Source: Nostoc sp. TCL240-02 | GTDB taxonomy: Bacteria > Cyanobacteriota > Cyanobacteriia > Cyanobacteriales > Nostocaceae | DNA: 64,000 bases | Direction of reading: 5' to 3' | NCBI RefSeq assembly: GCF_013343235.1 | Contig: NZ_CP040094.1 | Coordinates: 7,501-71,500, forward strand | Shown here: positions 1 to 64,000 of the stretch, one piece after another | How the letters are laid out: the number at the start of each line of letters is the position of its first letter | Position numbering within the stretch: position 1 is the first letter of the stretch | The notes under the pieces: generated by a model | The model's input: the letters and a program-made list of their open reading frames with translations, nothing else | The model's database searches: none | What the model was told of the DNA's origin: nothing | Made by a program: the position numbers and the translations under genes

Positions 1-1791
1 GAAGTAACTCCAGAAGAGGGAGGTATAGGAGCTAATAAAGTTTTTAGTCAAGTATTTAAAGTTTCTTTCAATGATGAAGATCCAGTTAAAGCACAAAAAT
101 TACTGCAAGCTTTACAAAAAGTTTATCAAAATTACAATGAAGAACAACAAAAAGAACGCCTGAATCATGGGCTAGCTTTTGTAAATGCTCGCTTACCGGA
201 GATCAAAAAAGAGGTAAGTAAAGCTGATAAAAATTTGGAACAATTTCGCAAAAAACATAAATTACTAGATCCCGAAGTCCAAAGTAAAATCTTGCTAGAA
301 TCTCTAGCCGATATTCAAAATCAGCTACAAACTACTCGTGCCAACCTTCAAGATGCAAACGCCCGCTACGATAACCTAGAGCAACAAATAGCCTCTTCAT
401 CCCAGCAGAATGAACTAATTTCTTCTCGTTTAAATCAGTCAAGCCGCTATCAAACATTATTGAGTGAAATTCAAAAGACCGAACTAGCATTGGCTAAAGA
501 GCGACTGCGCTATACAGATGATTATCCATCGGTACAAAAGCTAAAGCAACAGCGCCAGAGTCAATTGTCGCTATTACGACAAGAGGTAAAATCTATTACT
601 AATAGCAGTAAGGGAGAACCGCTTTCAAAAGGGCAAATAATAGGGGTTGATCCAACGCTAATAGATGAGTTTATTCTGGTGCAGACAACTGTTTTAGGAC
701 TAACTGCCAATGAAAAAAATCTAGCTGAGTCAGAACAGCGTCTCCGTTCTGAACTAAACAAATACCCAAGCTTAATAGCAGAGTACAATCGTTTACTGCC
801 AAAGGTAGAAACTAGTCATAAAACCCTTGAACAACTCCTTCAAGTACAACAGTCTTTAGGGCTAAAAATTGCTCAGGAAGGATATAATTGGCAAGTTTTA
901 ACAGAACCTTCTATAGGGACTTCTATGGGGAATAACAGATTATTCCTTTTGGTTGGAGGAACTCTGATTGGACCGATTTTAGGTATTTTAGCAGCCTTGA
1001 TTTTAGAAAAGTTTAATGACGCTATTTATTGTGCGGGAGATTTAAAGAAACTGACAAATCTACGTATACTGGGATCAGTGCCAAAATTGCCGTCGCATAG
1101 TGCAAAAAAACGGTGGCTGGGACTGTCTTGGAAGGAGCGGCGCAGATCAAATGACTCTGTAATAGAAGCTACTACTAGATTGCCCGTCCATGAGAACCTG
1201 GATATGATCTACCAAAATATTCAGATATTAAAATATCCCTTACCTTTCAAGTCGCTGATGTTTACTTCAGCACTACCAGGGGAAGGGAAGACAACCTTGG
1301 TATTAGGGCTTGTAGCTAGCGCTACCCGGATGCACCGACGGGTATTAGTTATTGATGCTAATTTGCACAATCCTAGCTTGCATAAAATCCTGGGACTATC
1401 TAATGATTGGGGACTATCTCTGTTATTAGTTGATGAGACAACTACTCATTTTCAAGATTATATCCAGCCTATTCATCCTTCAATTGATATTTTGACTGCT
1501 GGGCCGGAACCAGAAGACACGGTAAAGTTGCTCAGTTCTGAACGAATGAAAGAACTAATAGAGTTATTTGAGCAAAGTTATGACTTAGTACTGATAGATG
1601 CTCCACCGATTTTAGGTACGGTTGATGCTAGGATTGTGGCATCTTTTTGCAATGCTATTGTGATGGTAGAGCGCATGGGCAAAGTAACCAGAACTGAACT
1701 GACTCAAGCTACAGAAATTTTAAGTCAGTTGAATTTAATTGGAATTATCGCTAATGAAGTGAGTAATTCTCAAAAGGTATTGGCATCGTAG
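1..1791 (+). CDS. Exopolysaccharide chain-length determinant / CpsD-type tyrosine kinase (5' truncated by window edge)
   Basis: The reading frame is open from the first base, so the N-terminus lies outside the window; 596 codons are visible. The first ~900 bases encode a long coiled coil typical of the periplasmic part of Wzz/Wzc proteins. A hydrophobic segment follows at about 930-1010 (LFLLVGGTLIGPILG), then a cytoplasmic P-loop domain with Walker A (PGEGKTT, near 1275-1295), Walker A' (VLVIDANLHNP, near 1345) and Walker B (LVLIDAPP, near 1585). This order is that of bacterial tyrosine kinases controlling chain length in Wzx/Wzy polysaccharide export. The C-terminus ends in NSQKVLAS and lacks the tyrosine-rich tail of classical Wzc, so autophosphorylation there is doubtful. 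Confidence 0.88.
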   Translation, partial: EVTPEEGGIGANKVFSQVFKVSFNDEDPVKAQKLLQALQKVYQNYNEEQQKERLNHGLAFVNARLPEIKKEVSKADKNLEQFRKKHKLLDPEVQSKILLESLADIQNQLQTTRANLQDANARYDNLEQQIASSSQQNELISSRLNQSSRYQTLLSEIQKTELALAKERLRYTDDYPSVQKLKQQRQSQLSLLRQEVKSITNSSKGEPLSKGQIIGVDPTLIDEFILVQTTVLGLTANEKNLAESEQRLRSELNKYPSLIAEYNRLLPKVETSHKTLEQLLQVQQSLGLKIAQEGYNWQVLTEPSIGTSMGNNRLFLLVGGTLIGPILGILAALILEKFNDAIYCAGDLKKLTNLRILGSVPKLPSHSAKKRWLGLSWKERRRSNDSVIEATTRLPVHENLDMIYQNIQILKYPLPFKSLMFTSALPGEGKTTLVLGLVASATRMHRRVLVIDANLHNPSLHKILGLSNDWGLSLLLVDETTTHFQDYIQPIHPSIDILTAGPEPEDTVKLLSSERMKELIELFEQSYDLVLIDAPPILGTVDARIVASFCNAIVMVERMGKVTRTELTQATEILSQLNLIGIIANEVSNSQKVLAS

Positions 1792-2010
1792 ACTGAAGAA
1801 GCATTTAAAATTGGAAATTGGGTATTGGAAATAGATAGAGGAGAGGAATTCTCTCACTACCTTCTGGCTTCTTCACCTGATTTCTAGCTGATAGCTAAAG
1901 CAAAATGCATAATTAGTAGGAGGTGGCAACCTCCTACGTTGGAGAAGTGTCTCATCTTAAAGTAGTAGACGTGATAATCCAGAGCGTCAATTAGATACTA
2001 GTGTGATTAG

Positions 2011-3165
2011 ATGACCAGCATGAAATTCCAACTTTACTTAGGCTTTTTATTTTCCCAGATTAAAGTACGTCATTGGTGGGTGAGTGTCCTCTTATGGATT
2101 GCTTTGGTTGCCCCAGCCCAAGCGTCTGTAATTCTGCGCGTGGCAATTGAGAGGGGCGTTAATCAGGTAAAAGTGGGCAGTTCTACCACTGGGATCGTCA
2201 AGGATAGTACCGGACGCACTCTCGGACAGTTACCAGCGATGAGTGCATATTATGCCCAAGCCATTCCTGGCGGAGTTGCTTTAGATAAGTGGCAGTCTGG
2301 TTTATTTTGGATTGAGCCAACGGGTAAAGGATTTGTTTATATTGGCGATCGCTGGTATCGGGGTAGAACTCTGGTTGTCCCCACAGAAAAAGGCTTAACG
2401 GCTGTTAATTGGGTTGATGACCAAGAATATCTTTACAGCGTTCTCGGTGGCGAAATGGATGCTAGCTGGCCCCAAGAAGCTTTAAAAGCCCAAGCGATCG
2501 CAGCTCGCACTTATGCTCTTTACGAACGAGAAAAACAACGGAATAATCCCGTTTACGATTTAGGCAATACCCCCGATCGCTGGCAAATTTACAAAGGTGT
2601 CATCAGTGAAGCTCCTGCTACTTACGCCGCAGTAGATTCCACTTTAGGACAGGTGTTAACTTACAAAAACCGGATTATTCTCTCAGTCTTTCACGCTTGT
2701 TCTGGGGGACACACCGAAAATGTAGAAGATGTTTGGGGAAGCAGCGAGCCTTATCTGCGTGCTGTTCAAGATTACGATCAAAATATCCGTGAGTGTAATT
2801 GGGTGAAAAGCTTCTCGCCCAGTGAGATTAGCGCTAAATTTCCTGAAGTTGGCAGTGTGACGGCGATGATTCCAGAGACATACTCGCCTTTCCGCAGTGT
2901 TAAAGTCTTGAAAATTGTTGGTAACAAGGGTACTAAAGTACTACAGGGCGAGGAAGTGCGAACAGCCCTCAAGCTCAAAAGTACCCGCTTTACCGTTACT
3001 AAGGGAGCCGATGGTAATTTTGTACTCCAAGGGCTTGGCTACGGTCATGCTTTAGGTATGAGTCAGTGGGGAGCGTACAATCTGGCTCGGCAAGGAGTAA
3101 ACCACCTGCAAATTTTGGGACATTATTATCAAGGTGTTGCCCTAACACCAATTCAGGCGAAGTAA
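2011..3165 (+). CDS. SpoIID/LytB domain protein, secreted
   Basis: The 384-residue product starts with a basic stretch and a hydrophobic signal peptide ending near APAQAS (residues ~20-39). The SpoIID domain covers roughly residues 130-380. It shows the conserved YSVLGGEMDASWPQEALKAQ segment carrying the family's catalytic Glu, then FHACSGGHTENVEDVW, and near the end GYGHALGMSQWGA. In Bacillus SpoIID is a lytic transglycosylase acting on stripped glycan strands; cyanobacterial homologues are not linked to sporulation and probably remodel cell-wall glycan or amidase activity. The gene stands alone, 220 bases after the polysaccharide kinase. ATG at 2011 is the first start before the signal peptide; ATG 2020 is equally possible. 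Confidence 0.85.
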   Translation: MTSMKFQLYLGFLFSQIKVRHWWVSVLLWIALVAPAQASVILRVAIERGVNQVKVGSSTTGIVKDSTGRTLGQLPAMSAYYAQAIPGGVALDKWQSGLFWIEPTGKGFVYIGDRWYRGRTLVVPTEKGLTAVNWVDDQEYLYSVLGGEMDASWPQEALKAQAIAARTYALYEREKQRNNPVYDLGNTPDRWQIYKGVISEAPATYAAVDSTLGQVLTYKNRIILSVFHACSGGHTENVEDVWGSSEPYLRAVQDYDQNIRECNWVKSFSPSEISAKFPEVGSVTAMIPETYSPFRSVKVLKIVGNKGTKVLQGEEVRTALKLKSTRFTVTKGADGNFVLQGLGYGHALGMSQWGAYNLARQGVNHLQILGHYYQGVALTPIQAK

Positions 3166-3285
3166 TCAGGGATTGGGCATTGGGCATGAATAAGAGACAA
3201 GGTAGAGGGGAGAGAAAGGGGAGAGATTTGTTGAATAATTCCCCCTTGCCTCCCCTGCCTTCCTTGCTCCCTGCTCCTCTGCTTC

Positions 3286-4584
3286 CTATTCCCCACTCCC
3301 ACGTTCCAAGCGCCGTTGCCATTCAGCGTCAATTTGTGCAGAACGCTCAACTTCCTTGTCTAGTAAGTCAGTTTCGCTAGAATACACTAAATCTTCCTTG
3401 CTAATAACTTTTTCTTGGGCAAATTGTTGAGCATAGTCGATTTTTTGTTGCAAAGGTGCATCAGGGCTTGCCAATAACCTCGATCGGGAAAGGCGATCGC
3501 GATTGCGATCGCCTATTTTACGATTACGCCACTTAATCCAGAAATAACGCAACAACGGTATGCCTAAGAAACCTGCTCCGTAAGCTAATAGCAGCCAATA
3601 AATTCCTTGCACAAAAGCTACCAGTCCACCTAATTGGACAGCAACAGTGCCATCTCTCAACAAACTTCCCAGTACTAAAGCACCAACAAAATTTAGTACC
3701 CCTAACCCAGCACTTAGCATAATTTGCCCTGAACTTGCAGCACTAAAACGCCAGGGAAATTCCTCCAAGTAAGATGATATTGAATGACGGCGCTTTTTAA
3801 CCGCACTCACCTGTAACTCTGGGAAGTAATAAACAATTTGCCCTTCTGGACTTACCGCCGGTTGCCCATTAAATTGTGTCAGAACGGGCAGCATGTAATC
3901 TTCGTACTCTCTTGTATATCCCTCGCCGATATCATCCAAGTATGGGGCAATTTGTTCTGCTACCACTGCGCCACGATTGATCCGAATCACCGTAGCAATT
4001 TCTTGCCAGCGACGTTCGTCTAAGTTGGCGTTAGGATTCCCATCACCAAACAAAAACGAGAAAACAGCTTCAAAGAAATTCAGATTGCTTTCTTCTCTGG
4101 TTTCACGTCGCCGTTCCTGGTAGTAGGTGTCATAATTTGGGCTAAGATACCAGAAGAAATTTGGAAAATAAAAGAAACCCCCACCGCCGGAATTACTGCC
4201 CCGACTGTTGCCGTCGCGATCAGAATTGGCAGCAGTAATAATTATGAAGATGGTAACAGTTATCAAGGCGATGGAAACAGTTAAGAAAATTCCAAAAGAA
4301 ATCCGAATCAGGTAAAACAGAACACTCCAGACCTTTTTCCACCATTCCTGCAATCGCAATTGGAAGTATTTATTACGCAAAAGTGTTCGAAAATTTTGTG
4401 GAAAAAGGTAAACTATATCACCTGAATCCGCTACCTGTAAATGTCCTCCAGCATCAGATGCCAGGGCTAACAAGCTTTGATTAGCTTCAGCGACGTTCAA
4501 TCCTGCCTGGGTTGCCACATCACCAACGGTGACACGGTAGCCCAGTTTTTCGACAGCTTGCATGATGGTGGGATTGGGAGCCAT
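3286..4584 (-). CDS. Conserved cyanobacterial membrane protein of unknown function
   Basis: I do not recognise a named family for this 432-residue protein. The first ~60 residues (MQAVEKLGYRVTVGDVATQA...) look like a small winged-helix or helix-turn-helix-like fold. A strong membrane segment lies at about residues 85-115, followed by a Gly/Ser/Asn-rich linker (about 122-140). Two or three further hydrophobic segments lie at about 285-350, and a charged C-terminal tail is rich in Arg, Glu and Lys. The ATG at 4584 is followed at once by the conserved-looking N-terminal block, which supports this start. It converges on the SpoIID gene, with a pyrimidine-rich repeat-like spacer between them. Confidence 0.7.
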   Translation of the reverse strand: MAPNPTIMQAVEKLGYRVTVGDVATQAGLNVAEANQSLLALASDAGGHLQVADSGDIVYLFPQNFRTLLRNKYFQLRLQEWWKKVWSVLFYLIRISFGIFLTVSIALITVTIFIIITAANSDRDGNSRGSNSGGGGFFYFPNFFWYLSPNYDTYYQERRRETREESNLNFFEAVFSFLFGDGNPNANLDERRWQEIATVIRINRGAVVAEQIAPYLDDIGEGYTREYEDYMLPVLTQFNGQPAVSPEGQIVYYFPELQVSAVKKRRHSISSYLEEFPWRFSAASSGQIMLSAGLGVLNFVGALVLGSLLRDGTVAVQLGGLVAFVQGIYWLLLAYGAGFLGIPLLRYFWIKWRNRKIGDRNRDRLSRSRLLASPDAPLQQKIDYAQQFAQEKVISKEDLVYSSETDLLDKEVERSAQIDAEWQRRLERGSGE

Positions 4585-4800
4585 TGCTCTCCCCTCCTGT
4601 TGAAACTTATTCCCCTTTTATTAAGTATAAAGTTTTATTTTGAGCGATTTAGCAGGGATAAGAATGAAGCATGAAATTATGGAATATTACATCAATTTAG
4701 CAATCCGACACCGAAATAGATAAACAACAAATGACCTGACACGCAAAATGTTATAATTGTTTCCCTCAGCTTGGTTAATCAGCAAATTTTCTGCTCAAAT

Positions 4801-5280
4801 ATGGTTCAATATACTCTCGCTCAAAGTCCAGAAATTATCCTTACTGTTTCTGGAAAAGATTCAGCCAAAGCCCGTGATAAAGCAATGGATCAGCTGATGG
4901 AACTGATGGATGCAGGTAAGCTACCCACGGAACTGGAAGAGGGATTTGGCCCTCAACAATTAATTGAGGTTAAAGAGTCAATTATTGATACTGCTAGCGG
5001 TGAGGATACTATTACACAAGCTGTCCAGGTTCTAAGTAACCTGGCTACACTCAAGCTGAAAGTTCAGGAGTCACGAGCTGAAGCGTTAGAAATTCGCAAA
5101 GCGGTTGATGTTCTGTTCACTGACGATTCGGTGACTGAAGAGGAAATTACTCGACTCAAGGAAGGTTTTAAAGTCCTCAAAAATTTTGCCCAAGCTAATG
5201 TACGTTATCAAGAAGCACGATCTAAAGCAGAACAGGCTAGGCAAACTCTAGACCAAGCTCTCAAATCGCCTGATAAGTAA
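4801..5280 (+). CDS. Conserved hypothetical helical protein
   Basis: This 159-residue product is predicted to be soluble and mostly helical. It is charged, with no signal peptide, membrane segment or cysteine pair. The stretch KARDKAMDQLMELMDAGKLP near the N-terminus and the Ala/Glu/Lys/Arg-rich C-terminus suggest a helical bundle. I chose ATG 4801 because the product then begins MVQYTLAQSPEIILTV, a natural beta-strand start; an in-frame TTG at 4771 would add ten residues without support. A clear rho-independent terminator follows 60 bases after the stop. Function unknown. Confidence 0.65.
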   Translation: MVQYTLAQSPEIILTVSGKDSAKARDKAMDQLMELMDAGKLPTELEEGFGPQQLIEVKESIIDTASGEDTITQAVQVLSNLATLKLKVQESRAEALEIRKAVDVLFTDDSVTEEEITRLKEGFKVLKNFAQANVRYQEARSKAEQARQTLDQALKSPDK

Positions 5281-5340
5281 CTTATACAGAATCAGATAGA
5301 TTGAGTTGCATTTTTAACTAATTTAATAAATACTCTAAAA

Positions 5341-5363
5341 GACAGGTTGTTCCACCTGTCTTT
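5341..5363 (+). terminator. Rho-independent terminator after the 4801-5280 gene
   Basis: A 7-bp GACAGGT/ACCTGTC stem with a 6-base loop is flanked by AAAA upstream and TTT downstream, extending the helix and giving a short U-run. It lies 60 bases beyond the stop and just ahead of the convergent tRNA-Gln, so it may work in both directions. Confidence 0.7.
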
Positions 5364-5370
5364 GCATATA

Positions 5371-5442
5371 CTGGGGCGCTAGGATTCGAACCTAGGGATG
5401 GCGGGACCAAAACCCGCTGCCTTACCACTTGGCTACGCCCCA
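5371..5442 (-). tRNA. tRNA-Gln (UUG)
   Basis: Read on the minus strand, a 72-base cloverleaf is visible. Acceptor arms TGGGGCG/CGCCCCA pair, followed by discriminator G. The T-loop is GGTTCGAATCC. The anticodon arm GCGGG-TTTTGGT-CCCGC places anticodon TTG, reading CAA/CAG glutamine codons. No CCA is encoded, as usual in cyanobacteria. Confidence 0.96.
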
Positions 5443-5459
5443 ACGACTTTACTCTAGTT

Positions 5460-5490
5460 AATATAGCAGTTAATCCTGGGTCTGTGTCAA
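5460..5490 (-). promoter_or_regulatory. Probable sigma-70-type promoter of tRNA-Gln
   Basis: On the minus strand a perfect TTGACA (5485-5490) is followed after 19 bases by TATATT (5460-5465). This lies about 18 bases upstream of the mature tRNA 5' end. The spacing is slightly long, so this is a prediction from motif and position only. Confidence 0.5.
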
Positions 5491-5631
5491 GTACTTTAAT
5501 AGTTTATTTCAGATAATGGATTTTTACGGCAGGACATTGATTGGTCGGAATCCTTACACTTAGACTCTTTCATGGCTTTGGGGTGAACCCTTGAATCGAT
5601 GCTTGGCTGTATCATCGAACTCACTTTAAGG

Positions 5632-5661
5632 GCAAAGAAATTGCGATCGCAATTTCTTTGC
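5632..5661. repeat. Perfect 30-base palindrome centred on HIP1
   Basis: The two 15-base arms (GCAAAGAAATTGCGA and its reverse complement) meet at GCGATCGC, the HIP1 octamer over-represented in cyanobacteria. It could fold as a hairpin or be a protein site. It lies 110 bases downstream of the glycosyltransferase gene on that gene's strand, so it may also help end transcription. Confidence 0.6.
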
Positions 5662-5770
5662 ATCTAAAATCTGCTTCACTTGATTATGAACGCCTTATCG
5701 TCTGTTCCTGCTTAGGGGCATCTAGATTATTTCTTTCCACACCAGTCAATCTTGCCCTATTTCCTTTTCC

Positions 5771-6568
5771 TTAATCCCCAGTCTCGTGAAGAAAAACTGC
5801 TGCAATCCGACTTGATGATAGTAGTTGCTTGGTAGCCAGCCATATAAATAGTGGAATGGTCTTAGCATAGCGACCGCAAAGTCGGCGTGGTTCTTGAATC
5901 CATCGATACAGCCATTCAAGTCCTAAGTCTCTAACTATGCGGGGTGCCCGCTTGTGAATTCCTGCATAAACTGGGAAAACTCCACCCAGTCCAATCATTA
6001 CAGCTTGTATCTTACCTTTATGTTGAGCTATCCAATTTTCTTGCTTAGGACATCCTAGAGATACTAGGACGGCGCTAGCACCACTAGAATTAATCCTTCG
6101 AACCAAGGCTTCGTCTTCAGTTTCAGTCAGGGGACGAAAGGGTAGAGGTTCCATCGCCGCAATCTTCATTTGGGGAAATTCCTGCTCTAACCTTTTTCGC
6201 ATCCTAGAAAGAATTTCTGTTTGGGAACCTAAAAAGAAAATACTAAGATTTTGTGTTTGAGTTCGCTGACACAATGCTAAAAAAATATCCATCCCTGCCA
6301 CACGGTCTTGGTAAATAGCCCCCATTTTTCTCATCATCCATACAAGAGGCATACCATCAGGAGTAACTATATCTGCATTTCGTAATACGGTGGCAAACTG
6401 TGGATGCCAATGAGCCTCAATGAGCATGTGTACATTAGCTACGTATACAGTTTTACTCTCACGCTTACCCGCCCACTTCAGTATTGTTTGTACCTGCTCA
6501 TCAAAACGTAAAGCAGTAATAGGGAAATCAAGCACTTTTTTAGTAGGTAGAAGCACTCTTGCCACCAT
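5771..6568 (-). CDS. WecG/TagA/CpsF family glycosyltransferase
   Basis: The 265-residue product belongs to the family that transfers ManNAc-type sugars onto lipid-linked acceptors in cell-envelope polysaccharide synthesis. Visible marks are TVYVANVHMLIEAH, the motif VTPDGMPLVWMMRKMG with the catalytic-type Asp, RVAGMDIF, and the C-terminal GLGGVFPVYAGIHKRAPRIV followed by LEWLYRWIQEPRRL. Length is typical. ATG at 6568 is preceded by AGGAG with a 6-base spacer, so it is preferred to the in-frame TTG three bases upstream. There is no polysaccharide operon beside it; the tyrosine-kinase-type chain-length protein 4 kb away may be a functional partner. Confidence 0.9.
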   Translation of the reverse strand: MVARVLLPTKKVLDFPITALRFDEQVQTILKWAGKRESKTVYVANVHMLIEAHWHPQFATVLRNADIVTPDGMPLVWMMRKMGAIYQDRVAGMDIFLALCQRTQTQNLSIFFLGSQTEILSRMRKRLEQEFPQMKIAAMEPLPFRPLTETEDEALVRRINSSGASAVLVSLGCPKQENWIAQHKGKIQAVMIGLGGVFPVYAGIHKRAPRIVRDLGLEWLYRWIQEPRRLCGRYAKTIPLFIWLATKQLLSSSRIAAVFLHETGD

Positions 6569-6918
6569 CAATAACTCCTGTGTCCAAGAAAAAAATCCAT
6601 AGATTGCTTAGACCATTCCGAATATTGAATAATTCGGATTGGATGACTCCTGACTTTTTATCGGCTTGTGTCATCGTTGGAAGTTAACACATGGAGGTGC
6701 AATTGCTTTTTTAGTATGCTTTTAGCTTAATCGGTAATATTATAAGTATCTACTGTTGTGTCCTAGCTTACTGTTTTAAGCTAGGGGTTTTAGATGCTGT
6801 TCGACAAAATTCATACTTTCTTCATAATTAATTTTTGATTGGTTCATGCAAGCATTACAATTACGATAAATTCCTAGTATGAACTTTATTACAAGGTAGT
6901 ATTTTTTACGTAATTAGT
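6569..6918. other. Intergenic region, weak hairpin only
   Basis: No gene was seen. A 9-bp inverted repeat (CCTAGCTTA/TAAGCTAGG, 6762-6785) followed by GGTTTTA could be a weak terminator on the plus strand, but no plus-strand gene precedes it. Confidence 0.35.
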
Positions 6919-7188
6919 TTACATAGAAAAACGAAATACCAGACACTCAGTCTGCTGATTTTGATACGTAATTATGTGCTTAAGAGATAAAAGCCCAAAA
7001 AATAAAGGGAAGATAAGCTTATCTTCCCCTGTTCGATTATTTTTGTTATTGTCTGGCTTGTTAGCTTCTTTGAGTTTTTGACGTAACATTTGGCGTTGCT
7101 TTTTAAGTTGCCGCTTCCTCGCAGAGCCGCCTCTACCTTTGTCATTCCTACCTTCTTTACGGGGAGATTCCCATCTTTTCAGGCGCAT
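6919..7188 (-). CDS. Small basic hypothetical protein
   Basis: The 89-residue frame starts at ATG 7188 with a GAGGT ribosome-binding site about 9 bases upstream. The first ~50 residues are extremely rich in Lys and Arg (for example GSARKRQLKKQRQMLRQKLK), suggesting nucleic-acid or ribosome association. The last 35 residues look less protein-like and may be read-through of non-coding sequence. It lies 39 bases downstream of tRNA-Leu on the same strand. No family is recognised. Confidence 0.4.
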   Translation of the reverse strand: MRLKRWESPRKEGRNDKGRGGSARKRQLKKQRQMLRQKLKEANKPDNNKNNRTGEDKLIFPLFFGLLSLKHIITYQNQQTECLVFRFSM

Positions 7189-7227
7189 GAACTTTTAACC
7201 TCTCTATTCTATTGACTTATTTAGTAG

Positions 7228-7311
7228 TGGGCAGGAGGAGAATCGAACTCCTATGACCGCAAGGCCGCCACATTTTGAGTGTGGTGCGTCTACCAATTTC
7301 GCCACCCGCCC
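7228..7311 (-). tRNA. tRNA-Leu (CAA)
   Basis: The minus strand gives an 84-base class II tRNA. Acceptor arms GGGCGGG/CCTGCCC (one G-U pair) are followed by discriminator A. The anticodon arm CCACA-CTCAAAA-TGTGG places CAA, reading UUG leucine. A long variable arm (GGCGGCCTTGCGGTC region) and T-loop GTTCGATTC are visible. Confidence 0.95.
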
Positions 7312-7420
7312 TTATATTCAACTTAATTATTCTACTATAGATGAGCTATTTTTTAACAAGTTTGAAAATTAATTATCAAAGTTTTTTTGTAATGATGATG
7401 TCTAAACTATTATCTAAGGC

Positions 7421-8542
7421 TTAAAAACGTGGCAACGTCAATAAACTAGGGTTAATATCCTGTAGGTTTGCACAGCCGCTAAGTGCCATCCCCACATTTA
7501 GCTCATCTTGTAGCAGTGAGATAACATGAGATACACCAACTTCTCCTGCTACTGCTAGTCCCCACAAAATCGGTCGTCCAATCAGTACTGCTTTTGCTCC
7601 TAATGCCAGAGCTTTGAGAATGTCTGTGCCCCTGCGAATGCCTCCATCCAGTAGCACTTCTATTTTACCATCCACTGCTGCTACTATTTCAACTAGGGCT
7701 TCTATTGAAGCGATCGCACCATCGAGTTGTCTGCCACCATGATTGGAAACAACAATTGCTTTGGCCCCATATTCTACAGCCCGCACAGCATCATCTCCCC
7801 GTAAAACTCCTTTGATGACTAAAGGTAATGGAGATAAAGATTGCAACCATGCCAAATCGTCCCAAGTTACTGCTGGATTTAGCTGTTGTGCAAAATATGT
7901 AAATAATCCAGATTCACCTTTTTCGTGGGAAATATCTAGTCCTGAGATGGTGGCGAGATTAGCCAGATGTAAGTCTGTGGGTAAGGCGAACTCGTTACGT
8001 TTATCTCTTTCGCGTTGTCCGAGAACAGGTGCATCTACAGTCAAACAAATTGCTTTATAGCCTGCCTTATAGGCTTTTTCTACTAAAGCCCGAGTTAATC
8101 CCCGGTCTTTATGGATGTAAAGCTGGAACCATCGCAGAGAATCTGGAAATTTATCACACGCAGTCGCTACTTCTTCAATGCTCTTTGTGGCCATTGTACT
8201 TAATACCATTCCCACACCAGATGATGCGGCAGCTAGGGCTGTGGCCACTTCTCCGTCTGGATGGGCTAGACATTGAAAAGCCATTGGCGCAATTAATATA
8301 GGTAGTTGCAGGGGTTGTCCTAAAATGGAGGTAGTTAAATTGCGATCGCTAACATCGACTAATATCCGAGGTCTTAACTTGACTCGCTCAAAGGCAGCAC
8401 AATTATCTCGTAATGTGATTTCGTCCCAAGCACCACTGCTATAGTAATCAAGGGTCATTTGAGACAGATGCTCTTTTGCTAGCTTTTCGTACTCAAAGAG
8501 ATTTATGGGTTGAAAGCGATGGTCGTTGGATACAACTGTCAT
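7421..8542 (-). CDS. FMN-dependent alpha-hydroxy-acid oxidase (L-lactate oxidase-like)
   Basis: The 373-residue TIM-barrel flavoprotein matches the glycolate oxidase / L-lactate oxidase / lactate dehydrogenase family in length and motifs. FMN-binding PILIAPMAFQ lies near residue 80, GVGMVLSTMATKSIEE near 108, and the active-site signature VVSNHGGRQLDGA (catalytic His, substrate Arg) near 265. VLLDGGIRRGTDILKALALGAKAVLIGRP holds the phosphate site. In N2-fixing cyanobacteria such enzymes are reported to act as L-lactate oxidases, consuming O2 and giving pyruvate and H2O2, whereas plant homologues oxidise glycolate. The sequence alone does not decide the substrate. Confidence 0.9.
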   Translation of the reverse strand: MTVVSNDHRFQPINLFEYEKLAKEHLSQMTLDYYSSGAWDEITLRDNCAAFERVKLRPRILVDVSDRNLTTSILGQPLQLPILIAPMAFQCLAHPDGEVATALAAASSGVGMVLSTMATKSIEEVATACDKFPDSLRWFQLYIHKDRGLTRALVEKAYKAGYKAICLTVDAPVLGQRERDKRNEFALPTDLHLANLATISGLDISHEKGESGLFTYFAQQLNPAVTWDDLAWLQSLSPLPLVIKGVLRGDDAVRAVEYGAKAIVVSNHGGRQLDGAIASIEALVEIVAAVDGKIEVLLDGGIRRGTDILKALALGAKAVLIGRPILWGLAVAGEVGVSHVISLLQDELNVGMALSGCANLQDINPSLLTLPRF

Positions 8543-8658
8543 GGTAGCGGCTGTGGGTTAAGCAATAGGATGTTTTTAATCCGATTGTCTGAATTAAACA
8601 ATTTTTTTAGTAACTGAGTTTTTTTAAAGGAACTCACAGTGCGATCGCATTAGTAACT

Positions 8659-9537
8659 CTACCAGTTTCGCCAGCCGCCTTTGGGTGCAACTTCATTACT
8701 TGTAGATTTCAATCCATGAGTTTGGATCAAAGATTGGTATTCTGTGCTGCTTGCCCAACGGTCAATTTCTCGCGCCCGCAACACTGGTACTGGATGGGTT
8801 AATTGGGCTGTGCGGGCGGTTTTGACCATTTCACCTAATTCGGTCTTGCTAATGTCATCATAAGCACGGGCTTGGGCAACAAAAGCATCAAGATTCAGTT
8901 GTGGCGCTAAAGTTGGGGAACCACCCGCCAGCTTCATCAACACTGACATGACAACTTTGGGGTCTTGGGTTGCTAGTAACGCGGCGCGATCACAGGTAAA
9001 CTCAGCACAGCGTACCCATTCTAAAAGTTGTGCCTGTATCGCTTGGGCAACGAAGGTTCCGACATTGGGCACAATCGCCGCAGCTAATATTAGTAAATTT
9101 ACTGGGGTCAAGTAAACGCTATGGTCACACTTGAGATGTCCCAACTCATGGGCAATTACTGCCTGGATTTCCTCTGGGGTGAGGATATCAATTAGGGATG
9201 TGTGTAGCACTACAAAGGGCTGCTTACCCCGCACAGCAAAAGTATAGGCGTTGGGAGCCGGATGTTGCCGGACGTATAACTGGGGAGGCTCTATATCCAA
9301 AATTTCACAAGCGTCTAACAACAGCTTGTATAAATCAGGAAGTTGTTTTTCACCTACCAGAATGCTGGAAGCAATATTTTCTACATAGAAAACCTGCTCT
9401 GCCATCGGGCCAAGCCAATTTCGCACCAACATATCTATGCCTGGTATTTGCTTGAGCGTTTTAGTAGCTTCCAGGTCTAATGGATGACGAAATGAGTCAG
9501 CTTTTAAACCAATCAGAGGGGTTTTGAAGAAAGACAT
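8659..9537 (-). CDS. M48 family zinc metallopeptidase
   Basis: The product (292 residues from ATG 9537) carries the zinc motif HEXXH within AVIAHELGHLKCDH and a downstream Glu in the ECTCDRAALLA-like segment (CAEFTCDRAAL), the expected third ligand. One hydrophobic helix follows the zinc motif (VNLLILAAAIVPNVGTFVAQ), as in HtpX/Ste24-like proteins. The C-terminal region THPVPVLRAREIDRWA is typical of cyanobacterial members. A GTG at 9600 would add 21 residues including a hydrophobic stretch. I prefer ATG 9537, where the conserved MSFFKTPLIGLKADSF begins. Likely membrane-associated proteolysis or quality control. Confidence 0.88.
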   Translation of the reverse strand: MSFFKTPLIGLKADSFRHPLDLEATKTLKQIPGIDMLVRNWLGPMAEQVFYVENIASSILVGEKQLPDLYKLLLDACEILDIEPPQLYVRQHPAPNAYTFAVRGKQPFVVLHTSLIDILTPEEIQAVIAHELGHLKCDHSVYLTPVNLLILAAAIVPNVGTFVAQAIQAQLLEWVRCAEFTCDRAALLATQDPKVVMSVLMKLAGGSPTLAPQLNLDAFVAQARAYDDISKTELGEMVKTARTAQLTHPVPVLRAREIDRWASSTEYQSLIQTHGLKSTSNEVAPKGGWRNW

Positions 9538-9829
9538 AGTGCAGCAAGCTATAAAAAACACAACTACGGAATCTGGCTGTTTATTTAACCAGCCACCCAC
9601 AGTTAGTATAACGATTTAAGCAGGGTGGGCAGGGTGAACAGGAGGGAGAAAATTATTACCTTGTCTTCTTCATTCCCGCCTCAGTCTCAACTAAGAGGCA
9701 GGGGGGAAAGGTGGGGGGATGTAAAAGAGGAATTGGGGACAAGGGGAAAGACTTGTTGCAAGTTTTCACTCAAGTCACCTTGTCTCTCCCTGCTCCCTGC
9801 TCCCTTGCCTCTTGTTCAACCTATCAATT

Positions 9830-11197
9830 TCAACTTGAAAGGCTACTGATGCTGGGAGCGATTTCGGCATCTGCTGATGTTTCGCCCACACGAAGGATTT
9901 TAGCTCCCAATTGCTGCAACTTCACATCAAGTCGATCGTAGCCGCGATCGAGGTGCTGTAATCCTTGAATGGTCGTTTTTCCTTCTGCTGCTAACCCCGC
10001 GATAACTAGCGCTGCTGATGCTCGTAAGTCTGTACCTAATACTGGTGCGCCAGACAATTTCGGCACTCCCCGAACGAAAGCAGCGTTGCCTTTAACACGA
10101 ATGTCTGCCCCCAAGCGATTTAACTCTGAGGCATGACGCAAGCGATTTTCAAAGACGGATTCGTTAATCACGCTGTCGCCTTCAGCCAATGTCAGCAAAG
10201 ACATGAATGGCGCTTGCATATCTGTAGGAAAACCTGGATGGTATTGAGTTTCAATATCCGTGGCCTTGAGGCTTTCTGCTGGCAGAATGTGTAAGTGTTC
10301 AGGCTTGTCTTCAATTATTGTCACCCCAATATCCCGCAACTTGGCAATCACTGGTACAAGATGTTCTGGAGCTACTGGTGAGAGGATAAGTTCGGAACGG
10401 GTAATTGCTGCTGCCAATAAAAATGTCCCAGCCTCAATGCGATCAGGAATGATACTGTAGTCAACAGAATGCAATTTGGGCACTCCTTCTACAATAATCC
10501 TGCTAGTCCCCGCCCCCTTAATCTTTGCTCCCATTGCGTTACAGAAGTTAGCTAAATCAACTACTTCCGGTTCTCTGGCAGCATTTTCGATGATAGTTTC
10601 CCCTTCTGCTAGGGTAGCAGCCATCATCAAGTTTTCCGTCGCTCCAACGCTGGCGATATCTAAGTAAATCTTCGCACCTTTTAATCTCCGGCTGCTGCCA
10701 GGGACGTAGGCGTTACAAATGCCATGCTCAATCTGCACCTCAGCCCCCATTGCTTGCAGTCCTCGCACATGCAAGTCAACTGGTCTTGCCCCAATAGCAC
10801 AACCGCCTGGTAAAGGCATCTGTGCTACTCCTAATCTGGCAAGAATGGCACCAATGGCAAAAAAACTCGCTCTTAGCTGGGTAACTAGTTCGTAGGGAGC
10901 CTTTGAGGTTTTAATTTCGCTGGCGTTGATGTCTAAAATATCGCCTTGCCGGGTTAAACGTACACCCAAAGCCGATAACACCTGACCCATCCGCTCTACA
11001 TCCGCTAATAAGGGAACGTTGCGGATACGACAATCGCCCGGACACAGCAAGGCTCCAGCCATGATTACCAGTGCTGCATTTTTTGCCCCGCTAATTTTCA
11101 CATGACCTCGCAAAGGATGCCCACCCCAAATTTGCAAGACTGAGGAGTCTGCTTCTGGAGCAATTTTGGCATCTGGTAAGCTGGTAGAAGGATTGAT
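9830..11197 (-). CDS. murA: UDP-N-acetylglucosamine 1-carboxyvinyltransferase (MurA), possible ATC start
   Basis: MurA transfers enolpyruvate from PEP to UDP-GlcNAc, the first committed step of peptidoglycan synthesis. The sequence shows the N-terminal [16 protein letters not shown], the active-site loop with the fosfomycin-target Cys ([16 protein letters not shown]), and repeated inverse alpha/beta folds to the C-terminus ([17 protein letters not shown]). The first ordinary start codon in frame is TTG at 11137, with no ribosome-binding site. The frame stays open upstream, and a full GGAGGT (11204-11209) sits 6 bases ahead of an ATC codon at 11195-11197, giving an N-terminus beginning (I/M)[11 protein letters not shown] therefore place the start there provisionally; a TTG start would shorten the protein to 435 residues. 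Confidence 0.9.
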
Positions 11198-11608
11198 AAG
11201 CCTACCTCCAAAAGTAATACGTATTTTATATGTTTGAAGTTGGTTTTGATTCTACAGTAAAGATTCAAATTGTCCACATTTTAGAACAGCATATTGCATA
11301 AAAAAATAATTTTTTGGTGAAAAATAATGGCTCAAAGCAAGCAATAGCAATTATTTTGAGCTTTTAAAAAATTTAATAAAAAAGAACGAATAAGTAGTAC
11401 TTTTAAGCAAAATTAAATACTCAGTAAAATGACTTAAGTATTCTCTAAAAATCAATGCTGTACTGTTCAGTTAATATTTTGATTCGACCTAATCCCCTGA
11501 AAAATTTCGTTTCCAGTCTGAGCCTCTTAAAAGGAGGCATTAGGTTTTCACTTGACAAAGGTAAAACATAACGCAATAATAGGAAATTGTCGATAAAGAC
11601 AAGTGCAA
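11198..11608. other. Intergenic region between divergent murA and tRNA-Leu
   Basis: About 400 bases of A/T-rich sequence hold the murA ribosome-binding site (11204-11209), a small GCCTC/GAGGC hairpin near 11523-11538 and the tRNA-Leu promoter. Nothing coding was seen. Confidence 0.5.
11552..11580 (+). promoter_or_regulatory. Probable promoter of tRNA-Leu(CAG)
   Basis: TTGACA at 11552-11557 is followed after exactly 17 bases by AATAAT at 11575-11580, 28 bases upstream of the tRNA 5' end. The -35 box is perfect and the -10 box imperfect. Confidence 0.5.
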
Positions 11609-11690
11609 GCGGAACTGGCGGAATTGGCAGACGCGCTAGATTCAGGTTCTAGTGCCGCAAGGCTTCCGGGTTCAAGTCCCGGGTTCCGCA
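11609..11690 (+). tRNA. tRNA-Leu (CAG)
   Basis: An 82-base class II tRNA. Acceptor arms GCGGAAC/GTTCCGC pair, with discriminator A. The D-arm is GGCGGAATTGGCAGACGC. The anticodon arm CTAGA-TTCAGGT-TCTAG places CAG, reading CUG. The variable arm is TGCCGCAAGGCTT and the T-loop GGTTCAAGTCC. Confidence 0.96.
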
Positions 11691-11708
11691 TAACCAGTGC
11701 TGAGTGCC

Positions 11709-11751
11709 GAGTAGTGAGTGCTGAGAAGGAAAAACTCAGCACTCACTACTC
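11709..11751. repeat. Long perfect hairpin (17-bp stem) after tRNA-Leu
   Basis: GAGTAGTGAGTGCTGAG (11709-11725) pairs perfectly with 11735-11751 across a 9-base A/G-rich loop. Shorter GTGCTGAGT-type repeats flank it. There is no U-run, so it is more like a dispersed palindromic repeat of the cyanobacterial intergenic type than a plain terminator. It sits 18 bases before the next ATG. Confidence 0.6.
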
Positions 11752-11769
11752 AGCACTCACAACTAAAAA

Positions 11770-12558
11770 ATGTTGACCAGTTTACAAAATTCCTTAGTTA
11801 AGCAAATTCGCAAACTCCACTCCACCAAGGAGCGAAACAAGCAGCAGTTATTTTTACTGGAAGGGACGCACCTATTGGAAGAGGCTTGTGCGGTGAATTA
11901 CCCACTAGAAACAGTGTGTTGTACTCCGGATTGGCAAGCAGCCCATTCGTCACTTTGGGAAGAAGCTTGTAGTAAAAGCGAGCGCGCCGAGATTGTCAGC
12001 GAGGAAGTATTAAATGCGATCGCTACTACAGTTCAACCTGATGGTGTGGTAGCAACGGCAAAACGAAGGGATAGCCAAACTCAACTACCATTGACTGGTT
12101 TAGTTCTAGCTTTAGAAACAGTACAAGATCCGGGAAACCTAGGTACGATGATTCGCACTGCGGCGGCGGTGGGAGCATCAGGTTTGTGGGTAAGTGAAGA
12201 TAGTGTAGATTTAGACAGCCCAAAAGTTCTCCGGGCTTCCGCAGGACAATGGTTTCGCCTAGCAACAGCTGTAACCCAAGATTTAAAAGCTACAGTTCAA
12301 CAAAGTCAGCAAGCAGGGATGCAGGTAGTGGCAACCTTACCCAGTGCGACTTTAACTTATTGGGATGTGGACTGGCGCAAACCCAGTCTGATTTTACTAG
12401 GAAATGAGGGGGCTGGATTGTCGGCAGATTTAGCAGCGATCGCAGATCAACAAGTCAGAATTCCTTTGAGTCCTGGGGTAGAATCTTTGAATGTAGCGAT
12501 CACAGCCGCTTTAATGTTGTACGAAGCTCGGCGGCAAATGAGTCAGAGACGCGATTAA
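11770..12558 (+). CDS. TrmH/SpoU-family RNA 2'-O-methyltransferase
   Basis: The 262-residue product has the N-terminal substrate-binding domain seen in RlmB-type enzymes (SLQNSLVKQIRKLHSTKERN, with FLLEGTHLLEEA). A C-terminal SPOUT knot follows, with motif 1 QDPGNLGTMIRTAAA, motif 2 LILLGNEGAGLS and motif 3 IPLSPGVESLNVAITAALMLYE. It transfers methyl from S-adenosylmethionine to a ribose 2'-OH in rRNA or tRNA; which nucleotide cannot be told. The last codons and the stop (SQRRD-stop) fall inside a perfect 24-base palindrome, so the C-terminus seems to have been shaped by insertion of a repeat. Confidence 0.92.
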   Translation: MLTSLQNSLVKQIRKLHSTKERNKQQLFLLEGTHLLEEACAVNYPLETVCCTPDWQAAHSSLWEEACSKSERAEIVSEEVLNAIATTVQPDGVVATAKRRDSQTQLPLTGLVLALETVQDPGNLGTMIRTAAAVGASGLWVSEDSVDLDSPKVLRASAGQWFRLATAVTQDLKATVQQSQQAGMQVVATLPSATLTYWDVDWRKPSLILLGNEGAGLSADLAAIADQQVRIPLSPGVESLNVAITAALMLYEARRQMSQRRD

Positions 12559-12568
12559 TCGCGTCTCT
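12545..12568. repeat. 24-base palindrome of the GAGACGCGAT family, overlapping a stop codon
   Basis: AGAGACGCGATT and its reverse complement abut with no loop, followed by ACAAAAATT. The stop codon of the methyltransferase gene lies inside. Related copies occur at 25246-25270 and twice inside smc (34431-34456 and 35958-35977), each next to CTCTACAA-type sequence. Confidence 0.75.
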
Positions 12569-12582
12569 ACAAAAATTAAAAC

Positions 12583-12843
12583 TCATAACTTTTCTTGGGT
12601 TTTTGTCTTCTCTTCAAGATATTGTTCAATATCAGCAACTGCGTCCTCAAGGGCCGCTAAATCAATAGCGATCAAATCTTGAGCGACTTCGATTTCACTG
12701 AGATTAGTATTATGCAGTTGGGGGAGCTGTGGAATTTCTTCTTCCTCAGTTGAAATTTCTTGTAATATATCCTCCAACTGATCGAGGGATTGCTGAAACA
12801 CTTGATCGGCGACGCGGCGCTGTTGTGGCTGAATTGGCTCCAT
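12583..12843 (-). CDS. Small acidic hypothetical protein
   Basis: From ATG 12843 the product has 86 residues and is rich in Glu, Gln and Leu. A predicted helical pattern (QSLDQLEDILQEISTEEEEI ... AQDLIAIDLAALEDAVADIE) suggests a coiled coil. The frame is open to a TTG at 12963, but those 40 extra residues have no ribosome-binding site. No family is recognised. It converges with the methyltransferase gene. Confidence 0.5.
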   Translation of the reverse strand: MEPIQPQQRRVADQVFQQSLDQLEDILQEISTEEEEIPQLPQLHNTNLSEIEVAQDLIAIDLAALEDAVADIEQYLEEKTKTQEKL

Positions 12844-13179
12844 AATATTGACTTGAAAATCCTGATTTACTGACCTAATTGTGATTGCAGCTTCTACAGA
12901 TTTAAATTTTGCACTTGTAACATCATAGTTGTGTGCTGTATCAACTTTAGCAGTGGTTATCAATAATATCGATACTTAGCTTTGGTCACTTTTGCCAAGT
13001 TGTCTCCAATTGTTAGAACTTGTATTTTTGTAAAGACTATGGAATAATCCCAGAAGCTTGTACTTTAATTCGACCGATAAACCGTAGTATAATACCCAGT
13101 ATGCGATTGCACTCTTGCGTCCCCAATAGTTGGTATTTAGTAGTACTGCGCGTCTACGCATTTACAAGGAAAATATTTT

Positions 13180-13863
13180 ATGAGCAACATACAACTTTAC
13201 TTTGCCAAAGCCTCCACCTTTTCCCAAAGAACCCGTGTGGTTTTCCTAGAAAAAGGAATTGACTTTAGCAGCACTGAAATTGACTTACAAAACAAACCAG
13301 ATGGCTATACACAGATTTCGCGCTACGGCAAAGTCCCTGCGATCAAACATGGGGATATCGAAATTTATGAGTCTGCCATCATCAACGAATATCTTGATGA
13401 AGTCTTTCCAGAACCACCTTTATTACCCCGCGATCCAGGTGCTAAAGCGATCGCTCGGATCTGGATCGATTATGCCAACACTCGCTTTGTACCCGCCTTT
13501 AACAAATTCCTGCGTGGTAAAGATGCTCAAGAACAGGGACAAGGACAAAGAGAGTTTTTGGAAGCGTTATTGTACATTGAGCAAGAAGGACTAGGTAAGC
13601 TTTCTGGTAATGGCCCTTACTGGTTAGGGGAGCAATTGAGTTTAGTTGATATTAGCTTCTATCCTTGGTTTGAACGCTTGCCCCTTCTAGAACACTTCCG
13701 CAATTTCACTTTACCAACAGAAACCCCTGGCTTGCAGAAATGGTGGAATACCCTGCGCTCGCGCGAGTCAATTCGGGCTGTGGAAAATCCTACAAGCTTC
13801 TATTTAGAACGATTTGCCAAGATTCTTGGTGCGCCCACTCCCGTTGCTTCTGCTCAAAAATAG
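13180..13863 (+). CDS. Glutathione S-transferase family protein
   Basis: The 227-residue product has a thioredoxin-like N-terminal domain ([20 protein letters not shown], the cis-Pro region [22 protein letters not shown] with the glutathione-contacting Glu-Ser) and an all-helical C-terminal domain with [20 protein letters not shown]. The active residue is probably the Ser or Thr near residue 11-13. It resembles the beta/zeta-like bacterial GSTs used in detoxification. The next gene, a CmcJ-like protein, follows 66 bases downstream on the same strand, so the two may be co-transcribed. Confidence 0.9.
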
Positions 13864-13929
13864 TTAATAGGTTACAGTCCCCTATCCGCCATCACTAAAA
13901 CATTGTTGAATTCACTGGGAGATTAACCC

Positions 13930-14781
13930 ATGAGCTTAAACAGTCAATTATTCAAAGATATACCGCACGTTGAGGGAGAACTCCATTACCTCACCCCGAC
14001 AGCAGAAAAACCTGTTAACTACACCTACGAACCACCGCCAGGTATTCCACAGCGAAGCGGGAAGTATGAGGTACATACACTCCCAATCTACGATGCTCGG
14101 ATGATCGCAGAAAATGTGTCCTTAGATAAACAGGGATTCGCCTTGGTCGAACAGCATAGCACTGTTAAAGACTTTTACGATCAGGATGAGGTGCGCCGTG
14201 TTTACTACCCTGAAGCCGAGGAATTTCTTAAGGATTTGACAGGTGCCCAAAGGGTGATAGTGTTCGATCACAACCTGCGTAATGCCGAACGAGCGAAGCA
14301 GGGCGAACAAGGCATAAAGACACCAGTCAGGGGCGTACACAACGACTTCACCGCCAAGTCTGGTTATAGTCGCGCCCGTACCGTGTTGGAAGCAATCGGT
14401 ACTGAAGACCCTGATGAGCTTCTGCGGCACAGATTTAGTGTAGTCAACCTCTGGCGAGCGATCGCAGGGCCAGTTCAAGAGTCTCCATTAGCGGTGTGTG
14501 ATGCCCAAAGTATCGCACCGAATGACCTCGTGGCTACCGATCTTGTATATCGCGATCGCGTTGGCGAAACCTACGCAGTCACGTACAATCCAAAACATCG
14601 GTGGTTCTACTTTCCGCAAATGCAACGGAACGAAGCGCTACTTCTCAAGTGTTTTGACTCAGAGGAAGAAGGTTTGGCGCGGTTCGCTGCCCACACCGCA
14701 TTCGATGACCCAACAAGCCAGCCAGATGCCCCACCACGTGAGAGTATCGAGTTGCGGACGTTAGTTTTCTATGCCGCATAA
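13930..14781 (+). CDS. CmcJ/NvfI-family oxidoreductase-like protein
   Basis: The 283-residue product matches the CmcJ/NvfI family. These proteins resemble non-haem iron, 2-oxoglutarate-type enzymes and occur in cephamycin and fungal secondary-metabolite pathways, but are also widespread with unknown roles. Visible marks are RGVHNDFTAKSGYSRAR (His and Asp as in an HxD iron motif), VVNLWRAIAGPVQESPLAVCD, YNPKHRWFYFPQM and the C-terminal IELRTLVFYA. The downstream His of PKHRWFYF could complete an iron site. Substrate unknown. It follows a GST gene, which hints at small-molecule metabolism, but no biosynthetic cluster surrounds it. Confidence 0.8.
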   Translation: MSLNSQLFKDIPHVEGELHYLTPTAEKPVNYTYEPPPGIPQRSGKYEVHTLPIYDARMIAENVSLDKQGFALVEQHSTVKDFYDQDEVRRVYYPEAEEFLKDLTGAQRVIVFDHNLRNAERAKQGEQGIKTPVRGVHNDFTAKSGYSRARTVLEAIGTEDPDELLRHRFSVVNLWRAIAGPVQESPLAVCDAQSIAPNDLVATDLVYRDRVGETYAVTYNPKHRWFYFPQMQRNEALLLKCFDSEEEGLARFAAHTAFDDPTSQPDAPPRESIELRTLVFYAA

Positions 14782-14840
14782 TTAGCAGGGGGCAGGGAGC
14801 AGGGGAGCAGAGGGGAAAGAGGTAATTTTTAATTCTCTCC

Positions 14841-14882
14841 CCATGCCCAATCCCCAATGCCCCATGCCCAATCCCCAATGCC
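14841..14882. repeat. STRR-type tandem repeat, two exact 21-base units
   Basis: The unit CCATGCCCAATCCCCAATGCC occurs at 14841-14861 and again, without gap, at 14862-14882. It is built from CCCCAAT/GCCCAAT heptamers, the short tandem repeats known from heterocystous cyanobacteria. It ends two bases before the stop of the phenol-lyase-like gene. Confidence 0.85.
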
Positions 14883-14883
14883 C

Positions 14884-16302
<1,419 letters not shown>

Positions 16303-16379
16303 TCATGCAGGTAAGGCAAATATTTGCATACCATTTTGGGTGCTAATAGTTGCTGTTGCCAAGACCTTCATAAGTCGTT

Positions 16380-16619
16380 TTAGCGCTTTTTAGGGGCACA
16401 CCACTTAGCTATTGGTTCAATTCGTGCTTGTTGAATCAATTCCAAAACTTGTGATTTATTACAACTATATGTAGATGCTAATAATTTCTCACCTTGTTTT
16501 TTTGCATCGTCGGCTGATATACCAAAGGTCATAATTTCTTCGTCTTGGTTAGCTGTAATTCTCTCAACTGGAATAATACAGATATATTGCGGTTCATTAT
16601 GTCTTATTTGTTGCACCAT
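16380..16619 (-). CDS. Small conserved hypothetical protein
   Basis: The 79-residue product starts at ATG 16619. It is soluble, of mixed charge, with a C-terminal KWCAPKKR and a helical middle (SADDAKKQGEKLLASTYSCN). It lies 92 bases upstream of the phenol-lyase-like gene on the same strand and might be transcribed with it. No family is recognised. Confidence 0.5.
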   Translation of the reverse strand: MVQQIRHNEPQYICIIPVERITANQDEEIMTFGISADDAKKQGEKLLASTYSCNKSQVLELIQQARIEPIAKWCAPKKR

Positions 16620-17047
16620 TATTTACCTACCATTTCACTATTAGTTGTATCTATTTTAAAGTCTAGATAAATCACGAATGAAAGTGAAACATAATCAGTA
16701 TTTAAGTAGTTTTTGGTTAAAAAATACTAGTTTTTACACATGGTTAAGGCAACGTTAAGAATTCTCTCAAAATTGCCAAATTTCTAAGTGTAAACAGTTA
16801 CGTATGGGAAAATAAAGTTAAGCATCAACAAATATCTTTTTGTAAATTTTTGTTTATTAGATCGGTAATGCGTTAAGACACACGCTTTATCATAAACATC
16901 CCTAAACGGATTAATTTAAATCTCTGTTGATTAGTCTTTGGGAATTAGCAAATAAAGGCTGATGCCCCAAAGATGAACTTTTCTTTGCTCAATACAGGCT
17001 TCATATCTTGAGTAAGTGCAAGTTTAATAAAAATTGGAGGTTATAAA
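16620..17047. other. Intergenic region upstream of a small membrane protein gene
   Basis: About 430 bases of A/T-rich sequence between divergent genes. A good ribosome-binding site (GGAGG near 17036) belongs to the small plus-strand gene. No further gene or repeat was seen; a long leader RNA is possible. Confidence 0.4.
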
Positions 17048-17185
17048 ATGGCAATTCGAAATAACTTAGTTAATAATTTCTGGCAAAGAGTACAAAAAGA
17101 TTCAGTTAGTTGGGGTTCGTTAGCTCTTTGGATAAGTGGATTAGTTGTTCTATTAGTAATGCTTACCATGTTTTCTAACGTTTAG
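17048..17185 (+). CDS. Small single-pass membrane protein (45 aa)
   Basis: ATG 17048 is preceded by GGAGG with an 8-base spacer. The product has a polar N-terminus (MAIRNNLVNNFWQRVQKDSV) and one hydrophobic helix (LALWISGLVVLLVMLTMF) ending five bases short of the stop. This is the layout of small photosynthetic or NDH-complex subunits, but I cannot match it to a named one. A hairpin (TAGTTCC/GGAACTA, about 17190-17219) follows the stop. Confidence 0.6.
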   Translation: MAIRNNLVNNFWQRVQKDSVSWGSLALWISGLVVLLVMLTMFSNV

Positions 17186-17258
17186 GTTATTCTAGTTCCT
17201 GGGCAATAGCCTGGGAACTAACATCTGGGAGACTTTCATCCCTAGAAAACTCAAATTT

Positions 17259-17573
17259 ATGAACTGCAAACTTTTGATAACAGTCGTAATGCTAGCTACT
17301 ACTAGCTTTGTTACTCCTGTCAAATCTCAAGAACCTACTACCGACACACCAGTAAAATCGAATCAAGTTTTGAATGCTTGTATCCAAAATCAAGCAGAAA
17401 CTTTGCCGAATCCCTTTAGTGATGTACCAAAAGACCATTGGGCTTTTAAAGCAGTTATGACTATGCACTACTGTGGTGCGTTCCGTAAAGCTACGCCATC
17501 AGCTTTATTTAATAAATTGCAACCAACAAATAGCCAGCAGCAACCGCAGAAAGAACCGCAGTTTGAAAAATAA
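17259..17573 (+). CDS. Small secreted protein with S-layer-homology-like motif
   Basis: The 104-residue product has a signal peptide (LLITVVMLATTSFVTPVKS, cleavage near residue 24). In the middle lies NPFSDVPKDHWAFKAVMTM, the start of an SLH domain as found in cyanobacterial surface and porin proteins. Only this half-domain is present, followed by a Gln/Pro-rich tail. Two Cys residues (CIQNQ and MHYCGAF) could form a disulfide. Probably exported; role unknown. Confidence 0.65.
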   Translation: MNCKLLITVVMLATTSFVTPVKSQEPTTDTPVKSNQVLNACIQNQAETLPNPFSDVPKDHWAFKAVMTMHYCGAFRKATPSALFNKLQPTNSQQQPQKEPQFEK

Positions 17574-17607
17574 AATAGGGGTCTTATAACTATATTAAAT
17601 AGCAGAA

Positions 17608-18138
17608 ATGAAGCCAATGAGTGAGAAGGATTGCAGAAAGACTGTCATCCAAACAGGCCAAAAAGTCAATTTTGTAGATATTGGCAGTTCATTTTTGCCT
17701 GCCTTTGAAAAGATAACGAGTGTTCTAGTCGTACCTTTTACTAAGGATGGTTTAATTGTATGCGCTCTCCTTGACCGTGGTATTGACCTCCCTGGGGGAC
17801 ATGTGCAGATAGGCGAATTGACTTTTGAGGAAACTGCAAGACGAGAAGTTATGGAGGAGGTAAAAGTAACTTTAGGAGAATTAAAACTTGTGAAATTTAT
17901 CCAGTCTGATTTTTACGGTAGTCAACCTGAGCAGCTTACATACCTTGTGGTTATGACTGGATTTGTTGAGGAAATAATCTCTAACAATGGCTACAACGGT
18001 CTAAGCTTATGTACACATGAAAGTATGGGAAGAAACATTATAGATATTGATGAATTTATCTCTCAATATCAAGCAGGCGATAAAAATGATATGCGTCAAA
18101 TTGTGCTAGACGCAAAAAGTATGCTATTCGGCATCTAA
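17608..18138 (+). CDS. Nudix hydrolase
   Basis: The 176-residue product contains a complete Nudix box (G-x5-E-x7-REVMEEV) within GGHVQIGELTFEETARREVMEE, at about residues 72-95. Family members hydrolyse nucleoside diphosphates linked to another group. The region after the box (QSDFYGSQPEQLTYLVVMTG) is typical. The substrate cannot be read from the sequence. Its last 15 bases overlap the convergent Uma2 gene. ATG 17617 is an alternative start. Confidence 0.85.
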   Translation: MKPMSEKDCRKTVIQTGQKVNFVDIGSSFLPAFEKITSVLVVPFTKDGLIVCALLDRGIDLPGGHVQIGELTFEETARREVMEEVKVTLGELKLVKFIQSDFYGSQPEQLTYLVVMTGFVEEIISNNGYNGLSLCTHESMGRNIIDIDEFISQYQAGDKNDMRQIVLDAKSMLFGI

Positions 18139-18702
18139 TGGTATTTTCGCTTTTTGAAACACCTGCTCAACAGTAAATTCTAGTCCCTCGAATAGGGAAT
18201 CCGTGAGTAATTCGTCTCCCATATAAGTTTGTGGTGCTGCATCTGGATAAAAAACAGTAATACTTCTGGCTTTACTATCTACCACCCACACCCGTAGAAT
18301 TTTAGCATCCAAATAGTTTTTGGCTTTAGCTGCCATTTGTCCAAAAGTTTGTCCGGGTGAAATAATCTCAATCACCAAGTCAGGAGAAACAGGACAAGCT
18401 TCGTTTTCATCCCAGTTACTGGGTAAACGTTCATAAGAGATGTACAAAATATCTGGTGTTGGTACCCAATCTCGCCCCCGACGAGTTAATGCAACAGACC
18501 ATTCCGGGCAAACTTCTCCTTTACCTTCCCATGATTGCTCAATCAAGTTGAGAAGGACACGGGTAAGTTTTGCGTGAAAAAATTTTGGTGACATTTTAGG
18601 AATTGCTTGACCATCAACAAGTTCATAAGTTATGTCTCCTTCACCTGGTGGAAGATTTAGGAACTCTTGCAAAGTTAATTTATTTTTGGCTTTGAGTATC
18701 AT
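18124..18702 (-). CDS. Uma2 family protein (PD-(D/E)XK-like)
   Basis: The 192-residue product belongs to Uma2 (DUF820), a family with a restriction-endonuclease-like fold, greatly expanded in cyanobacteria and of unproven function. Marks are the N-terminal LTLQEFLNLP, ITYELVDGQAI, TPDILYIS, the active-site-type PDLVIEIISPGQTF, and KAKNYLDAKILRVWVVDSKARSI with the conserved Lys. It is one of three intact Uma2 genes in the window and converges on the Nudix gene. Confidence 0.9.
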   Translation of the reverse strand: MILKAKNKLTLQEFLNLPPGEGDITYELVDGQAIPKMSPKFFHAKLTRVLLNLIEQSWEGKGEVCPEWSVALTRRGRDWVPTPDILYISYERLPSNWDENEACPVSPDLVIEIISPGQTFGQMAAKAKNYLDAKILRVWVVDSKARSITVFYPDAAPQTYMGDELLTDSLFEGLEFTVEQVFQKAKIPLDAE

Positions 18703-18779
18703 GGCTCAGTAATTCGTAATTCGTAATTGAAGGACAGAATAACTAATTTTTATTCTGACTCCTGAATTCTTCAAATTGT

Positions 18780-19871
18780 TTACATTTCCCGCAAGACTTG
18801 CCGAATAATATCTGATGGCACTTCATCGGTAACTGTAACTACACCAATCTCTGTTGGTAAAACAAACCGCACTTTTCCTGCTTTGACTTTTTTATCTAGT
18901 TGCAACGCCTCAATAATTCCTTCAATATCCACCCCAGATGGTAACTGAGTCGGTAAACCCGTTTTTTGAATTAAAGCATTTTGACGTTCTGTATCTTCCT
19001 TTTGCCACATTCCCAATTCCACAGCAATTTGACCAGCTGCTACCATACCAATAGCCACCGCTTCACCGTGATTCACTAAACGATAACCAGTCAAGCTTTC
19101 CACTGCATGACCGATGGTATGTCCATAGTTGAGAATTGCGCGTAATCCGCCTTCTTTCTCATCTTTGCTAACAACGTCAGCTTTGGCTTGACAAGAGCGC
19201 GTTAATATGGTTTCTATTAGCTCAGGTTTTACATAGCGGAGTTGGTCAAGCCGTTTACTTGCTTCCAACTGGGCAAACAATTCAGCATCCCAAATTACAC
19301 CGTACTTAATAACTTCTGCCATCCCTGCCCGAAATTCGCGCATCGGAAGAGTTTTCAACACATCTGGGTCAATCAAAACCAAGCGCGGTTGATGGAATGC
19401 CCCAATTAAATTTTTTCCGTGGGGATGATTTACGCCAGTTTTGCCACCAATTGCCGAATCTACCATCGCCAAGAGAGTTGTAGGCACTTGGACAACATTA
19501 ATACCCCGCAACCAGGTTGCGGCGGCAAAGCCAGTCATATCGCCAATCACACCTCCGCCCAAAGCCACCATCGTCGCAGAACGTTCTAGGCGGTTTTCTA
19601 AGGCGACATCGTAGAGTTTTTGGATAGAATTAAGGGTTTTGTAGCGTTCACCAGGCGGTAGGGTGCAGCTAGCGACTTCAAATCCCGCAGATGTCAGGGA
19701 TGTAATTGCTCTTTCCCCATAATGCTTAAAAATCGTCGGATTAGAAACTAGCAGTACTTTCTTGCCTAGCTTCAGATTGGCCATCTGTTGACCCAGTTGA
19801 TCTAAACTCGAAGGTGCGATAGCAATCTCATAAGATTGCTCTGGTAAATTTACATTAATTACAGAAGTCAT
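18780..19871 (-). CDS. aroB: 3-dehydroquinate synthase
   Basis: The enzyme converts DAHP to 3-dehydroquinate, the second step of the shikimate pathway, using NAD+ and a divalent metal. The 363-residue length is normal. Visible marks are [17 protein letters not shown] (NAD site), [25 protein letters not shown], and the metal ligands in [10 protein letters not shown] and [11 protein letters not shown]. The C-terminus [19 protein letters not shown] is typical. It is transcribed away from petL; STRR repeats sit between the two. Confidence 0.97.
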
Positions 19872-19973
19872 TGCTTAACCCCAAAGAAGCGCCCGTGGGC
19901 TGTATTCTATCGCAATCTGAGGGACTGGAGACTGGGGACTGGGGGAGCAGGGGGAGAAGAACTATTAGTTATT

Positions 19974-20015
19974 GCCCAATGCCCAATGCCCAATGCCCAA
20001 TTCCCAATTCCCAAC
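19974..20015. repeat. STRR heptamers (four GCCCAAT plus two variants)
   Basis: Four consecutive GCCCAAT units are followed by TCCCAAT and TCCCAAC. A related GGGACTG array lies just upstream (about 19921-19945). This heptad periodicity is the known cyanobacterial STRR class. Confidence 0.85.
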
Positions 20016-20060
20016 AACTAATGATTCAATATATTTAGGAAGTATTGTGGAGAAAAATAA

Positions 20061-20156
20061 ATGTTTGCAATTGCAGCTTACATCGGCTTTTTAGCTTTGT
20101 TCTTTGGTTTGGCTGTCGGTCTGTTGTTCGGTCTGCGGACTGCCAAGATAATTTAA
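20061..20156 (+). CDS. petL: Cytochrome b6-f complex subunit VI (PetL)
   Basis: A 31-residue protein with a single membrane helix: [18 protein letters not shown], then [13 protein letters not shown]. Length, the AYIGFLALF core and the basic C-terminus RTAKII match PetL, a small subunit that stabilises the cytochrome b6f dimer in the thylakoid membrane. TGGAG lies 8 bases before the ATG. Too short for routine gene finders, but the family match is clear. Confidence 0.9.
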
Positions 20157-20196
20157 CCAAGACTATTGTAGGACGGGTATCTTGCCTGCTCTCGGT

Positions 20197-20223
20197 CAGG
20201 GACGGGTGAGACACCCATCCCTG
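20197..20223. terminator. Hairpin between convergent petL and bioB
   Basis: CAGGGACGGGTG pairs with CACCCATCCCTG over a 3-base loop with one C-A mismatch. It lies 40 bases after petL and 12 bases after the bioB stop, so it can end both transcripts. Confidence 0.55.
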
Positions 20224-20234
20224 ATTGAAGATAT

Positions 20235-21242
20235 TTATCCTACAACAGCCGGACTTGCTAACTTCTCCTGCCTTTGGGAAGGTGGACGCATCCCCAAACC
20301 AAGCAAATTAAGCATTTCTCGGTCAGTATCGTAATCTGGACAGGGAGTTGTCACCGTCAACATTTTGTTGTCATCGCTGGAAAATATAGAATTGGCTCCC
20401 GCCATAAAGCAGAAAGCTTGTTCAACTTGAGAAAGTCTAGCCCTACCAGCACTAAGACGCACATCAGAAGCTGGCATTAAAATTCTGGCTGTGGCAATCA
20501 TCCGCACAATATCCCAAATGGGGACATCAGGTTGATTTTCTAAGGGTGTGCCCGGCACTTGTGAAAGAATATTAATTGGTACTGACTCTGGATGCGGATG
20601 TAAGTTTGCCAGAGTTTGTAACATCCCAACCCGGTCATCGACAGTTTCGCCTAAACCAAGGATACCACCAGAACATACGGTAACATTGGTTTGACGGACA
20701 TTCTCGATTGTATTTAAGCGATCGCTATATGTTCTCGTGGTAATAATTGTGTTGTAATATTCCTGCGAGGTATCTAAGTTATGGTTGTAGGCGTAAAGTC
20801 CCGCTTCTTCTAGTTTCCTGGCCTGATTTGCTGTCAACATACCCAGAGTGCAGCACACTTCTAAACCCATTGCGGTTACATCCTTGACCATTTCCAGGAC
20901 TTCCTCAAATTGTGAGTTATCTCGGACTTCGCGCCAAGCAGCACCCATGCAGATGCGGCTAACACCGGTTTCTTTAGCTTTCTGGGCGATGTTAACAACG
21001 GTTTCCTTTTCCAGGAGTGCTTGCGCCTTCACCTCTGTTTTATAGCGCGAAGATTGGGCGCAGTAGCTACAATCTTCTGGACAACCTCCTGTTTTAATAG
21101 ATATAAGCTTACAAACTTGTATTTTTGTTGGGTCATGATATTGGCGATGCACGCTAGCAGCTTGATAAATAAGCTCTAGCAATGGCATATTGTATATCGC
21201 CTGAATCTCTAATTCCTGCCAATCGTAGCGTATTCCCACCAC
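20235..21242 (-). CDS. bioB: Biotin synthase
   Basis: A radical-SAM enzyme that inserts sulfur into dethiobiotin, the last step of biotin synthesis. The radical-SAM cluster motif CPEDCSYC is followed by [19 protein letters not shown]. The downstream second-cluster residues appear in [31 protein letters not shown] and [23 protein letters not shown] holds the conserved Arg ligand. Length 335 is normal. The start is GTG at 21242, giving [12 protein letters not shown]. Confidence 0.97.
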
Positions 21243-21565
21243 ATCACTATCCTTCTTGTAGACTGGGTTGAATCTTGAGCTGTCTTTTGGTTGAATTTCC
21301 TGCGGTACAGCGTTTGGGCAAAGCGATTTTATCGAAGTTATGCCCCGTACTGTGCTTTATCACCCATTGGCTCTCAATCCTTGCGCTCTAGATATTAGAC
21401 ATCAGCTTATCAAGATTTTGGTGGAATGGCAGATTACCAGCAAAAATACTTACCCTATCTGTTGTAGAGGGCATTGTATAAAGCTGTTCTGAGTAAAGAA
21501 GTGAAATTCACCTCTAACTGCTGCTGCAAAACCGTAGGTATGAGAGAATTTATAAAATTTAGAGA
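21243..21565. other. Intergenic region, nothing recognised
   Basis: About 320 bases between divergent bioB and the acetyltransferase. I saw no open frame, strong hairpin or repeat in it. Confidence 0.4.
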
Positions 21566-22168
21566 ATGTGCTGGGAAGAGATCCCGTCGATTATGATATC
21601 AGAACTGCCACTAATTACTAGCGATCGCCTATTATTACGAGCGGCGATTCATGAAGATATACCTCAAATTCTTAAATACTTCATTTATAACAAACCTTAT
21701 CTCACCCCATTCTACCCTCTATGGGCTGATGGTTTTTTCACTGAAGAATATTGGCAATATCAGATAGAGAATAGTTTTCTCGAATTTATTAATGGGCAAT
21801 CATTAAAGCTATTTATTTTTACAAAAAGAAATCCTACTGTAGTTATTGGAACCGTAAATTTTAGCAATTTTGTAAGAGGAGCCGCTCATTTCTGCTACGT
21901 GGGATATAGCCTTGCTGAAAGTAAACAAGGTAAAGGATATATGACAGAAGGGCTAAAAGCTGCAACTCAATATCTCTTTCAAGAGTTAAATTTTCACCGA
22001 GTTATGGCTAATTATATGCCTCATAATCGGCGCAGTGGCAGTGTTTTAAGAAGGCTCGGATTTGTCATTGAAGGATATGCTAGAGACTATTTGTTAATTA
22101 ATGGACAATGGGAAGATCATATTATGACAAGTCTTACAAATACTAATTGGCAAGTACCAAAATTTTAA
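21566..22168 (+). CDS. GNAT family N-acetyltransferase (RimJ/RimL type)
   Basis: The 200-residue product has the GNAT fold of the ribosomal-protein/alanine acetyltransferase group. LITSDRLLLRAAIHEDIPQI opens the domain. CYVGYSLAESKQGKGYMTEGL carries the acetyl-CoA loop (Q-x-x-G-x-G/Y), and FHRVMANYMPHNRRSGSVLRRLGF is the characteristic C-terminal motif. The target is unknown. ATG at 21593 (MISELPLITSD) is an equally good start. Confidence 0.9.
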   Translation: MCWEEIPSIMISELPLITSDRLLLRAAIHEDIPQILKYFIYNKPYLTPFYPLWADGFFTEEYWQYQIENSFLEFINGQSLKLFIFTKRNPTVVIGTVNFSNFVRGAAHFCYVGYSLAESKQGKGYMTEGLKAATQYLFQELNFHRVMANYMPHNRRSGSVLRRLGFVIEGYARDYLLINGQWEDHIMTSLTNTNWQVPKF

Positions 22169-22412
22169 ACAGCTATTTTCTAGTAGTGTAGAGATACCGA
22201 GCTTATTAAATAAGTTCAATATACGTGTGCTATATTTATACACAACCAATTAACAATATTGAGATATTAACTTGCAATATCTATAAATTCATAATAAATC
22301 CATAATAAATACACAACAACTCCACAAGCAAATGCAAGAGTAATATTTATTCACCATCTGGTTAATGAGCCAATGGACGAATTTGTTTTAGATTATTGAG
22401 GAGTTTTTCAAA

Positions 22413-22898
22413 ATGTCTATTAATTCTATAAAGCGCTTATCTGTATTTTCTACTATCTTCGCTTTTACTACCATATTGCACGGAGTGGTTTTGGCAGCAG
22501 CAGTTCCAACTTCCCCCACTACACCAGGTTTAACAACTCAGAATAGTCCTACAGCACACCAAAAACTTAATATTACAAAGCAACAGCGTTTACAAATCCA
22601 GCTTGCTCGCCAGCAAAGAGATAAGAATATTGAAACTCTATTAAACCCGTCTCAAGCCACTAAATTTAAGGCAGCACTACAATCCCGTCAGAGAATTAGA
22701 ATAGTGTTAAAATCTTTGGATCTGAATCAAGATCAACAAAAACAGGTTCAATCAATTTTGCAAACTTATAACCAACAAGTAAAACAAATTCTATCTTCAC
22801 AGGCATCACAACCAACATCAAACTCAGTAGGAATTACTTCACCAACATCAAATCCAATAGAAACTACTCAACCAGTATCGCAACCAATTAAAAAGTAA
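22413..22898 (+). CDS. Secreted Spy/CpxP-like helical protein
   Basis: The 161-residue product has a signal peptide (about residues 1-28, ending VVLAAA) and a Pro/Thr-rich linker. The helical core is rich in Gln, Arg and Lys (NITKQQRLQIQLARQQRDKN ... NLDQQKQV-like repeats), with two LNxxQ/LTxxQ-like motifs, and the Ser/Thr/Pro tail is low in complexity. The layout resembles Spy/CpxP periplasmic chaperones, common in cyanobacteria. An LNPSQATKFKAAL segment is typical of that family. Assignment is by general pattern. Confidence 0.6.
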   Translation: MSINSIKRLSVFSTIFAFTTILHGVVLAAAVPTSPTTPGLTTQNSPTAHQKLNITKQQRLQIQLARQQRDKNIETLLNPSQATKFKAALQSRQRIRIVLKSLDLNQDQQKQVQSILQTYNQQVKQILSSQASQPTSNSVGITSPTSNPIETTQPVSQPIKK

Positions 22899-22923
22899 AA
22901 AACTCAGTTTGATTTAACGAAGG

Positions 22924-23583
22924 TTAAGTTTCCGAAGACTGGCGGATTTGATGCAAACTTCGGTTAAGCCAGTCTTCATACCAATCATAAAAAATTAAAG
23001 GCTGCCCCTGGTCGCTATTTGGATGAGAATCATCAGGGTCGGTATCATGGAAAAAACTACAAAAATCCAAAGAAGCAGGATATATTCCATTATCATTAGT
23101 ACGGTCATCTATCCAGATTTTTCCTGACTGCTCCCCGGTAATGACTAATATTGCATCAATTCCACAACCATAAGTTGTAATGGTGAGAGTACCCTGGATA
23201 AACTTATTGTCAAAGTAAGCATCATTTCTATTGTTGATAATCAAATCTAAATCATTCCACGCTTCTGTTAAAGGAAATGGTTTAGAGAGAATTTCGTACT
23301 TCTCTTGGTATAGTTTTTCTGCGATGATATCTTCATATTCAATTCCTGATAGTCCAGATAAGCCGTATCCTGGCCCCGCACCACCATTGCCAATTTCTAA
23401 GAGAAAGTTTTTATATTCACTTGGTAAACTAATATTGTATCTAGATTCAAACACTTGAATATCTTTGTTACTCAAGCAAGGTTTTAATTGATATTGGTGT
23501 GATTCTGAACCAAAAACCTCAAATGTAGCGTCTAAAATAGCTAATTGAGTTAATTTTTTCTTTAATTGCAAAACTTTATTCAT
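22924..23583 (-). CDS. SMI1/KNR4 family protein
   Basis: The 219-residue product has the SMI1/KNR4 fold. KDIQVFESRYNISLPSEYKN is followed by FLLEIGNGGAGPGYGLSGL, and later by TITTYGCGIDAILVITGEQS and FCSFFHDTDPDDS. In bacteria many such proteins are immunity partners of polymorphic toxins; others are regulatory. No toxin gene lies next to it, so it may be an orphan immunity gene or serve another role. Confidence 0.85.
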   Translation of the reverse strand: MNKVLQLKKKLTQLAILDATFEVFGSESHQYQLKPCLSNKDIQVFESRYNISLPSEYKNFLLEIGNGGAGPGYGLSGLSGIEYEDIIAEKLYQEKYEILSKPFPLTEAWNDLDLIINNRNDAYFDNKFIQGTLTITTYGCGIDAILVITGEQSGKIWIDDRTNDNGIYPASLDFCSFFHDTDPDDSHPNSDQGQPLIFYDWYEDWLNRSLHQIRQSSET

Positions 23584-23704
23584 TATGCGCTCTAGATTTT
23601 GATGGTGGCGCTGCCATATTTTAGATATGGTAGCTTTTTGTGTCTATGCTGATGTTGAAGCCAGAGGTAGTATTAAGGGAAGAATGAATTAAGCTTTGCT
23701 CGTA

Positions 23705-25162
23705 ATGACTCTGGCTGAAACTCCAAACTACAAAAATTCTAGCAATCCTCTTCTCTCCCTCAACTACGAAAGCGCCTTAGAATCTCTAGGTGATGACTAC
23801 TATGATGAGGTGGCAGCAGCAGAATTTCCCCAACACCTCTTGCGTTGGCGTAACGATGCACTACTACCTCGTTTGGGTTTAGACCCTCAAGTAGTTAAAG
23901 ACGAAGATTTCATCACAGCTTTTGGCCAGTTTCAGGGGCGCAAACCCTTGTTAGCACTACGTTACCACGGCTATCAATTTGGTGAATATAACGGACAGTT
24001 GGGAGATGGTAGAGGCTTTCTCTACGGGCAAGTCCGCGCCATTGATGGCGAATTATACGATTTTGGAACTAAAGGCTCTGGAAGAACGCCCTACTCCCGT
24101 GGTGGCGATGGTATGCTCACGCTCAAAGGTGGGGTGCGGGAAGTTCTTGCTGCGGAAGCACTGCACCATCTAGGTGTACGTACCTCGCGCTGTCTGAGCA
24201 TGATTGAAACAGGTTTACCCCTCTGGCGGGGTGATGAACCTTCGCCTACCCGTTCATCTGTGATGATTAGAATGAGCAGTTCTCATATTCGGTTTGGCAC
24301 TTTTGAGCGACTGCACTATTTTCAGCGTCCAGATTTAACTAAGAAGTTGTTAGACCACGTAATTGAGCAGTATTATCGACACTTAAGTACTGAACAAGAT
24401 CAATATGTCTTGTTTTACGCCGAATTAGTTGAACGGGTTGCAAAACTAGTAGCGCAGTGGATGGCGGCTGGCTTTTGTCATGCAGTCCTGAATACTGACA
24501 ATATGTCGATTACTGGAGAGAGTTTTGACTATGGGCCTTACGCCTTTATTTCGACTTATAACCCATCCTTTATCGCTGCATATTTTGACTATTATGGACG
24601 CTACTGTTACGGTAATCAACCAAGTATTTGTCAACTGAATTTACAAATGCTCCAAGAACCTTTAAAGGCAATTATTGATAAAGGCGAAATGGAAGCTGCA
24701 TTAGAAAGGTTTGATGAATATTATCAAGCTGAATACAGTTCTTTGATGTTGAAAAAGTTAGGTTTTGTGGAGTTGCCACATCCACAAGCTACGGAACTGT
24801 TGAATCTCACGGTTGAATTCTTGAAAGATAGCCAAGTTGGTTATCACCAGTTTTTTTATGAGATGGCTCGGACTTTTTCATCAAAATGGCGAGATGAGCC
24901 AGGTTTTGTAATGAACAATTCAGATATTGTGCCAGTACCGGGTGCGTTGGGAATTTTTGATGATTGGTGCATACTATACCATAAAATCTTGAATGATTTT
25001 GATAGCGATCGCACCGATGTAATTGCCCAAACACTAGCTGTTCATAATCCGAAAACGACACTATTAAGACCTGTGATTGAGTCTACTTGGGAAGCAATTG
25101 CTCAAGAGGATAATTGGCAACCTTTTTATGAGTTAATCCAGGCGATTCAGTTTAGAAAATAG
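23705..25162 (+). CDS. selO: Protein adenylyltransferase SelO (YdiU/UPF0061)
   Basis: SelO is a pseudokinase-fold enzyme that transfers AMP from ATP to Ser/Thr/Tyr residues of proteins and is linked to redox homeostasis. Visible marks are [20 protein letters not shown] with [10 protein letters not shown] (nucleotide loop), [20 protein letters not shown], and the catalytic [20 protein letters not shown] (Asn and Asp for Mg2+). The protein has 485 residues, near the usual length, and lacks the C-terminal selenocysteine/cysteine tail of eukaryotic SelO. ATG 23705 is preferred to TTG 23696. Confidence 0.93.
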
Positions 25163-25567
25163 TAAAATCACACCTATTTTCTTTTTAATCTGGATAGCTT
25201 ATTGAGATTATATCTGGTGTAATTTACACCACGAGTAATCTAATAAGAGACGTTGCATTGCAACGTCTCTACAAAAACTTTTAACTAAATTGTATAGACA
25301 TAGCAGTCCAAATTGAATTGCGAGAAAATACGTAGGTCGGTTATCAAATATAAAAGTAAAATTTTATTCAGCCTTGGTGATTATAAATCACGGTTACACA
25401 GACTAAATTCCAAAGTTCTGAGGCTCTAAAACCAACCTCAGAATTATTTTTGCCTGCGTGGGTGATTTTTTCACTCCATGTACGTGGACGATAGTTTATG
25501 TAGCAGCAAATTTTATTCACTTATTGATTCCAAATTTCTCTATCGCATCTCATAAAATCTTAAAAAA
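25163..25567. other. Intergenic region upstream of the TIR-SLOG gene
   Basis: About 400 A/T-rich bases with the palindrome at 25246-25270 and no further gene. The promoter of the TIR-SLOG gene should lie in its last 100 bases, but no convincing boxes were seen. Confidence 0.35.
25246..25270. repeat. Palindromic repeat, 12-bp arms around one base
   Basis: AGAGACGTTGCA and its exact reverse complement flank a single T, followed by ACAAAAAC. It shares the AGAGACG...CGTCTCTACAA ends with the palindrome at 12545 and those inside smc. Being 84 bases after selO, it may also act as its terminator. Confidence 0.65.
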
Positions 25568-25724
25568 ATGAATCAGATATACATATCTTATGCATGGAAA
25601 GATAACAAGAGTGAATTAGGTAGTCAACGCGAAGAATTAGTAGATAAAATTTGCACTGCACTTGTTTCTGAACGTTACAACTTAATTCGCGATCGCAACT
25701 ATTTAACGCTAGGTATAGCGGTTA

Positions 25725-26192
25725 TCAGTCTTGTGAGGTACAGTAGCAGCAGTGAGTAAACCAACCCAGCAAATTCTCTATTGTCACTTCTGCGAATGCC
25801 GTATCTAATGCCTGGAGTAAATCAGGGTATGTCCTTGCACCGATGCGACGGAGAATGTTCTTAATCTTGGACCAACAATTCTCAATCGGTGAAAAATCGG
25901 GAGAATAGGGGGGGAGATAAATGAGATGAGCGCCAGCAGCGATGAGCAAAGCTTCAAGTTCATCACTTTTATGGATTGAGCAGTTATCCATGATCACCAC
26001 TGCACCAGGCCAAAGTTTGGGTACGAGCTTTTGGGCGATGAAGGCATCAAAAGTCAAAGCATCGATAGAACCTAAGCCACTCCATTGGGTGAGCAGTCCT
26101 TTCAAGCTAATTGCACCAATTACCGAGACATTTTTCCCTTTGCGGTTGGGCTTTTGAGCATAGCCTGAAGGCCAGGCAAGGCGCGGGCACAT
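25725..26192 (-). CDS. IS630-family transposase, C-terminal catalytic ORF (orfB)
   Basis: The 155-residue DDE part shows VVIMDNCSIHKSDELEA (second Asp) and HLIYLPPYSPDFSPIENCWSKIK (catalytic Glu). The link to orfA needs the -1 shift at A-AAA-AAG plus a second frame change near 26180-26200, where reading passes from FIRKCARALPG to GYAQKPNRKGKNV. The second break looks like a base loss, so the transposase may be defective, yet both copies share it. Confidence 0.85.
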   Translation of the reverse strand: MCPRLAWPSGYAQKPNRKGKNVSVIGAISLKGLLTQWSGLGSIDALTFDAFIAQKLVPKLWPGAVVIMDNCSIHKSDELEALLIAAGAHLIYLPPYSPDFSPIENCWSKIKNILRRIGARTYPDLLQALDTAFAEVTIENLLGWFTHCCYCTSQD

Positions 26193-26286
26193 TTGCGGAT
26201 GAAGGACAGATTAACTCCCGATTCATCTAAGAAAATCAGCTCTTCGACGGGTATCCCCCTCAAGAGTTTCCAGTACTCAAATCGGG

Positions 26287-26691
26287 CTAGTTGGACTTCA
26301 TCACTACCTTTTTTTGTGAGGTGGAGACTTTTTTTTTGAGGTTGAGGTGAAGTTTCCAGCGAACCATCCGATTCACCGTAGCTACCCCAATTAAGACCTC
26401 TGTTTTCTCGTAAAGTCGTTCCCGCAATTCGCTTAACGTCGCATCGGGCTGTGCTATGACGAGTTGGCGCAGGATTTCTAACTGTTCAGCATTCAACTTT
26501 GTTGCTGTCTGCTCAGTCCGCACCTTGGGGCCTATCATCCCCAATTCTCGATGGCGTTTGAGTAAATTTTGCACAAAACTTAAGGTGACACCAAAGTTTT
26601 TAGCCAGTTTTCGTTGGGAAATGTCACCGCAGGCATAAGCATCAACTATTTTTTGACGCAAGTCGAGAGAGTAGGCTTTCATCACCACCAA
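26287..26691 (-). CDS. IS630-family transposase, N-terminal ORF (orfA)
   Basis: The 134-residue product has helix-turn-helix DNA-binding domains (YSLDLRQKIVDAYACGDIS, QRKLAKNFGVTLSFVQNLLK) and a second winged part (ATLSELRERLYEKTEVLIGV). Near its 3' end the coding strand reads A-AAA-AAG, a canonical -1 slippery heptamer. A shift there enters a frame reading GSDEVQLARFEYWKLLRGIP and then LIFLDESGVNLSF, which holds the first catalytic Asp. Confidence 0.88.
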   Translation of the reverse strand: MVVMKAYSLDLRQKIVDAYACGDISQRKLAKNFGVTLSFVQNLLKRHRELGMIGPKVRTEQTATKLNAEQLEILRQLVIAQPDATLSELRERLYEKTEVLIGVATVNRMVRWKLHLNLKKKVSTSQKKVVMKSN

Positions 26692-28000
26692 TTATCAGTA
26701 GAATTGCTCTCTCCTACTGTACTGAAGTAGACTGATAACCGCTATAAGAGTATACACGACTTCATGCAGGAAATCGGGCGCGGAAACTATGTAATTGTCG
26801 TTGTCAGCGACAAATATTTGCGCTCGGAATACTGTATGTTTGAAGCTGTTGAAATCATGAAACGCAAGGATTATGAACAAAAAGTTTTTCCTGTGGTTTT
26901 ACAGGATGCTAATGTTTATACCAAAGAAGGTAAGAGCGAGTACATAAAATATTGGAAGCAACAGAAAGAAAAAATCAAAGAACTCATCGGTTCAGAACGA
27001 ACTTCTCATGAATATTCAGCAATGCATGATGTTGCTGATAAAATTATGGAAATTTCGCAAAAAATTGATGAATTCATGTTTTTCATCTCAGATAAATTAA
27101 GCATTGATCCATCTCATAACTTTAATGTATTTATTAATCAGCTTACTGACGCTATTAAAAATGATGCTGTTAAACTTAGAAGTAAAAAGAGCATTTTAGT
27201 TGCAGGTACAGGAAACTTTCATATTCCTAATGAAGTCAATTGGTGCGCTCAAAAGCTTGGGGCGAAAATAGCAGAATATAACTATAACCTGATTACTGGT
27301 GGATGGCAGGGAGTAGATTATGTTGTAGCTGATAAGTTTGCTGAAAAAATCACGCAACAAAATATCCGCCTAACCGATAAGTTAACTCACGTTGTTCCAC
27401 GAGAAAAACAACCTGTCTTTAAGGGTGGAAAAGTCGAATACACTGAGTCAGGTATTAATGAGTGGCTCGATTGTTTGCGACATTCAGATTTGGTGATTCT
27501 TGTGGGAGGCGTTGGCGGAACGTATGAAACTTATCTGTATGCTAAACAAGAAAAAATTCCGGTGATTCCTATTGTATGCACTAATGGAGATGCCAAAAAA
27601 GTGTTCGACGAAATGCTGGCAAATTGGGATAGTAAATTAATGGGAAATATCTCACCGGAAAAATTTAAGTCACTGAATCAATATATCAATGACCCTTCAA
27701 CAGCAGAAGATGTAGTCAATGATGTTATGGATATCGTTAACGAAATTATTTTTGCAAAAACCATGCTAAATACTCAGGATAAGCTCATCTAATTTGGTAT
27801 AAAGTTAACTTGAAAAATCAAAGAAGAGGGATATCTACTTTGATTATAAAAACTAAACAGTTTAGTTTGCTCCTGTGTATCACCTATGCTATATCTGCCC
27901 CGATTTGCTGGTTATAAGCTTTTTTAAAGGCTGCTATCCCTTCTTAGCAAGTTATGTCAAACCCGGCTTGCATCCCACTCATAACAAAACTTTTTGTCAA

Positions 28001-28639
28001 TTATGTTCCCGGACGAGAGCGAATATGATCGGGTATATGATGACGATCACCTAATATTTCTAACAAAGGGCCATTAACGTCAAATTTAACCATACTTACC
28101 GACGCGACCAAAATATTCACCCGATAGCGATAGCGTCCCAAATCAATTCCCAGTAAACTGCAAAGCATAATCCGAATCGTGGCTTTATGGGAAACTACTA
28201 AAACATTACCTTGGTGATGTTTTTCTTGAATTTCAGCAATTACAGGCATAGAACGGTTAGCAATATCTACCGCAGTTTCTCCACCTAGTGGTGCATTCCA
28301 AGCGGGTTCTGTCAACCATTTTACATAGTTTTCTGCGTAATTCTCTTGAGCAAACGATTTACTCTTCCTTTCCCATTCGCCGTAACTACCTTCTCTAAGT
28401 CCGTCACGCAACTGCATATCCATACCGATAGCATCACAAAATGGCTTGGCAGTTGCAATTGTGCGCTTCATCGGGCTAACATAAACCGCTTCCCACTTCA
28501 ATTTTTGATAAACATCGGCGAAACCGGATGCCATCTGCATCCCCTCTGTTGTCAACTCCGCATCAGTTTCACCGCAGAAATTACCACTTTGACTAAAAGT
28601 AGTCTCTCCATGTCGCAGTAAATATAAATTGAGTGTCAT
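28001..28639 (-). CDS. Histidine phosphatase (phosphoglycerate mutase-like)
   Basis: The 212-residue product starts with the catalytic RHG motif (LNLYLLRHGETTFSQSG), followed by ELTTEGMQMA, VYVSPMKRTIATAKPF (phosphate-binding Arg), LREGSYGEWE (catalytic Glu) and NVLVVSHKATIRIMLCSLL (second His). It is a 2-histidine phosphatase; whether it acts on phosphoglycerate, a sugar phosphate or another metabolite is unknown. Single gene, start ATG 28639. Confidence 0.9.
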   Translation of the reverse strand: MTLNLYLLRHGETTFSQSGNFCGETDAELTTEGMQMASGFADVYQKLKWEAVYVSPMKRTIATAKPFCDAIGMDMQLRDGLREGSYGEWERKSKSFAQENYAENYVKWLTEPAWNAPLGGETAVDIANRSMPVIAEIQEKHHQGNVLVVSHKATIRIMLCSLLGIDLGRYRYRVNILVASVSMVKFDVNGPLLEILGDRHHIPDHIRSRPGT

Positions 28640-28805
28640 AGCTTATATCGCGATTGGGATAAAGGAGTTGGTGCAAAAACAAAGTACCATCAATCTCGGA
28701 ATCGATTATGTGACACCAGGACAAAGTAATCAACCAAAAAAGTCAATCCAACACAAACTTTTGAAAAGTTCTACTTTTCTCTAACCCTCTGTGTCTTCTG
28801 TACTG

Positions 28806-30530
28806 CTAACTAAATTGCTGGGCATAAAACCGCGCGTAGCGATGCTCTAGGGCTAATAATTCTTCATGGGTTCCTGATTCGACAATTTGTCCCTGTTCGA
28901 GAACTAAAATACGATCGCACCGTCTCACGGTTGATAAACGGTGAGCAATAATAAATACTGTGCGTTTTTGCATCAGTCTTTCCAGCGCTTCCTGTACTAG
29001 TGCTTCTGATTCAGAGTCTAATGCTGATGTCGCCTCATCAAGAATCAAGATTTGGGGATTGAGGAGAACCGCACGAGCGATCGCAATTCTTTGTCTTTGT
29101 CCTCCTGATAAGTTTACCCCACGTTCACCCACCCAAGTCTGATAAACCTCTGGCAGTTGGCTAATAAATTCATGGGCATTAGCAATTTTCGCCGCCTCTT
29201 TCACTGCTTTTATATCAAAAACATCTTGTCCAAAAGCGATATTTTGAGCAATCGTCCCCGAAAACATGATGGTTTCTTGAGGAACAATCCCAATTTGTCG
29301 CCGCAGACTATGCAGCTTCACATCCCGAATATCAACATCGTCAATGAAGATTTGCCCCACTTCAGGGTCATAAAAACGGGGGAGGAGATTCACAAATGTG
29401 GTTTTACCTGCACCAGAAGCACCCACAAGAGCGATCGCTTCACCTGGCGATACCAATAAACTGATATCTTTTAATACGGGTTCACCAGGCTTATAGGCAA
29501 AGGAAATATGACGATATTCTATTTTGCCCTTAACTGGGGGGAGAGCGATCGCATTGAACTTTTCAATCACCGTTGGCTGAATTGCCATCAATTCAAAAAC
29601 GCGGTCAACGGATGCCTCACCCTGCTTAAATTCGTTGTAGTTGTTAGTAGTGTGACCAATGGGATCAATTAACAGCGCCGCCGCCGCCAGATAGCTGAAA
29701 AAATTCGCCACTGTCAAGTTATTTTGGGAAATTTGCCACGCTCCCACAATTAGTAACGATAACGCACTTAAAGCTTCCAGAAATCCCACTATGGGAATCT
29801 GAATCGCTTTGAGGCGTTCGGCTGAGTATTTGGCTTTGAGACTGCGTTCTGCTTCATGACCAAAGCGGGCAATTTCGTAATTTTCAGCAGCAAAAGCCTG
29901 TACCAAACGAATACCGTTGAAAACTTCCGCGAGAATGGCTGATAAACCCGACACGCGATTTTGACTTTTTAAGGAATACTTGCGTAAACGTTCACCAAAC
30001 CAGCCGACTAAAATACCCATCAGTGGTGCAACTATGACTGTTGCTAATGTCAGTTGCCAATTCAGGTAAATCATGTAAATCGGAATTGCCACCAACTGCA
30101 AAATACAGGGGATAAAGTCGTGAAATCCTTTATTTACCACTTCGCCAACCCGGTCAACATCTTCTGTGAGGCGGTAAGATAAGTCACCTGCTTTTGCGGT
30201 TTCAAAATAGCTGAGATTTAGCTTTTGCAGATGGGCGTAGACTTGCTGGCGGAGATGAAAAGCAACTCTTAAAGAAGCTTTCGCCATGTACATATCTTGT
30301 ATAGACTGAAACAAGCCTCTGACAAGAAAGACTAAAGCACAGCTGCCAGTTATTTGAGCGATCGCTACTACATTACCCTGTGCAAAGGGAATTGCCAATT
30401 TACCGGCAAGATTTATCAACAATAATGTCGCCAGCACGTATCCCAAGATCCCAATAAGTCCCTTGGTGATGGTTTTCCACTGGAGTCGGATATAAGGCAG
30501 CAGTTGCCAGTAATTAGAACGGGTTTTCAA
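28806..30530 (-). CDS. Type I ABC exporter (membrane domain fused to ATPase)
   Basis: The 574-residue half-transporter has a six-helix membrane domain (about residues 20-310) and a nucleotide-binding domain (335-574). Motifs are Walker A GASGAGKTT, Q-loop IGIVPQETIMFSGTI, signature LSGGQRQRIAIARA, Walker B ILILDEATSALD and the switch His in IIAHRLSTV. It belongs to the MsbA/HepA-like group, which exports lipids, glycolipids, polysaccharide precursors or drugs as a homodimer. HepA-like transporters build heterocyst envelopes, but the context here gives no sign of that role. Confidence 0.92.
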   Translation of the reverse strand: MKTRSNYWQLLPYIRLQWKTITKGLIGILGYVLATLLLINLAGKLAIPFAQGNVVAIAQITGSCALVFLVRGLFQSIQDMYMAKASLRVAFHLRQQVYAHLQKLNLSYFETAKAGDLSYRLTEDVDRVGEVVNKGFHDFIPCILQLVAIPIYMIYLNWQLTLATVIVAPLMGILVGWFGERLRKYSLKSQNRVSGLSAILAEVFNGIRLVQAFAAENYEIARFGHEAERSLKAKYSAERLKAIQIPIVGFLEALSALSLLIVGAWQISQNNLTVANFFSYLAAAALLIDPIGHTTNNYNEFKQGEASVDRVFELMAIQPTVIEKFNAIALPPVKGKIEYRHISFAYKPGEPVLKDISLLVSPGEAIALVGASGAGKTTFVNLLPRFYDPEVGQIFIDDVDIRDVKLHSLRRQIGIVPQETIMFSGTIAQNIAFGQDVFDIKAVKEAAKIANAHEFISQLPEVYQTWVGERGVNLSGGQRQRIAIARAVLLNPQILILDEATSALDSESEALVQEALERLMQKRTVFIIAHRLSTVRRCDRILVLEQGQIVESGTHEELLALEHRYARFYAQQFS

Positions 30531-30622
30531 GCTCGAAAGTCCACAACGATATTTATCCTTTGTTTGACGCTATCAGTTTTTGGGGAGTTTCTGAACAGTT
30601 CACTAATTAGTTACAAACTGTT

Positions 30623-31010
30623 TTAGCGACTATGGCCAGTCATTAATGTCTGTTTACAACATGGTTGGGTCAATTTATCAAAAGTTGTTTTGGGGTTAGA
30701 AAAGAATTTGTAACCACGTTTTAGGTCACTAGCACTTTGAAATATTTGTGATACAGGCTCACCATATTTTACTTTTAAAACCTCCGCAATTAAAACTGCT
30801 CTGTTGGTCAGACGTTTGTCACCAAAATCACAATTGCGGTACGGATTCGCTTCTAAATCCTGTATTGTTTTTACCTGACCTATTTTCAGCAAATACAACG
30901 CTTGAATCCATTCGCGACTTGATACTATTTTTTGTTTTCTCAGCAGCTCCTGTAATTCCTCTGCTGACTCCAGCCATCTTTGCTCGTTAATATTTATTCC
31001 TTCTTTATCT
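30623..31010 (-). pseudogene. Remnant of an IS4/Tn5-like transposase (N-terminal DNA-binding domain)
   Basis: The minus strand reads NEQRWLESAEELQELLRKQ, then VSSREWIQALYLLKIGQVKT and LEANPYRNCDFGDKRLTNRA, with no ATG. It continues with EPVSQIFQSASDLKRGYKFF. The G-D-x-R-L-x-x-R pattern and the stretch around FFSNPKTTFDKL are typical of the Tn5-like transposase N-terminal domain. It stops after ~130 codons and has no DDE catalytic core, so it is a dead fragment. Confidence 0.7.
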
Positions 31011-31303
31011 GTATCACAGTTTTAGTGAATTGGTATTAATCCTTTTTTGATGGGGGAGAGTGAACAACTACCTTACACTTCCTTGATGCACTACCAAATT
31101 TAGCTCTAATCCTTCTCCTTAATTATTCGTTACATACTTATAAATTTTCTCCACGACTTACTTATGTCTAAATATTTAAATATCTAAACTTGAATTTTCA
31201 ATTTTATTTAGGCAAAATAAATTCATCTGGCAGCCATTACAAATTAGTTATCAATAAATTTTGATGACTACATAGAAGATATGTCTAAATCGTTACAGGA
31301 GGT
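31011..31303. other. Very A/T-rich spacer before cdh
   Basis: No gene was seen. The low G+C continues into the following gene, suggesting both came in together. AGGAGG at 31297-31302 is the ribosome-binding site of that gene. Confidence 0.35.
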
Positions 31304-32152
31304 ATGATGAGTATTTTTTTAATGTCAAAATCAACTTTTCTTAGCTTGTTTAATAATTCATTTTCGCCGAATCAAAATAAATGTAAACTAATAAAATATA
31401 AAAATAAATATTTATTGAGCATATTGTTAACTACTTTAACAGTACTCAGCTTAGATACTATTTTTAATTTTCAGGCATTAGGTAGTAGCGGGAGAAATTT
31501 TCTTTGGGAAAAAGTTCAGAAATGTGTAGCAAACCAGCAAGGCAATCCTCCTAAACCAGACCCATGTTTATATGTAGATATTAACAATAGATATGTTGTG
31601 GCAAATGGGAGTCATTCAGTTGAATATTTATTACTCCCAACTGATAAAATCACAGGTATAGAAAACCCTAGTGTATCCACGCAAAACAAACCATATTATT
31701 GGCAATATGCATGGGAAGCTGCTAAAACTTACATACCACAAATAAAACCTAAGATAAAAAACCCAGCTCAATATGGATTGGCTATTAATTCCAAACAAGC
31801 GCGTGGTCAAGATCAATTACACATTCATATTTCTTGCATTAATAAAAAAGTGAGTAAAGAACTTGAGCAAAATGATAATAATATTCCTAGTGGAAGTTTT
31901 AAAAGTTTTATTTTAACTTTAAATAATAATAAATATAATATAATGAAGTTAACTAATAATTCCCTTGAAGCGAGTAATAATCCTTTCTATCTGGTAAAGA
32001 AATCCTTGCATTCATCACAAAATATGGCTGATCAAAGTATTGCTGTAGCGGGAAGAAGCAAGGGAGGATTTTATATTGTGAACACAGAAAGTAGTGGTGG
32101 TTATCAAGCAGCTGCTGAGAAGTTACTTGATGAAGATTGTAGCACTCAATAA
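31304..32152 (+). CDS. cdh: CDP-diacylglycerol pyrophosphatase (Cdh)
   Basis: The enzyme hydrolyses CDP-diacylglycerol to phosphatidate and CMP; it is a HIT-superfamily protein anchored in the membrane. Visible features are an N-terminal hydrophobic segment (YLLSILLTTLTVLSLDTIF, about residues 42-60), then WEKVQKCVANQ, PCLYVDINNRYVVANGS, YLLLPTDKITGIENP, and the catalytic His motif DQLHIHISCI after LAINSKQARG. The tail ASGGYQAAAEKLLDEDC-like segment (SSGGYQAAAEKLLDEDC) matches enterobacterial Cdh. Base composition is markedly more A/T-rich than neighbours, and an IS remnant lies just upstream, suggesting horizontal gain. ATG 31307 suits the AGGAGG spacing better than 31304. Confidence 0.85.
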   Translation: MMSIFLMSKSTFLSLFNNSFSPNQNKCKLIKYKNKYLLSILLTTLTVLSLDTIFNFQALGSSGRNFLWEKVQKCVANQQGNPPKPDPCLYVDINNRYVVANGSHSVEYLLLPTDKITGIENPSVSTQNKPYYWQYAWEAAKTYIPQIKPKIKNPAQYGLAINSKQARGQDQLHIHISCINKKVSKELEQNDNNIPSGSFKSFILTLNNNKYNIMKLTNNSLEASNNPFYLVKKSLHSSQNMADQSIAVAGRSKGGFYIVNTESSGGYQAAAEKLLDEDCSTQ

Positions 32153-32227
32153 TCAAATGAGATTAAAATACCTTTTTTCTGGTTTTACCTGCTGAATGTG
32201 GAATTAAACCTTTATCCAGACTAAAAA

Positions 32228-32261
32228 TTAGCCCTCTCCTTATTTATAAGGAAAGAGCTAA
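32228..32261. terminator. Bidirectional hairpin between cdh and the PRC-barrel gene
   Basis: TTAGCcCTCTCCTTA pairs with TAAGGAaAGaGCTAA around a TTTA loop, with small mismatches. It lies between two convergent stops. Confidence 0.55.
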
Positions 32262-32297
32262 ACTAATCTTCAAATTTAATTACGAATTACGAATTAC

Positions 32298-33293
32298 TTA
32301 ATATCCGCCTTCTTCTTCGTATTCTGGCTTCCTTTCCTTGACTTTTTTCGGAATATTCACAGGCTTCGGCTCATCTTCCCAAGCATCGCCGTCTACATCG
32401 TCATAATCATCGTATTCATCAACATAAGGCTTGCTGTAAGGCTTGGCTTCATATTTTAGCGGCTGCGGTTGTTGATACCTGTCGCTACCTGTTGCTTCAC
32501 TCCAGTTATCTTCTTCCTCGTCTTCTTCGTATTGAATAGACTCATATTGCCGCGCCTTCATTACCTGACGTTGTGGCCTTTCTTCTTCCACATAGTCTTC
32601 TGTCCATTCCTCTTCGCGCGCTACGGGTTCGGGCGCGCGAACTCTCTGTTTAGGTGGCTGTAACGGCACACCACTAGGGAGTTGATTACCTGGTGCAACT
32701 TGGCGTGGTGGAGTATAGCCGTATTCTTCTTCTGCATCCCTCTCCCAAGGTGCTTTGCCGATACCCAAACGCTCTAGTAAACCAGTTGTCAACTGATTCA
32801 CCCGTTCTTCGGCTCCTTCAAACACAATCAACCGATTGGGGCCGGTGCTGACAATTTCATCCACTGAGAACTCGTAAGTACTCAAAAATTGGTCGGGAAT
32901 TTGGGGCAATCCTAAAGAAGCGATGACTATGGAGTTAAGTTTCCCGGTTTCGCCGTTGAACTTGAAGCCCCGAACTTTGCCTAGTACTTCGCCTGTTTCT
33001 GTAATTACTTCCCAGTTAATCAGATTGCTGAGAGATTCAACTTCGATATCTTCAATTACATCTTCATTATCAACCAGGATGACATCACCGATCTGGCTGA
33101 TGTTGTTGAGGTACATATAGCGCGGTATGCCCGAAATGGAGATCAGGCTGTCTCGCAAACCAAGAGCCACAACCTCTCGTTGATCAATATCAACCCAGAC
33201 TTGACTGATGATGCCTAGCCGCTTGCCGTTGTCGCGGGTAATCACCTGAGTGTTTAATATATCGGAACGTCTAATTATCTGTTCGGAGGTCAT
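32298..33293 (-). CDS. PRC-barrel domain protein with acidic disordered tail
   Basis: The 331-residue product has two PRC-barrel repeats, about residues 5-80 (IIRRSDILNTQVITRDNGKR) and 88-165 (LINWEVITETGEVLGKVRGF). After residue ~190 comes a long low-complexity region rich in Glu, Asp, Pro, Gln and Arg. PRC barrels occur in photosynthetic reaction centre subunit H and in RNA-processing proteins such as RimM. In cyanobacteria this two-barrel form is common and of unknown role. It lies downstream of smc on the same strand, ~200 bases away. Confidence 0.85.
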   Translation of the reverse strand: MTSEQIIRRSDILNTQVITRDNGKRLGIISQVWVDIDQREVVALGLRDSLISISGIPRYMYLNNISQIGDVILVDNEDVIEDIEVESLSNLINWEVITETGEVLGKVRGFKFNGETGKLNSIVIASLGLPQIPDQFLSTYEFSVDEIVSTGPNRLIVFEGAEERVNQLTTGLLERLGIGKAPWERDAEEEYGYTPPRQVAPGNQLPSGVPLQPPKQRVRAPEPVAREEEWTEDYVEEERPQRQVMKARQYESIQYEEDEEEDNWSEATGSDRYQQPQPLKYEAKPYSKPYVDEYDDYDDVDGDAWEDEPKPVNIPKKVKERKPEYEEEGGY

Positions 33294-33491
33294 TCTATAC
33301 CGAGTCCTGATCTCGAATCCGGTTTAACGCAACGTGCGACTGGTTCTTGAAACCCCTCTCCAAACCTCTCCCCCAGACGGAGAGAGGCTTTGATTTTTGC
33401 TCATCAACCCTTTTAGGGAAGGGGTTGGAGTTAGGTTTGAGAGCAAGTCACACATGACGTGGTTTATCTATACACTATTATTAACAAAAAC

Positions 33492-36400
33492 TCAAGCAGA
33501 TGTATTGGATGATTGTAATTTAATCCCCAAAACTTGAGTGTAAGCTCCTCGTGCTTGAGTAACGCCAATTGTGCGTTCGGCTGATTCTATCATCGGACGA
33601 CGCAAACTCACAACTATAAATTGCGCTTGTTGTGACTGTTGCTTAATCATTCTAGCTAATCGTTCTACGTTTGCTCCATCTAAGAACATATCTACTTCGT
33701 CAAAGGCGTAAAAGGGCGATGGACGGTAGCGTTGAAGGGCAAAGATAAAGCTCAAGGCTGTAAGTGATTTTTCTCCCCCAGACATGGAAGCGAGGCGTTG
33801 TACGGGTTTACCTTTGGGATGAGCGACTAAATTTAGTCCACTGCTAAAGGGATCTTCAGGATTTTCGAGTTGCAAAAAGCCGTCGCCGTCCGAAAGAATG
33901 GCAAAAATCGATTGAAAGTTTTCGTTGACAGCATCGAATGCTTCTTTAAAAGCAAGTTGTCGCAATGTGGTAAAGTTTTCAATCCGCAAAAGTAGTTCGG
34001 TGCGTTCCCCTTCTAATGTCTCTAATTTTTGCGTCAGTTCTTGGAGGCGGTTTTGAGTGCGTTCGTATTCTTCTAACGCCAGCATATTAACAGGTTCCAT
34101 CGCTTGTAAGCGTTTGGTAAGCGATCGCAATTCTTTCTGTAATTCTTCTAAATCTACCTTATCTGGAACCTCCGGCAACGGATTTGGTAATTCTGCTCCC
34201 ATATCCCGTAACTGGCTTTGCAGTGCAATTAATTCCTCCCGCCGCTTCTCTTGGGTTTCTTTGAGTTTTTCGATTTCCCATTGCAATTGTTGTTGGCGCA
34301 AAAGATGCGATCGCACTTCCAATTCTGTAGCGTCGCGTTTTTGTTTTTCTTCTCCCAAATTTTGCTCCATTTGAGTTAACGATAAACGGGTTTGGGTGAT
34401 TTGGTCGTCTATCGTTGTGATTTGGCTCAAGACGTGATGAATCGCGTCTCTACAAGAGGTTTTTTGGGTTTCGTATTCTGCGATGCGTGTCTCTGCTTCT
34501 TGGATTTTTTCTTGCGATCGCTGTTGCTGATTTTCCAAATTTTTTAATCTTTGTTCAGCTTCGCGTAATGCTGTCTCCCGTTGTTGTAATTGTTGCTCTT
34601 GAGTTTTAATTTTCACTTGGATTTGTTGCCATTCACTAGGGGTTTGGGATGCTTCTAACTCTGCTAAAGCGTGTCGCAATTGTTGCAGATGAGTTTCTTG
34701 TCCCGGTAATTCCCGATCTAAAATTTCTAATCGGGATTGAGCAATGGCTAACTTTTCACTGTTTTGGGCGAGTTGCGATCGCGTCCCCTCTAATTGTGCC
34801 GTTAAATTTTTAATATCTTTCTGCAACTGTTCTAATTGCAACTGCTGCTCGCGCCGCGCCTGACGAGCTTCTGCGAGTTCTTGGGTGAGTTTTTTGCTTC
34901 TGGCTGATAAAGTTGCGATCGCTTCAGTACAACGCTCTAAAACCCGCTCAATATCCACCAAACGACTTCTCAAAGCGATCGCTTCATCAGATTCCGCCGC
35001 TTCCGCATTGCCAAACCGCAAGGCTGAACGCTGGCTGTTACTACCACCAGTCATTGCACCACTAGTTTCCAGTAATTCCCCGTCTAAGGTGACGATGCGA
35101 TACAATCCTAGATTTTTCCGCGCCGCCTCAAGGCTGGCAAATACGACTGTGTTACCGAAAACATAGCTGAATACATCTTTGTAACGGCGATCGCAATCGA
35201 CTAAGTTAACAGCATAGTTAACGAAGCCACTGGCGAAACGCAGCGTTGCATCTTGAGTAAATTTAGGAGCGTGAATTTTATTCAGTGGTAAAAAAGTCGC
35301 TCTCCCTGCACGCTTCTGTTTGAGCAATTCAATACCGGCTGCGGCTACACCATCATCTTCCACCACAATATGTCCCAATCGCCCACCAGCAGCCATTTCT
35401 AAAGCTAGCTGATGACGGGGTTCCACTTTTCCTAATTGCACAACTAAGCCACAAAGTCCAGGCATTCCCGATTGTAAAATGACTTTACTAGCTTGGGTCC
35501 CTTGGACTTCTTGCTGTGCTTGCGTTTGCGCCTCTATTTTATCCAACTGGCGTTGTTTTTCCCGTTGTTCAAAAAGTAACCGCTTTTGGGTTTCCTGTTG
35601 GATTTGCAGTTCTTGTTCTGTGGCTGAGAGATTTTGGGCTAAATTTTGAATGGGTTCGCTAGAGGCGTTAAATTCTGTTTCAATTTGACTACATTCAGTT
35701 TGTTTTTGGGCTAACAGGGGTTCGTCGCGTTCAATTAACTGCGTTTGCTCTTGGATAAGTTGCTGTAACTGATTATTGCGTTCTGTGAGTTGTGCTTTTT
35801 CTGTGCGTTGCGGTTCTAGAGTTTGCAGCAGAGTTTCAATTTGGCGGTTGAATGCCGTTTGTTGCTGCACCCACGCTTCCGAAGCTGAGGCGATTTCGGC
35901 TGCTGCTTCGCGGGAGGTTTCTAAGGCTTGGTGCGCTTCGTTTCTTTGTTGTTGGGAAGACGCGATGAATCGCGTCTCTACAAGTTGGGTTTCGGCAATT
36001 TCTTCTAGGGAATGACGGTGTTTTTGAATTTCTTGCTGAGTTTGAGCGAGACGTTTGGCGGTTTCTTGGGAAGCCGTTTCTAATTCTGTTAGCTGACGCT
36101 GGAGTTGTTTTCGTTCTGCTTCTTGGGTGGCGAGGGCAGATTGTACTGCTAAAAGTTCATCTTCTCCCAATGCTTTGACATGGGCATTGAGTTGTTCAAG
36201 TTCAGCAGTTTTTTGGACGATTTCGGAATTTAGATTTGTGAGTTGGGTTGAGAGTTCACTAGAATTGCGATCGCCTGTTTGAATTTCGTGAACTAACTTT
36301 TCTTGTTGTGCTTGTAGCGATCGCCATGATAAAACGGCTTCCCAGGATTGTTTCGCTAGAAATTCGGTGCGGAGTTTTTGATATTTCTCAGCTTTAGCCC

Positions 36401-37154
36401 GATCTTGGGAAAGGCGATCGCGTTGTGCAGTTAGTTCTGTTTCAATAATCCGACAGCTATCTTCCTTTTCTTTCACCTCATCTAAAGTTGATTTGGCTTG
36501 AATGATTTTGCGATCGAACGCCGCCACCCCTGCCAATTCATCAATAATTTCCCGCCGTTCCCGCGCATTCATCGAGATAATGCTGGTGACATCCCCTTGC
36601 AGCACGACGTTGTAGCCTTCAGGATAAACCCGTAGATTACTTAATTCTCCATGCAATTCTGTCAACGTGCAAGCTTCACCATTGATATAGTAATTCGAGG
36701 TGTAACTTCCTTGGTGAGTGACTCGCAGCCTTCTAGTAACACTCCACTCTGACGATTTTGGATTTTGGACTTCGGCTTCGCTCAGTCGAACAATTTTGGA
36801 TTTTGGTTCTTCCTCCGCTTCCTCGGCTTCCCCTGCCTCTTCTACTTCCTCCCTTTGCGCCTTTGTATCTTTGTGTGAGATTTCATCTGACAAATCAAAC
36901 GTTACAGTCACACTAGCTTCAATAGAAGCGCGTCCTTTGGACGTTTGGGTGTTATTTACCAAATCTGGGAGGCGATCGGCTCGCATTCCCTTAGAACTGG
37001 AGAGTCCGAGGCAAAATAGCAGTGCATCGAGAATGTTAGATTTACCCGAACCATTTGGCCCAGATATGACAGTACACCCCGGTAGCAAAGGGACTGAGGT
37101 AGTGCCACCGAAGGATTTGAAGTTGGTAAGTTCCACGCGCTTGATATGAACCAT
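33492..37154 (-). CDS. smc: Chromosome segregation ATPase SMC
   Basis: The 1220-residue protein has the SMC layout: an N-terminal ATPase half (Walker A SGPNGSGKSNILDALLF), coiled coil, hinge (LQSGMPGLCGLVVQLGKVEP ... LETSGAMTGGSNSQ), return coiled coil, and a C-terminal half with signature LASMSGGEKSLTALSF and Walker B FYAFDEVDMFLD. It organises and segregates chromosomes as a dimer with ScpA/ScpB. Three parts look inserted. A Glu-rich stretch at about residues 93-135 is built from intergenic-like sequence, and two short segments in the coiled coils (VETRFIASS, and SCRDAIHHV) are encoded by palindromic repeats. All keep the frame open. Confidence 0.97.
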   Translation of the reverse strand: MVHIKRVELTNFKSFGGTTSVPLLPGCTVISGPNGSGKSNILDALLFCLGLSSSKGMRADRLPDLVNNTQTSKGRASIEASVTVTFDLSDEISHKDTKAQREEVEEAGEAEEAEEEPKSKIVRLSEAEVQNPKSSEWSVTRRLRVTHQGSYTSNYYINGEACTLTELHGELSNLRVYPEGYNVVLQGDVTSIISMNARERREIIDELAGVAAFDRKIIQAKSTLDEVKEKEDSCRIIETELTAQRDRLSQDRAKAEKYQKLRTEFLAKQSWEAVLSWRSLQAQQEKLVHEIQTGDRNSSELSTQLTNLNSEIVQKTAELEQLNAHVKALGEDELLAVQSALATQEAERKQLQRQLTELETASQETAKRLAQTQQEIQKHRHSLEEIAETQLVETRFIASSQQQRNEAHQALETSREAAAEIASASEAWVQQQTAFNRQIETLLQTLEPQRTEKAQLTERNNQLQQLIQEQTQLIERDEPLLAQKQTECSQIETEFNASSEPIQNLAQNLSATEQELQIQQETQKRLLFEQREKQRQLDKIEAQTQAQQEVQGTQASKVILQSGMPGLCGLVVQLGKVEPRHQLALEMAAGGRLGHIVVEDDGVAAAGIELLKQKRAGRATFLPLNKIHAPKFTQDATLRFASGFVNYAVNLVDCDRRYKDVFSYVFGNTVVFASLEAARKNLGLYRIVTLDGELLETSGAMTGGSNSQRSALRFGNAEAAESDEAIALRSRLVDIERVLERCTEAIATLSARSKKLTQELAEARQARREQQLQLEQLQKDIKNLTAQLEGTRSQLAQNSEKLAIAQSRLEILDRELPGQETHLQQLRHALAELEASQTPSEWQQIQVKIKTQEQQLQQRETALREAEQRLKNLENQQQRSQEKIQEAETRIAEYETQKTSCRDAIHHVLSQITTIDDQITQTRLSLTQMEQNLGEEKQKRDATELEVRSHLLRQQQLQWEIEKLKETQEKRREELIALQSQLRDMGAELPNPLPEVPDKVDLEELQKELRSLTKRLQAMEPVNMLALEEYERTQNRLQELTQKLETLEGERTELLLRIENFTTLRQLAFKEAFDAVNENFQSIFAILSDGDGFLQLENPEDPFSSGLNLVAHPKGKPVQRLASMSGGEKSLTALSFIFALQRYRPSPFYAFDEVDMFLDGANVERLARMIKQQSQQAQFIVVSLRRPMIESAERTIGVTQARGAYTQVLGIKLQSSNTSA
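34431..34456. repeat. GAGACGCGAT-family palindrome inside smc (return coiled coil)
   Basis: On the coding (minus) strand this reads CTTGTAGAGACGCGATTCAT followed by CACGTC. It has the same core as the intergenic palindromes at 12545 and 35958, and encodes CRDAIHHV. Confidence 0.7.
35958..35977. repeat. GAGACGCGAT-family palindrome inside smc (first coiled coil)
   Basis: AGACGCGAT and ATCGCGTCT flank GA, followed by CTACAAG as in the other copies. It encodes VETRFIASS, and its reading frame relative to the repeat differs from that of the copy at 34431. Confidence 0.75.
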
Positions 37155-37956
37155 AGGCGCTGGTTAACTGGGCTAATGAAGAACAAGTGTATCAACTAAT
37201 TAAGAATTGGCAAGAGGGTAAGGGGAAGTAATTGGGGATTATTGTAGACGCGTTGCGGTAAGCCTACCAGCGTCACCCAAAAGGCTTACCGCAGGCGATC
37301 GCCCAGTGTACAGCGAAAATTTGAATGTTGTAAACTGACCATCCAAATTTTCCCAGAGCAGATAATATCATGTCCGCCTAATTATTTGTAATTCAAAAAT
37401 CTCTGTGTTTAGGTGTCTTTGCGTCAGTCCTAATTACAAGTGTTCAATTGGAAACAATCTAAGGAAAATTTAAGTGCAAACATGAACTAATTGGTATAGT
37501 TTAAATCATCTATAGGATTCTTATTTGATTTTTGAACAAAACTCCGTACACTTTTATTCTTTCTTCTCTGTTGCCTGTTGCCTGTTCCCTGCCTACGCAA
37601 GTAATTATGGCTACGCCACGCTGCGCGAACAGAAATCAAATCGGATTACTATATTCTGTATATGTCGTTCTCGGTTGATCGCGACAACAAAGCGTCATAT
37701 TTTTATCTCAGGATATAACTAAGTTTGAAACAGGCTCAAGGCATTCTCACACAGGAACGTGACTTGCTAAGGAACAGAGAGGAGGAAGGGAAAAAAGTAA
37801 CTCTACTAAATGGTAGAGGATATTAAAATCACCAAATGAATTTATAATATAGTAATCTTTACAATTGTAAAAACGTAGAAAGAAAGCCCTCTTTACTACC
37901 TCAATCTGCTCTGTGTAATTTGGCTCTTAACTCGCAAATATTTGTAGAACTTAGTA
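37155..37956. other. Long intergenic region with dispersed repeats
   Basis: About 800 bases between divergent smc and ccaA. It holds an inverted repeat at 37255-37292, a short TGTTGCC tandem repeat near 37566-37590 and a GCTACGCCACGCTGCGCGAAC-type dispersed repeat near 37610-37630. No convincing gene was seen. Confidence 0.45.
37255..37292. repeat. Inverted repeat, 11-bp perfect arms
   Basis: GCGGTAAGCCT and AGGCTTACCGC flank a 16-base loop; a HIP1 site follows directly. It resembles dispersed intergenic palindromes of Nostoc genomes. Confidence 0.6.
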
Positions 37957-38778
37957 ATGAAGAGATTAATTAAAGGTCTGCGCGAATTTAAATCTAGCTA
38001 TTTTTCGACACATCAACAATTGTTTGAGCAACTTTCACATGGTCAAAAGCCCAGGGTATTGTTTATTACCTGTTCTGATTCGCGTCTCGATCCAAATCTA
38101 ATTACACAAGCCCAAGTCGGTGAATTATTTGTCATTCGCAATGCAGGTAACATCATTCCACCGTATGGGGCAAGTAATGGCGGTGAAGGAGCGACAATTG
38201 AATATGCTGTTCAAGCTTTAGATATTCGCCAAATTATTATTTGTGGTCACTCTCATTGCGGTGCAATGAAAGGACTAATGAAGTTACACAATCTCAGCGA
38301 CGAAATGCCGCTTGTACATGATTGGCTTAAATATGCAGAGGCGACTCGAAGGTTAGTTATAGACCACTACAGTGACTACGACGGAGAAGAACTGCTAGAG
38401 ATTATGATTGCCGAAAATGTTCTTACTCAAATTGAGAATTTGCGGACGTATCCAGTGATTCACTCTAAGCTTTATCAGGGGGAACTCAGCATTTATGCTT
38501 GGATTTATCACATTGAAACAGGAGAAGTTTTTGCATACGATCCCCAAAAGCACGCTTATGTTTTACCTCAGACTCAGCTTCCAGAATCAGAAATAGATGA
38601 GTCGTTCAGAGGTCAGTATGCAAATACTAATGTAGCAGTGCATTCCCCTGAAAACCAGCAAAATGATGTTCAACCTTATGAAAAAGTGTCTGTTTCTGCA
38701 TTTGAGTGGTTTCCAATGAAACGCCTTTCTCCAGAGCAGATGGAACGAATTTATCGAGGTTCAAATAATGGAAGTTGA
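37957..38778 (+). CDS. ccaA: Carboxysomal beta-type carbonic anhydrase
   Basis: The enzyme interconverts bicarbonate and CO2 inside the beta-carboxysome. Zinc ligands Cys39 and the Asp41-Arg43 dyad (ITCSDSRLDP) and His98/Cys101 (ICGHSHCGAMKG) occupy the same positions as in Synechocystis CcaA. The 273-residue length includes the long C-terminal extension found only in carboxysomal forms, ending LSPEQMERIYRGSNNGS, which resembles the terminal peptide implicated in CcmM binding and encapsulation. It lies away from any ccm genes in this window. Confidence 0.95.
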   Translation: MKRLIKGLREFKSSYFSTHQQLFEQLSHGQKPRVLFITCSDSRLDPNLITQAQVGELFVIRNAGNIIPPYGASNGGEGATIEYAVQALDIRQIIICGHSHCGAMKGLMKLHNLSDEMPLVHDWLKYAEATRRLVIDHYSDYDGEELLEIMIAENVLTQIENLRTYPVIHSKLYQGELSIYAWIYHIETGEVFAYDPQKHAYVLPQTQLPESEIDESFRGQYANTNVAVHSPENQQNDVQPYEKVSVSAFEWFPMKRLSPEQMERIYRGSNNGS

Positions 38779-39108
38779 AAGATGAGAATATAGAATTCTA
38801 ACTCCACATATCACCATGACTCAAACCGCTCAGAATTGGTATTAGACTAATCAATTTTTGCTCCAGTTACATCTTAGATATTCTCAGGTATTTCTAAAAA
38901 TAAGTCATAGCTAAACTGAAGTCTACTCAAGTGGACTGAAACCATTTTTAAGTCTTTTTTATAAGACTTTAACTTTTAACCATTAGGTTTATAAAGTTAT
39001 CCAAGTGGTATAAACTAACTATTACTTACTTTTAAACAGAGACTTACACAAATGTAAGTCTCTGTTTGGCTTTTATGCCAATACTAACTGAAAGCTTCAG
39101 TTATTATT
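38779..39108. other. Intergenic region between convergent ccaA and the BON-protein gene
   Basis: About 330 bases without coding potential; the strong hairpin at 39034-39067 is its main feature. Confidence 0.45.
39034..39067. terminator. Strong bidirectional terminator, 15-bp perfect stem
   Basis: AAACAGAGACTTACA pairs perfectly with TGTAAGTCTCTGTTT over a CAAA loop. Terminal A/T pairs give a U-run on both strands. It lies 41 bases beyond the stop of the minus-strand lipoprotein gene. Confidence 0.8.
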
Positions 39109-39567
39109 TTATGGCTTTTTCACAGCATCAACTTTAGCTTCCACCTTCACCGTCTTCACACCTTGAACTTGTTTAACCAAAGTTTCAGCCTTCTTGAGTT
39201 CTTCAGCAGAAGTGACTGTGCCTTTGAGGATAATTTCACCCTCTTTGTTTTCAACTTGTAACTTATTGCCTGGTAAACCTTTGTTCAACTTGGCGCTAAC
39301 TTCAGTTTTTAAGTCGCTTTTAACTTTTGTTGTTGCCGTTTTTTCGGAACCAGTTTTAACTTTAGTATCTGTGCTAGCTGCTAAAGGAGTTGTTTGTATT
39401 CCTGGAACTTTGGCAGTTTCATTTGTCTGTGAAGCTGGTTTTGCTGGTATTTGAGCAGCTTCATTAGTAGCGCTAGGAGTTTCCGAACCAGTTTTAGGAG
39501 CCTCTTGGCAGCCAAAAGTACCAACTACCAAAATACTACTAACTAGTAATAGAATTAGCTTTTTCAT
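39109..39567 (-). CDS. BON-domain lipoprotein
   Basis: The 152-residue product has a lipoprotein signal peptide ending in a lipobox (VVGTFGC, Cys20). A Thr/Lys/Ala-rich linker of about 60 residues follows, then a C-terminal BON domain (about 90-148: LKTEVSAKLNKGLPGNKLQV with EGEIILKGTVTSAEELKKAE). BON domains bind phospholipids or help outer-membrane stability and osmotic protection. Predicted to be anchored in the periplasm. Confidence 0.85.
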   Translation of the reverse strand: MKKLILLLVSSILVVGTFGCQEAPKTGSETPSATNEAAQIPAKPASQTNETAKVPGIQTTPLAASTDTKVKTGSEKTATTKVKSDLKTEVSAKLNKGLPGNKLQVENKEGEIILKGTVTSAEELKKAETLVKQVQGVKTVKVEAKVDAVKKP

Positions 39568-40032
39568 TATCTATCTCCGAATTGATTACTGGAAGCAATT
39601 AATTTGTGTGTCATGGTGAGGAGCAGATGTTAAAAAGCAATTAAATGTGAAGTAGCAAAAGTGCCTAAGCAATAACTTAGGTTACTGGAAATTAAAACTT
39701 GGACGATTTCTTGAGGCTAAGATTTTACAGCCATTTTTGAGAAGCGCCAATTCAATTTTTTTGACAGTTGCTAACCAGGATGGGTCTGTATACGGTCTAA
39801 GGCTCCTATGAATTTTATGTAGATGCTGAGGAGCTTTTTGAATGATAGACTATGCAGCTTTACACTAGTGACTTATGTTATCAGATTTGAGTCAGTTTGG
39901 CGATGTCTACGCCTATGCAACTCAAAACTTCATGGTTTTTGCAATCCTGTGCCAGCAAAATTGCCAACAAAATGTTACTTTAGAAAACTATGGCTTACTT
40001 ACAATGCCCTAAATATCAGGAAATATCAGCCA
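39568..40032. other. Intergenic region, nothing definite
   Basis: The exonuclease frame is open upstream to 39823, but those ~70 codons (Cys/Leu-rich, no ribosome-binding site) do not look like protein. No repeat was recognised. Confidence 0.4.
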
Positions 40033-40953
40033 ATGCCTTACCTCACTTCTACCAGCGAAATTAGTGCCATTGTTGCTGAATATACCAAGGCGAAAACGCT
40101 GTGGATCGATACAGAAGTGGCTGACTATAAAAGTCGTAATCCTAGACTATCGCTGATTCAGGTATTAGACGATCCTCAAGATATGAGTGGCGATCGCGTC
40201 TACCTTCTAGATGTCCTAGATAAGCCTAATATTATAGCTGAATTTATTGAAAAAATTATGATAAATTCTGCCATTGAAAAAGTTTTTCACAATGCCAGTT
40301 ATGATATAAAACTTCTAGGTAACAAGAAAGCTAAAAATATTACTTGCACTTTAGAAATGGCAAAAAAAATTCCCTACCATATTTTGCCATTACCTAACTA
40401 TCAACTTAAAACCATAGCTAAGGCACTTTGTAGCTTTAACAATATCGATAAACAAGAGCAAACCAGCGATTGGGGAAAACGCCTCCTGACTGAAGAACAG
40501 ATAGAGTATGCTTATCTAGATTGTATTTATCTGGCTCAAATCCACTCAAATTTATTAGGTTTACAAGCCAAAGCCAACCCCGAACCCGCAAGGGAAGATT
40601 TAATATCACTAAGTACTAGATATTCGCAACTTGAGCAACAATACAAGTTGTTGAATTCAGAATTTGAGCATTTGCAAGAACGTATGAAAAAAGCCATGCA
40701 AGCTCAGAATATATCTGAAACTTCTTATCATAAGCTGACTAGTTATGATCGCACTACAGTTAAAGCTAGTTTTTCAGAATTGGCAAGGCTAGCCCAAACC
40801 CAAGATATTGATTTAGATTTCCCTGTCACACTAACTCAGAAACTCCAAAAAGATTTAGGGAAAAATCTGGAACAACTATCTGTAGATATTGAAAAAACTA
40901 CCTCTTGGCGGCTAACTCCCAAAACTCAAGAGAGTGAGCCAGAAGATGAGTAA
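40033..40953 (+). CDS. RNase D-like 3'-5' exonuclease
   Basis: The 306-residue product has the DEDDy exonuclease signature: TLWIDTEVADYKSRNPRLSL (Asp-x-Glu), EKVFHNASYDIKLLG (Asp) and EEQIEYAYLDCIYLAQIH (Tyr and Asp). The N-terminal ~210 residues form the nuclease. The remainder is a coiled coil (QLEQQYKLLNSEFEHLQERM), replacing the HRDC domains of E. coli RNase D. Likely RNA 3'-end processing. ATG 40033 begins the conserved MPYLTSTSEIS block. Confidence 0.88.
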   Translation: MPYLTSTSEISAIVAEYTKAKTLWIDTEVADYKSRNPRLSLIQVLDDPQDMSGDRVYLLDVLDKPNIIAEFIEKIMINSAIEKVFHNASYDIKLLGNKKAKNITCTLEMAKKIPYHILPLPNYQLKTIAKALCSFNNIDKQEQTSDWGKRLLTEEQIEYAYLDCIYLAQIHSNLLGLQAKANPEPAREDLISLSTRYSQLEQQYKLLNSEFEHLQERMKKAMQAQNISETSYHKLTSYDRTTVKASFSELARLAQTQDIDLDFPVTLTQKLQKDLGKNLEQLSVDIEKTTSWRLTPKTQESEPEDE

Positions 40954-41320
40954 ATTGTCCATTAGGCTACAAATGTCAGCATTGGTGGAGTTATTATTTA
41001 TAGCAAATCTTAATATTTCAAATATATTTTTTTCAAAAAGTATCTAAAAAAACATGAGCAACAGTAGCTTTCTGCTCAGAAATCCATTGTCAAGAAGTAG
41101 AGAGATGACAATAGCAAAGACCCGAATTGACAATTTTTATACTTTATAATTCATGTTTTTCCCTTAATATAACTATTAAATAAATATATTGAATATCTGG
41201 TAAATTTGTTAATCGACTTGAAACGTCTATCAAAAGTTAGAATAACCATTGAGTTAAAGAATTAAAATCTAGATTTTGGTACTAATTGCATTCAGGTGTT
41301 ATGGCAGTTTATATTAAATT
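40954..41320. other. A/T-rich intergenic region, nothing recognised
   Basis: About 370 bases separate the exonuclease from the TPR gene; no gene, strong hairpin or known repeat was seen. Confidence 0.4.
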
Positions 41321-42163
41321 ATGAGACGGCGTTTATTTAGACAAAAGCGAACAAGGGTAAATCAAGTATTTACTATAGCTATTTTTACTACATTGACAGC
41401 AATTAGTAGTGTTTCTTGTAGCAAGAATGACAGTGTTTTGGTGACAGAAATAGGAGTTAGTACACCTAGCCGTCGTTCAGCTACAGCATCCAGAGGGGGA
41501 GAATTCTATCTTCAGGGAAAGAATCAGCATTTAAACGGCGATTTACAAGCTGCGATCGCATCTTATAGTAAGGCAATTAGTCAAAACTCTCAATATGGCG
41601 CTGCCTACAACGGTCGGGGATTAGCCTACTTTGATTTGGGAGATAAGGAAAAAGCGATCGCAGATTACAATCAAGCCCTCCGCATCAACCCTAACGACGC
41701 TGAAGCTTACAATAACCTGGGCAATGCCCGCGCTTCACTAGAAGGTAACAGAGAAGCAGTTAAAGATTACAGTGAAGCGATTCGCCTGAATCCCAACTAC
41801 GCCGAAGCCTACAACAACCGAGGCAATGCCCGCGCCGCCAATGGAGACAGAAAAGGGGCAATAGACGATCTCGGTCAAGCGATTCGCCTGAATCCCAACT
41901 ATGCGATCGCCTATAATAACCGGGGAAATGCTCGTGCTGCCAATGGAGATCCAAAAGGCGCGATCGCAGATTACAATCAAGCCATTCGCCTCAACCCTAA
42001 CTTTGCCCCTGCTTACAATAACCGAGGAAATGCCCGCGCCACCAATGGAGATAGACAGGAGGCACTCAAGGATTTAGAAAAAGCAGCGAACATTTTTCAA
42101 AGTCAGGGTAACAATGACTTATACCAACAAGTGATGAAAAACATCAAAGAACTGAGACAGTAG
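41321..42163 (+). CDS. TPR-repeat lipoprotein
   Basis: The 280-residue product has a basic N-terminus, a hydrophobic segment (VFTIAIFTTLTAISSVSCS) and a probable lipobox Cys near residue 33. About six tetratricopeptide repeats follow (AAYNGRGLAYFDLGDKEKAI, AEAYNNRGNARAANGDRKGA and so on). Repeats three to five are nearly identical in DNA as well as protein, showing recent duplication. It probably scaffolds protein contacts in the periplasm or at the membrane. Confidence 0.85.
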   Translation: MRRRLFRQKRTRVNQVFTIAIFTTLTAISSVSCSKNDSVLVTEIGVSTPSRRSATASRGGEFYLQGKNQHLNGDLQAAIASYSKAISQNSQYGAAYNGRGLAYFDLGDKEKAIADYNQALRINPNDAEAYNNLGNARASLEGNREAVKDYSEAIRLNPNYAEAYNNRGNARAANGDRKGAIDDLGQAIRLNPNYAIAYNNRGNARAANGDPKGAIADYNQAIRLNPNFAPAYNNRGNARATNGDRQEALKDLEKAANIFQSQGNNDLYQQVMKNIKELRQ

Positions 42164-42240
42164 GCAAAAGGGTAGGGGGTAGGGGAGCAGGGGAATAGGG
42201 AGCAGATAACAGGTGTAGGTTTTTAACACCAGAAGCAAAG

Positions 42241-42339
42241 ATGAAATACGCTCAACAACCCCAGCAAGACAAACAACATGTCCAATTGCTAGCCGAACAG
42301 TTGCGATCGCTCGGCATAGACCCTGATTCTCTCATTTAA
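42241..42339 (+). pseudogene. C-terminal fragment of a Uma2 gene
   Basis: The 32-codon frame MKYAQQPQQDKQHVQLLAEQ then LRSLGIDPDSLI resembles the coiled-coil tail (LAEQLRSLGIDPD) that ends many cyanobacterial Uma2 proteins. The catalytic domain is missing. Confidence 0.55.
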
Positions 42340-42345
42340 ATTGCT

Positions 42346-42439
42346 CAGTACTTACGCAAAAGATAACGAAAGTAGGGGTAATTCATGAATTACCCCTACG
42401 CAAGAATAAGGTTTTCAGTCACATATTGCGTAAGTCCTG
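42346..42439. repeat. MITE-like element with ACTTACGCA termini
   Basis: CAGTACTTACGCAA at the left matches CAGGACTTACGCAA read inward from the right. Inside is a perfect 28-base palindrome at 42372-42399 (GTAGGGGTAATTCA plus its reverse complement). It is 94 bp, non-coding, with terminal inverted repeats, and resembles short non-autonomous elements common in Nostocales. Confidence 0.65.
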
Positions 42440-42502
42440 TTGCTATCAAGATTCATTAATAGAATAATGATGTACTCATAACTGAGGAACGGGAAATCAA
42501 TC

Positions 42503-42580
42503 ATGCTAAATTACGATCCATTAGCTTGTTTGCCCTCATCTGAAGAGCTACCTGACTCTGACGATACCCCCGTGGATTGA
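42503..42580 (+). pseudogene. N-terminal fragment of a Uma2 gene
   Basis: Twenty-five codons read MLNYDPLACLPSSEELPDSD followed by DTPVD and a stop. LPSSEELPDSDDTPVD matches the N-terminus of a well-known Uma2 subfamily, in which the frame normally continues. Only the start survives. Confidence 0.6.
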
Positions 42581-42652
42581 GCATACCCTTAAAGACCTCA
42601 AAATCAAAGGCAAGAAAAAAACCGCAATGGATGCAATATTATGTCTGCACGT

Positions 42653-42782
42653 AGCAGGAAAACTCTGATGGTTTGCCCTCAATGCCATGATGCTATACAC
42701 GCTGGTAAACCAACGTCTAAACGAGTCTCGTAAATTAAGAGTACTGGAGAGTCTTGTACCTGGAAACTCGTAAGCACGGTTC
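42653..42782 (+). pseudogene. Group II intron remnant 1: HNH end of the intron protein plus domain V
   Basis: The frame SRKTLMVCPQCHDAIHAGKP with TSKRVS and a stop (42653-42733) matches the HNH endonuclease end of group II intron proteins. A 34-base domain V-like hairpin follows at 42749-42782. It has the GAAA tetraloop at positions 15-18 and the typical 3' arm GCACGGTTC, but the 5' arm is degraded (GAGTCTTG). Confidence 0.6.
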
Positions 42783-42866
42783 GGCGGGAGCTAGTTGGAA
42801 AAAGAACCAATGCGGAAACCTCGCTAGCTACCCACTTTCGATAAGATAAACCACTCTGCAATTATG

Positions 42867-43106
42867 GATAGACTCACTGCTCCCCAGAGCATAAGACAAG
42901 GAATTTTCCGATGTCTAAAAGCCGGAGTCAACCCAGAATTTCCTGAACAAGAAACATCTCCATCAGATTGATGGAAACCATAATAATTGGAAAATTAAAA
43001 ACTTTTTTGCCATTCACGAAAGCTGCCACGATTATATCCACATGAAGTAAAAGCAAAAGCTAAGAACGTCAGAAGCTGGGTGCGGTGAAAGTTGCACGCC
43101 CAGATT
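42867..43106 (+). pseudogene. Group II intron remnant 2: reverse-transcriptase fragment plus domain V
   Basis: 42867-42971 reads DRLTAPQSIRQGIFRCLKAG, then VNPEFPEQETSPSD and a stop. This resembles the reverse-transcriptase stretch just before the TPQGG motif. Near 43020 the frame ends AIHESCHDYIHMK. At 43073-43106 lies a well-kept 34-base domain V with AGC near the 5' end, GAAA tetraloop at 15-18 and a paired GGGTGCGGT/GTTGCACGCCC stem. Most of the intron is gone. Confidence 0.6.
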
Positions 43107-43363
43107 TAACACAGAGGTGCGGGGAACAATATCCCCCATCGACTCAACCCGCATTATTGCGATTACAATAACTATATTCTCTCCTTTACCCAAGGGACGG
43201 AGGAGCAGGGGTCAGTCAATACCCCCTATGTTTCAGGAAATTCTGTTTCCTAGTTACAAGCCTCATCCCCTGATGGGTGGGGCAGTTGACAGTGACATCT
43301 GGATATTTTTAACTGATTCAGATAAACTAAGAAATTTGTCAGTTGCATGACCTTCTTTTGTAT

Positions 43364-43681
43364 ATGCCCAAAACTTACACCGTAGAAATTGATCACCAAG
43401 GCAAAATTCATACCTTGCAAGTTCCTGAAAATGAAACGATCTTATCAGTTGCCGATGCTGCTGGTTTGGAACTGCCGAGTTCTTGCAATGCAGGTGTTTG
43501 CACAACTTGCGCCGGTCAAATAAGCCAGGGAACTGTGGATCAAACTGATGGCATGGGCGTTAGTCCAGATTTACAAAAACAAGGTTACGTATTGCTTTGT
43601 GTTGCCAAACCCCTTTCTGATTTGAAAATTGAGACAGGAAAAGAAGACATACTTTATCAGTTGCAATTTGGCAAAGACTAA
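43364..43681 (+). CDS. Plant-type [2Fe-2S] ferredoxin
   Basis: The 105-residue product has the cluster motif C-x4-C-x2-C (SSCNAGVCTTCAGQ) and a fourth Cys in VLLCVAKP about 36 residues on, as in photosynthetic ferredoxins. It is somewhat longer than PetF at the C-terminus (ILYQLQFGKD). Such extra ferredoxins serve as low-potential carriers for particular partners. ATG 43364 begins the conserved MPKTYTVEIDHQGK; an upstream TTG at 43343 is less likely. Confidence 0.93.
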   Translation: MPKTYTVEIDHQGKIHTLQVPENETILSVADAAGLELPSSCNAGVCTTCAGQISQGTVDQTDGMGVSPDLQKQGYVLLCVAKPLSDLKIETGKEDILYQLQFGKD

Positions 43682-43831
43682 TAATCAGTGAACAGTTATC
43701 AGTATATCGGATGATTATTCATAGCTAAATAACTGTTCACTGAAATTACCAAATCTGATAATTTACATAAGTATTTCATAGAAACGGACATCAGCTATTC
43801 TAGAAATTACAAATCAACAGGATTTACCAAA

Positions 43832-44011
43832 ATGACGACTCATTTTATTACCGCAGAAATTGATTTACAAGAAACTCCCGCAGATTTACTAGAAGTAATT
43901 GAAACAGAGTTAAAGAAACAAGGCGAACCTCTGCGTTGGGCAGTTACTTCTGTGGATGTTGAGGAACAAAAAGCTACAGTTGAAGCCGTTGTTACGACAG
44001 TTAAGAGTTAG
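43832..44011 (+). CDS. Small conserved hypothetical protein (59 aa)
   Basis: The frame reads MTTHFITAEIDLQETPADLL, then a helix (VIETELKKQGEPLRWAVTSV) and a beta-like end (VEEQKATVEAVVTTVKS). It looks like a compact alpha/beta protein and is well formed, with normal codon use. It lies 150 bases after the ferredoxin gene on the same strand. I believe it is a real gene, but I recognise no function. Confidence 0.65.
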   Translation: MTTHFITAEIDLQETPADLLEVIETELKKQGEPLRWAVTSVDVEEQKATVEAVVTTVKS

Positions 44012-44239
44012 AGGATGTTTGAAAAGTCCTCTTGTCGGTATCAAAAATTTTAGATACCCCTATAAATCCCCCTTAAAAAGACGTGAGTTCGACGGATAGG
44101 AAAGCGCAAAAAGCTTGCTATGTATGAATCTGGTAAACTGGACAGACAAAAAGGCGATGGCTACGATTGAGAATCGGTGCAAAAGTGACAAAAAAAGGCC
44201 GAGACTAAAAATATCTTAAGAAAAATCAAGGTCTCGGCT

Positions 44240-44423
44240 ATGTCTACCATTGTATCCCGCCTCGATATTACGCAAATTTTCTGTGACATAGATGATTTCT
44301 GCAATCACTGGGAAAGCTTGTGGCAGCAAGTACCACAGCTACCATCAACAACAGGAGAACGGTGTAGTAAATCAAGGATGCATTTATCAGAGGTGATGAC
44401 AATAGCCATTGCATTTCATGGTA
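44240..44423 (+). pseudogene. IS982-family transposase remnant (N-terminal 61 codons)
   Basis: MSTIVSRLDITQIFCDIDDF and SKSRMHLSEVMTIAIAFHG match the start of IS982-type transposases (I-F-C-x-I-D-D-F ... L-S-E-V-M-T-I). A GCCGAGAC/GTCTCGGC hairpin lies just upstream at about 44194-44238. The frame is cut at the IS630 insertion and nothing of the catalytic region is found beyond it. Confidence 0.75.
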
Positions 44424-44432
44424 TAGCGGTTA

Positions 44433-44900
44433 TCAGTCTTGTGAGGTACAGTAGCAGCAGTGAGTAAACCAACCCAGCAAATTCTCTATTGTCACTTCTG
44501 CGAATGCCGTATCTAATGCCTGGAGTAAATCAGGGTATGTCCTTGCACCGATGCGACGGAGAATGTTCTTAATCTTGGACCAACAATTCTCAATCGGTGA
44601 AAAATCGGGAGAATAGGGGGGGAGATAAATGAGATGAGCGCCAGCAGCGATGAGCAAAGCTTCAAGTTCATCACTTTTATGGATTGAGCAGTTATCCATG
44701 ATCACCACTGCACCAGGCCAAAGTTTGGGTACGAGCTTTTGGGCGATGAAGGCATCAAAAGTCAAAGCATCGATAGAACCTAAGCCACTCCATTGGGTGA
44801 GCAGTCCTTTCAAGCTAATTGCACCAATTACCGAGACATTTTTCCCTTTGCGGTTGGGCTTTTGAGCATAGCCTGAAGGCCAGGCAAGGCGCGGGCACAT
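44433..44900 (-). CDS. IS630-family transposase orfB, copy 2
   Basis: Identical 155-residue catalytic part to that at 25725-26192, including the same second frame break just upstream. Confidence 0.85.
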   Translation of the reverse strand: MCPRLAWPSGYAQKPNRKGKNVSVIGAISLKGLLTQWSGLGSIDALTFDAFIAQKLVPKLWPGAVVIMDNCSIHKSDELEALLIAAGAHLIYLPPYSPDFSPIENCWSKIKNILRRIGARTYPDLLQALDTAFAEVTIENLLGWFTHCCYCTSQD

Positions 44901-44994
44901 TTGCGGATGAAGGACAGATTAACTCCCGATTCATCTAAGAAAATCAGCTCTTCGACGGGTATCCCCCTCAAGAGTTTCCAGTACTCAAATCGGG

Positions 44995-45399
44995 CTAGTT
45001 GGACTTCATCACTACCTTTTTTTGTGAGGTGGAGACTTTTTTTTTGAGGTTGAGGTGAAGTTTCCAGCGAACCATCCGATTCACCGTAGCTACCCCAATT
45101 AAGACCTCTGTTTTCTCGTAAAGTCGTTCCCGCAATTCGCTTAACGTCGCATCGGGCTGTGCTATGACGAGTTGGCGCAGGATTTCTAACTGTTCAGCAT
45201 TCAACTTTGTTGCTGTCTGCTCAGTCCGCACCTTGGGGCCTATCATCCCCAATTCTCGATGGCGTTTGAGTAAATTTTGCACAAAACTTAAGGTGACACC
45301 AAAGTTTTTAGCCAGTTTTCGTTGGGAAATGTCACCGCAGGCATAAGCATCAACTATTTTTTGACGCAAGTCGAGAGAGTAGGCTTTCATCACCACCAA
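44995..45399 (-). CDS. IS630-family transposase orfA, copy 2
   Basis: Identical 134-residue product to that at 26287-26691, with the A-AAA-AAG slippery site near its 3' end. Confidence 0.88.
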   Translation of the reverse strand: MVVMKAYSLDLRQKIVDAYACGDISQRKLAKNFGVTLSFVQNLLKRHRELGMIGPKVRTEQTATKLNAEQLEILRQLVIAQPDATLSELRERLYEKTEVLIGVATVNRMVRWKLHLNLKKKVSTSQKKVVMKSN

Positions 45400-45452
45400 T
45401 TATCAGTAGAATTGCTCTCTCCTACTGTACTGAAGTAGACTGATAACCGCTA

Positions 45453-46917
45453 TATCCCTCTTCTGTCACTCTCCGAGATAAGCAAGTAGTAAATAAGTGA
45501 AATCATCCAGAAGCAAAAAAGGGTTTAAATTGGTTCATGGCACAAATTAAATGATTAAATCCTAGCAATAAATGAGAATTTGGAAAAATATCTAACCAGG
45601 GATAAATCAGCCAAAATAGTAAAAGAGGTTGGACAATTAAACGAAGATTATTAAGAGTATTCTTCCATCCAGAATTATGATTCCATTGTTGATGATGAGA
45701 AAAATCTACACAATTAACATAACTAGTACCTATCACCTCAGTTTCAATTTGAAGAGATTGATTTAAGGCTAAAAAGGCTGGGGAATTTAGACTAATCATT
45801 GTGTAAACACAAAAAATAATTTCCCACCATCTCTCTATATGTTGAAAATTTGTCAAGCGATAATCTGTCCAGCCGAGTTCCTGTTTACATTGTCGAAACC
45901 CATATTCTACCCAGGTTCTTAATCCATATAAATCGCCTAAAGTTTTTTTGAGATTTCCTTGAAGATTCGTCATGACAAATGAAGTGGAATTATCCGGCAT
46001 TGTTTCTGGATCAGTAGTTATTTCCCAGTAAGTTATGGCTCTTTTTTTACCATAAATTATTTCTCGGATATATCTGATTTCGGATTTTTTATTACTAAAT
46101 GTTCTCTCAAATTTGCACCACTTGTTAGCTCTAACGCTCTGATTAGCTGGTAGCCAGACTCCGTGATTACTTCTAATTGCTACAACATAAGCTAATTCAT
46201 ATTCATTGAGCTTTTTGATGAATTTGCTACTTTCACCATATAAACTATCGGCTAATACTAATTCAATATTAAACCCCTCATTTATTAATTCTGTAATAAT
46301 TTCTGACGCTAACTCTATTTTGGTTTTATATTTATCTCCTGATTTGAGCGTCCCTTTCGGTTTAAATACTTTGAAACTTAATGGAAATGTTACATTTTCA
46401 TAAACTCCATAAGCATTGACTGATACTATTCCATTATCTATTTTTCCTACACTCCCTAGATATTGTCTTGCAACATAATCTGTCTTTTTACCTTTTTTCC
46501 TATCTCCAGTTTCATCTATTACTACGGTTATCGCCTGACTATTTAATGCTTTCTTTAATTTATCTAATCTTCGGCTCTTTAATTTATTTGCTGACCAATC
46601 TGAATAGGCTATGAAATGATATAATGACTGTGCCGAGTTTATACTTACTACTTTGGCTATTTCTGGTAATGATTTTCTTTTTATTGGTGCAATTATCCCT
46701 AAATGTAAATATTTGAAGCATTCATAATTTCTTACTTCTTTGAACAGGTCTTTATACTCTGCACAATATTCATCTATGATCGCAACTGTTGGCTGGGCAT
46801 CTCTTGCCAAATGTTTTAGGATTTGTAATTCTACATCCATTGCCCTGCTTACCTGAAGAGAGTTTTTTCTTTTAATCCTTTTATTCAGAATACTCGGAAA
46901 GTGACAGAAGAGGGATA
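45453..46917 (-). mobile_element. IS701-family insertion sequence
   Basis: Terminal inverted repeats TATCCCTCTTCTGTCACT (left) and the reverse complement of the same 18 bases (right, ending 46917) bound a single transposase gene. TCCGAG continues the match after one mismatch. The left TA is shared with the target site of IS630 copy 2. Flanks show no convincing direct repeat, suggesting loss of one side by deletion. Confidence 0.88.
45503..46840 (-). CDS. IS701-family transposase
   Basis: The 445-residue DDE transposase contains AITVVIDETGDRKKGKKTDY (first Asp), FNIELVLADSLYGESSKFIK (second Asp) and YGLRTWVEYGFRQCKQELGW (Glu with Tyr/Arg/Lys signature), typical of IS701 (DDE_5). The open frame is uninterrupted and both ends of the element are present, so it may be active. 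Confidence 0.92.
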   Translation of the reverse strand: MDVELQILKHLARDAQPTVAIIDEYCAEYKDLFKEVRNYECFKYLHLGIIAPIKRKSLPEIAKVVSINSAQSLYHFIAYSDWSANKLKSRRLDKLKKALNSQAITVVIDETGDRKKGKKTDYVARQYLGSVGKIDNGIVSVNAYGVYENVTFPLSFKVFKPKGTLKSGDKYKTKIELASEIITELINEGFNIELVLADSLYGESSKFIKKLNEYELAYVVAIRSNHGVWLPANQSVRANKWCKFERTFSNKKSEIRYIREIIYGKKRAITYWEITTDPETMPDNSTSFVMTNLQGNLKKTLGDLYGLRTWVEYGFRQCKQELGWTDYRLTNFQHIERWWEIIFCVYTMISLNSPAFLALNQSLQIETEVIGTSYVNCVDFSHHQQWNHNSGWKNTLNNLRLIVQPLLLFWLIYPWLDIFPNSHLLLGFNHLICAMNQFKPFFASG

Positions 46918-47012
46918 TTATTTTTTCATAGCTACGTTGGTGTAAAAACTAAAAACTCGGAAGTAGAAGAGTGAAACCACCCAAAAAACTGACTTGTTTC
47001 ACTTAGGTCTGT

Positions 47013-47216
47013 TTGGGTGCGATCGCCATTTTGGGTGCGCTATCTTTACAGGGAGAACCAATCTTCTGGGTGGCTGGACATCGTTTGCATCATGCTCACA
47101 CCGAAGACGAATACAAAGATCCTTACTCTGCACGCAAAGGTTTTTGGTGGAGTCAGATGCTGTGGATTTTTTATCCCCGTCCGGAATTCTTTAGATTTGT
47201 GGCAACCTGTAGGTAA
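47013..47216 (+). pseudogene. Fatty-acid desaturase fragment
   Basis: The frame includes ALSLQGEPIFWVAGHRLHHA, then HTEDEYKDPYSARKGFWWSQ and MLWIFYPRPEFF. GHRLHHAHTE is the second His box of acyl-lipid delta-9-type desaturases (DesC). Only about 65 of some 270 residues survive. The first and third His boxes and the start codon are lost, probably with the deletion that joined this end to the IS cluster. Confidence 0.8.
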
Positions 47217-47671
47217 GCTAAAACACATTTAATTTGCAGATTAAAATTTTATCAATGAGCTGTCGCGCCTACAAGTTGCCTGCCTCATAATCTTTTAGGT
47301 AAAACCTGTAAACCCTCCCCTCTGCCCCTCTGCTCCCCTGCTGTCTCAATGTGCAAATTAAAAACACAACAGCTTATCTTGTGGGGTGGGCATCTTGCCC
47401 ACCCTAGTGATGCAAGTTAAATGCCGATTAGCTTATAAGAGTGGAAGTTGTTTTGCCAGATTTACCCCTTTCTTCAACCCCAAGCATTTATTTTTAACTA
47501 ACTTCGGCTCCTGTTGGTACAACATCTGAGTCAGTTCCTGCACCGATCGCATTTTCCGCAATTCCCAATCCCTAATTAAATTTTTCTAATAATCATTCTC
47601 TATTTTGTGGCATAAATTTAGTGAATGCGGATGATATGTACATAGCAGCATTGATCACTAAAGATTGATTT
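47217..47671. other. Intergenic region with a G/C-rich hairpin
   Basis: About 450 bases without a gene. The main structure is GGGTGGGC/GCCCACCC with an ATCTT loop at 47384-47404, a repeat-type palindrome. Pyrimidine-rich stretches near 47310-47340 resemble other spacers in the window. Confidence 0.45.
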
Positions 47672-48640
47672 ATGAATAACTCCACCCATCAGCTAGACGA
47701 TTTCGCTTTAACATTACCGATTCCCCAATTAGCTCGCATCACTGCCCAGAAATTTGCTAACCAACAGCCAAATTCGGAAAAAGCAGAGCAAGTTCGGCTG
47801 AATACGCTAGCTGTGTGGGTGGTGAATGACTACTTGGAAATGATGGATATTCCTACCAACCTTCAAGCTAGCGACAGCTGGAACCCTATCATGCGCCTCT
47901 GTGGAAATGTCGCTGACTTAGAATTGCCCTCAGTTGGCCGTCTAGAGTGTCGCCCTGTCCATCAACATCAAGAGATATGTTTCATTCCGCCAGAAACTTG
48001 GGAAGAACGGGTGGGTTATTTAGTAGTTCAATTTGATGAATCACTCCAAGAAGCGAAGCTGCTTGGTTTTATTCCTAGTATCGCAACTGAAACACTGCCT
48101 TTAAAACAACTGCAACCATTGGAAGCATTTATTGACCACTTGGGAGAACTACGTCAATCTCCAGTTAGTTCACTCGTGAATTTGAGTCAATGGTTTACTG
48201 GTATATTTGAGACAGGTTGGCAAACTATTGAATCTTTATGGAACTTGCCGGAACTTAGACCAGTTTATGCCTTTCGTAGTACCGAAACTTTGGAACTCAA
48301 TGCCCTCAATCAACCAGAATCAATTACTAAACGGGCAAAACTAATTGATTTAGGTATCCAAATTCTTAACCAACCCGTTATGTTGATTGTGGAAATCAGC
48401 CCAGAAAAAGATCAACAAACCAGTATTCATCTGCAATTGCACGCCACTGGGAATCAAATCTACTTACCACCCGGAGTTCATCTCACCGTTCTAGATAGTT
48501 CAGGAGCAGTATTTCTAGATGCTCAATCGAGAAAATCAGACAACTACATTCAGTTACAGTTTCGTGGTGAACCTACAGAACAATTTAGTGTGAGGGTAGC
48601 CATTAATGATACTAGCATTACTGAGCATTTTCGGATTTAA
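47672..48640 (+). CDS. DUF1822 family protein
   Basis: The 322-residue product matches DUF1822, a family largely confined to cyanobacteria. Marks are the N-terminal FALTLPIPQLARITAQKFAN, VRLNTLAVWVVNDYLEMMDI, CRPVHQHQEICFIPPETWEE and GYLVVQFDESLQEAKLLGF. The C-terminal ~100 residues form a beta-rich part (VMLIVEISPEKDQQTSIHLQ, HATGNQIYLPPGVHLTVLD). No catalytic motif is evident. It lies 174 bases upstream of the CHAT-CHASE2 gene on the same strand, an association that suggests joint function. Confidence 0.88.
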   Translation: MNNSTHQLDDFALTLPIPQLARITAQKFANQQPNSEKAEQVRLNTLAVWVVNDYLEMMDIPTNLQASDSWNPIMRLCGNVADLELPSVGRLECRPVHQHQEICFIPPETWEERVGYLVVQFDESLQEAKLLGFIPSIATETLPLKQLQPLEAFIDHLGELRQSPVSSLVNLSQWFTGIFETGWQTIESLWNLPELRPVYAFRSTETLELNALNQPESITKRAKLIDLGIQILNQPVMLIVEISPEKDQQTSIHLQLHATGNQIYLPPGVHLTVLDSSGAVFLDAQSRKSDNYIQLQFRGEPTEQFSVRVAINDTSITEHFRI

Positions 48641-48814
48641 AACATCCAGCTATTTTCCCTCTTTGTCGGTAATTTATTAAGTGCTAATTGGTTAATTAAA
48701 AATTAAAAATTAAAAATTCAAGCCAGTTTTGGGGATTTTGAAAAAAGTCTGCAAAAGCTTGTGGAGCTTGTTATGAGACATTAGAACAGGGGATGATTTT
48801 GCACAGAGGGTATA

Positions 48815-51160
48815 GTGACGGTCATGGGTAAGTTAGTGGTTCTGAAATTCGGAGAGGGTAGTTTTGAGCAGGGATTTGCTGTCACCCTCCAAATTGGTGA
48901 AGAACACGAGCGGGCTGCAACAGAAATCACGGGGAAACTACCTTCATTTCCCGAAATGCCGCTTTATTATAGTCATTGGCAGTCTAGTTATCGGCAAATA
49001 GGCAATCGTTATCGTCTCCATGCTGACAAAATGCAGGTGACTAATGTCTCGATGATTCAAGACTGCGAAAACACTTCCCGTATCTTACGGGCCCGCTTTA
49101 ATACCTGGTTGCGAGCAGAAGAATTTCGCCCTTTAAGGGAAAAATGGTTAGAAAGATTGTCGTCCGAAGAAGAAGTACGAGTAATTTTGCAAACAGAAAA
49201 TAGCCAATTGCAGCTATTGCCTTGGCATCTGTGGGAGTTGTTAGAACGCTACCCCAAGGCTGAAATCGCTCTTTCTTCACCATCCTATGATCGCATTCAC
49301 AAGCTACGCCCAAAAAATCCATTAGTCAATATTTTGGCAATTGTGGGTAATAGTCAGGGGATTGATACTGAGGCCGATCAAGCTTTACTCCAACAATGTG
49401 GTAACGCAGAAGTCTGCTTTTTGGTCGAACCACAACGTAAAGAATTAACCGAGCATCTTTGGGGAAAAAACTGGGATATTCTCTTCTTTGCTGGACACAG
49501 TTCCAGTAACAAAAATGGAGAAAGTGGACGAATTTACCTGAATAAGACTGATAGTCTGACCATTGGCGAATTAAAGTATGCTCTGAAGAAAGCCATTGAG
49601 AACGGCTTGCAACTAGCTATCTTCAACTCCTGTGATGGATTAGGATTAGCGCGAGAATTGGCTGATTTGCAAATTCCTCAAATAATCGTCATGCGTGAAC
49701 CAGTCCCAGACCAGGTTGCGAAGGAATTCTTAAAGTATTTTCTCCAAGGCTTTGCTGGTGGCGAGTCTTTATATCAAGCGGTACGCCAAGCACGGGAACG
49801 ATTGCAAGGACTTGAGGATCGATTTCCCTGTGCAACTTGGCTACCAATGATTTGCCAAAATCCAGCGCAGATACCACCCACCTGGGATGAATTAAGGTCT
49901 ATAACAAAACCTAAAGATACCCCGAATTTAGTTTTGTCTACCAAACGCAGATTAGCAACAACTTTGTTATCCAGTTTGGCGATTACAAGTTTGGTTTTTG
50001 GGGTGAGATGTGTAGGATGGCTAGAAAGTGTAGAAATTCCTGCCTTTGACCAGATGATGCGATCGCGCCCTGCGGAGCCACAAGATTCGCGTCTGCTGGT
50101 AATTGCAATTGATGATGACGATCTGGCAATTCAAAGACAGAATAATGAGTCCTTGATTGGAGCTTCCATTTCCGAAAAATCTCTTAACAAAGTATTGGCA
50201 AAACTGAATAAATATCAACCCCGCGCGATCGGCTTGGATATTTACCGTGATTTTCAAGCCAAACAACCAGATTTAATTACTCGTCTTCAAAAAACTCAAA
50301 CTTTGGTTGGCGTATGTAAAGGAAGTGATAGCACAGCAAACATCACTGGTATTAAGCCAGCACCAGAAATCCCCACAACAAATTTGGGATTCAGTGACTT
50401 TATTCACGATCCTGATGGAGTTATCCGTCGCCATCTCCTGTTCATGAACCAGGAGCCAACATCATTGTGTCCTGCTACCTTTGCATTCAGTCTACAACTA
50501 GCTTCCTTGTATCTGCGTCCTTCAGGAATTCAACCAAAGTTCACCCCTGAAGGGAATTTGCAACTCGGTAAAACTATTTTTCCGAATCTGAAGTCTCGCA
50601 CTGGCGGCTATCACGATATTGATGCTAATGGCGGTCAAATCTTACTTAACTACCGCTCTCCAAAACAGATAGTCCAACAGGTGAAACTAACCCAATTTTT
50701 AGCTAATCCAATTAGCCCCAGTGCTATTAAAGACAAGATTGTTTTGATTGGTGTGACAGCAAGGGGGGATTCTCCAGACACTTGGCCTACACCATACGGG
50801 GCTCCTTTAGATGAGCAAATGCCAGGAGTATTAGTACAAGCCCACATGATCAGCCAGATCCTCAGTGCTGTGCAGGATGGGCGGCCATTGCTGCGGGTTT
50901 GGTCGCTGTGGACTGAGGTGGCCTGGATTTGGGGTTGGTCTTTGGTAGGAGGAGTTTTGGCTTGGCGAAAGTTTTCCTTGCCTTGGTTGGCATTGGCAGT
51001 TAGCATTACCTCTGGTGTTCTCTATATACTTTGCTTTGGTCTATTAATTTCGGGTGCTTGGGTGCCATTTGTCCCGTCGATTTTGTCGCTGGTAGCCACG
51101 GTTAGCCTGATGTCAATTTATAATTCAGCAAAAAAAGTGCAGGTAGAGAGTAAGAAATAG
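48815..51160 (+). CDS. CHAT protease - CHASE2 sensor membrane protein
   Basis: The 781-residue product joins two domains. The first ~350 residues carry a CHAT (caspase-HetF-associated, TPR-linked) cysteine protease with the dyad His228 (FFAGHSSSN) and Cys273 (LAIFNSCDGLG). A membrane helix (about 381-397) leads into a CHASE2 extracytoplasmic sensor (410-690: FDQMMRSRPAEPQDSRLLVI, AIGLDIYRDF, IKDKIVLIGVTARGDS). Three C-terminal helices follow (about 705-770). CHASE2 is usually coupled to kinases or cyclases; here the output is a protease in the cytoplasm. GTG 48815 has AGAGGG upstream; ATG 48824 is the alternative. DUF1822 precedes it and DUF928 follows it closely. Confidence 0.9.
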   Translation: MTVMGKLVVLKFGEGSFEQGFAVTLQIGEEHERAATEITGKLPSFPEMPLYYSHWQSSYRQIGNRYRLHADKMQVTNVSMIQDCENTSRILRARFNTWLRAEEFRPLREKWLERLSSEEEVRVILQTENSQLQLLPWHLWELLERYPKAEIALSSPSYDRIHKLRPKNPLVNILAIVGNSQGIDTEADQALLQQCGNAEVCFLVEPQRKELTEHLWGKNWDILFFAGHSSSNKNGESGRIYLNKTDSLTIGELKYALKKAIENGLQLAIFNSCDGLGLARELADLQIPQIIVMREPVPDQVAKEFLKYFLQGFAGGESLYQAVRQARERLQGLEDRFPCATWLPMICQNPAQIPPTWDELRSITKPKDTPNLVLSTKRRLATTLLSSLAITSLVFGVRCVGWLESVEIPAFDQMMRSRPAEPQDSRLLVIAIDDDDLAIQRQNNESLIGASISEKSLNKVLAKLNKYQPRAIGLDIYRDFQAKQPDLITRLQKTQTLVGVCKGSDSTANITGIKPAPEIPTTNLGFSDFIHDPDGVIRRHLLFMNQEPTSLCPATFAFSLQLASLYLRPSGIQPKFTPEGNLQLGKTIFPNLKSRTGGYHDIDANGGQILLNYRSPKQIVQQVKLTQFLANPISPSAIKDKIVLIGVTARGDSPDTWPTPYGAPLDEQMPGVLVQAHMISQILSAVQDGRPLLRVWSLWTEVAWIWGWSLVGGVLAWRKFSLPWLALAVSITSGVLYILCFGLLISGAWVPFVPSILSLVATVSLMSIYNSAKKVQVESKK

Positions 51161-51238
51161 GGAAAGATTTTTCTGATTAAATTTTTGGATAAGCAGCAGA
51201 TAAATCTACCAGGCTTACATAGTTCAAGAAGGGTTTTT

Positions 51239-52075
51239 ATGAAGTCAAATTCACAACCGATCAAACTGTTTTTAGTAGTAGCTTTTAGCTGTACCAATTT
51301 ATTAGTTAGCCTGACTCCAGTACTGGCAAAACCAAACGTCGGTTCTTCAACTAGCGATGCCTACGACGGCCTACGCCTACGCTCTGAAGCTAAAGCCAGC
51401 GATACTAAATCCACAATCTTTAATCAACCTGCAATTCCATCTGGACCTCCTCCTGGAGGCCGCGTTCGTGGTGGAGCGAAGCGCAACATAAATGGATGCC
51501 AAATTACTAAACATGACCTGACTGCTTTAGTGTCTTTTACTCAGGAAGCTAACTCAGTAATCAATGTCTGGGGAAAGACAACGCTAGAACACCCAAGTTG
51601 GTTTTTCTATGTGCCATATACTAAAGATTTTCCTTATGCAGTTGAATTTGTGCTGCAAGATCAAGACTCTAACGAGATTTATAAAAAACCGATCGTTCTA
51701 CCAGAGAAAGCAGGAGTTATCAGTGTGTCTCTACCTAGCACTTCTCCTGGCTTGGCACTAAACAAACAATATCGCTGGTTTTTCACTATTAGCTGTGATC
51801 AGGAAAAGAATGCTCCCCCGACTTACGTCGAAGGGGTAATACAAAGAGTCGAACTCAATCCCGCCATAGTTAAAGAGCTAGAAACTACAGAACTTTTAAA
51901 CCGCTATGCTATCTATGCCCAAAACGGGATATGGTACGACGCACTTACCACACTGGCTCAACTGCGCCAGAAAAATCCTAAAGATGCAAAATTACAAGCA
52001 GAGTGGCAGAATTTGTTAAGCAGCATCCATTTAGATGATGTTGCAGCAGAACCGATTTTCTCGGAGAAACCTTAG
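51239..52075 (+). CDS. DUF928 domain protein, exported
   Basis: From ATG 51239 the product has 278 residues with a signal peptide (LFLVVAFSCTNLLVSLTPVLA). The DUF928 domain opens with PGGRVRGGAKRNINGCQITK, then LTALVSFTQEANSVINVWGK, PSWFFYVPYTKDFPYAVEFV and LNKQYRWFFTISCD. The C-terminus is helical (LNRYAIYAQNGIWYDALTTL), like a TPR pair. DUF928 proteins are cyanobacterial, periplasmic or surface-located, and of unknown role. The gene lies 78 bases after the CHAT-CHASE2 gene. A short insert coding DAYDGLRLRSE is made of dispersed-repeat-like sequence. Confidence 0.85.
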   Translation: MKSNSQPIKLFLVVAFSCTNLLVSLTPVLAKPNVGSSTSDAYDGLRLRSEAKASDTKSTIFNQPAIPSGPPPGGRVRGGAKRNINGCQITKHDLTALVSFTQEANSVINVWGKTTLEHPSWFFYVPYTKDFPYAVEFVLQDQDSNEIYKKPIVLPEKAGVISVSLPSTSPGLALNKQYRWFFTISCDQEKNAPPTYVEGVIQRVELNPAIVKELETTELLNRYAIYAQNGIWYDALTTLAQLRQKNPKDAKLQAEWQNLLSSIHLDDVAAEPIFSEKP

Positions 52076-52134
52076 ACTAAGAAACACATTCTCAGAGCAA
52101 CTAAGTAGTTAGCCATAATTCAACATCAAATAAA

Positions 52135-52180
52135 ATCCTAGTTGGTAGTGAGCGATAAACCACTCACTACCAACTAGGAT
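52135..52180. terminator. Strong bidirectional terminator, 18-bp perfect stem
   Basis: ATCCTAGTTGGTAGTGAG pairs perfectly with CTCACTACCAACTAGGAT over a 10-base loop. It lies 59 bases after the DUF928 gene and ahead of the convergent permease gene, marking the end of the DUF1822-CHAT-DUF928 unit. Confidence 0.8.
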
Positions 52181-52255
52181 TACTAGGATTAAATTACTAG
52201 AAACTTTAATTAATTTCTTTCTAGCTACTTGCCTTTATCCAAAATCCAAAATTGA

Positions 52256-53407
52256 TTAATCTTCTTTTTGTAAAATATCATCATCAATCCCTTTCTCCCG
52301 ATTAACATCAGGACTATCTGCTCTCCAATAGTCCTCTACTTCAGGAGATTCAGAAACCATCACAAACTCAGTCTCTTTTCTATGGTTATTTCCCCATTCA
52401 TCTAAAACATCTTTAATTAACACTTCTTGCAACCAAATCTTAGCTACAACAGTCAGGGGTAGTGCTAGAAATAATCCTAAAAAGCCAAAGAAAGTTACGA
52501 AAAATAGTTGGGCAATTAAGGTTATGGCGGGCAGCAATGAGACTTGATGTGCCATCACCACAGGCGTAATGAAATTGCTCTCAACCTGTTGAATGATAAA
52601 GTAGAGAATCAAGACAGCGATCGCTTTCCAAGGTTCATCCAAGAAGGCGATCGCCATTGCTGGGATTACGCTCATCGTTGGGCCCAGGTTGGGAATCAAG
52701 TTAAAAAATCCCGCTAAAACCGCTAAAGCTAGTGCTGCCTTGACATGCAAAATTGATAAGCCAATGAGACTCATCAGCCCTACTACAAAGATGGCAATGA
52801 AAGCGCCTGTAATCCATCCCTCTAAAGAGACTTCGCACTTATTTAAAATTCCTTCCACCCGCCGCCGATAAAATGAGGGGAAAAGCCGCACAAATACTTT
52901 TCGGTAGGCTAAAGGATCGGCTAACATCATTCCTGTTAAAACCAACACCAGCAAAATCTTAAGAACGACTTCTAAAGAGCCAGATACAAAGGCGAAGGAA
53001 TTTCCTAGCACCCGATTGATGAATGGTTGTGCTTGTTGAATGAGGCTGTTGATATCTGGAATGTAGGGAACTAACTCATTAGGAATGCGAGTTCTCAGGG
53101 CATCAAGCCAACTATTAAAGCGCCCAAACCCTTTAGGAACCTGATAGGTTAGTTCTTGAAACTGCTGTGCAAATGGTGGGACAATAAGCCAGAAAAAACC
53201 CACAATGCCTGCGAAAAAGATCGCTACTGCCAGGAGAACGGCGAATCCACGCTTCATCCCAAAGCGTTGGAAGCGTTTTGCTAGCCGATTCAAGGTCGTG
53301 GCTAACACAACTGCGGCAAACATGAGCAAAAGCACTTCCCGGATTTGCCACAGGATGTATAAAGAAAGAACTATGGCGATTAAGCCGATCCATTGACCGA
53401 GGTTCAC
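52256..53407 (-). CDS. AI-2E family transporter (PerM/YdiK-like permease)
   Basis: The 383-residue protein has about eight membrane segments. Typical marks are the N-terminal WIGLIAIVLSLYILWQIREV, VGFFWLIVPPFAQQFQEL, PNLGPTMSVIPAMAIAF and QQVESNFITPVVMAHQVSLL with PAITLIAQLFFVTFFGFLGL. Members are linked to export of quorum signals or to Na+/H+ exchange; the substrate here is unknown. The C-terminal tail is acidic. Confidence 0.92.
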   Translation of the reverse strand: MNLGQWIGLIAIVLSLYILWQIREVLLLMFAAVVLATTLNRLAKRFQRFGMKRGFAVLLAVAIFFAGIVGFFWLIVPPFAQQFQELTYQVPKGFGRFNSWLDALRTRIPNELVPYIPDINSLIQQAQPFINRVLGNSFAFVSGSLEVVLKILLVLVLTGMMLADPLAYRKVFVRLFPSFYRRRVEGILNKCEVSLEGWITGAFIAIFVVGLMSLIGLSILHVKAALALAVLAGFFNLIPNLGPTMSVIPAMAIAFLDEPWKAIAVLILYFIIQQVESNFITPVVMAHQVSLLPAITLIAQLFFVTFFGFLGLFLALPLTVVAKIWLQEVLIKDVLDEWGNNHRKETEFVMVSESPEVEDYWRADSPDVNREKGIDDDILQKED

Positions 53408-53497
53408 AGGCTAACTCCCAACGGTTGGCAAGATGCAATTTTGTTGTAATTCAGCTAGGTTAGCTGATTTTAGTCACTTGTGCGTAGATCGTTTGAG

Positions 53498-53689
53498 TTA
53501 ATTTTGTTTCTGTGCTTGAAATCGCCACAGTAGCGCGATCGCTATAATCACAATCGGCAACAATACTATAATTAGCGCGTTGGTTCCTGTCGCCGGAATT
53601 GATAGACTTGGCCCCACATACTTAATTAATACTGATAACAAAGCCGACAGTAAAAGCAGTTTCAGAACAAATCCTAGTTGATTTCCCAT
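53498..53689 (-). CDS. Small two-helix membrane protein
   Basis: The 63-residue product has two hydrophobic helices (VLKLLLLSALLSVLIKYVG and ALIIVLLPIVIIAIALLW) separated by a short PSLSIPATGTN loop and ends with a basic tail. Start ATG 53689. The frame is clean and typical of small conserved cyanobacterial membrane proteins. It lies upstream of the permease on the same strand, 90 bases away. Function unknown. Confidence 0.65.
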   Translation of the reverse strand: MGNQLGFVLKLLLLSALLSVLIKYVGPSLSIPATGTNALIIVLLPIVIIAIALLWRFQAQKQN

Positions 53690-53808
53690 AAAAGTACGGC
53701 ATAAAATTTTTTGTAGTACATACGAGTTTGCGCTGTACGGTTCAGTTTCTACAATAAACCTACAGATACAATCCTTTCCAACTTTCTTTAGGAAATGCGT
53801 TCGCTTTT

Positions 53809-54369
53809 TTACGTCAAACTCAACCAGCCAAAAATTTGTTCTACAGTCAGTTCCAACTCGATACCCTCTAGGATGGGTAATTTATCTGCACCTTCGTATA
53901 ATTCCACCCTCTGTCCAGGAAACACCCCCAGCACACTTTCGTCTTCAGGGTTGATTAACCAGCCTAATTCATTACCATTGCGCGAACAATGCAATAATTT
54001 ACTCAACACTTTTTTTAACTTTTGGTCTGGGGAAAGAATCTCAATTGCCCAGTCGGGATGAATTTCAAAACGATTAGCAATTCTGCCAGATGGAGTTTTA
54101 GGAATTCTATCCCAACGAAACACAGACACATCAGGGACGATAGAAGCACCACCAAAGGTACAGCGTAGTTCTGAAAAAGCTATAGCAATTTTCTGCCTTT
54201 TAGCTATACCGTTAATTGTTTGGCAAAGAGTAACCTGAAGTAAGCTATGTTCACCTTGAGGTATTGGTTTTTGAATAACTTTCCCATTGATAAAGTCTGA
54301 TGCTGGCTCAGTTTCTGACAGTTTAAGAAACTCGTCTAAAGTTAGTTGGGGTTGAGTTGCGATCGCCAT
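53809..54369 (-). CDS. Uma2 family protein (PD-(D/E)XK-like)
   Basis: From ATG 54369 the product has 186 residues: MAIATQPQLTLDEFLKLSET, DFINGKVIQKPIPQGEHSLL, SIVPDVSVFRWDRIP, PDWAIEILSPDQKLKKVL (active-site type Asp/Glu) and ELGWLINPEDESVLGVFPGQ. The Lys of the nuclease motif falls in SKLLHCSRNGNELG. The frame is open to 54435, but the extra residues are not conserved-looking. Function unproven. Confidence 0.88.
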   Translation of the reverse strand: MAIATQPQLTLDEFLKLSETEPASDFINGKVIQKPIPQGEHSLLQVTLCQTINGIAKRQKIAIAFSELRCTFGGASIVPDVSVFRWDRIPKTPSGRIANRFEIHPDWAIEILSPDQKLKKVLSKLLHCSRNGNELGWLINPEDESVLGVFPGQRVELYEGADKLPILEGIELELTVEQIFGWLSLT

Positions 54370-54822
54370 CAGCAAATAGCGTAGAGGGGATGGTTTAATT
54401 ATGTGTCTTAGCGATCGCCTAGAGTATTGATTCACTAAATTAAATTGTCTCTTCGCTTGATCACTCTTGACAAAAAGCAGTATTTATGCTGATGATGGCT
54501 GTAAAAAATACAGCCATGATAAATAGTGGTACATCGCTCGTTACACCAAAGTATCGGGGATGAACTGAATGTAAAAAAAGAATCATTGAAGAAAAATTCA
54601 GAAGTTAGATTCAGGAGCGAAGCCGGAGACGTTTCCGTTACTCCGGTCAAATCGAGACCACTAAATCTTCTATTTAGCGCGGGTCTTAAACCTCTCTATT
54701 GAGAGGATGGCGGACTTGCTACTGCTTCTTGGATCAGAATAACCAACTGAATTCTGACCCAAGAAGACATCCGGCTCCCCTCCTGACTCCTGAATTCTTA
54801 TTTAGTAAATTTAAGGAGAAGG
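54370..54822. other. Intergenic region upstream of the TpsB gene, with hairpin
   Basis: About 450 bases. CTTCTTGG-A-TCAGAAT pairs with ATTCTGA-C-CCAAGAAG (one mismatch) over a 10-base loop at 54725-54766. AAGGAG near 54812 is the ribosome-binding site of the next gene. No gene was seen. Confidence 0.5.
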
Positions 54823-56631
54823 GTGTCAGTGAAACAAGTCGTTACAGAGAACTCTATTATTAGTTCAGTATTTTCTACACAACAAATATTAACCAAGCCT
54901 ACAAGTATAATCTCTGGACTACGACCTCTGGCATTCGGCTTTGTTTTAGCAGCAGTATTATCTAATTATCAGCAGGTGATTGCCCAAACTCCAAATCCTG
55001 AGACCTTACCACCCGGTCGGTTAGAAGAAGTTCCGGTAACACCCTTACCCACTGATGTGTTGCCAAAGCCAACAGATAACAATCAATTAGTCCCTTTGCC
55101 AACAATACCAGATGAGTCAATTCCAAGTCAGGATAACTCGAATGCGAAATTTCGGGTAGAGCGGATTGAAGTTGTAGGTAGTACAGTTTTCAAACCAGAG
55201 CAATTTGCCGCGATTACCAATCCCTTTGTCGGCAAAGAAGTGACATTTGCAGAATTACTGCAAATCAAAGATGCGATCGCCAAGCTTTACATTGATAAGG
55301 GTTATGTGACTACAGGGGCATTGATTCCACCGCAGACACTAGAAGCAGGAACAGTAAAGATTCAGGTAATCGAAGGCAGTCTGGAAGAAATCAAAATCAT
55401 TGGTAACAGACGATTACGTAGTCAATACATTCGCTCCCGCATCCAACTTGGTGCTGGCAAACCCCTAAACGTACCACGCCTCCTAGAAAAACTACAACTA
55501 CTCCGTCTCGATCCACGGATTCAAAACCTATCAGCCGAATTGCAAACAGGCGTGCATCCGGGAAGCAATATATTGCAAGTTGAGGTAGAAGAAGCAGACA
55601 CTTTTAAACTGACGGCAAGCCTAGATAATGGGCGATCGCCTAGTGTGGGTAGTTTTCGTCGGGGAGTGGATCTGCAAGAAGCCAATTTATTAGGTTTGGG
55701 CGATACTCTAAGTGTGGGATACGCCAATACTGATGGTAGTAATAGCATTAATGCCAATTACACACTACCGATTAATGCCCACAACGGCACTATATCCTTT
55801 GGCTTTAACCAGGGATGGAACCACGTTATTGAAGAACCATTCAGTGTCCTTGATATCCAGTCAGATTCCCAATCTTATGAATTAGGATATCGGCAACCAC
55901 TAGTGCAAAAATCAACCCAAGAGTTGGCAGTTGGGGTGTCATTTTCGCGCCAATCAAGCCAAACTGAGTTGGGTATTGATAATATTGGGCCGTTTCGCCT
56001 CTCACCAGGTGCAGATGAGAACGGAAAAACGAATATTTCGGCTGTGCGCTTTTTTCAAGAATATACCCAGCGAAGTAACCAGTATGTGTTTGCGGCGCGA
56101 TGGCAATTGAGTTTTGGGGTAGATTGGTTTGATGCCAATGTCAGTGAGAATGAACCAGATAGCCGCTTTTTCGCATGGCGGGGACAGGCGCAGTGGGTAC
56201 GACAATTAGCACCAGACACATTATTTTTAGTTAGGGGCGATTTCCAATTAGCGGCAGATTCTTTAGTGCCTTTAGAGCAATTTGGTCTTGGTGGACAACT
56301 AAGTGTCCGGGGCTATCGTCAAGACGCATTACTTACAGATAATGGTCTGTTGTTTTCGGCAGAATTTCGAGTCCCCATTGTCCGCGCCAATAAAATTGAC
56401 GGGGTACTGCAACTTACACCCTTCATTGATGTGGGTAAAGGTTGGAACGTCAACGGCGAAAATCCATCGCCAAGTACCCTTGTCAGTACTGGGTTGGGGC
56501 TATTGTGGAAACAGGGTGATGACTTATCGGCTCGCCTAGATTGGGGCATTCCTTTAATCTCGGTGGATGGTGAAAAGCGATCGCTCCAAGAAAATGGCTT
56601 GTACTTCTCACTCCGCTATTCCCCATTTTGA
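54823..56631 (+). CDS. Two-partner secretion outer-membrane transporter (TpsB; ShlB/FhaC/HecB family)
   Basis: The 602-residue protein has a long N-terminus with a hydrophobic segment ([20 protein letters not shown]) as signal peptide. A Pro-rich linker follows, then a POTRA domain ([40 protein letters not shown]) and a 16-strand barrel ending [10 protein letters not shown] with the terminal Phe of outer-membrane proteins. The barrel has the VRGD/F-like [13 protein letters not shown] motif. TpsB proteins export large beta-helical TpsA partners. GTG 54823 is preceded by AAGGAGAAGG. A truncated TpsA gene follows directly. Confidence 0.92.
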
Positions 56632-56671
56632 GGCGATCGTTTCAAAACTATACTGTTTTGGGCAACCTAAA

Positions 56672-57061
56672 ATGCAAGGTATAAATAAAGGCTTGGCAAT
56701 GACAACGAACTCTATTTGGTTGGGTCTGTGCATTGGAATAGTGCCGTTGATGGTAATGCCTGTCAGTGCCCAGATAATTCCTGATAGCACTTTAAATACT
56801 ACTGTCTCTCAAAGTGGCGATAACTTTACCATCATTAACGGTAATCGAGTTGGCAACAATTTATTCCACAGCTTCAGCCAATTTTCAGTTCCTAGCAACG
56901 GCTCGGCTTTTTTCAACAATGCCGCAGATATCCAAAATATCTTCAGTCGCGTCACTGGAGGTAGTGTTTCCAACATTGATGGTTTAATTAAAGCCAATGG
57001 TGGCGCTAATCTATTTCTGCTCAATCCCAATTCTCCTGGATGTAATGATGCCGGATATTGA
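56672..57061 (+). pseudogene. TpsA exoprotein, N-terminal fragment (filamentous haemagglutinin-type TPS domain)
   Basis: The frame starts near ATG 56672 or 56699 with a signal peptide ending MPVSAQ. The TPS domain follows: [60 protein letters not shown] and [11 protein letters not shown]. In intact TpsA this continues GIIFG... for hundreds of residues. Here it switches at about 57030 into response-regulator sequence and stops at 57061. It should be the substrate of the TpsB just upstream but is too short to work. Confidence 0.85.
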
Positions 57062-58163
57062 TGGATTTGAAATTTGCCGCCGACTGAAAGCCAATTTTAT
57101 CACTAAGAATATTCCGGTCATTTTTATGACTGCTTTATGCGATGCCACAGACAAAGTAAAAGGACTAGAAATTGGTGCAGTTGATTACATTACCAAACCT
57201 TTTCAAAAAGAAGAAGTGATTGCTCGATTAAAGTTACATTTGAACATCTCCCATCTTACCCGTACCCTCGAACAAAGAGTTGAAGAACGCACCATAGAAT
57301 TAACTCAATCTCTACAAAAGTTACAAAATACCCAACTACAACTAATTCAAAGTGAGAAAATGTCTACCCTTGGACAACTGGTTGCAGGAATAGGTCATGA
57401 GATTAATAACCCAATTGGTTTTATTAGTGGAAGTTGCTCTCATATTGAAGAATATATGAATGATCTCCTGCGTTTGGTGAATCTCCAACACCAAAAGTTA
57501 CCACACCCAGACCCGGAAATTGAAGAACTCATTGAAGAAATTGACTTAGAGTATCTGGCTAAAGATTTACCAAAAATTATGGAATCAATGCACCAGGGAA
57601 TCGATCGTCTTAAGGATATTAGCCTCTCTCTAAGAACCTTTGCTCGATCCGATATTTTATCTCTAGTCGAGTTTCAGATTCATGAAGGAATTGATAGTAC
57701 CTTGATGCTCTTAAAACATCGACTCAAAGATCAAGGAGACCGCCCTACAATCGAGATTATTAAAAAATATGGGGTGCTACCTCTAATTACTTGCTATTCT
57801 GGTCAATTAAATCAAGTATTTATGAATTTAATAGCGAATGCTATAGATGCATTGGATGAATCAAATACAGGTCGGAATTTTGAGTATATTAAAGCTAAAC
57901 CTAACCGAATTACAATTACCACGTCCTTGAAAGAGCTAAATGTTGAGGTAAAGATTGCTGATAATGGAATTGGCATGAGCGAATCAGCCAAGCAAAAAAT
58001 ATTTGACCACTTATTTACTACGAAAAGTGTTGGTAAAGGTGCAGGATTAGGACTGGCGATCGCTCGAGAAATTATAGTGGAAAAACATGGTGGTTCAATC
58101 GAGTGTAACTCTTCTACAGAGCAAGGTACAGAATTTGTGATCTTAATTCCAGTTCGACAGTAA
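57030..58163 (+). pseudogene. Response regulator-histidine kinase hybrid, 5' end lost at the tpsA junction
   Basis: From the junction the sequence reads [20 protein letters not shown] (phospho-acceptor Asp), then VIFMTALCDATDKVKGLEIG and DYITKPFQKEEVIARL. This is a receiver domain lacking its first strand and acidic pair. A coiled coil (LEQRVEERTIELTQSLQKLQ) leads to a kinase with H-box GIGHEINNPIGFI, N-box NLIANAIDALDES, G1 IADNGIGM and G2 GKGAGLGLAIAREI. The kinase core looks intact to its stop, but there is no proper start or receiver N-terminus. Confidence 0.82.
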
Positions 58164-58183
58164 GCGGGAAAAACAAGTCATAT

Positions 58184-58493
58184 ATACTGAAGAACTAGAA
58201 CATGAAATACTCTCTCTTCGCCAGCAAAATTCCCAGTTACAGAAACAGTTAAGCTATTACACCAGTGAATTCAATGCAACTATCACTCAACTAGAATTGA
58301 ATGCTATGCAGGGCAACTTAATCAGGTGTTTATGAATATTCTGACGAATGCCATTGATGCTTTAGAACAAACAATAGACAATGAACTTCCACTTCCCAAC
58401 ATTACCATTCGTACCTCATTAATTGATTCTGAGTGGGTAAAAATTGCGATCACTGACACGGGGTGGGAATGCCAGAACATAAAGACAACATAA
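58184..58493 (+). pseudogene. Second histidine-kinase remnant
   Basis: A coiled coil (YTEELEHEILSLRQQNSQLQ) jumps, with a frame change near 58310, to QLNQVFMNILTNAIDALEQT (N-box) and VKIAITDTG. The G1 box is then frameshifted (TDTGWECQNIKTT, where TDTGIGMPEH is expected) and stops. Only ~100 scrambled codons remain. Confidence 0.7.
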
Positions 58494-58537
58494 CTAGCTC
58501 ATTGGGCTAGACTGAAGTAAGATGCTCACAATAGTCT

Positions 58538-59125
58538 ATGAACGCCACAACAACCACTTTGTCTTCTATACTCAAGTTGAAAATCGACTTGACTGATGAG
58601 CAATTTTTCCAGATGTGTCAGAAAAACCGCGACTATCGATTTGAGCGTACAGCATCAGGGGAAATATTAATTATGCCACCAATAGGTAGTGATACTGGCA
58701 ACCGCAACTTTGATATGGTTGTTGAGTTAGGAATCTGGAATAAACAGACTAAATTAGGCAAAGGTTTTGATTCTTCAACTGGCTTTACCCTACCCAATGG
58801 TGCAGAACGTTCTCCCGATGCTTCTTGGGTAAAAATTGAACGGTGGAATGCTTTAACCCCAGAACAACAAGAAAAATTCGCCCCTATTTGTCCTGATTTT
58901 GTTATAGAGTTGCGTTCTCGTACTGATTCGTTGAAAGAATTGCAGGAGAAAATGCAGGAATATATCGGAAATGGCGCTCAACTAGGATGGTTAATTGACC
59001 GGAAAAATAAGCGAGTAGAAATTTATCGTCCAGGTAAAGATGTAGACATATTAGACAATCCTACTAGTTTATCAGGAGAAAATGTCCTACCTGGATTTGT
59101 GTTGAATTTACAGCAAATTATCTAG
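58538..59125 (+). CDS. Uma2 family protein (PD-(D/E)XK-like)
   Basis: The 195-residue product shows LKIDLTDEQFFQMCQKNRDY, RTASGEILIMPPIGSDTGNR, FTLPNGAERSPDASWVKIER, FAPICPDFVIELRSRTDSLK (active-site type Asp/Glu with E-x-R), and GNGAQLGWLIDRKNKRVEIY. This is the second common Uma2 subfamily, with a different N-terminus from the two others in the window. Start ATG 58538. Function unproven. Confidence 0.9.
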   Translation: MNATTTTLSSILKLKIDLTDEQFFQMCQKNRDYRFERTASGEILIMPPIGSDTGNRNFDMVVELGIWNKQTKLGKGFDSSTGFTLPNGAERSPDASWVKIERWNALTPEQQEKFAPICPDFVIELRSRTDSLKELQEKMQEYIGNGAQLGWLIDRKNKRVEIYRPGKDVDILDNPTSLSGENVLPGFVLNLQQII

Positions 59126-59155
59126 CCTTATCGATTAGGATAAATATAACGACTT

Positions 59156-59703
59156 TCAAAGCGACTTTGTTCCCAAAGTGGTAGGTAGCAAAGCCTGTTT
59201 AGCAGGATTTAATTGAGCTTGCGAAAAAGATATTTTCCCATTTTCTATAATCCAAATAAATATTCGAGTTATTAAATCTGCTTTTAAACTATTCTCGTAT
59301 TCACAATTATTTATTCTTGCTACTTGTTTATCTAAGCAATCAATCGCATATTTAAAAGTCAAGTTTTTCCAGTCTGTGGGATTGTTCGGAATTTTTTCTT
59401 GCATATTTTTCCACTCAACTCTACGTAAAGTTCCTATAATATAGTCTATGCCTGTTATAGAGGAATCAGTGTTACGCACCAAATTTGCATAGGCTTGATA
59501 ATATGGTTTCAACAAAGAAGAAGCAATATTTTCTACATATATATGTAGCCAAAATTGGATGTTGTGAAGGTAAGGTGCTAAATCTCTGATATTATAAATT
59601 TCTTGAATCAGCCTCCGACCACTTGTGTAATTTGTTATTTTTGCTGGCAATTCATCTTCAGATATTTGAGACTTTTTTGAGTAATAGCTAATAACTTTTG
59701 GAA
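59156..59703 (-). pseudogene. Hypothetical gene beheaded by an IS4-type insertion
   Basis: The minus-strand frame reads VISYYSKKSQISEDELPAKI, then TNYTSGRRLIQEIYNIRDLA and LHNIQFWLHIYVENIASSLL, and ends at 59156. It stays open right up to the terminal repeat of the insertion element at 59704 and has no start codon of its own other than a TTG at 59650. The rest of the gene is not seen on the other side. It has charged helical segments; no family is recognised. Confidence 0.55.
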
Positions 59704-60884
59704 CAGAAGTGTTGAATGTTAAGAAAAATCCGATAAAAATAGCCCAAAATATGGTAGTTTTGGGCTAAGGCTTAAAATATATTAGTTTGATTGTGATTAT
59801 AAATTCATTTCCCAAAATTGTCAAAGATATACTGAAAAGCCTGCCAAAAAACGATTATCCAGTATTGAACAGTCGTCTGTTTTTTGAGTGCTGGCTATCC
59901 TATGCCCTGGATAACAGCTTAACAAGTATGCGAGATTTGTTTAACAGATTAAATAACAATTGTTTTGAGGTAGATATTTCTACTTTCTCTAAAGCAAATT
60001 TACATCGAAGCCAAAAACCTTTTCAAGAGATTTACCAAAAATTAAATGAATTAGTACAGAAGGAAGTTCAAAAAAAGTTACACAATAAATATGCAATTTG
60101 TCCAATAGATTCAACAATTATTACTCTCACAAGTAAATTGTTATGGGTACTAGGTCATCATCAAGTCAAGCTGTTTAGTTCCTTAAATCTCTCCACAGGA
60201 AGCCCAGAAGATAACTTCATCAATTTTGGACATGACCATGATTATAAATTTGGTTCCAAAATGATGTCTAGTCTCCCAATAAATGCTGTTGGAGTAATGG
60301 ATAGGGGTTTTGCTGGATTAAAATTTATCCAAGAATTAGTACAAGAAAACAAATATTTTGTTTTGCGGATAAAAAACAATTGGAAACTAGAATTTGATGG
60401 CTCAAATGGATTGGTCAAAGTTGGTGCATCTGATGATGCTCAAGCTTATAGAGTAATTAATTTCTGTGATTTAGAGACAAAAACCGAGTTTCGCTTAGTG
60501 ACTAATTTACCAGAGTCGGGAGATGCAGCTGTTCATGATGATGAAATTAGGGATATTTATCGATTACGTTGGGGAGTTGAATTGTTGTGGAAGTTTTTAA
60601 AGATGCACTTAAAACTTGACAAACTCATTACCAAAAACGTCAATGGTATTACCATACAAATTTACGTGAGCTTGATAGCCTATCTGATTTTACAGCTTTT
60701 ATCTATTCCCGAACAATGGGGACATACACTATTAGATAAATTCCGCTATCTTCAATCTTGTATGTGTCAGAAAATCAGCTATGTTCATTGGTTTGAGGAG
60801 ATGATGTTTTGCTGACTAATTTAAGCTTTTGAGACTTAGTGTAACTAATAATGTAAAGTTTTGTATCAGCATTCAACATTTCTG
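59704..60884 (+). mobile_element. IS4-family insertion sequence (~1.18 kb)
   Basis: Imperfect terminal inverted repeats CAGAAGTGTTGAATG (left) and CAGAAATGTTGAATG (right, reversed, ending 60884) enclose one transposase gene. No direct repeat flanks it, so adjoining DNA was probably deleted after insertion. Confidence 0.75.
59787..60815 (+). CDS. IS4-family transposase
   Basis: The 342-residue DDE transposase contains YAICPIDSTIITLTSKLLWV (first Asp), INAVGVMDRGFAGLKFIQEL (second Asp) and RDIYRLRWGVELLWKFLKMH (the Y-(2)-R-(3)-E-(6)-K signature). It starts at TTG 59787 or GTG 59793. The open frame is intact. Confidence 0.9.
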   Translation: MIVIINSFPKIVKDILKSLPKNDYPVLNSRLFFECWLSYALDNSLTSMRDLFNRLNNNCFEVDISTFSKANLHRSQKPFQEIYQKLNELVQKEVQKKLHNKYAICPIDSTIITLTSKLLWVLGHHQVKLFSSLNLSTGSPEDNFINFGHDHDYKFGSKMMSSLPINAVGVMDRGFAGLKFIQELVQENKYFVLRIKNNWKLEFDGSNGLVKVGASDDAQAYRVINFCDLETKTEFRLVTNLPESGDAAVHDDEIRDIYRLRWGVELLWKFLKMHLKLDKLITKNVNGITIQIYVSLIAYLILQLLSIPEQWGHTLLDKFRYLQSCMCQKISYVHWFEEMMFC

Positions 60885-61747
60885 CTTGCTGCCATGAATT
60901 AAATGTAACTTTAAAATGTTGCTACTGAAATCTATTTCAGAATTACCCTCTCCAAAAGCGTTGGGTAGATTACATGCGATCGCTACTTTTTTTTTCACAA
61001 CAACTAAGCGACAATCTTTCCTCGTAGTATCCATGTAATATTTTTTTAATTTACTCTGGAATAGTCATCAGATAATCTACCTGCTAGTATGAAATCGCTA
61101 TGCCTTATTTTGTTTATGTAATTAGCAATTTATCAAGCAAGGTCGAATAGTATAGTGATTTTGAATACTATAATGAAACCATTCATCTTAAATGGAAAGG
61201 ATTGAGCGAATAGAATAAGACTGTTGGCGAATTAATTTATTTAACTTCAGTCCTTTGAAACACACTTGAGCTATTAGCCTACGATTTCTTGCAGACCTCA
61301 CCAAGGTTTTAGGACTAGGGATTTTATGAATTGACCAACAGCCTCAGACAATAGAGCCTCCGGCACGCTGACGCACTGAGCGAAGCTATGCCGTTGGCGC
61401 AGCGTCTCGTTCGCGTTAGCGTCTCTGAAAGAGAAGAGAAGGCTTTACGCTACTACACAAACGAAGTCTGCATACGCAAAAATCATGAAAAACTAGCTCG
61501 CATTCGCGTAGCATTCTCTTAACACACTCTGTCATATAGAAGGAAAGGTGGTAAAGTCTCATGTAGCCGTGATAATGCCCTGCCTTGATAGGCAAAGGGA
61601 GGACATTATACCAATTTAAAAAATGATTGCGAGAGATAGATTACCAAAAAGCTTATCTACTAACTTTTTTACAATCCAAAATCTCAAATTTCAAATCCAA
61701 AATGGTATTAGACAAGGCTGGGACTAATAAAAAAACTACTAAAACTA
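60885..61747. other. Non-coding region with dispersed repeats
   Basis: About 860 bases. Near 61350-61450 is a patch built from GCTATGCCGTTGGCGCAGCG and GTTCGCGTTAGCGTCTC units, a repeat style common in Nostoc spacers. A/T-rich DNA and CAAAATC repeats fill the rest. No gene was seen. Confidence 0.45.
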
Positions 61748-62680
61748 CTAATTCAGCAAAGGCAAAAATTGGCGAATTAACCCAATTGTTACTGCCGGCA
61801 ATTCCAACTGTGGTGTTAACCCCACATCTTCTAACTCTTGAAAAAATCTGATTGCTTGGGGATTAATTTCGGCAAGGCGGCGACCAATTGAAGGCCCTGT
61901 AAATTCTGACTTTTGTCCCCAAATAATGGCGGTGGGAGTTGTTAATTCTTGAATGTAAAGGGATAAATCAAAGCATAAATCGCCACGGACAAAGGACAGT
62001 GCTGCATATTCAGCATTGGGCTGCTGGGCGGATTGCAAATAAGCATCTACAATTTCTTGGTACACTCGATTAGACTTAGCAAATTGCCGTTGCTCCAAGA
62101 AACTGCGAATACCCCCACTGGTGGCTACCCCTGTGCTGTAAATTAAACGGTCAACAACAGGAACACTGATTAACTGGGCAAAAAAACTACGCGAGTAGTC
62201 TTCGCCAAAGTCGGAAAGTCCGGCGGGGGTGGTGAGAATTAAAGCCTTGAATAAATCAGGATTAGCTGCTGCTACTCGAATTGTAAATGCTGCGGTCAAA
62301 GAAGAAGCGATCGCAGTTACAGGACCAGTACAAGTCTGCTGTAAAAACTCCCGAATCGTGGTTAAATAATCCTCAATATTATAATTCCGTGCCGGATGCT
62401 CAGACCGACCCCAACCGATCAGATCGGGTGCAATGACCCGATATTCGGCGGCAAAAGCCGGATAAACCTTTGACCACTCATAAGCAGAAGATCCACCACC
62501 AAAGCCATGCAAGAACACCAAAGTTTCTTGATCGTCTTTAGCAGTTACATTATTCTGCCAAGGCGCTCCATCAGCAGAATAATACACCATTCTACCTAGT
62601 GAGGTATTTATAGAGCGTTGGTCAAATCCTTGTGGTTGAAACATAAATATTTTTTGTTGACTGTAGTCATTTGTTGGCAT
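61748..62680 (-). CDS. Alpha/beta-fold hydrolase
   Basis: The 310-residue product has the oxyanion-hole motif VFLHGFGGGSSAYEW and RVIAPDLIGWGRSEHPARNY. The nucleophile elbow is TAIASSLTAAF, with small residues but Ala and Thr where G-x-S-x-G is usual. A C-terminal region TPTAIIWGQKSEFTGPSIGR carries a likely acidic residue. The usual catalytic His near the end (F-x-x-x-H/GH) is not obvious: LEDVGLTPQLELP stands where VGHxPxxE is expected. It may be a weak or non-classical hydrolase. Starts at ATG 62680 or ATG 62644. Confidence 0.85.
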   Translation of the reverse strand: MPTNDYSQQKIFMFQPQGFDQRSINTSLGRMVYYSADGAPWQNNVTAKDDQETLVFLHGFGGGSSAYEWSKVYPAFAAEYRVIAPDLIGWGRSEHPARNYNIEDYLTTIREFLQQTCTGPVTAIASSLTAAFTIRVAAANPDLFKALILTTPAGLSDFGEDYSRSFFAQLISVPVVDRLIYSTGVATSGGIRSFLEQRQFAKSNRVYQEIVDAYLQSAQQPNAEYAALSFVRGDLCFDLSLYIQELTTPTAIIWGQKSEFTGPSIGRRLAEINPQAIRFFQELEDVGLTPQLELPAVTIGLIRQFLPLLN

Positions 62681-63131
62681 AAGTGAAAGTAGTAATACGG
62701 GTACACGCAGAGAGAATTTTGATCCTGTCTTTGCGTCCCCAAGTCTTTTTAGTTACACTGGATGCTTACGTGTTTAGTTCAAACTTCCACTCATTGTTAT
62801 TATCAGCGAATCAATTGCTCTAAAACTTCTCACCACCGTCAGATTAAGCAGATGTAAAATTACTGGATTACTTGTAAAGATTTGGTGATTTTTTTCACAA
62901 TAAAAAGGAAATTAACCTTGAAATTACTGTTTTACAAGGTTTTTTATGGTAGCGAGTATTACTACAGCCTGAATCCAGCATAAGTTTTTATGGTAATCTA
63001 TCAGAAAACTCATAAATAATTTTGAGCGTTAAAAACAGTTGAAACGCTCATTATAATAGGCCATTTATTCTACTTTTGTATGTAAGATAAATTGCTTTTG
63101 ATGTATAACCAATCTAATTATTATCTAAGTA
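62681..63131. other. Intergenic region, nothing recognised
   Basis: About 450 A/T-rich bases between divergent genes; no repeat or hairpin of note was seen. Confidence 0.4.
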
Positions 63132-63734
63132 ATGGTAAGGCGGGATGTCATGGTAAAGCAGGCTACTCTTCAATCAAATAAACTACCAACGATTGAAGAC
63201 GCTGAATTTGCGCTTGACAAGTTTAATATACAAAATGAAATTAAAGCTTCAGCTTGCAGGGATCAGGTCGAGTCAGGCATTGATGCTGCCAGAATTACTG
63301 TACCCGCTTGTATCTTTTTAGACTTAGAAGAGTTGAAGTGTTTTGAACCAGTAGAGCGCCAGTATGAACGCTGGGGAGTAATTTTTCACAATTCTCTAGC
63401 AATACAACCATCAAATCCAGCATTTCCAGCCTATTCAGGGCTAACAGTTTTAATGGGAGCGCCTAAAAGTGGATTTTTAGAAGCTACTTTCTTGCGTCCG
63501 GTTAACTCGGTTAGCGCCTTTGTCACTAGTTCGCAACGGCTAGTACTTTCCGCCTATGATCGCGATCGCCAACTGCTTGGTCAAACTGCACTACCAGGCT
63601 CTAATCTTGCCAATTCAGACTCAGCAATTTCCCCCAATACCTTATTATTTATAAATGTGAATAACATCTATAGCGTTACCTTCTGTGCTTTTGATGGTCA
63701 ATTCACCATTGATAACTTTCGTTTTTGCCTTTAA
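63132..63734 (+). CDS. Conserved hypothetical protein with C-terminal beta-sandwich
   Basis: The 200-residue product has no signal peptide. Residues ~60-200 look like a jelly-roll or beta-sandwich: GVIFHNSLAIQPSNPAFPAY, TFLRPVNSVSAFVTSSQRLV, LSAYDRDRQLLGQTALPG, ending FDGQFTIDNFRFCL. The pattern 'set apart a prominent change, then A-Y-D-x-x-G/R-x-L-L-G ... I-D-N-F/L-x-F' resembles domains of PEP-CTERM and other surface proteins. ATG 63150 (MVKQATLQSN) is an alternative start. Function unknown. Confidence 0.65.
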   Translation: MVRRDVMVKQATLQSNKLPTIEDAEFALDKFNIQNEIKASACRDQVESGIDAARITVPACIFLDLEELKCFEPVERQYERWGVIFHNSLAIQPSNPAFPAYSGLTVLMGAPKSGFLEATFLRPVNSVSAFVTSSQRLVLSAYDRDRQLLGQTALPGSNLANSDSAISPNTLLFINVNNIYSVTFCAFDGQFTIDNFRFCL

Positions 63735-63913
63735 AAAGCCTTTATGCCCTTGCTCTAAGCCATCTAAAATGGTATCTTTATTTCCGCCGTGCTGTACTAG
63801 TCTACTATCAGTCGATGCAAAGCAGGCATCTTGTGGTTTGGGTCTTCACCTTTTCTTCATTCCCTAGTAAAACTTATACAATAGGTAATTTCGTAATCAA
63901 GTAGGTAAACACT

Positions 63914-64000
63914 GTGGCACAGGCTTCGTCTTCTTGGCAGCAATTGATCAACCAAATCCTCAACTGGAAATGGTCGCATCCATTGTTCAAGACAAAAGGA
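63914..64000 (+). CDS. Start of an unidentified gene (cut by window edge)
   Basis: From GTG 63914 the frame reads MAQASSSWQQLINQILNWKW, then SHPLFKTKG, and is open to the window end. The Trp-rich amphipathic start could precede a membrane segment. Too short to identify. Confidence 0.4.
   Translation, partial: MAQASSSWQQLINQILNWKWSHPLFKTKG

Follow-up and report, generated by a model that had tools for sequence, protein, structure and literature searches.

An IS630-interrupted TIR–SLOG gene in Nostoc, a candidate ligand-gated NADase with the layout of ThsA

The window analysed here is a stretch of 64,000 nucleotides from Nostoc sp. TCL240-02, the genome of which is a single contig of 7.89 Mb with other Nostoc as close relatives. 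It contains a gene that joins an N-terminal TIR domain to a C-terminal SLOG domain and is cut inside the TIR part by an insertion sequence. The features of the locus are these:

23696-25162, plus strand: SelO gene, upstream neighbour and locus anchor (Pfam SelO, 5e-227)
25568-27792, plus strand: interrupted TIR–SLOG gene, 397 codons and a stop once the IS630 element and one TA are removed
25568-25715, plus strand: N-terminal piece, residues 1-49 and base 1 of codon 50, the start of the TIR domain
25714-25715, no strand: left copy of the TA target duplication (TA flanks of IS copies; 2-bp flank overlap in relatives)
25714-25749 and 26711-26746: inverted-repeat arms of the element
25716-26744, minus strand: IS630-family insertion sequence of 1029 bp, with duplicated TA, inverted repeats and transposase halves
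25725-26192, minus strand: C-terminal transposase ORF (Pfam DDE_3 1.8e-25; NCBIfam IS630 9.6e-26)
26287-26691, minus strand: N-terminal transposase ORF with HTH (Pfam HTH_Tnp_IS630 7e-7; NCBIfam IS630 1e-11)
26745-26746, no strand: right copy of the TA target duplication (same evidence)
26747-27792, plus strand: C-terminal piece, residues 50-397 and stop
26747-26988, plus strand: rest of the TIR domain, ending near residue 130 (the piece scores 30.2 bits with Pfam TIR_2; in the intact homologue P0002 TIR_2 spans 4-130)
26842-26844, plus strand: Glu at the catalytic position (E82 in P0002 numbering)
27184-27753, plus strand: SLOG domain, about residues 196-385
27505-27531, plus strand: GGVGGTYET loop, the last Thr being T311, with the register taken from weak alignments
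28001-28639, minus strand: histidine phosphatase family gene (phosphoglycerate-mutase-like; Pfam His_Phos_1), downstream neighbour, adjacent in some members of the genus
28806-30530, minus strand: ABC transporter gene (Pfam ABC_membrane, ABC_tran), downstream neighbour, locus anchor and basis of the locus tree

Joined together the two pieces amount to 148 + 1046 = 1194 bases, or 398 codons, and neither has an internal stop, so the preliminary description of one 397-residue protein with TIR and SLOG domains, including its coordinates, its motifs and a frame restored exactly by excision, holds as given. The left piece can be aligned gap-free with intact relatives, to which it is 83-97% identical in DNA, and its start Met is that of P0002. 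The same description called the gene silenced, which is right for the full-length protein, but the right piece still includes a predicted ORF of 342 amino acids starting from the ATG at 26764.

The TA target duplication, terminal inverted repeats and DDE_3 transposase of an IS630 element are all present at 25716-26744. At least 40 copies with 99-100% identity exist in the same genome (40 of 62 candidates scored), and TA stands on both sides of all 30 copies inspected, this one included. Relatives were used to find the empty site, left and right flanks being searched separately, and the resulting 11 loci represent 9 genomes (L010 is the same as L152 and L013 as L153). In all 11 loci, and so in 9 of 9 genomes, the two flanks share exactly 2 bp at their ends, the overlap being extrapolated in L016 and L154, where alignments end before the flank ends. 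The break looks recent because there are no other stops in either piece, because the right piece is under normal constraint (dN/dS 0.12-0.18 against ten relatives, which lies inside the 0.08-0.19 seen when four near relatives are compared with one another), and because the element is one of so many near-identical copies. A clean, recent-looking insertion into a previously whole gene, as first proposed, is thus supported by TA flanks, empty site and constraint together. No sister strain near enough for dating the insertion was present among the relatives examined. The event is probably best seen as one of a genome-wide IS630 burst and not as a selected silencing of the gene.

Copy length is 1027-1031 bp in 29 of the 30 loci measured. 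In the copy described here the transposase is open in stretches that do not share a frame and are found close to runs of A9 and A7, so that slippage or decay is possible. Another copy in the window, at 44424-45452, is 100% identical, has TA on both sides and breaks an ORF starting at 44240, with no Pfam match for that ORF as far as the results were read.

Database searching yielded 77 matches, 41 of which (P0001-P0041, 42-93% identity) are TIR–SLOG proteins; 39 have TIR and SLOG listed, one is a partial record and one a deleted form. On this comparison of sequences the pairing is no chance match. Cyanobacteria, and a few Bacteroidota, have intact homologues. Within the genus 12 of 53 genomes carry the gene, ten of them with an intact copy, the others being the present one and the truncated G039. 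An apparent premature stop in G016 (L081) was rejected, since the TAG inside reflects read-through past the normal stop; the frame is open and the copy counts as intact. Carriage is sparse further out: 8 of 388 genomes of the order sample match at E <= 1e-60, and a SLOG-only search of the phylum gives 5 of 386 genomes at E <= 1e-12, all five TIR–SLOG carriers, the own genome being included in both counts. When ThsA homologues were sought in cyanobacteria, STALD was found in 5 of 386 genomes, three being TIR–SLOG carriers. GTDB contigs gave 16 full-length loci among 33, 13 cyanobacterial and 3 from Bacteroidota, several of these coming from the same genomes as the genus set.

Other partners of this SLOG are apparent in the Pfam architecture scan, which covered 13 of the 77 matches. 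It occurs with EAD11 in P0044, precedes a C-terminal TIR in P0046, P0047, P0049 and P0059, follows a TIR/SEFIR domain in P0058, and seems joined to SIR2_2 in P0060, the SLOG half there being a database match only. Pairing with NADases and with conflict adaptors supports a sensor role for the domain. In Bacteroidales, SLOG proteins of 260-269 amino acids (L027:3724-4533 and L028:9866-10648), in which no effector was seen, have a GNENIVIQDVxNSTITIN-like N-terminal stretch that is also found in P0042 and is possibly an oligomerising or adaptor motif.

The C-terminal piece by itself is enough for TIR_2, LDcluster4 and STALD (PF18185) to score above their Pfam cut-offs, STALD with 28.9 bits against 24, and the gene is the single STALD match of its genome. 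The Glu of SEYCMFEA is invariant in 37 of 37 relatives and aligns with the Glu of the plant TIRs RUN1, RPV1 and Roq1, which in RUN1 and RPV1 we take to be the catalytic one. The preliminary assignment of this Glu is confirmed, and the family has a TIR fold with Glu at the catalytic position; that it acts as a NADase is what we infer. In comparison with the plant TIR NADases RPV1, RUN1, RPP1 and Roq1, SLOG takes the place of NB-LRR.

The AlphaFold prediction for an intact relative shows both a TIR fold and a SLOG fold, as had been anticipated, and its SLOG resembles Thoeris ThsA and MoCo-carrier proteins to the same degree (Z tied) in a comparison where families absent from the VIA table were not counted as excluded. 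LOG enzymes have the motif PGGxGTxxE, with the Glu of GTxxE. The TIR–SLOG family reads GGxGGTYxT, and so differs from the LOG, MoCo-carrier and TM1055 SLOG proteins in its fusion to TIR and in having Thr (T311 here) at the place of that Glu in 37 of 37 sequences, in the register of a weak alignment to 1rcu. The pocket seems different from that of ThsA too. Residues R371, K388 and E403 coordinate 3'cADPR in ThsA, according to a passage of PMC10022894, and the accessible text of PMC7272460 gives Ser288, Phe357, Arg371 and Glu403 as conserved in STALD. By a weak profile alignment to SeThsA (E 0.059), with BcThsA positions mapped by spacing, the place of E403 is taken by T311, that of R371 has no Arg, and K388 falls in a loop missing from the TIR–SLOG family. 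Because of the Thr at the LOG Glu place and the apparent replacement of the ThsA pocket residues, both read from weak alignments, the SLOG domain looks like a non-catalytic binder with a conserved pocket of its own. That it could instead be a LOG-like N-glycosidase, cleaving or processing the product of the TIR and so switching the response off, is highly improbable given the invariant Thr, weak as the register is. The ThsA ligand residues being apparently not kept, the ligand may differ from that of ThsA, and the earlier suggestion that SLOG senses a cyclic ADP-ribose is weakened, as the residues that coordinate 3'cADPR appear replaced in the weak alignment.

Overall the layout is that of ThsA, NADase first and SLOG (STALD) last, except that an N-terminal TIR_2, as in P0002, stands where ThsA has its SIR2 NADase, the ligand residues are apparently different (again by the weak alignment) and the SLOG also matches LDcluster4. 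The reading we favour, and hold to be somewhat better than evenly probable, is of a ThsA-like, ligand-gated two-domain NADase with TIR in the place of SIR2, working as a lone-gene immune effector and recently broken by IS630. The C-terminal SLOG would be a non-catalytic pocket for a ligand of nucleotide origin, probably derived from NAD or ADP-ribose and appearing on infection, its binding would let the N-terminal TIR domains assemble, and the assembled TIRs would hydrolyse NAD+ so that the cell stops before phage release (abortive infection). The ligand could be made by the protein's own TIR, or else by a different TIR or some other enzyme of the cell. In the own strain the IS630 copy would have broken this gene inside its TIR domain, apparently recently. 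A close parallel is offered by the CBASS effectors TIR–STING and TIR–SAVED, in which a ligand-binding domain is likewise fused to a TIR NADase effector and which oligomerise only upon recognition of a nucleotide signal, as stated in part of PMC11204291. It is because of this behaviour that a route from ligand through TIR assembly to NAD+ loss may be proposed by analogy, with SLOG as the sensor; unlike those effectors, no cyclase model is among the PADLOC matches of the neighbours (below). Against a ligand-gated NADase weigh the tie of the predicted SLOG fold with MoCo carriers and the ThsA residues R371, K388 and E403, which appear not to be kept.

Whether a partner is needed bears on two further readings. 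Unlike a Thoeris system, the gene has no adjacent thsB TIR gene: neither a ThsA nor a ThsB model matched by PADLOC at E <= 0.001 among 42 neighbouring proteins, 38 from ten homologue loci (no more than two per side, taken from ORFs listed mechanically) and four of the window, and the nearest other TIR_2 match of the own genome is more than 440 kb away. Together with the conserved Glu and the single STALD match of the genome, these observations would suit a self-contained loop, in which the TIR senses infection or leaks and makes a cyclic ADP-ribose-type product, which then binds to the SLOG next to it in the polypeptide and locks the TIR into a faster NADase by positive feedback, the preliminary idea in its strong form. 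The cyclic product is purely putative, however, the ThsA pocket residues appear not conserved in the weak alignment, and 20 other TIR_2 matches in the genome are possible sources of a signal, so that we regard this loop as unlikely, if worth keeping in mind. The description of the gene as self-contained accordingly holds in that no partner gene lies beside it, but those other TIR_2 proteins could signal to it in trans. A bolder version, to which we give a rather small chance, has a Thoeris in one gene: one polypeptide would both make (TIR) and read (SLOG) a second messenger of the ADP-ribose type, other than the one that ThsA uses, for a switch-like NAD+ depletion that needs no partner, as a fixed chromosomal gene of filamentous cyanobacteria repeatedly lost by breakage. 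The TIR repertoire of the genome is rich, with 21 TIR_2 matches in all, two of them having an internal stop and one pair, at 2223124 and 2223903, being separated by about 800 bp.

The surroundings of the homologues, with no clear defence-gene neighbourhood, weigh against the favoured ligand-gated NADase reading. The gene follows SelO in 11 of 12 genus carriers (the exception is G001) and precedes the ABC gene in all 12, with or without the histidine-phosphatase gene between, and beyond the genus it has other neighbours, mostly housekeeping genes. Among the 42 neighbours, PADLOC at E <= 1e-10 gave five matches to four models, namely mad3 (2), subtilase (1) and two Csa3 models (1 each). At E <= 0.001 it gave 20 models with one or two members each, pooled over loci, including SduA (2, best 3.4e-10), mad8 (2) and, with one member each, PD-T4-6, CARF3, CasR, PsyrT and AriA models, several of the 20 being CARF or CasR models. 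Pfam families of the 42 were mostly metabolic, transport or two-component among the 25 of 91 families listed. A defence island was not found around the ten loci and the window, although an isolated defence gene may lie beside a homologue, and in contrast to defence-island genes no clustering with known defence genes or mobile elements was seen. Of the preliminary expectation of intact homologues near defence genes the first half is borne out, the homologues being intact, and the second is not; it had also held that homologues lacking the Glu and found only in housekeeping contexts would speak against the idea, and housekeeping genes are indeed where the homologues lie, with their Glu invariant. 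An origin from phage, plasmid or virus was rejected: no phage matched the TIR–SLOG gene, none of 11 candidates from viral contigs was a copy, and plasmids had no full copy, only SLOG-half matches in three records. One plasmid SLOG relative, at 28360-28779 of NZ_CP013578.1 from Rhizobium phaseoli, is annotated as 'SAV_2336 N-terminal domain-related' and adds a further architecture at 35% identity.

Ten intact genus copies give a dN/dS of 0.142 (45 pairs, Nei-Gojobori; TIR 0.135, SLOG 0.111), compared with 0.119 for the ABC neighbour (36 pairs, 9 genomes). Distances of gene and ABC neighbour correlate at 0.89. On a tree of the ABC gene, which kept 40 of 50 rows (ten, two carriers among them, were dropped as the fetched stretch had no full-length ABC gene), presence needs 6 changes, at least 4 of them forced by well-supported branches; shuffled presence needs a mean of 9.0 and is as low as the carriers in 8 of 500 shuffles. 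From the tree and the distances, therefore, the gene was inherited in place with its neighbours but on several occasions was lost, or came back when the region was exchanged. The 38 non-carrier regions covered (of 41) contain no relics of the gene, the best chance match having E 0.24, and both anchors are found in 30 of them, 58-1650 bp apart.

Three natural disruptions are known, the IS630 insertion being one. In Nostoc sp. NMS2 (L026/L082, from a metagenome assembly) a 3' deletion removes the SLOG and leaves TIR residues 4-143 with an altered start, and in Nostoc sp. LEGE 12447 (P0040, a database protein only) some 120 SLOG residues are lost in frame with TIR_2 kept at 51.6 bits. As both alleles keep the TIR part, TIR without SLOG is apparently tolerated, which fits SLOG being an activator, with the reservation that one allele is from a metagenome assembly and the other a protein record. 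Such a deduction is not safe, since mutations of the ThsA pocket can also activate and give auto-active mutants, according to part of PMC10022894.

A fixed position among housekeeping genes, conserved within a lineage, with constraint like that of the ABC neighbour and no phage, viral-contig or full plasmid copy, is also what a housekeeping or stress sensor might display, its SLOG reading a nucleotide metabolite and its TIR tuning NAD levels or differentiation in multicellular cyanobacteria. Fixed chromosomal positions are moreover unusual for a mobile defence gene and count against the immune role that we infer. Yet the gene is patchy in the genus, its state changes are repeated and it has been disrupted three times; a dispensable defence gene therefore fits better than a core regulator, and the housekeeping or stress sensor seems improbable.

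The pairing itself was already anticipated, since the name that Pfam gives STALD, 'Sir2- and TIR-associating SLOG family', mentions TIR. The founding paper of the family is reportedly that of Burroughs in 2015. In a passage of PMC7272460 STALD is used for ThsA, and in parts of PMC9503650 and PMC7824862 'TIR-SLOG' and 'SLOG-TIR' are used for immune systems in general; no description of a single-gene TIR–SLOG protein was found in the accessible text of the open-access literature, a scope outside which most subscription papers lie. If the ligand-gated NADase reading is true, ThsA-type sensing exists in a one-gene form and is modular, the same kind of SLOG being wired to SIR2, to TIR in either order or to an EAD adaptor. 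Because named Nostoc strains, among them ATCC 53789 and DedVER02, have intact homologues, the ligand of a non-ThsA SLOG is directly testable, as is whether one TIR–SLOG protein both makes and senses it, and nature has already supplied, in the SLOG-less alleles, the deletions with which to ask if SLOG activates or restrains the TIR.

At two cyanobacterial loci, in Leptolyngbya PCC 7375 (L018:8520-9874) and Adonisia (L019:8520-9874), a 90-amino-acid protein (that of L018 has no Pfam match) and a PRPP-synthetase-family gene lie directly upstream of the TIR–SLOG gene on its strand, and a link to NAD or PRPP is conceivable.
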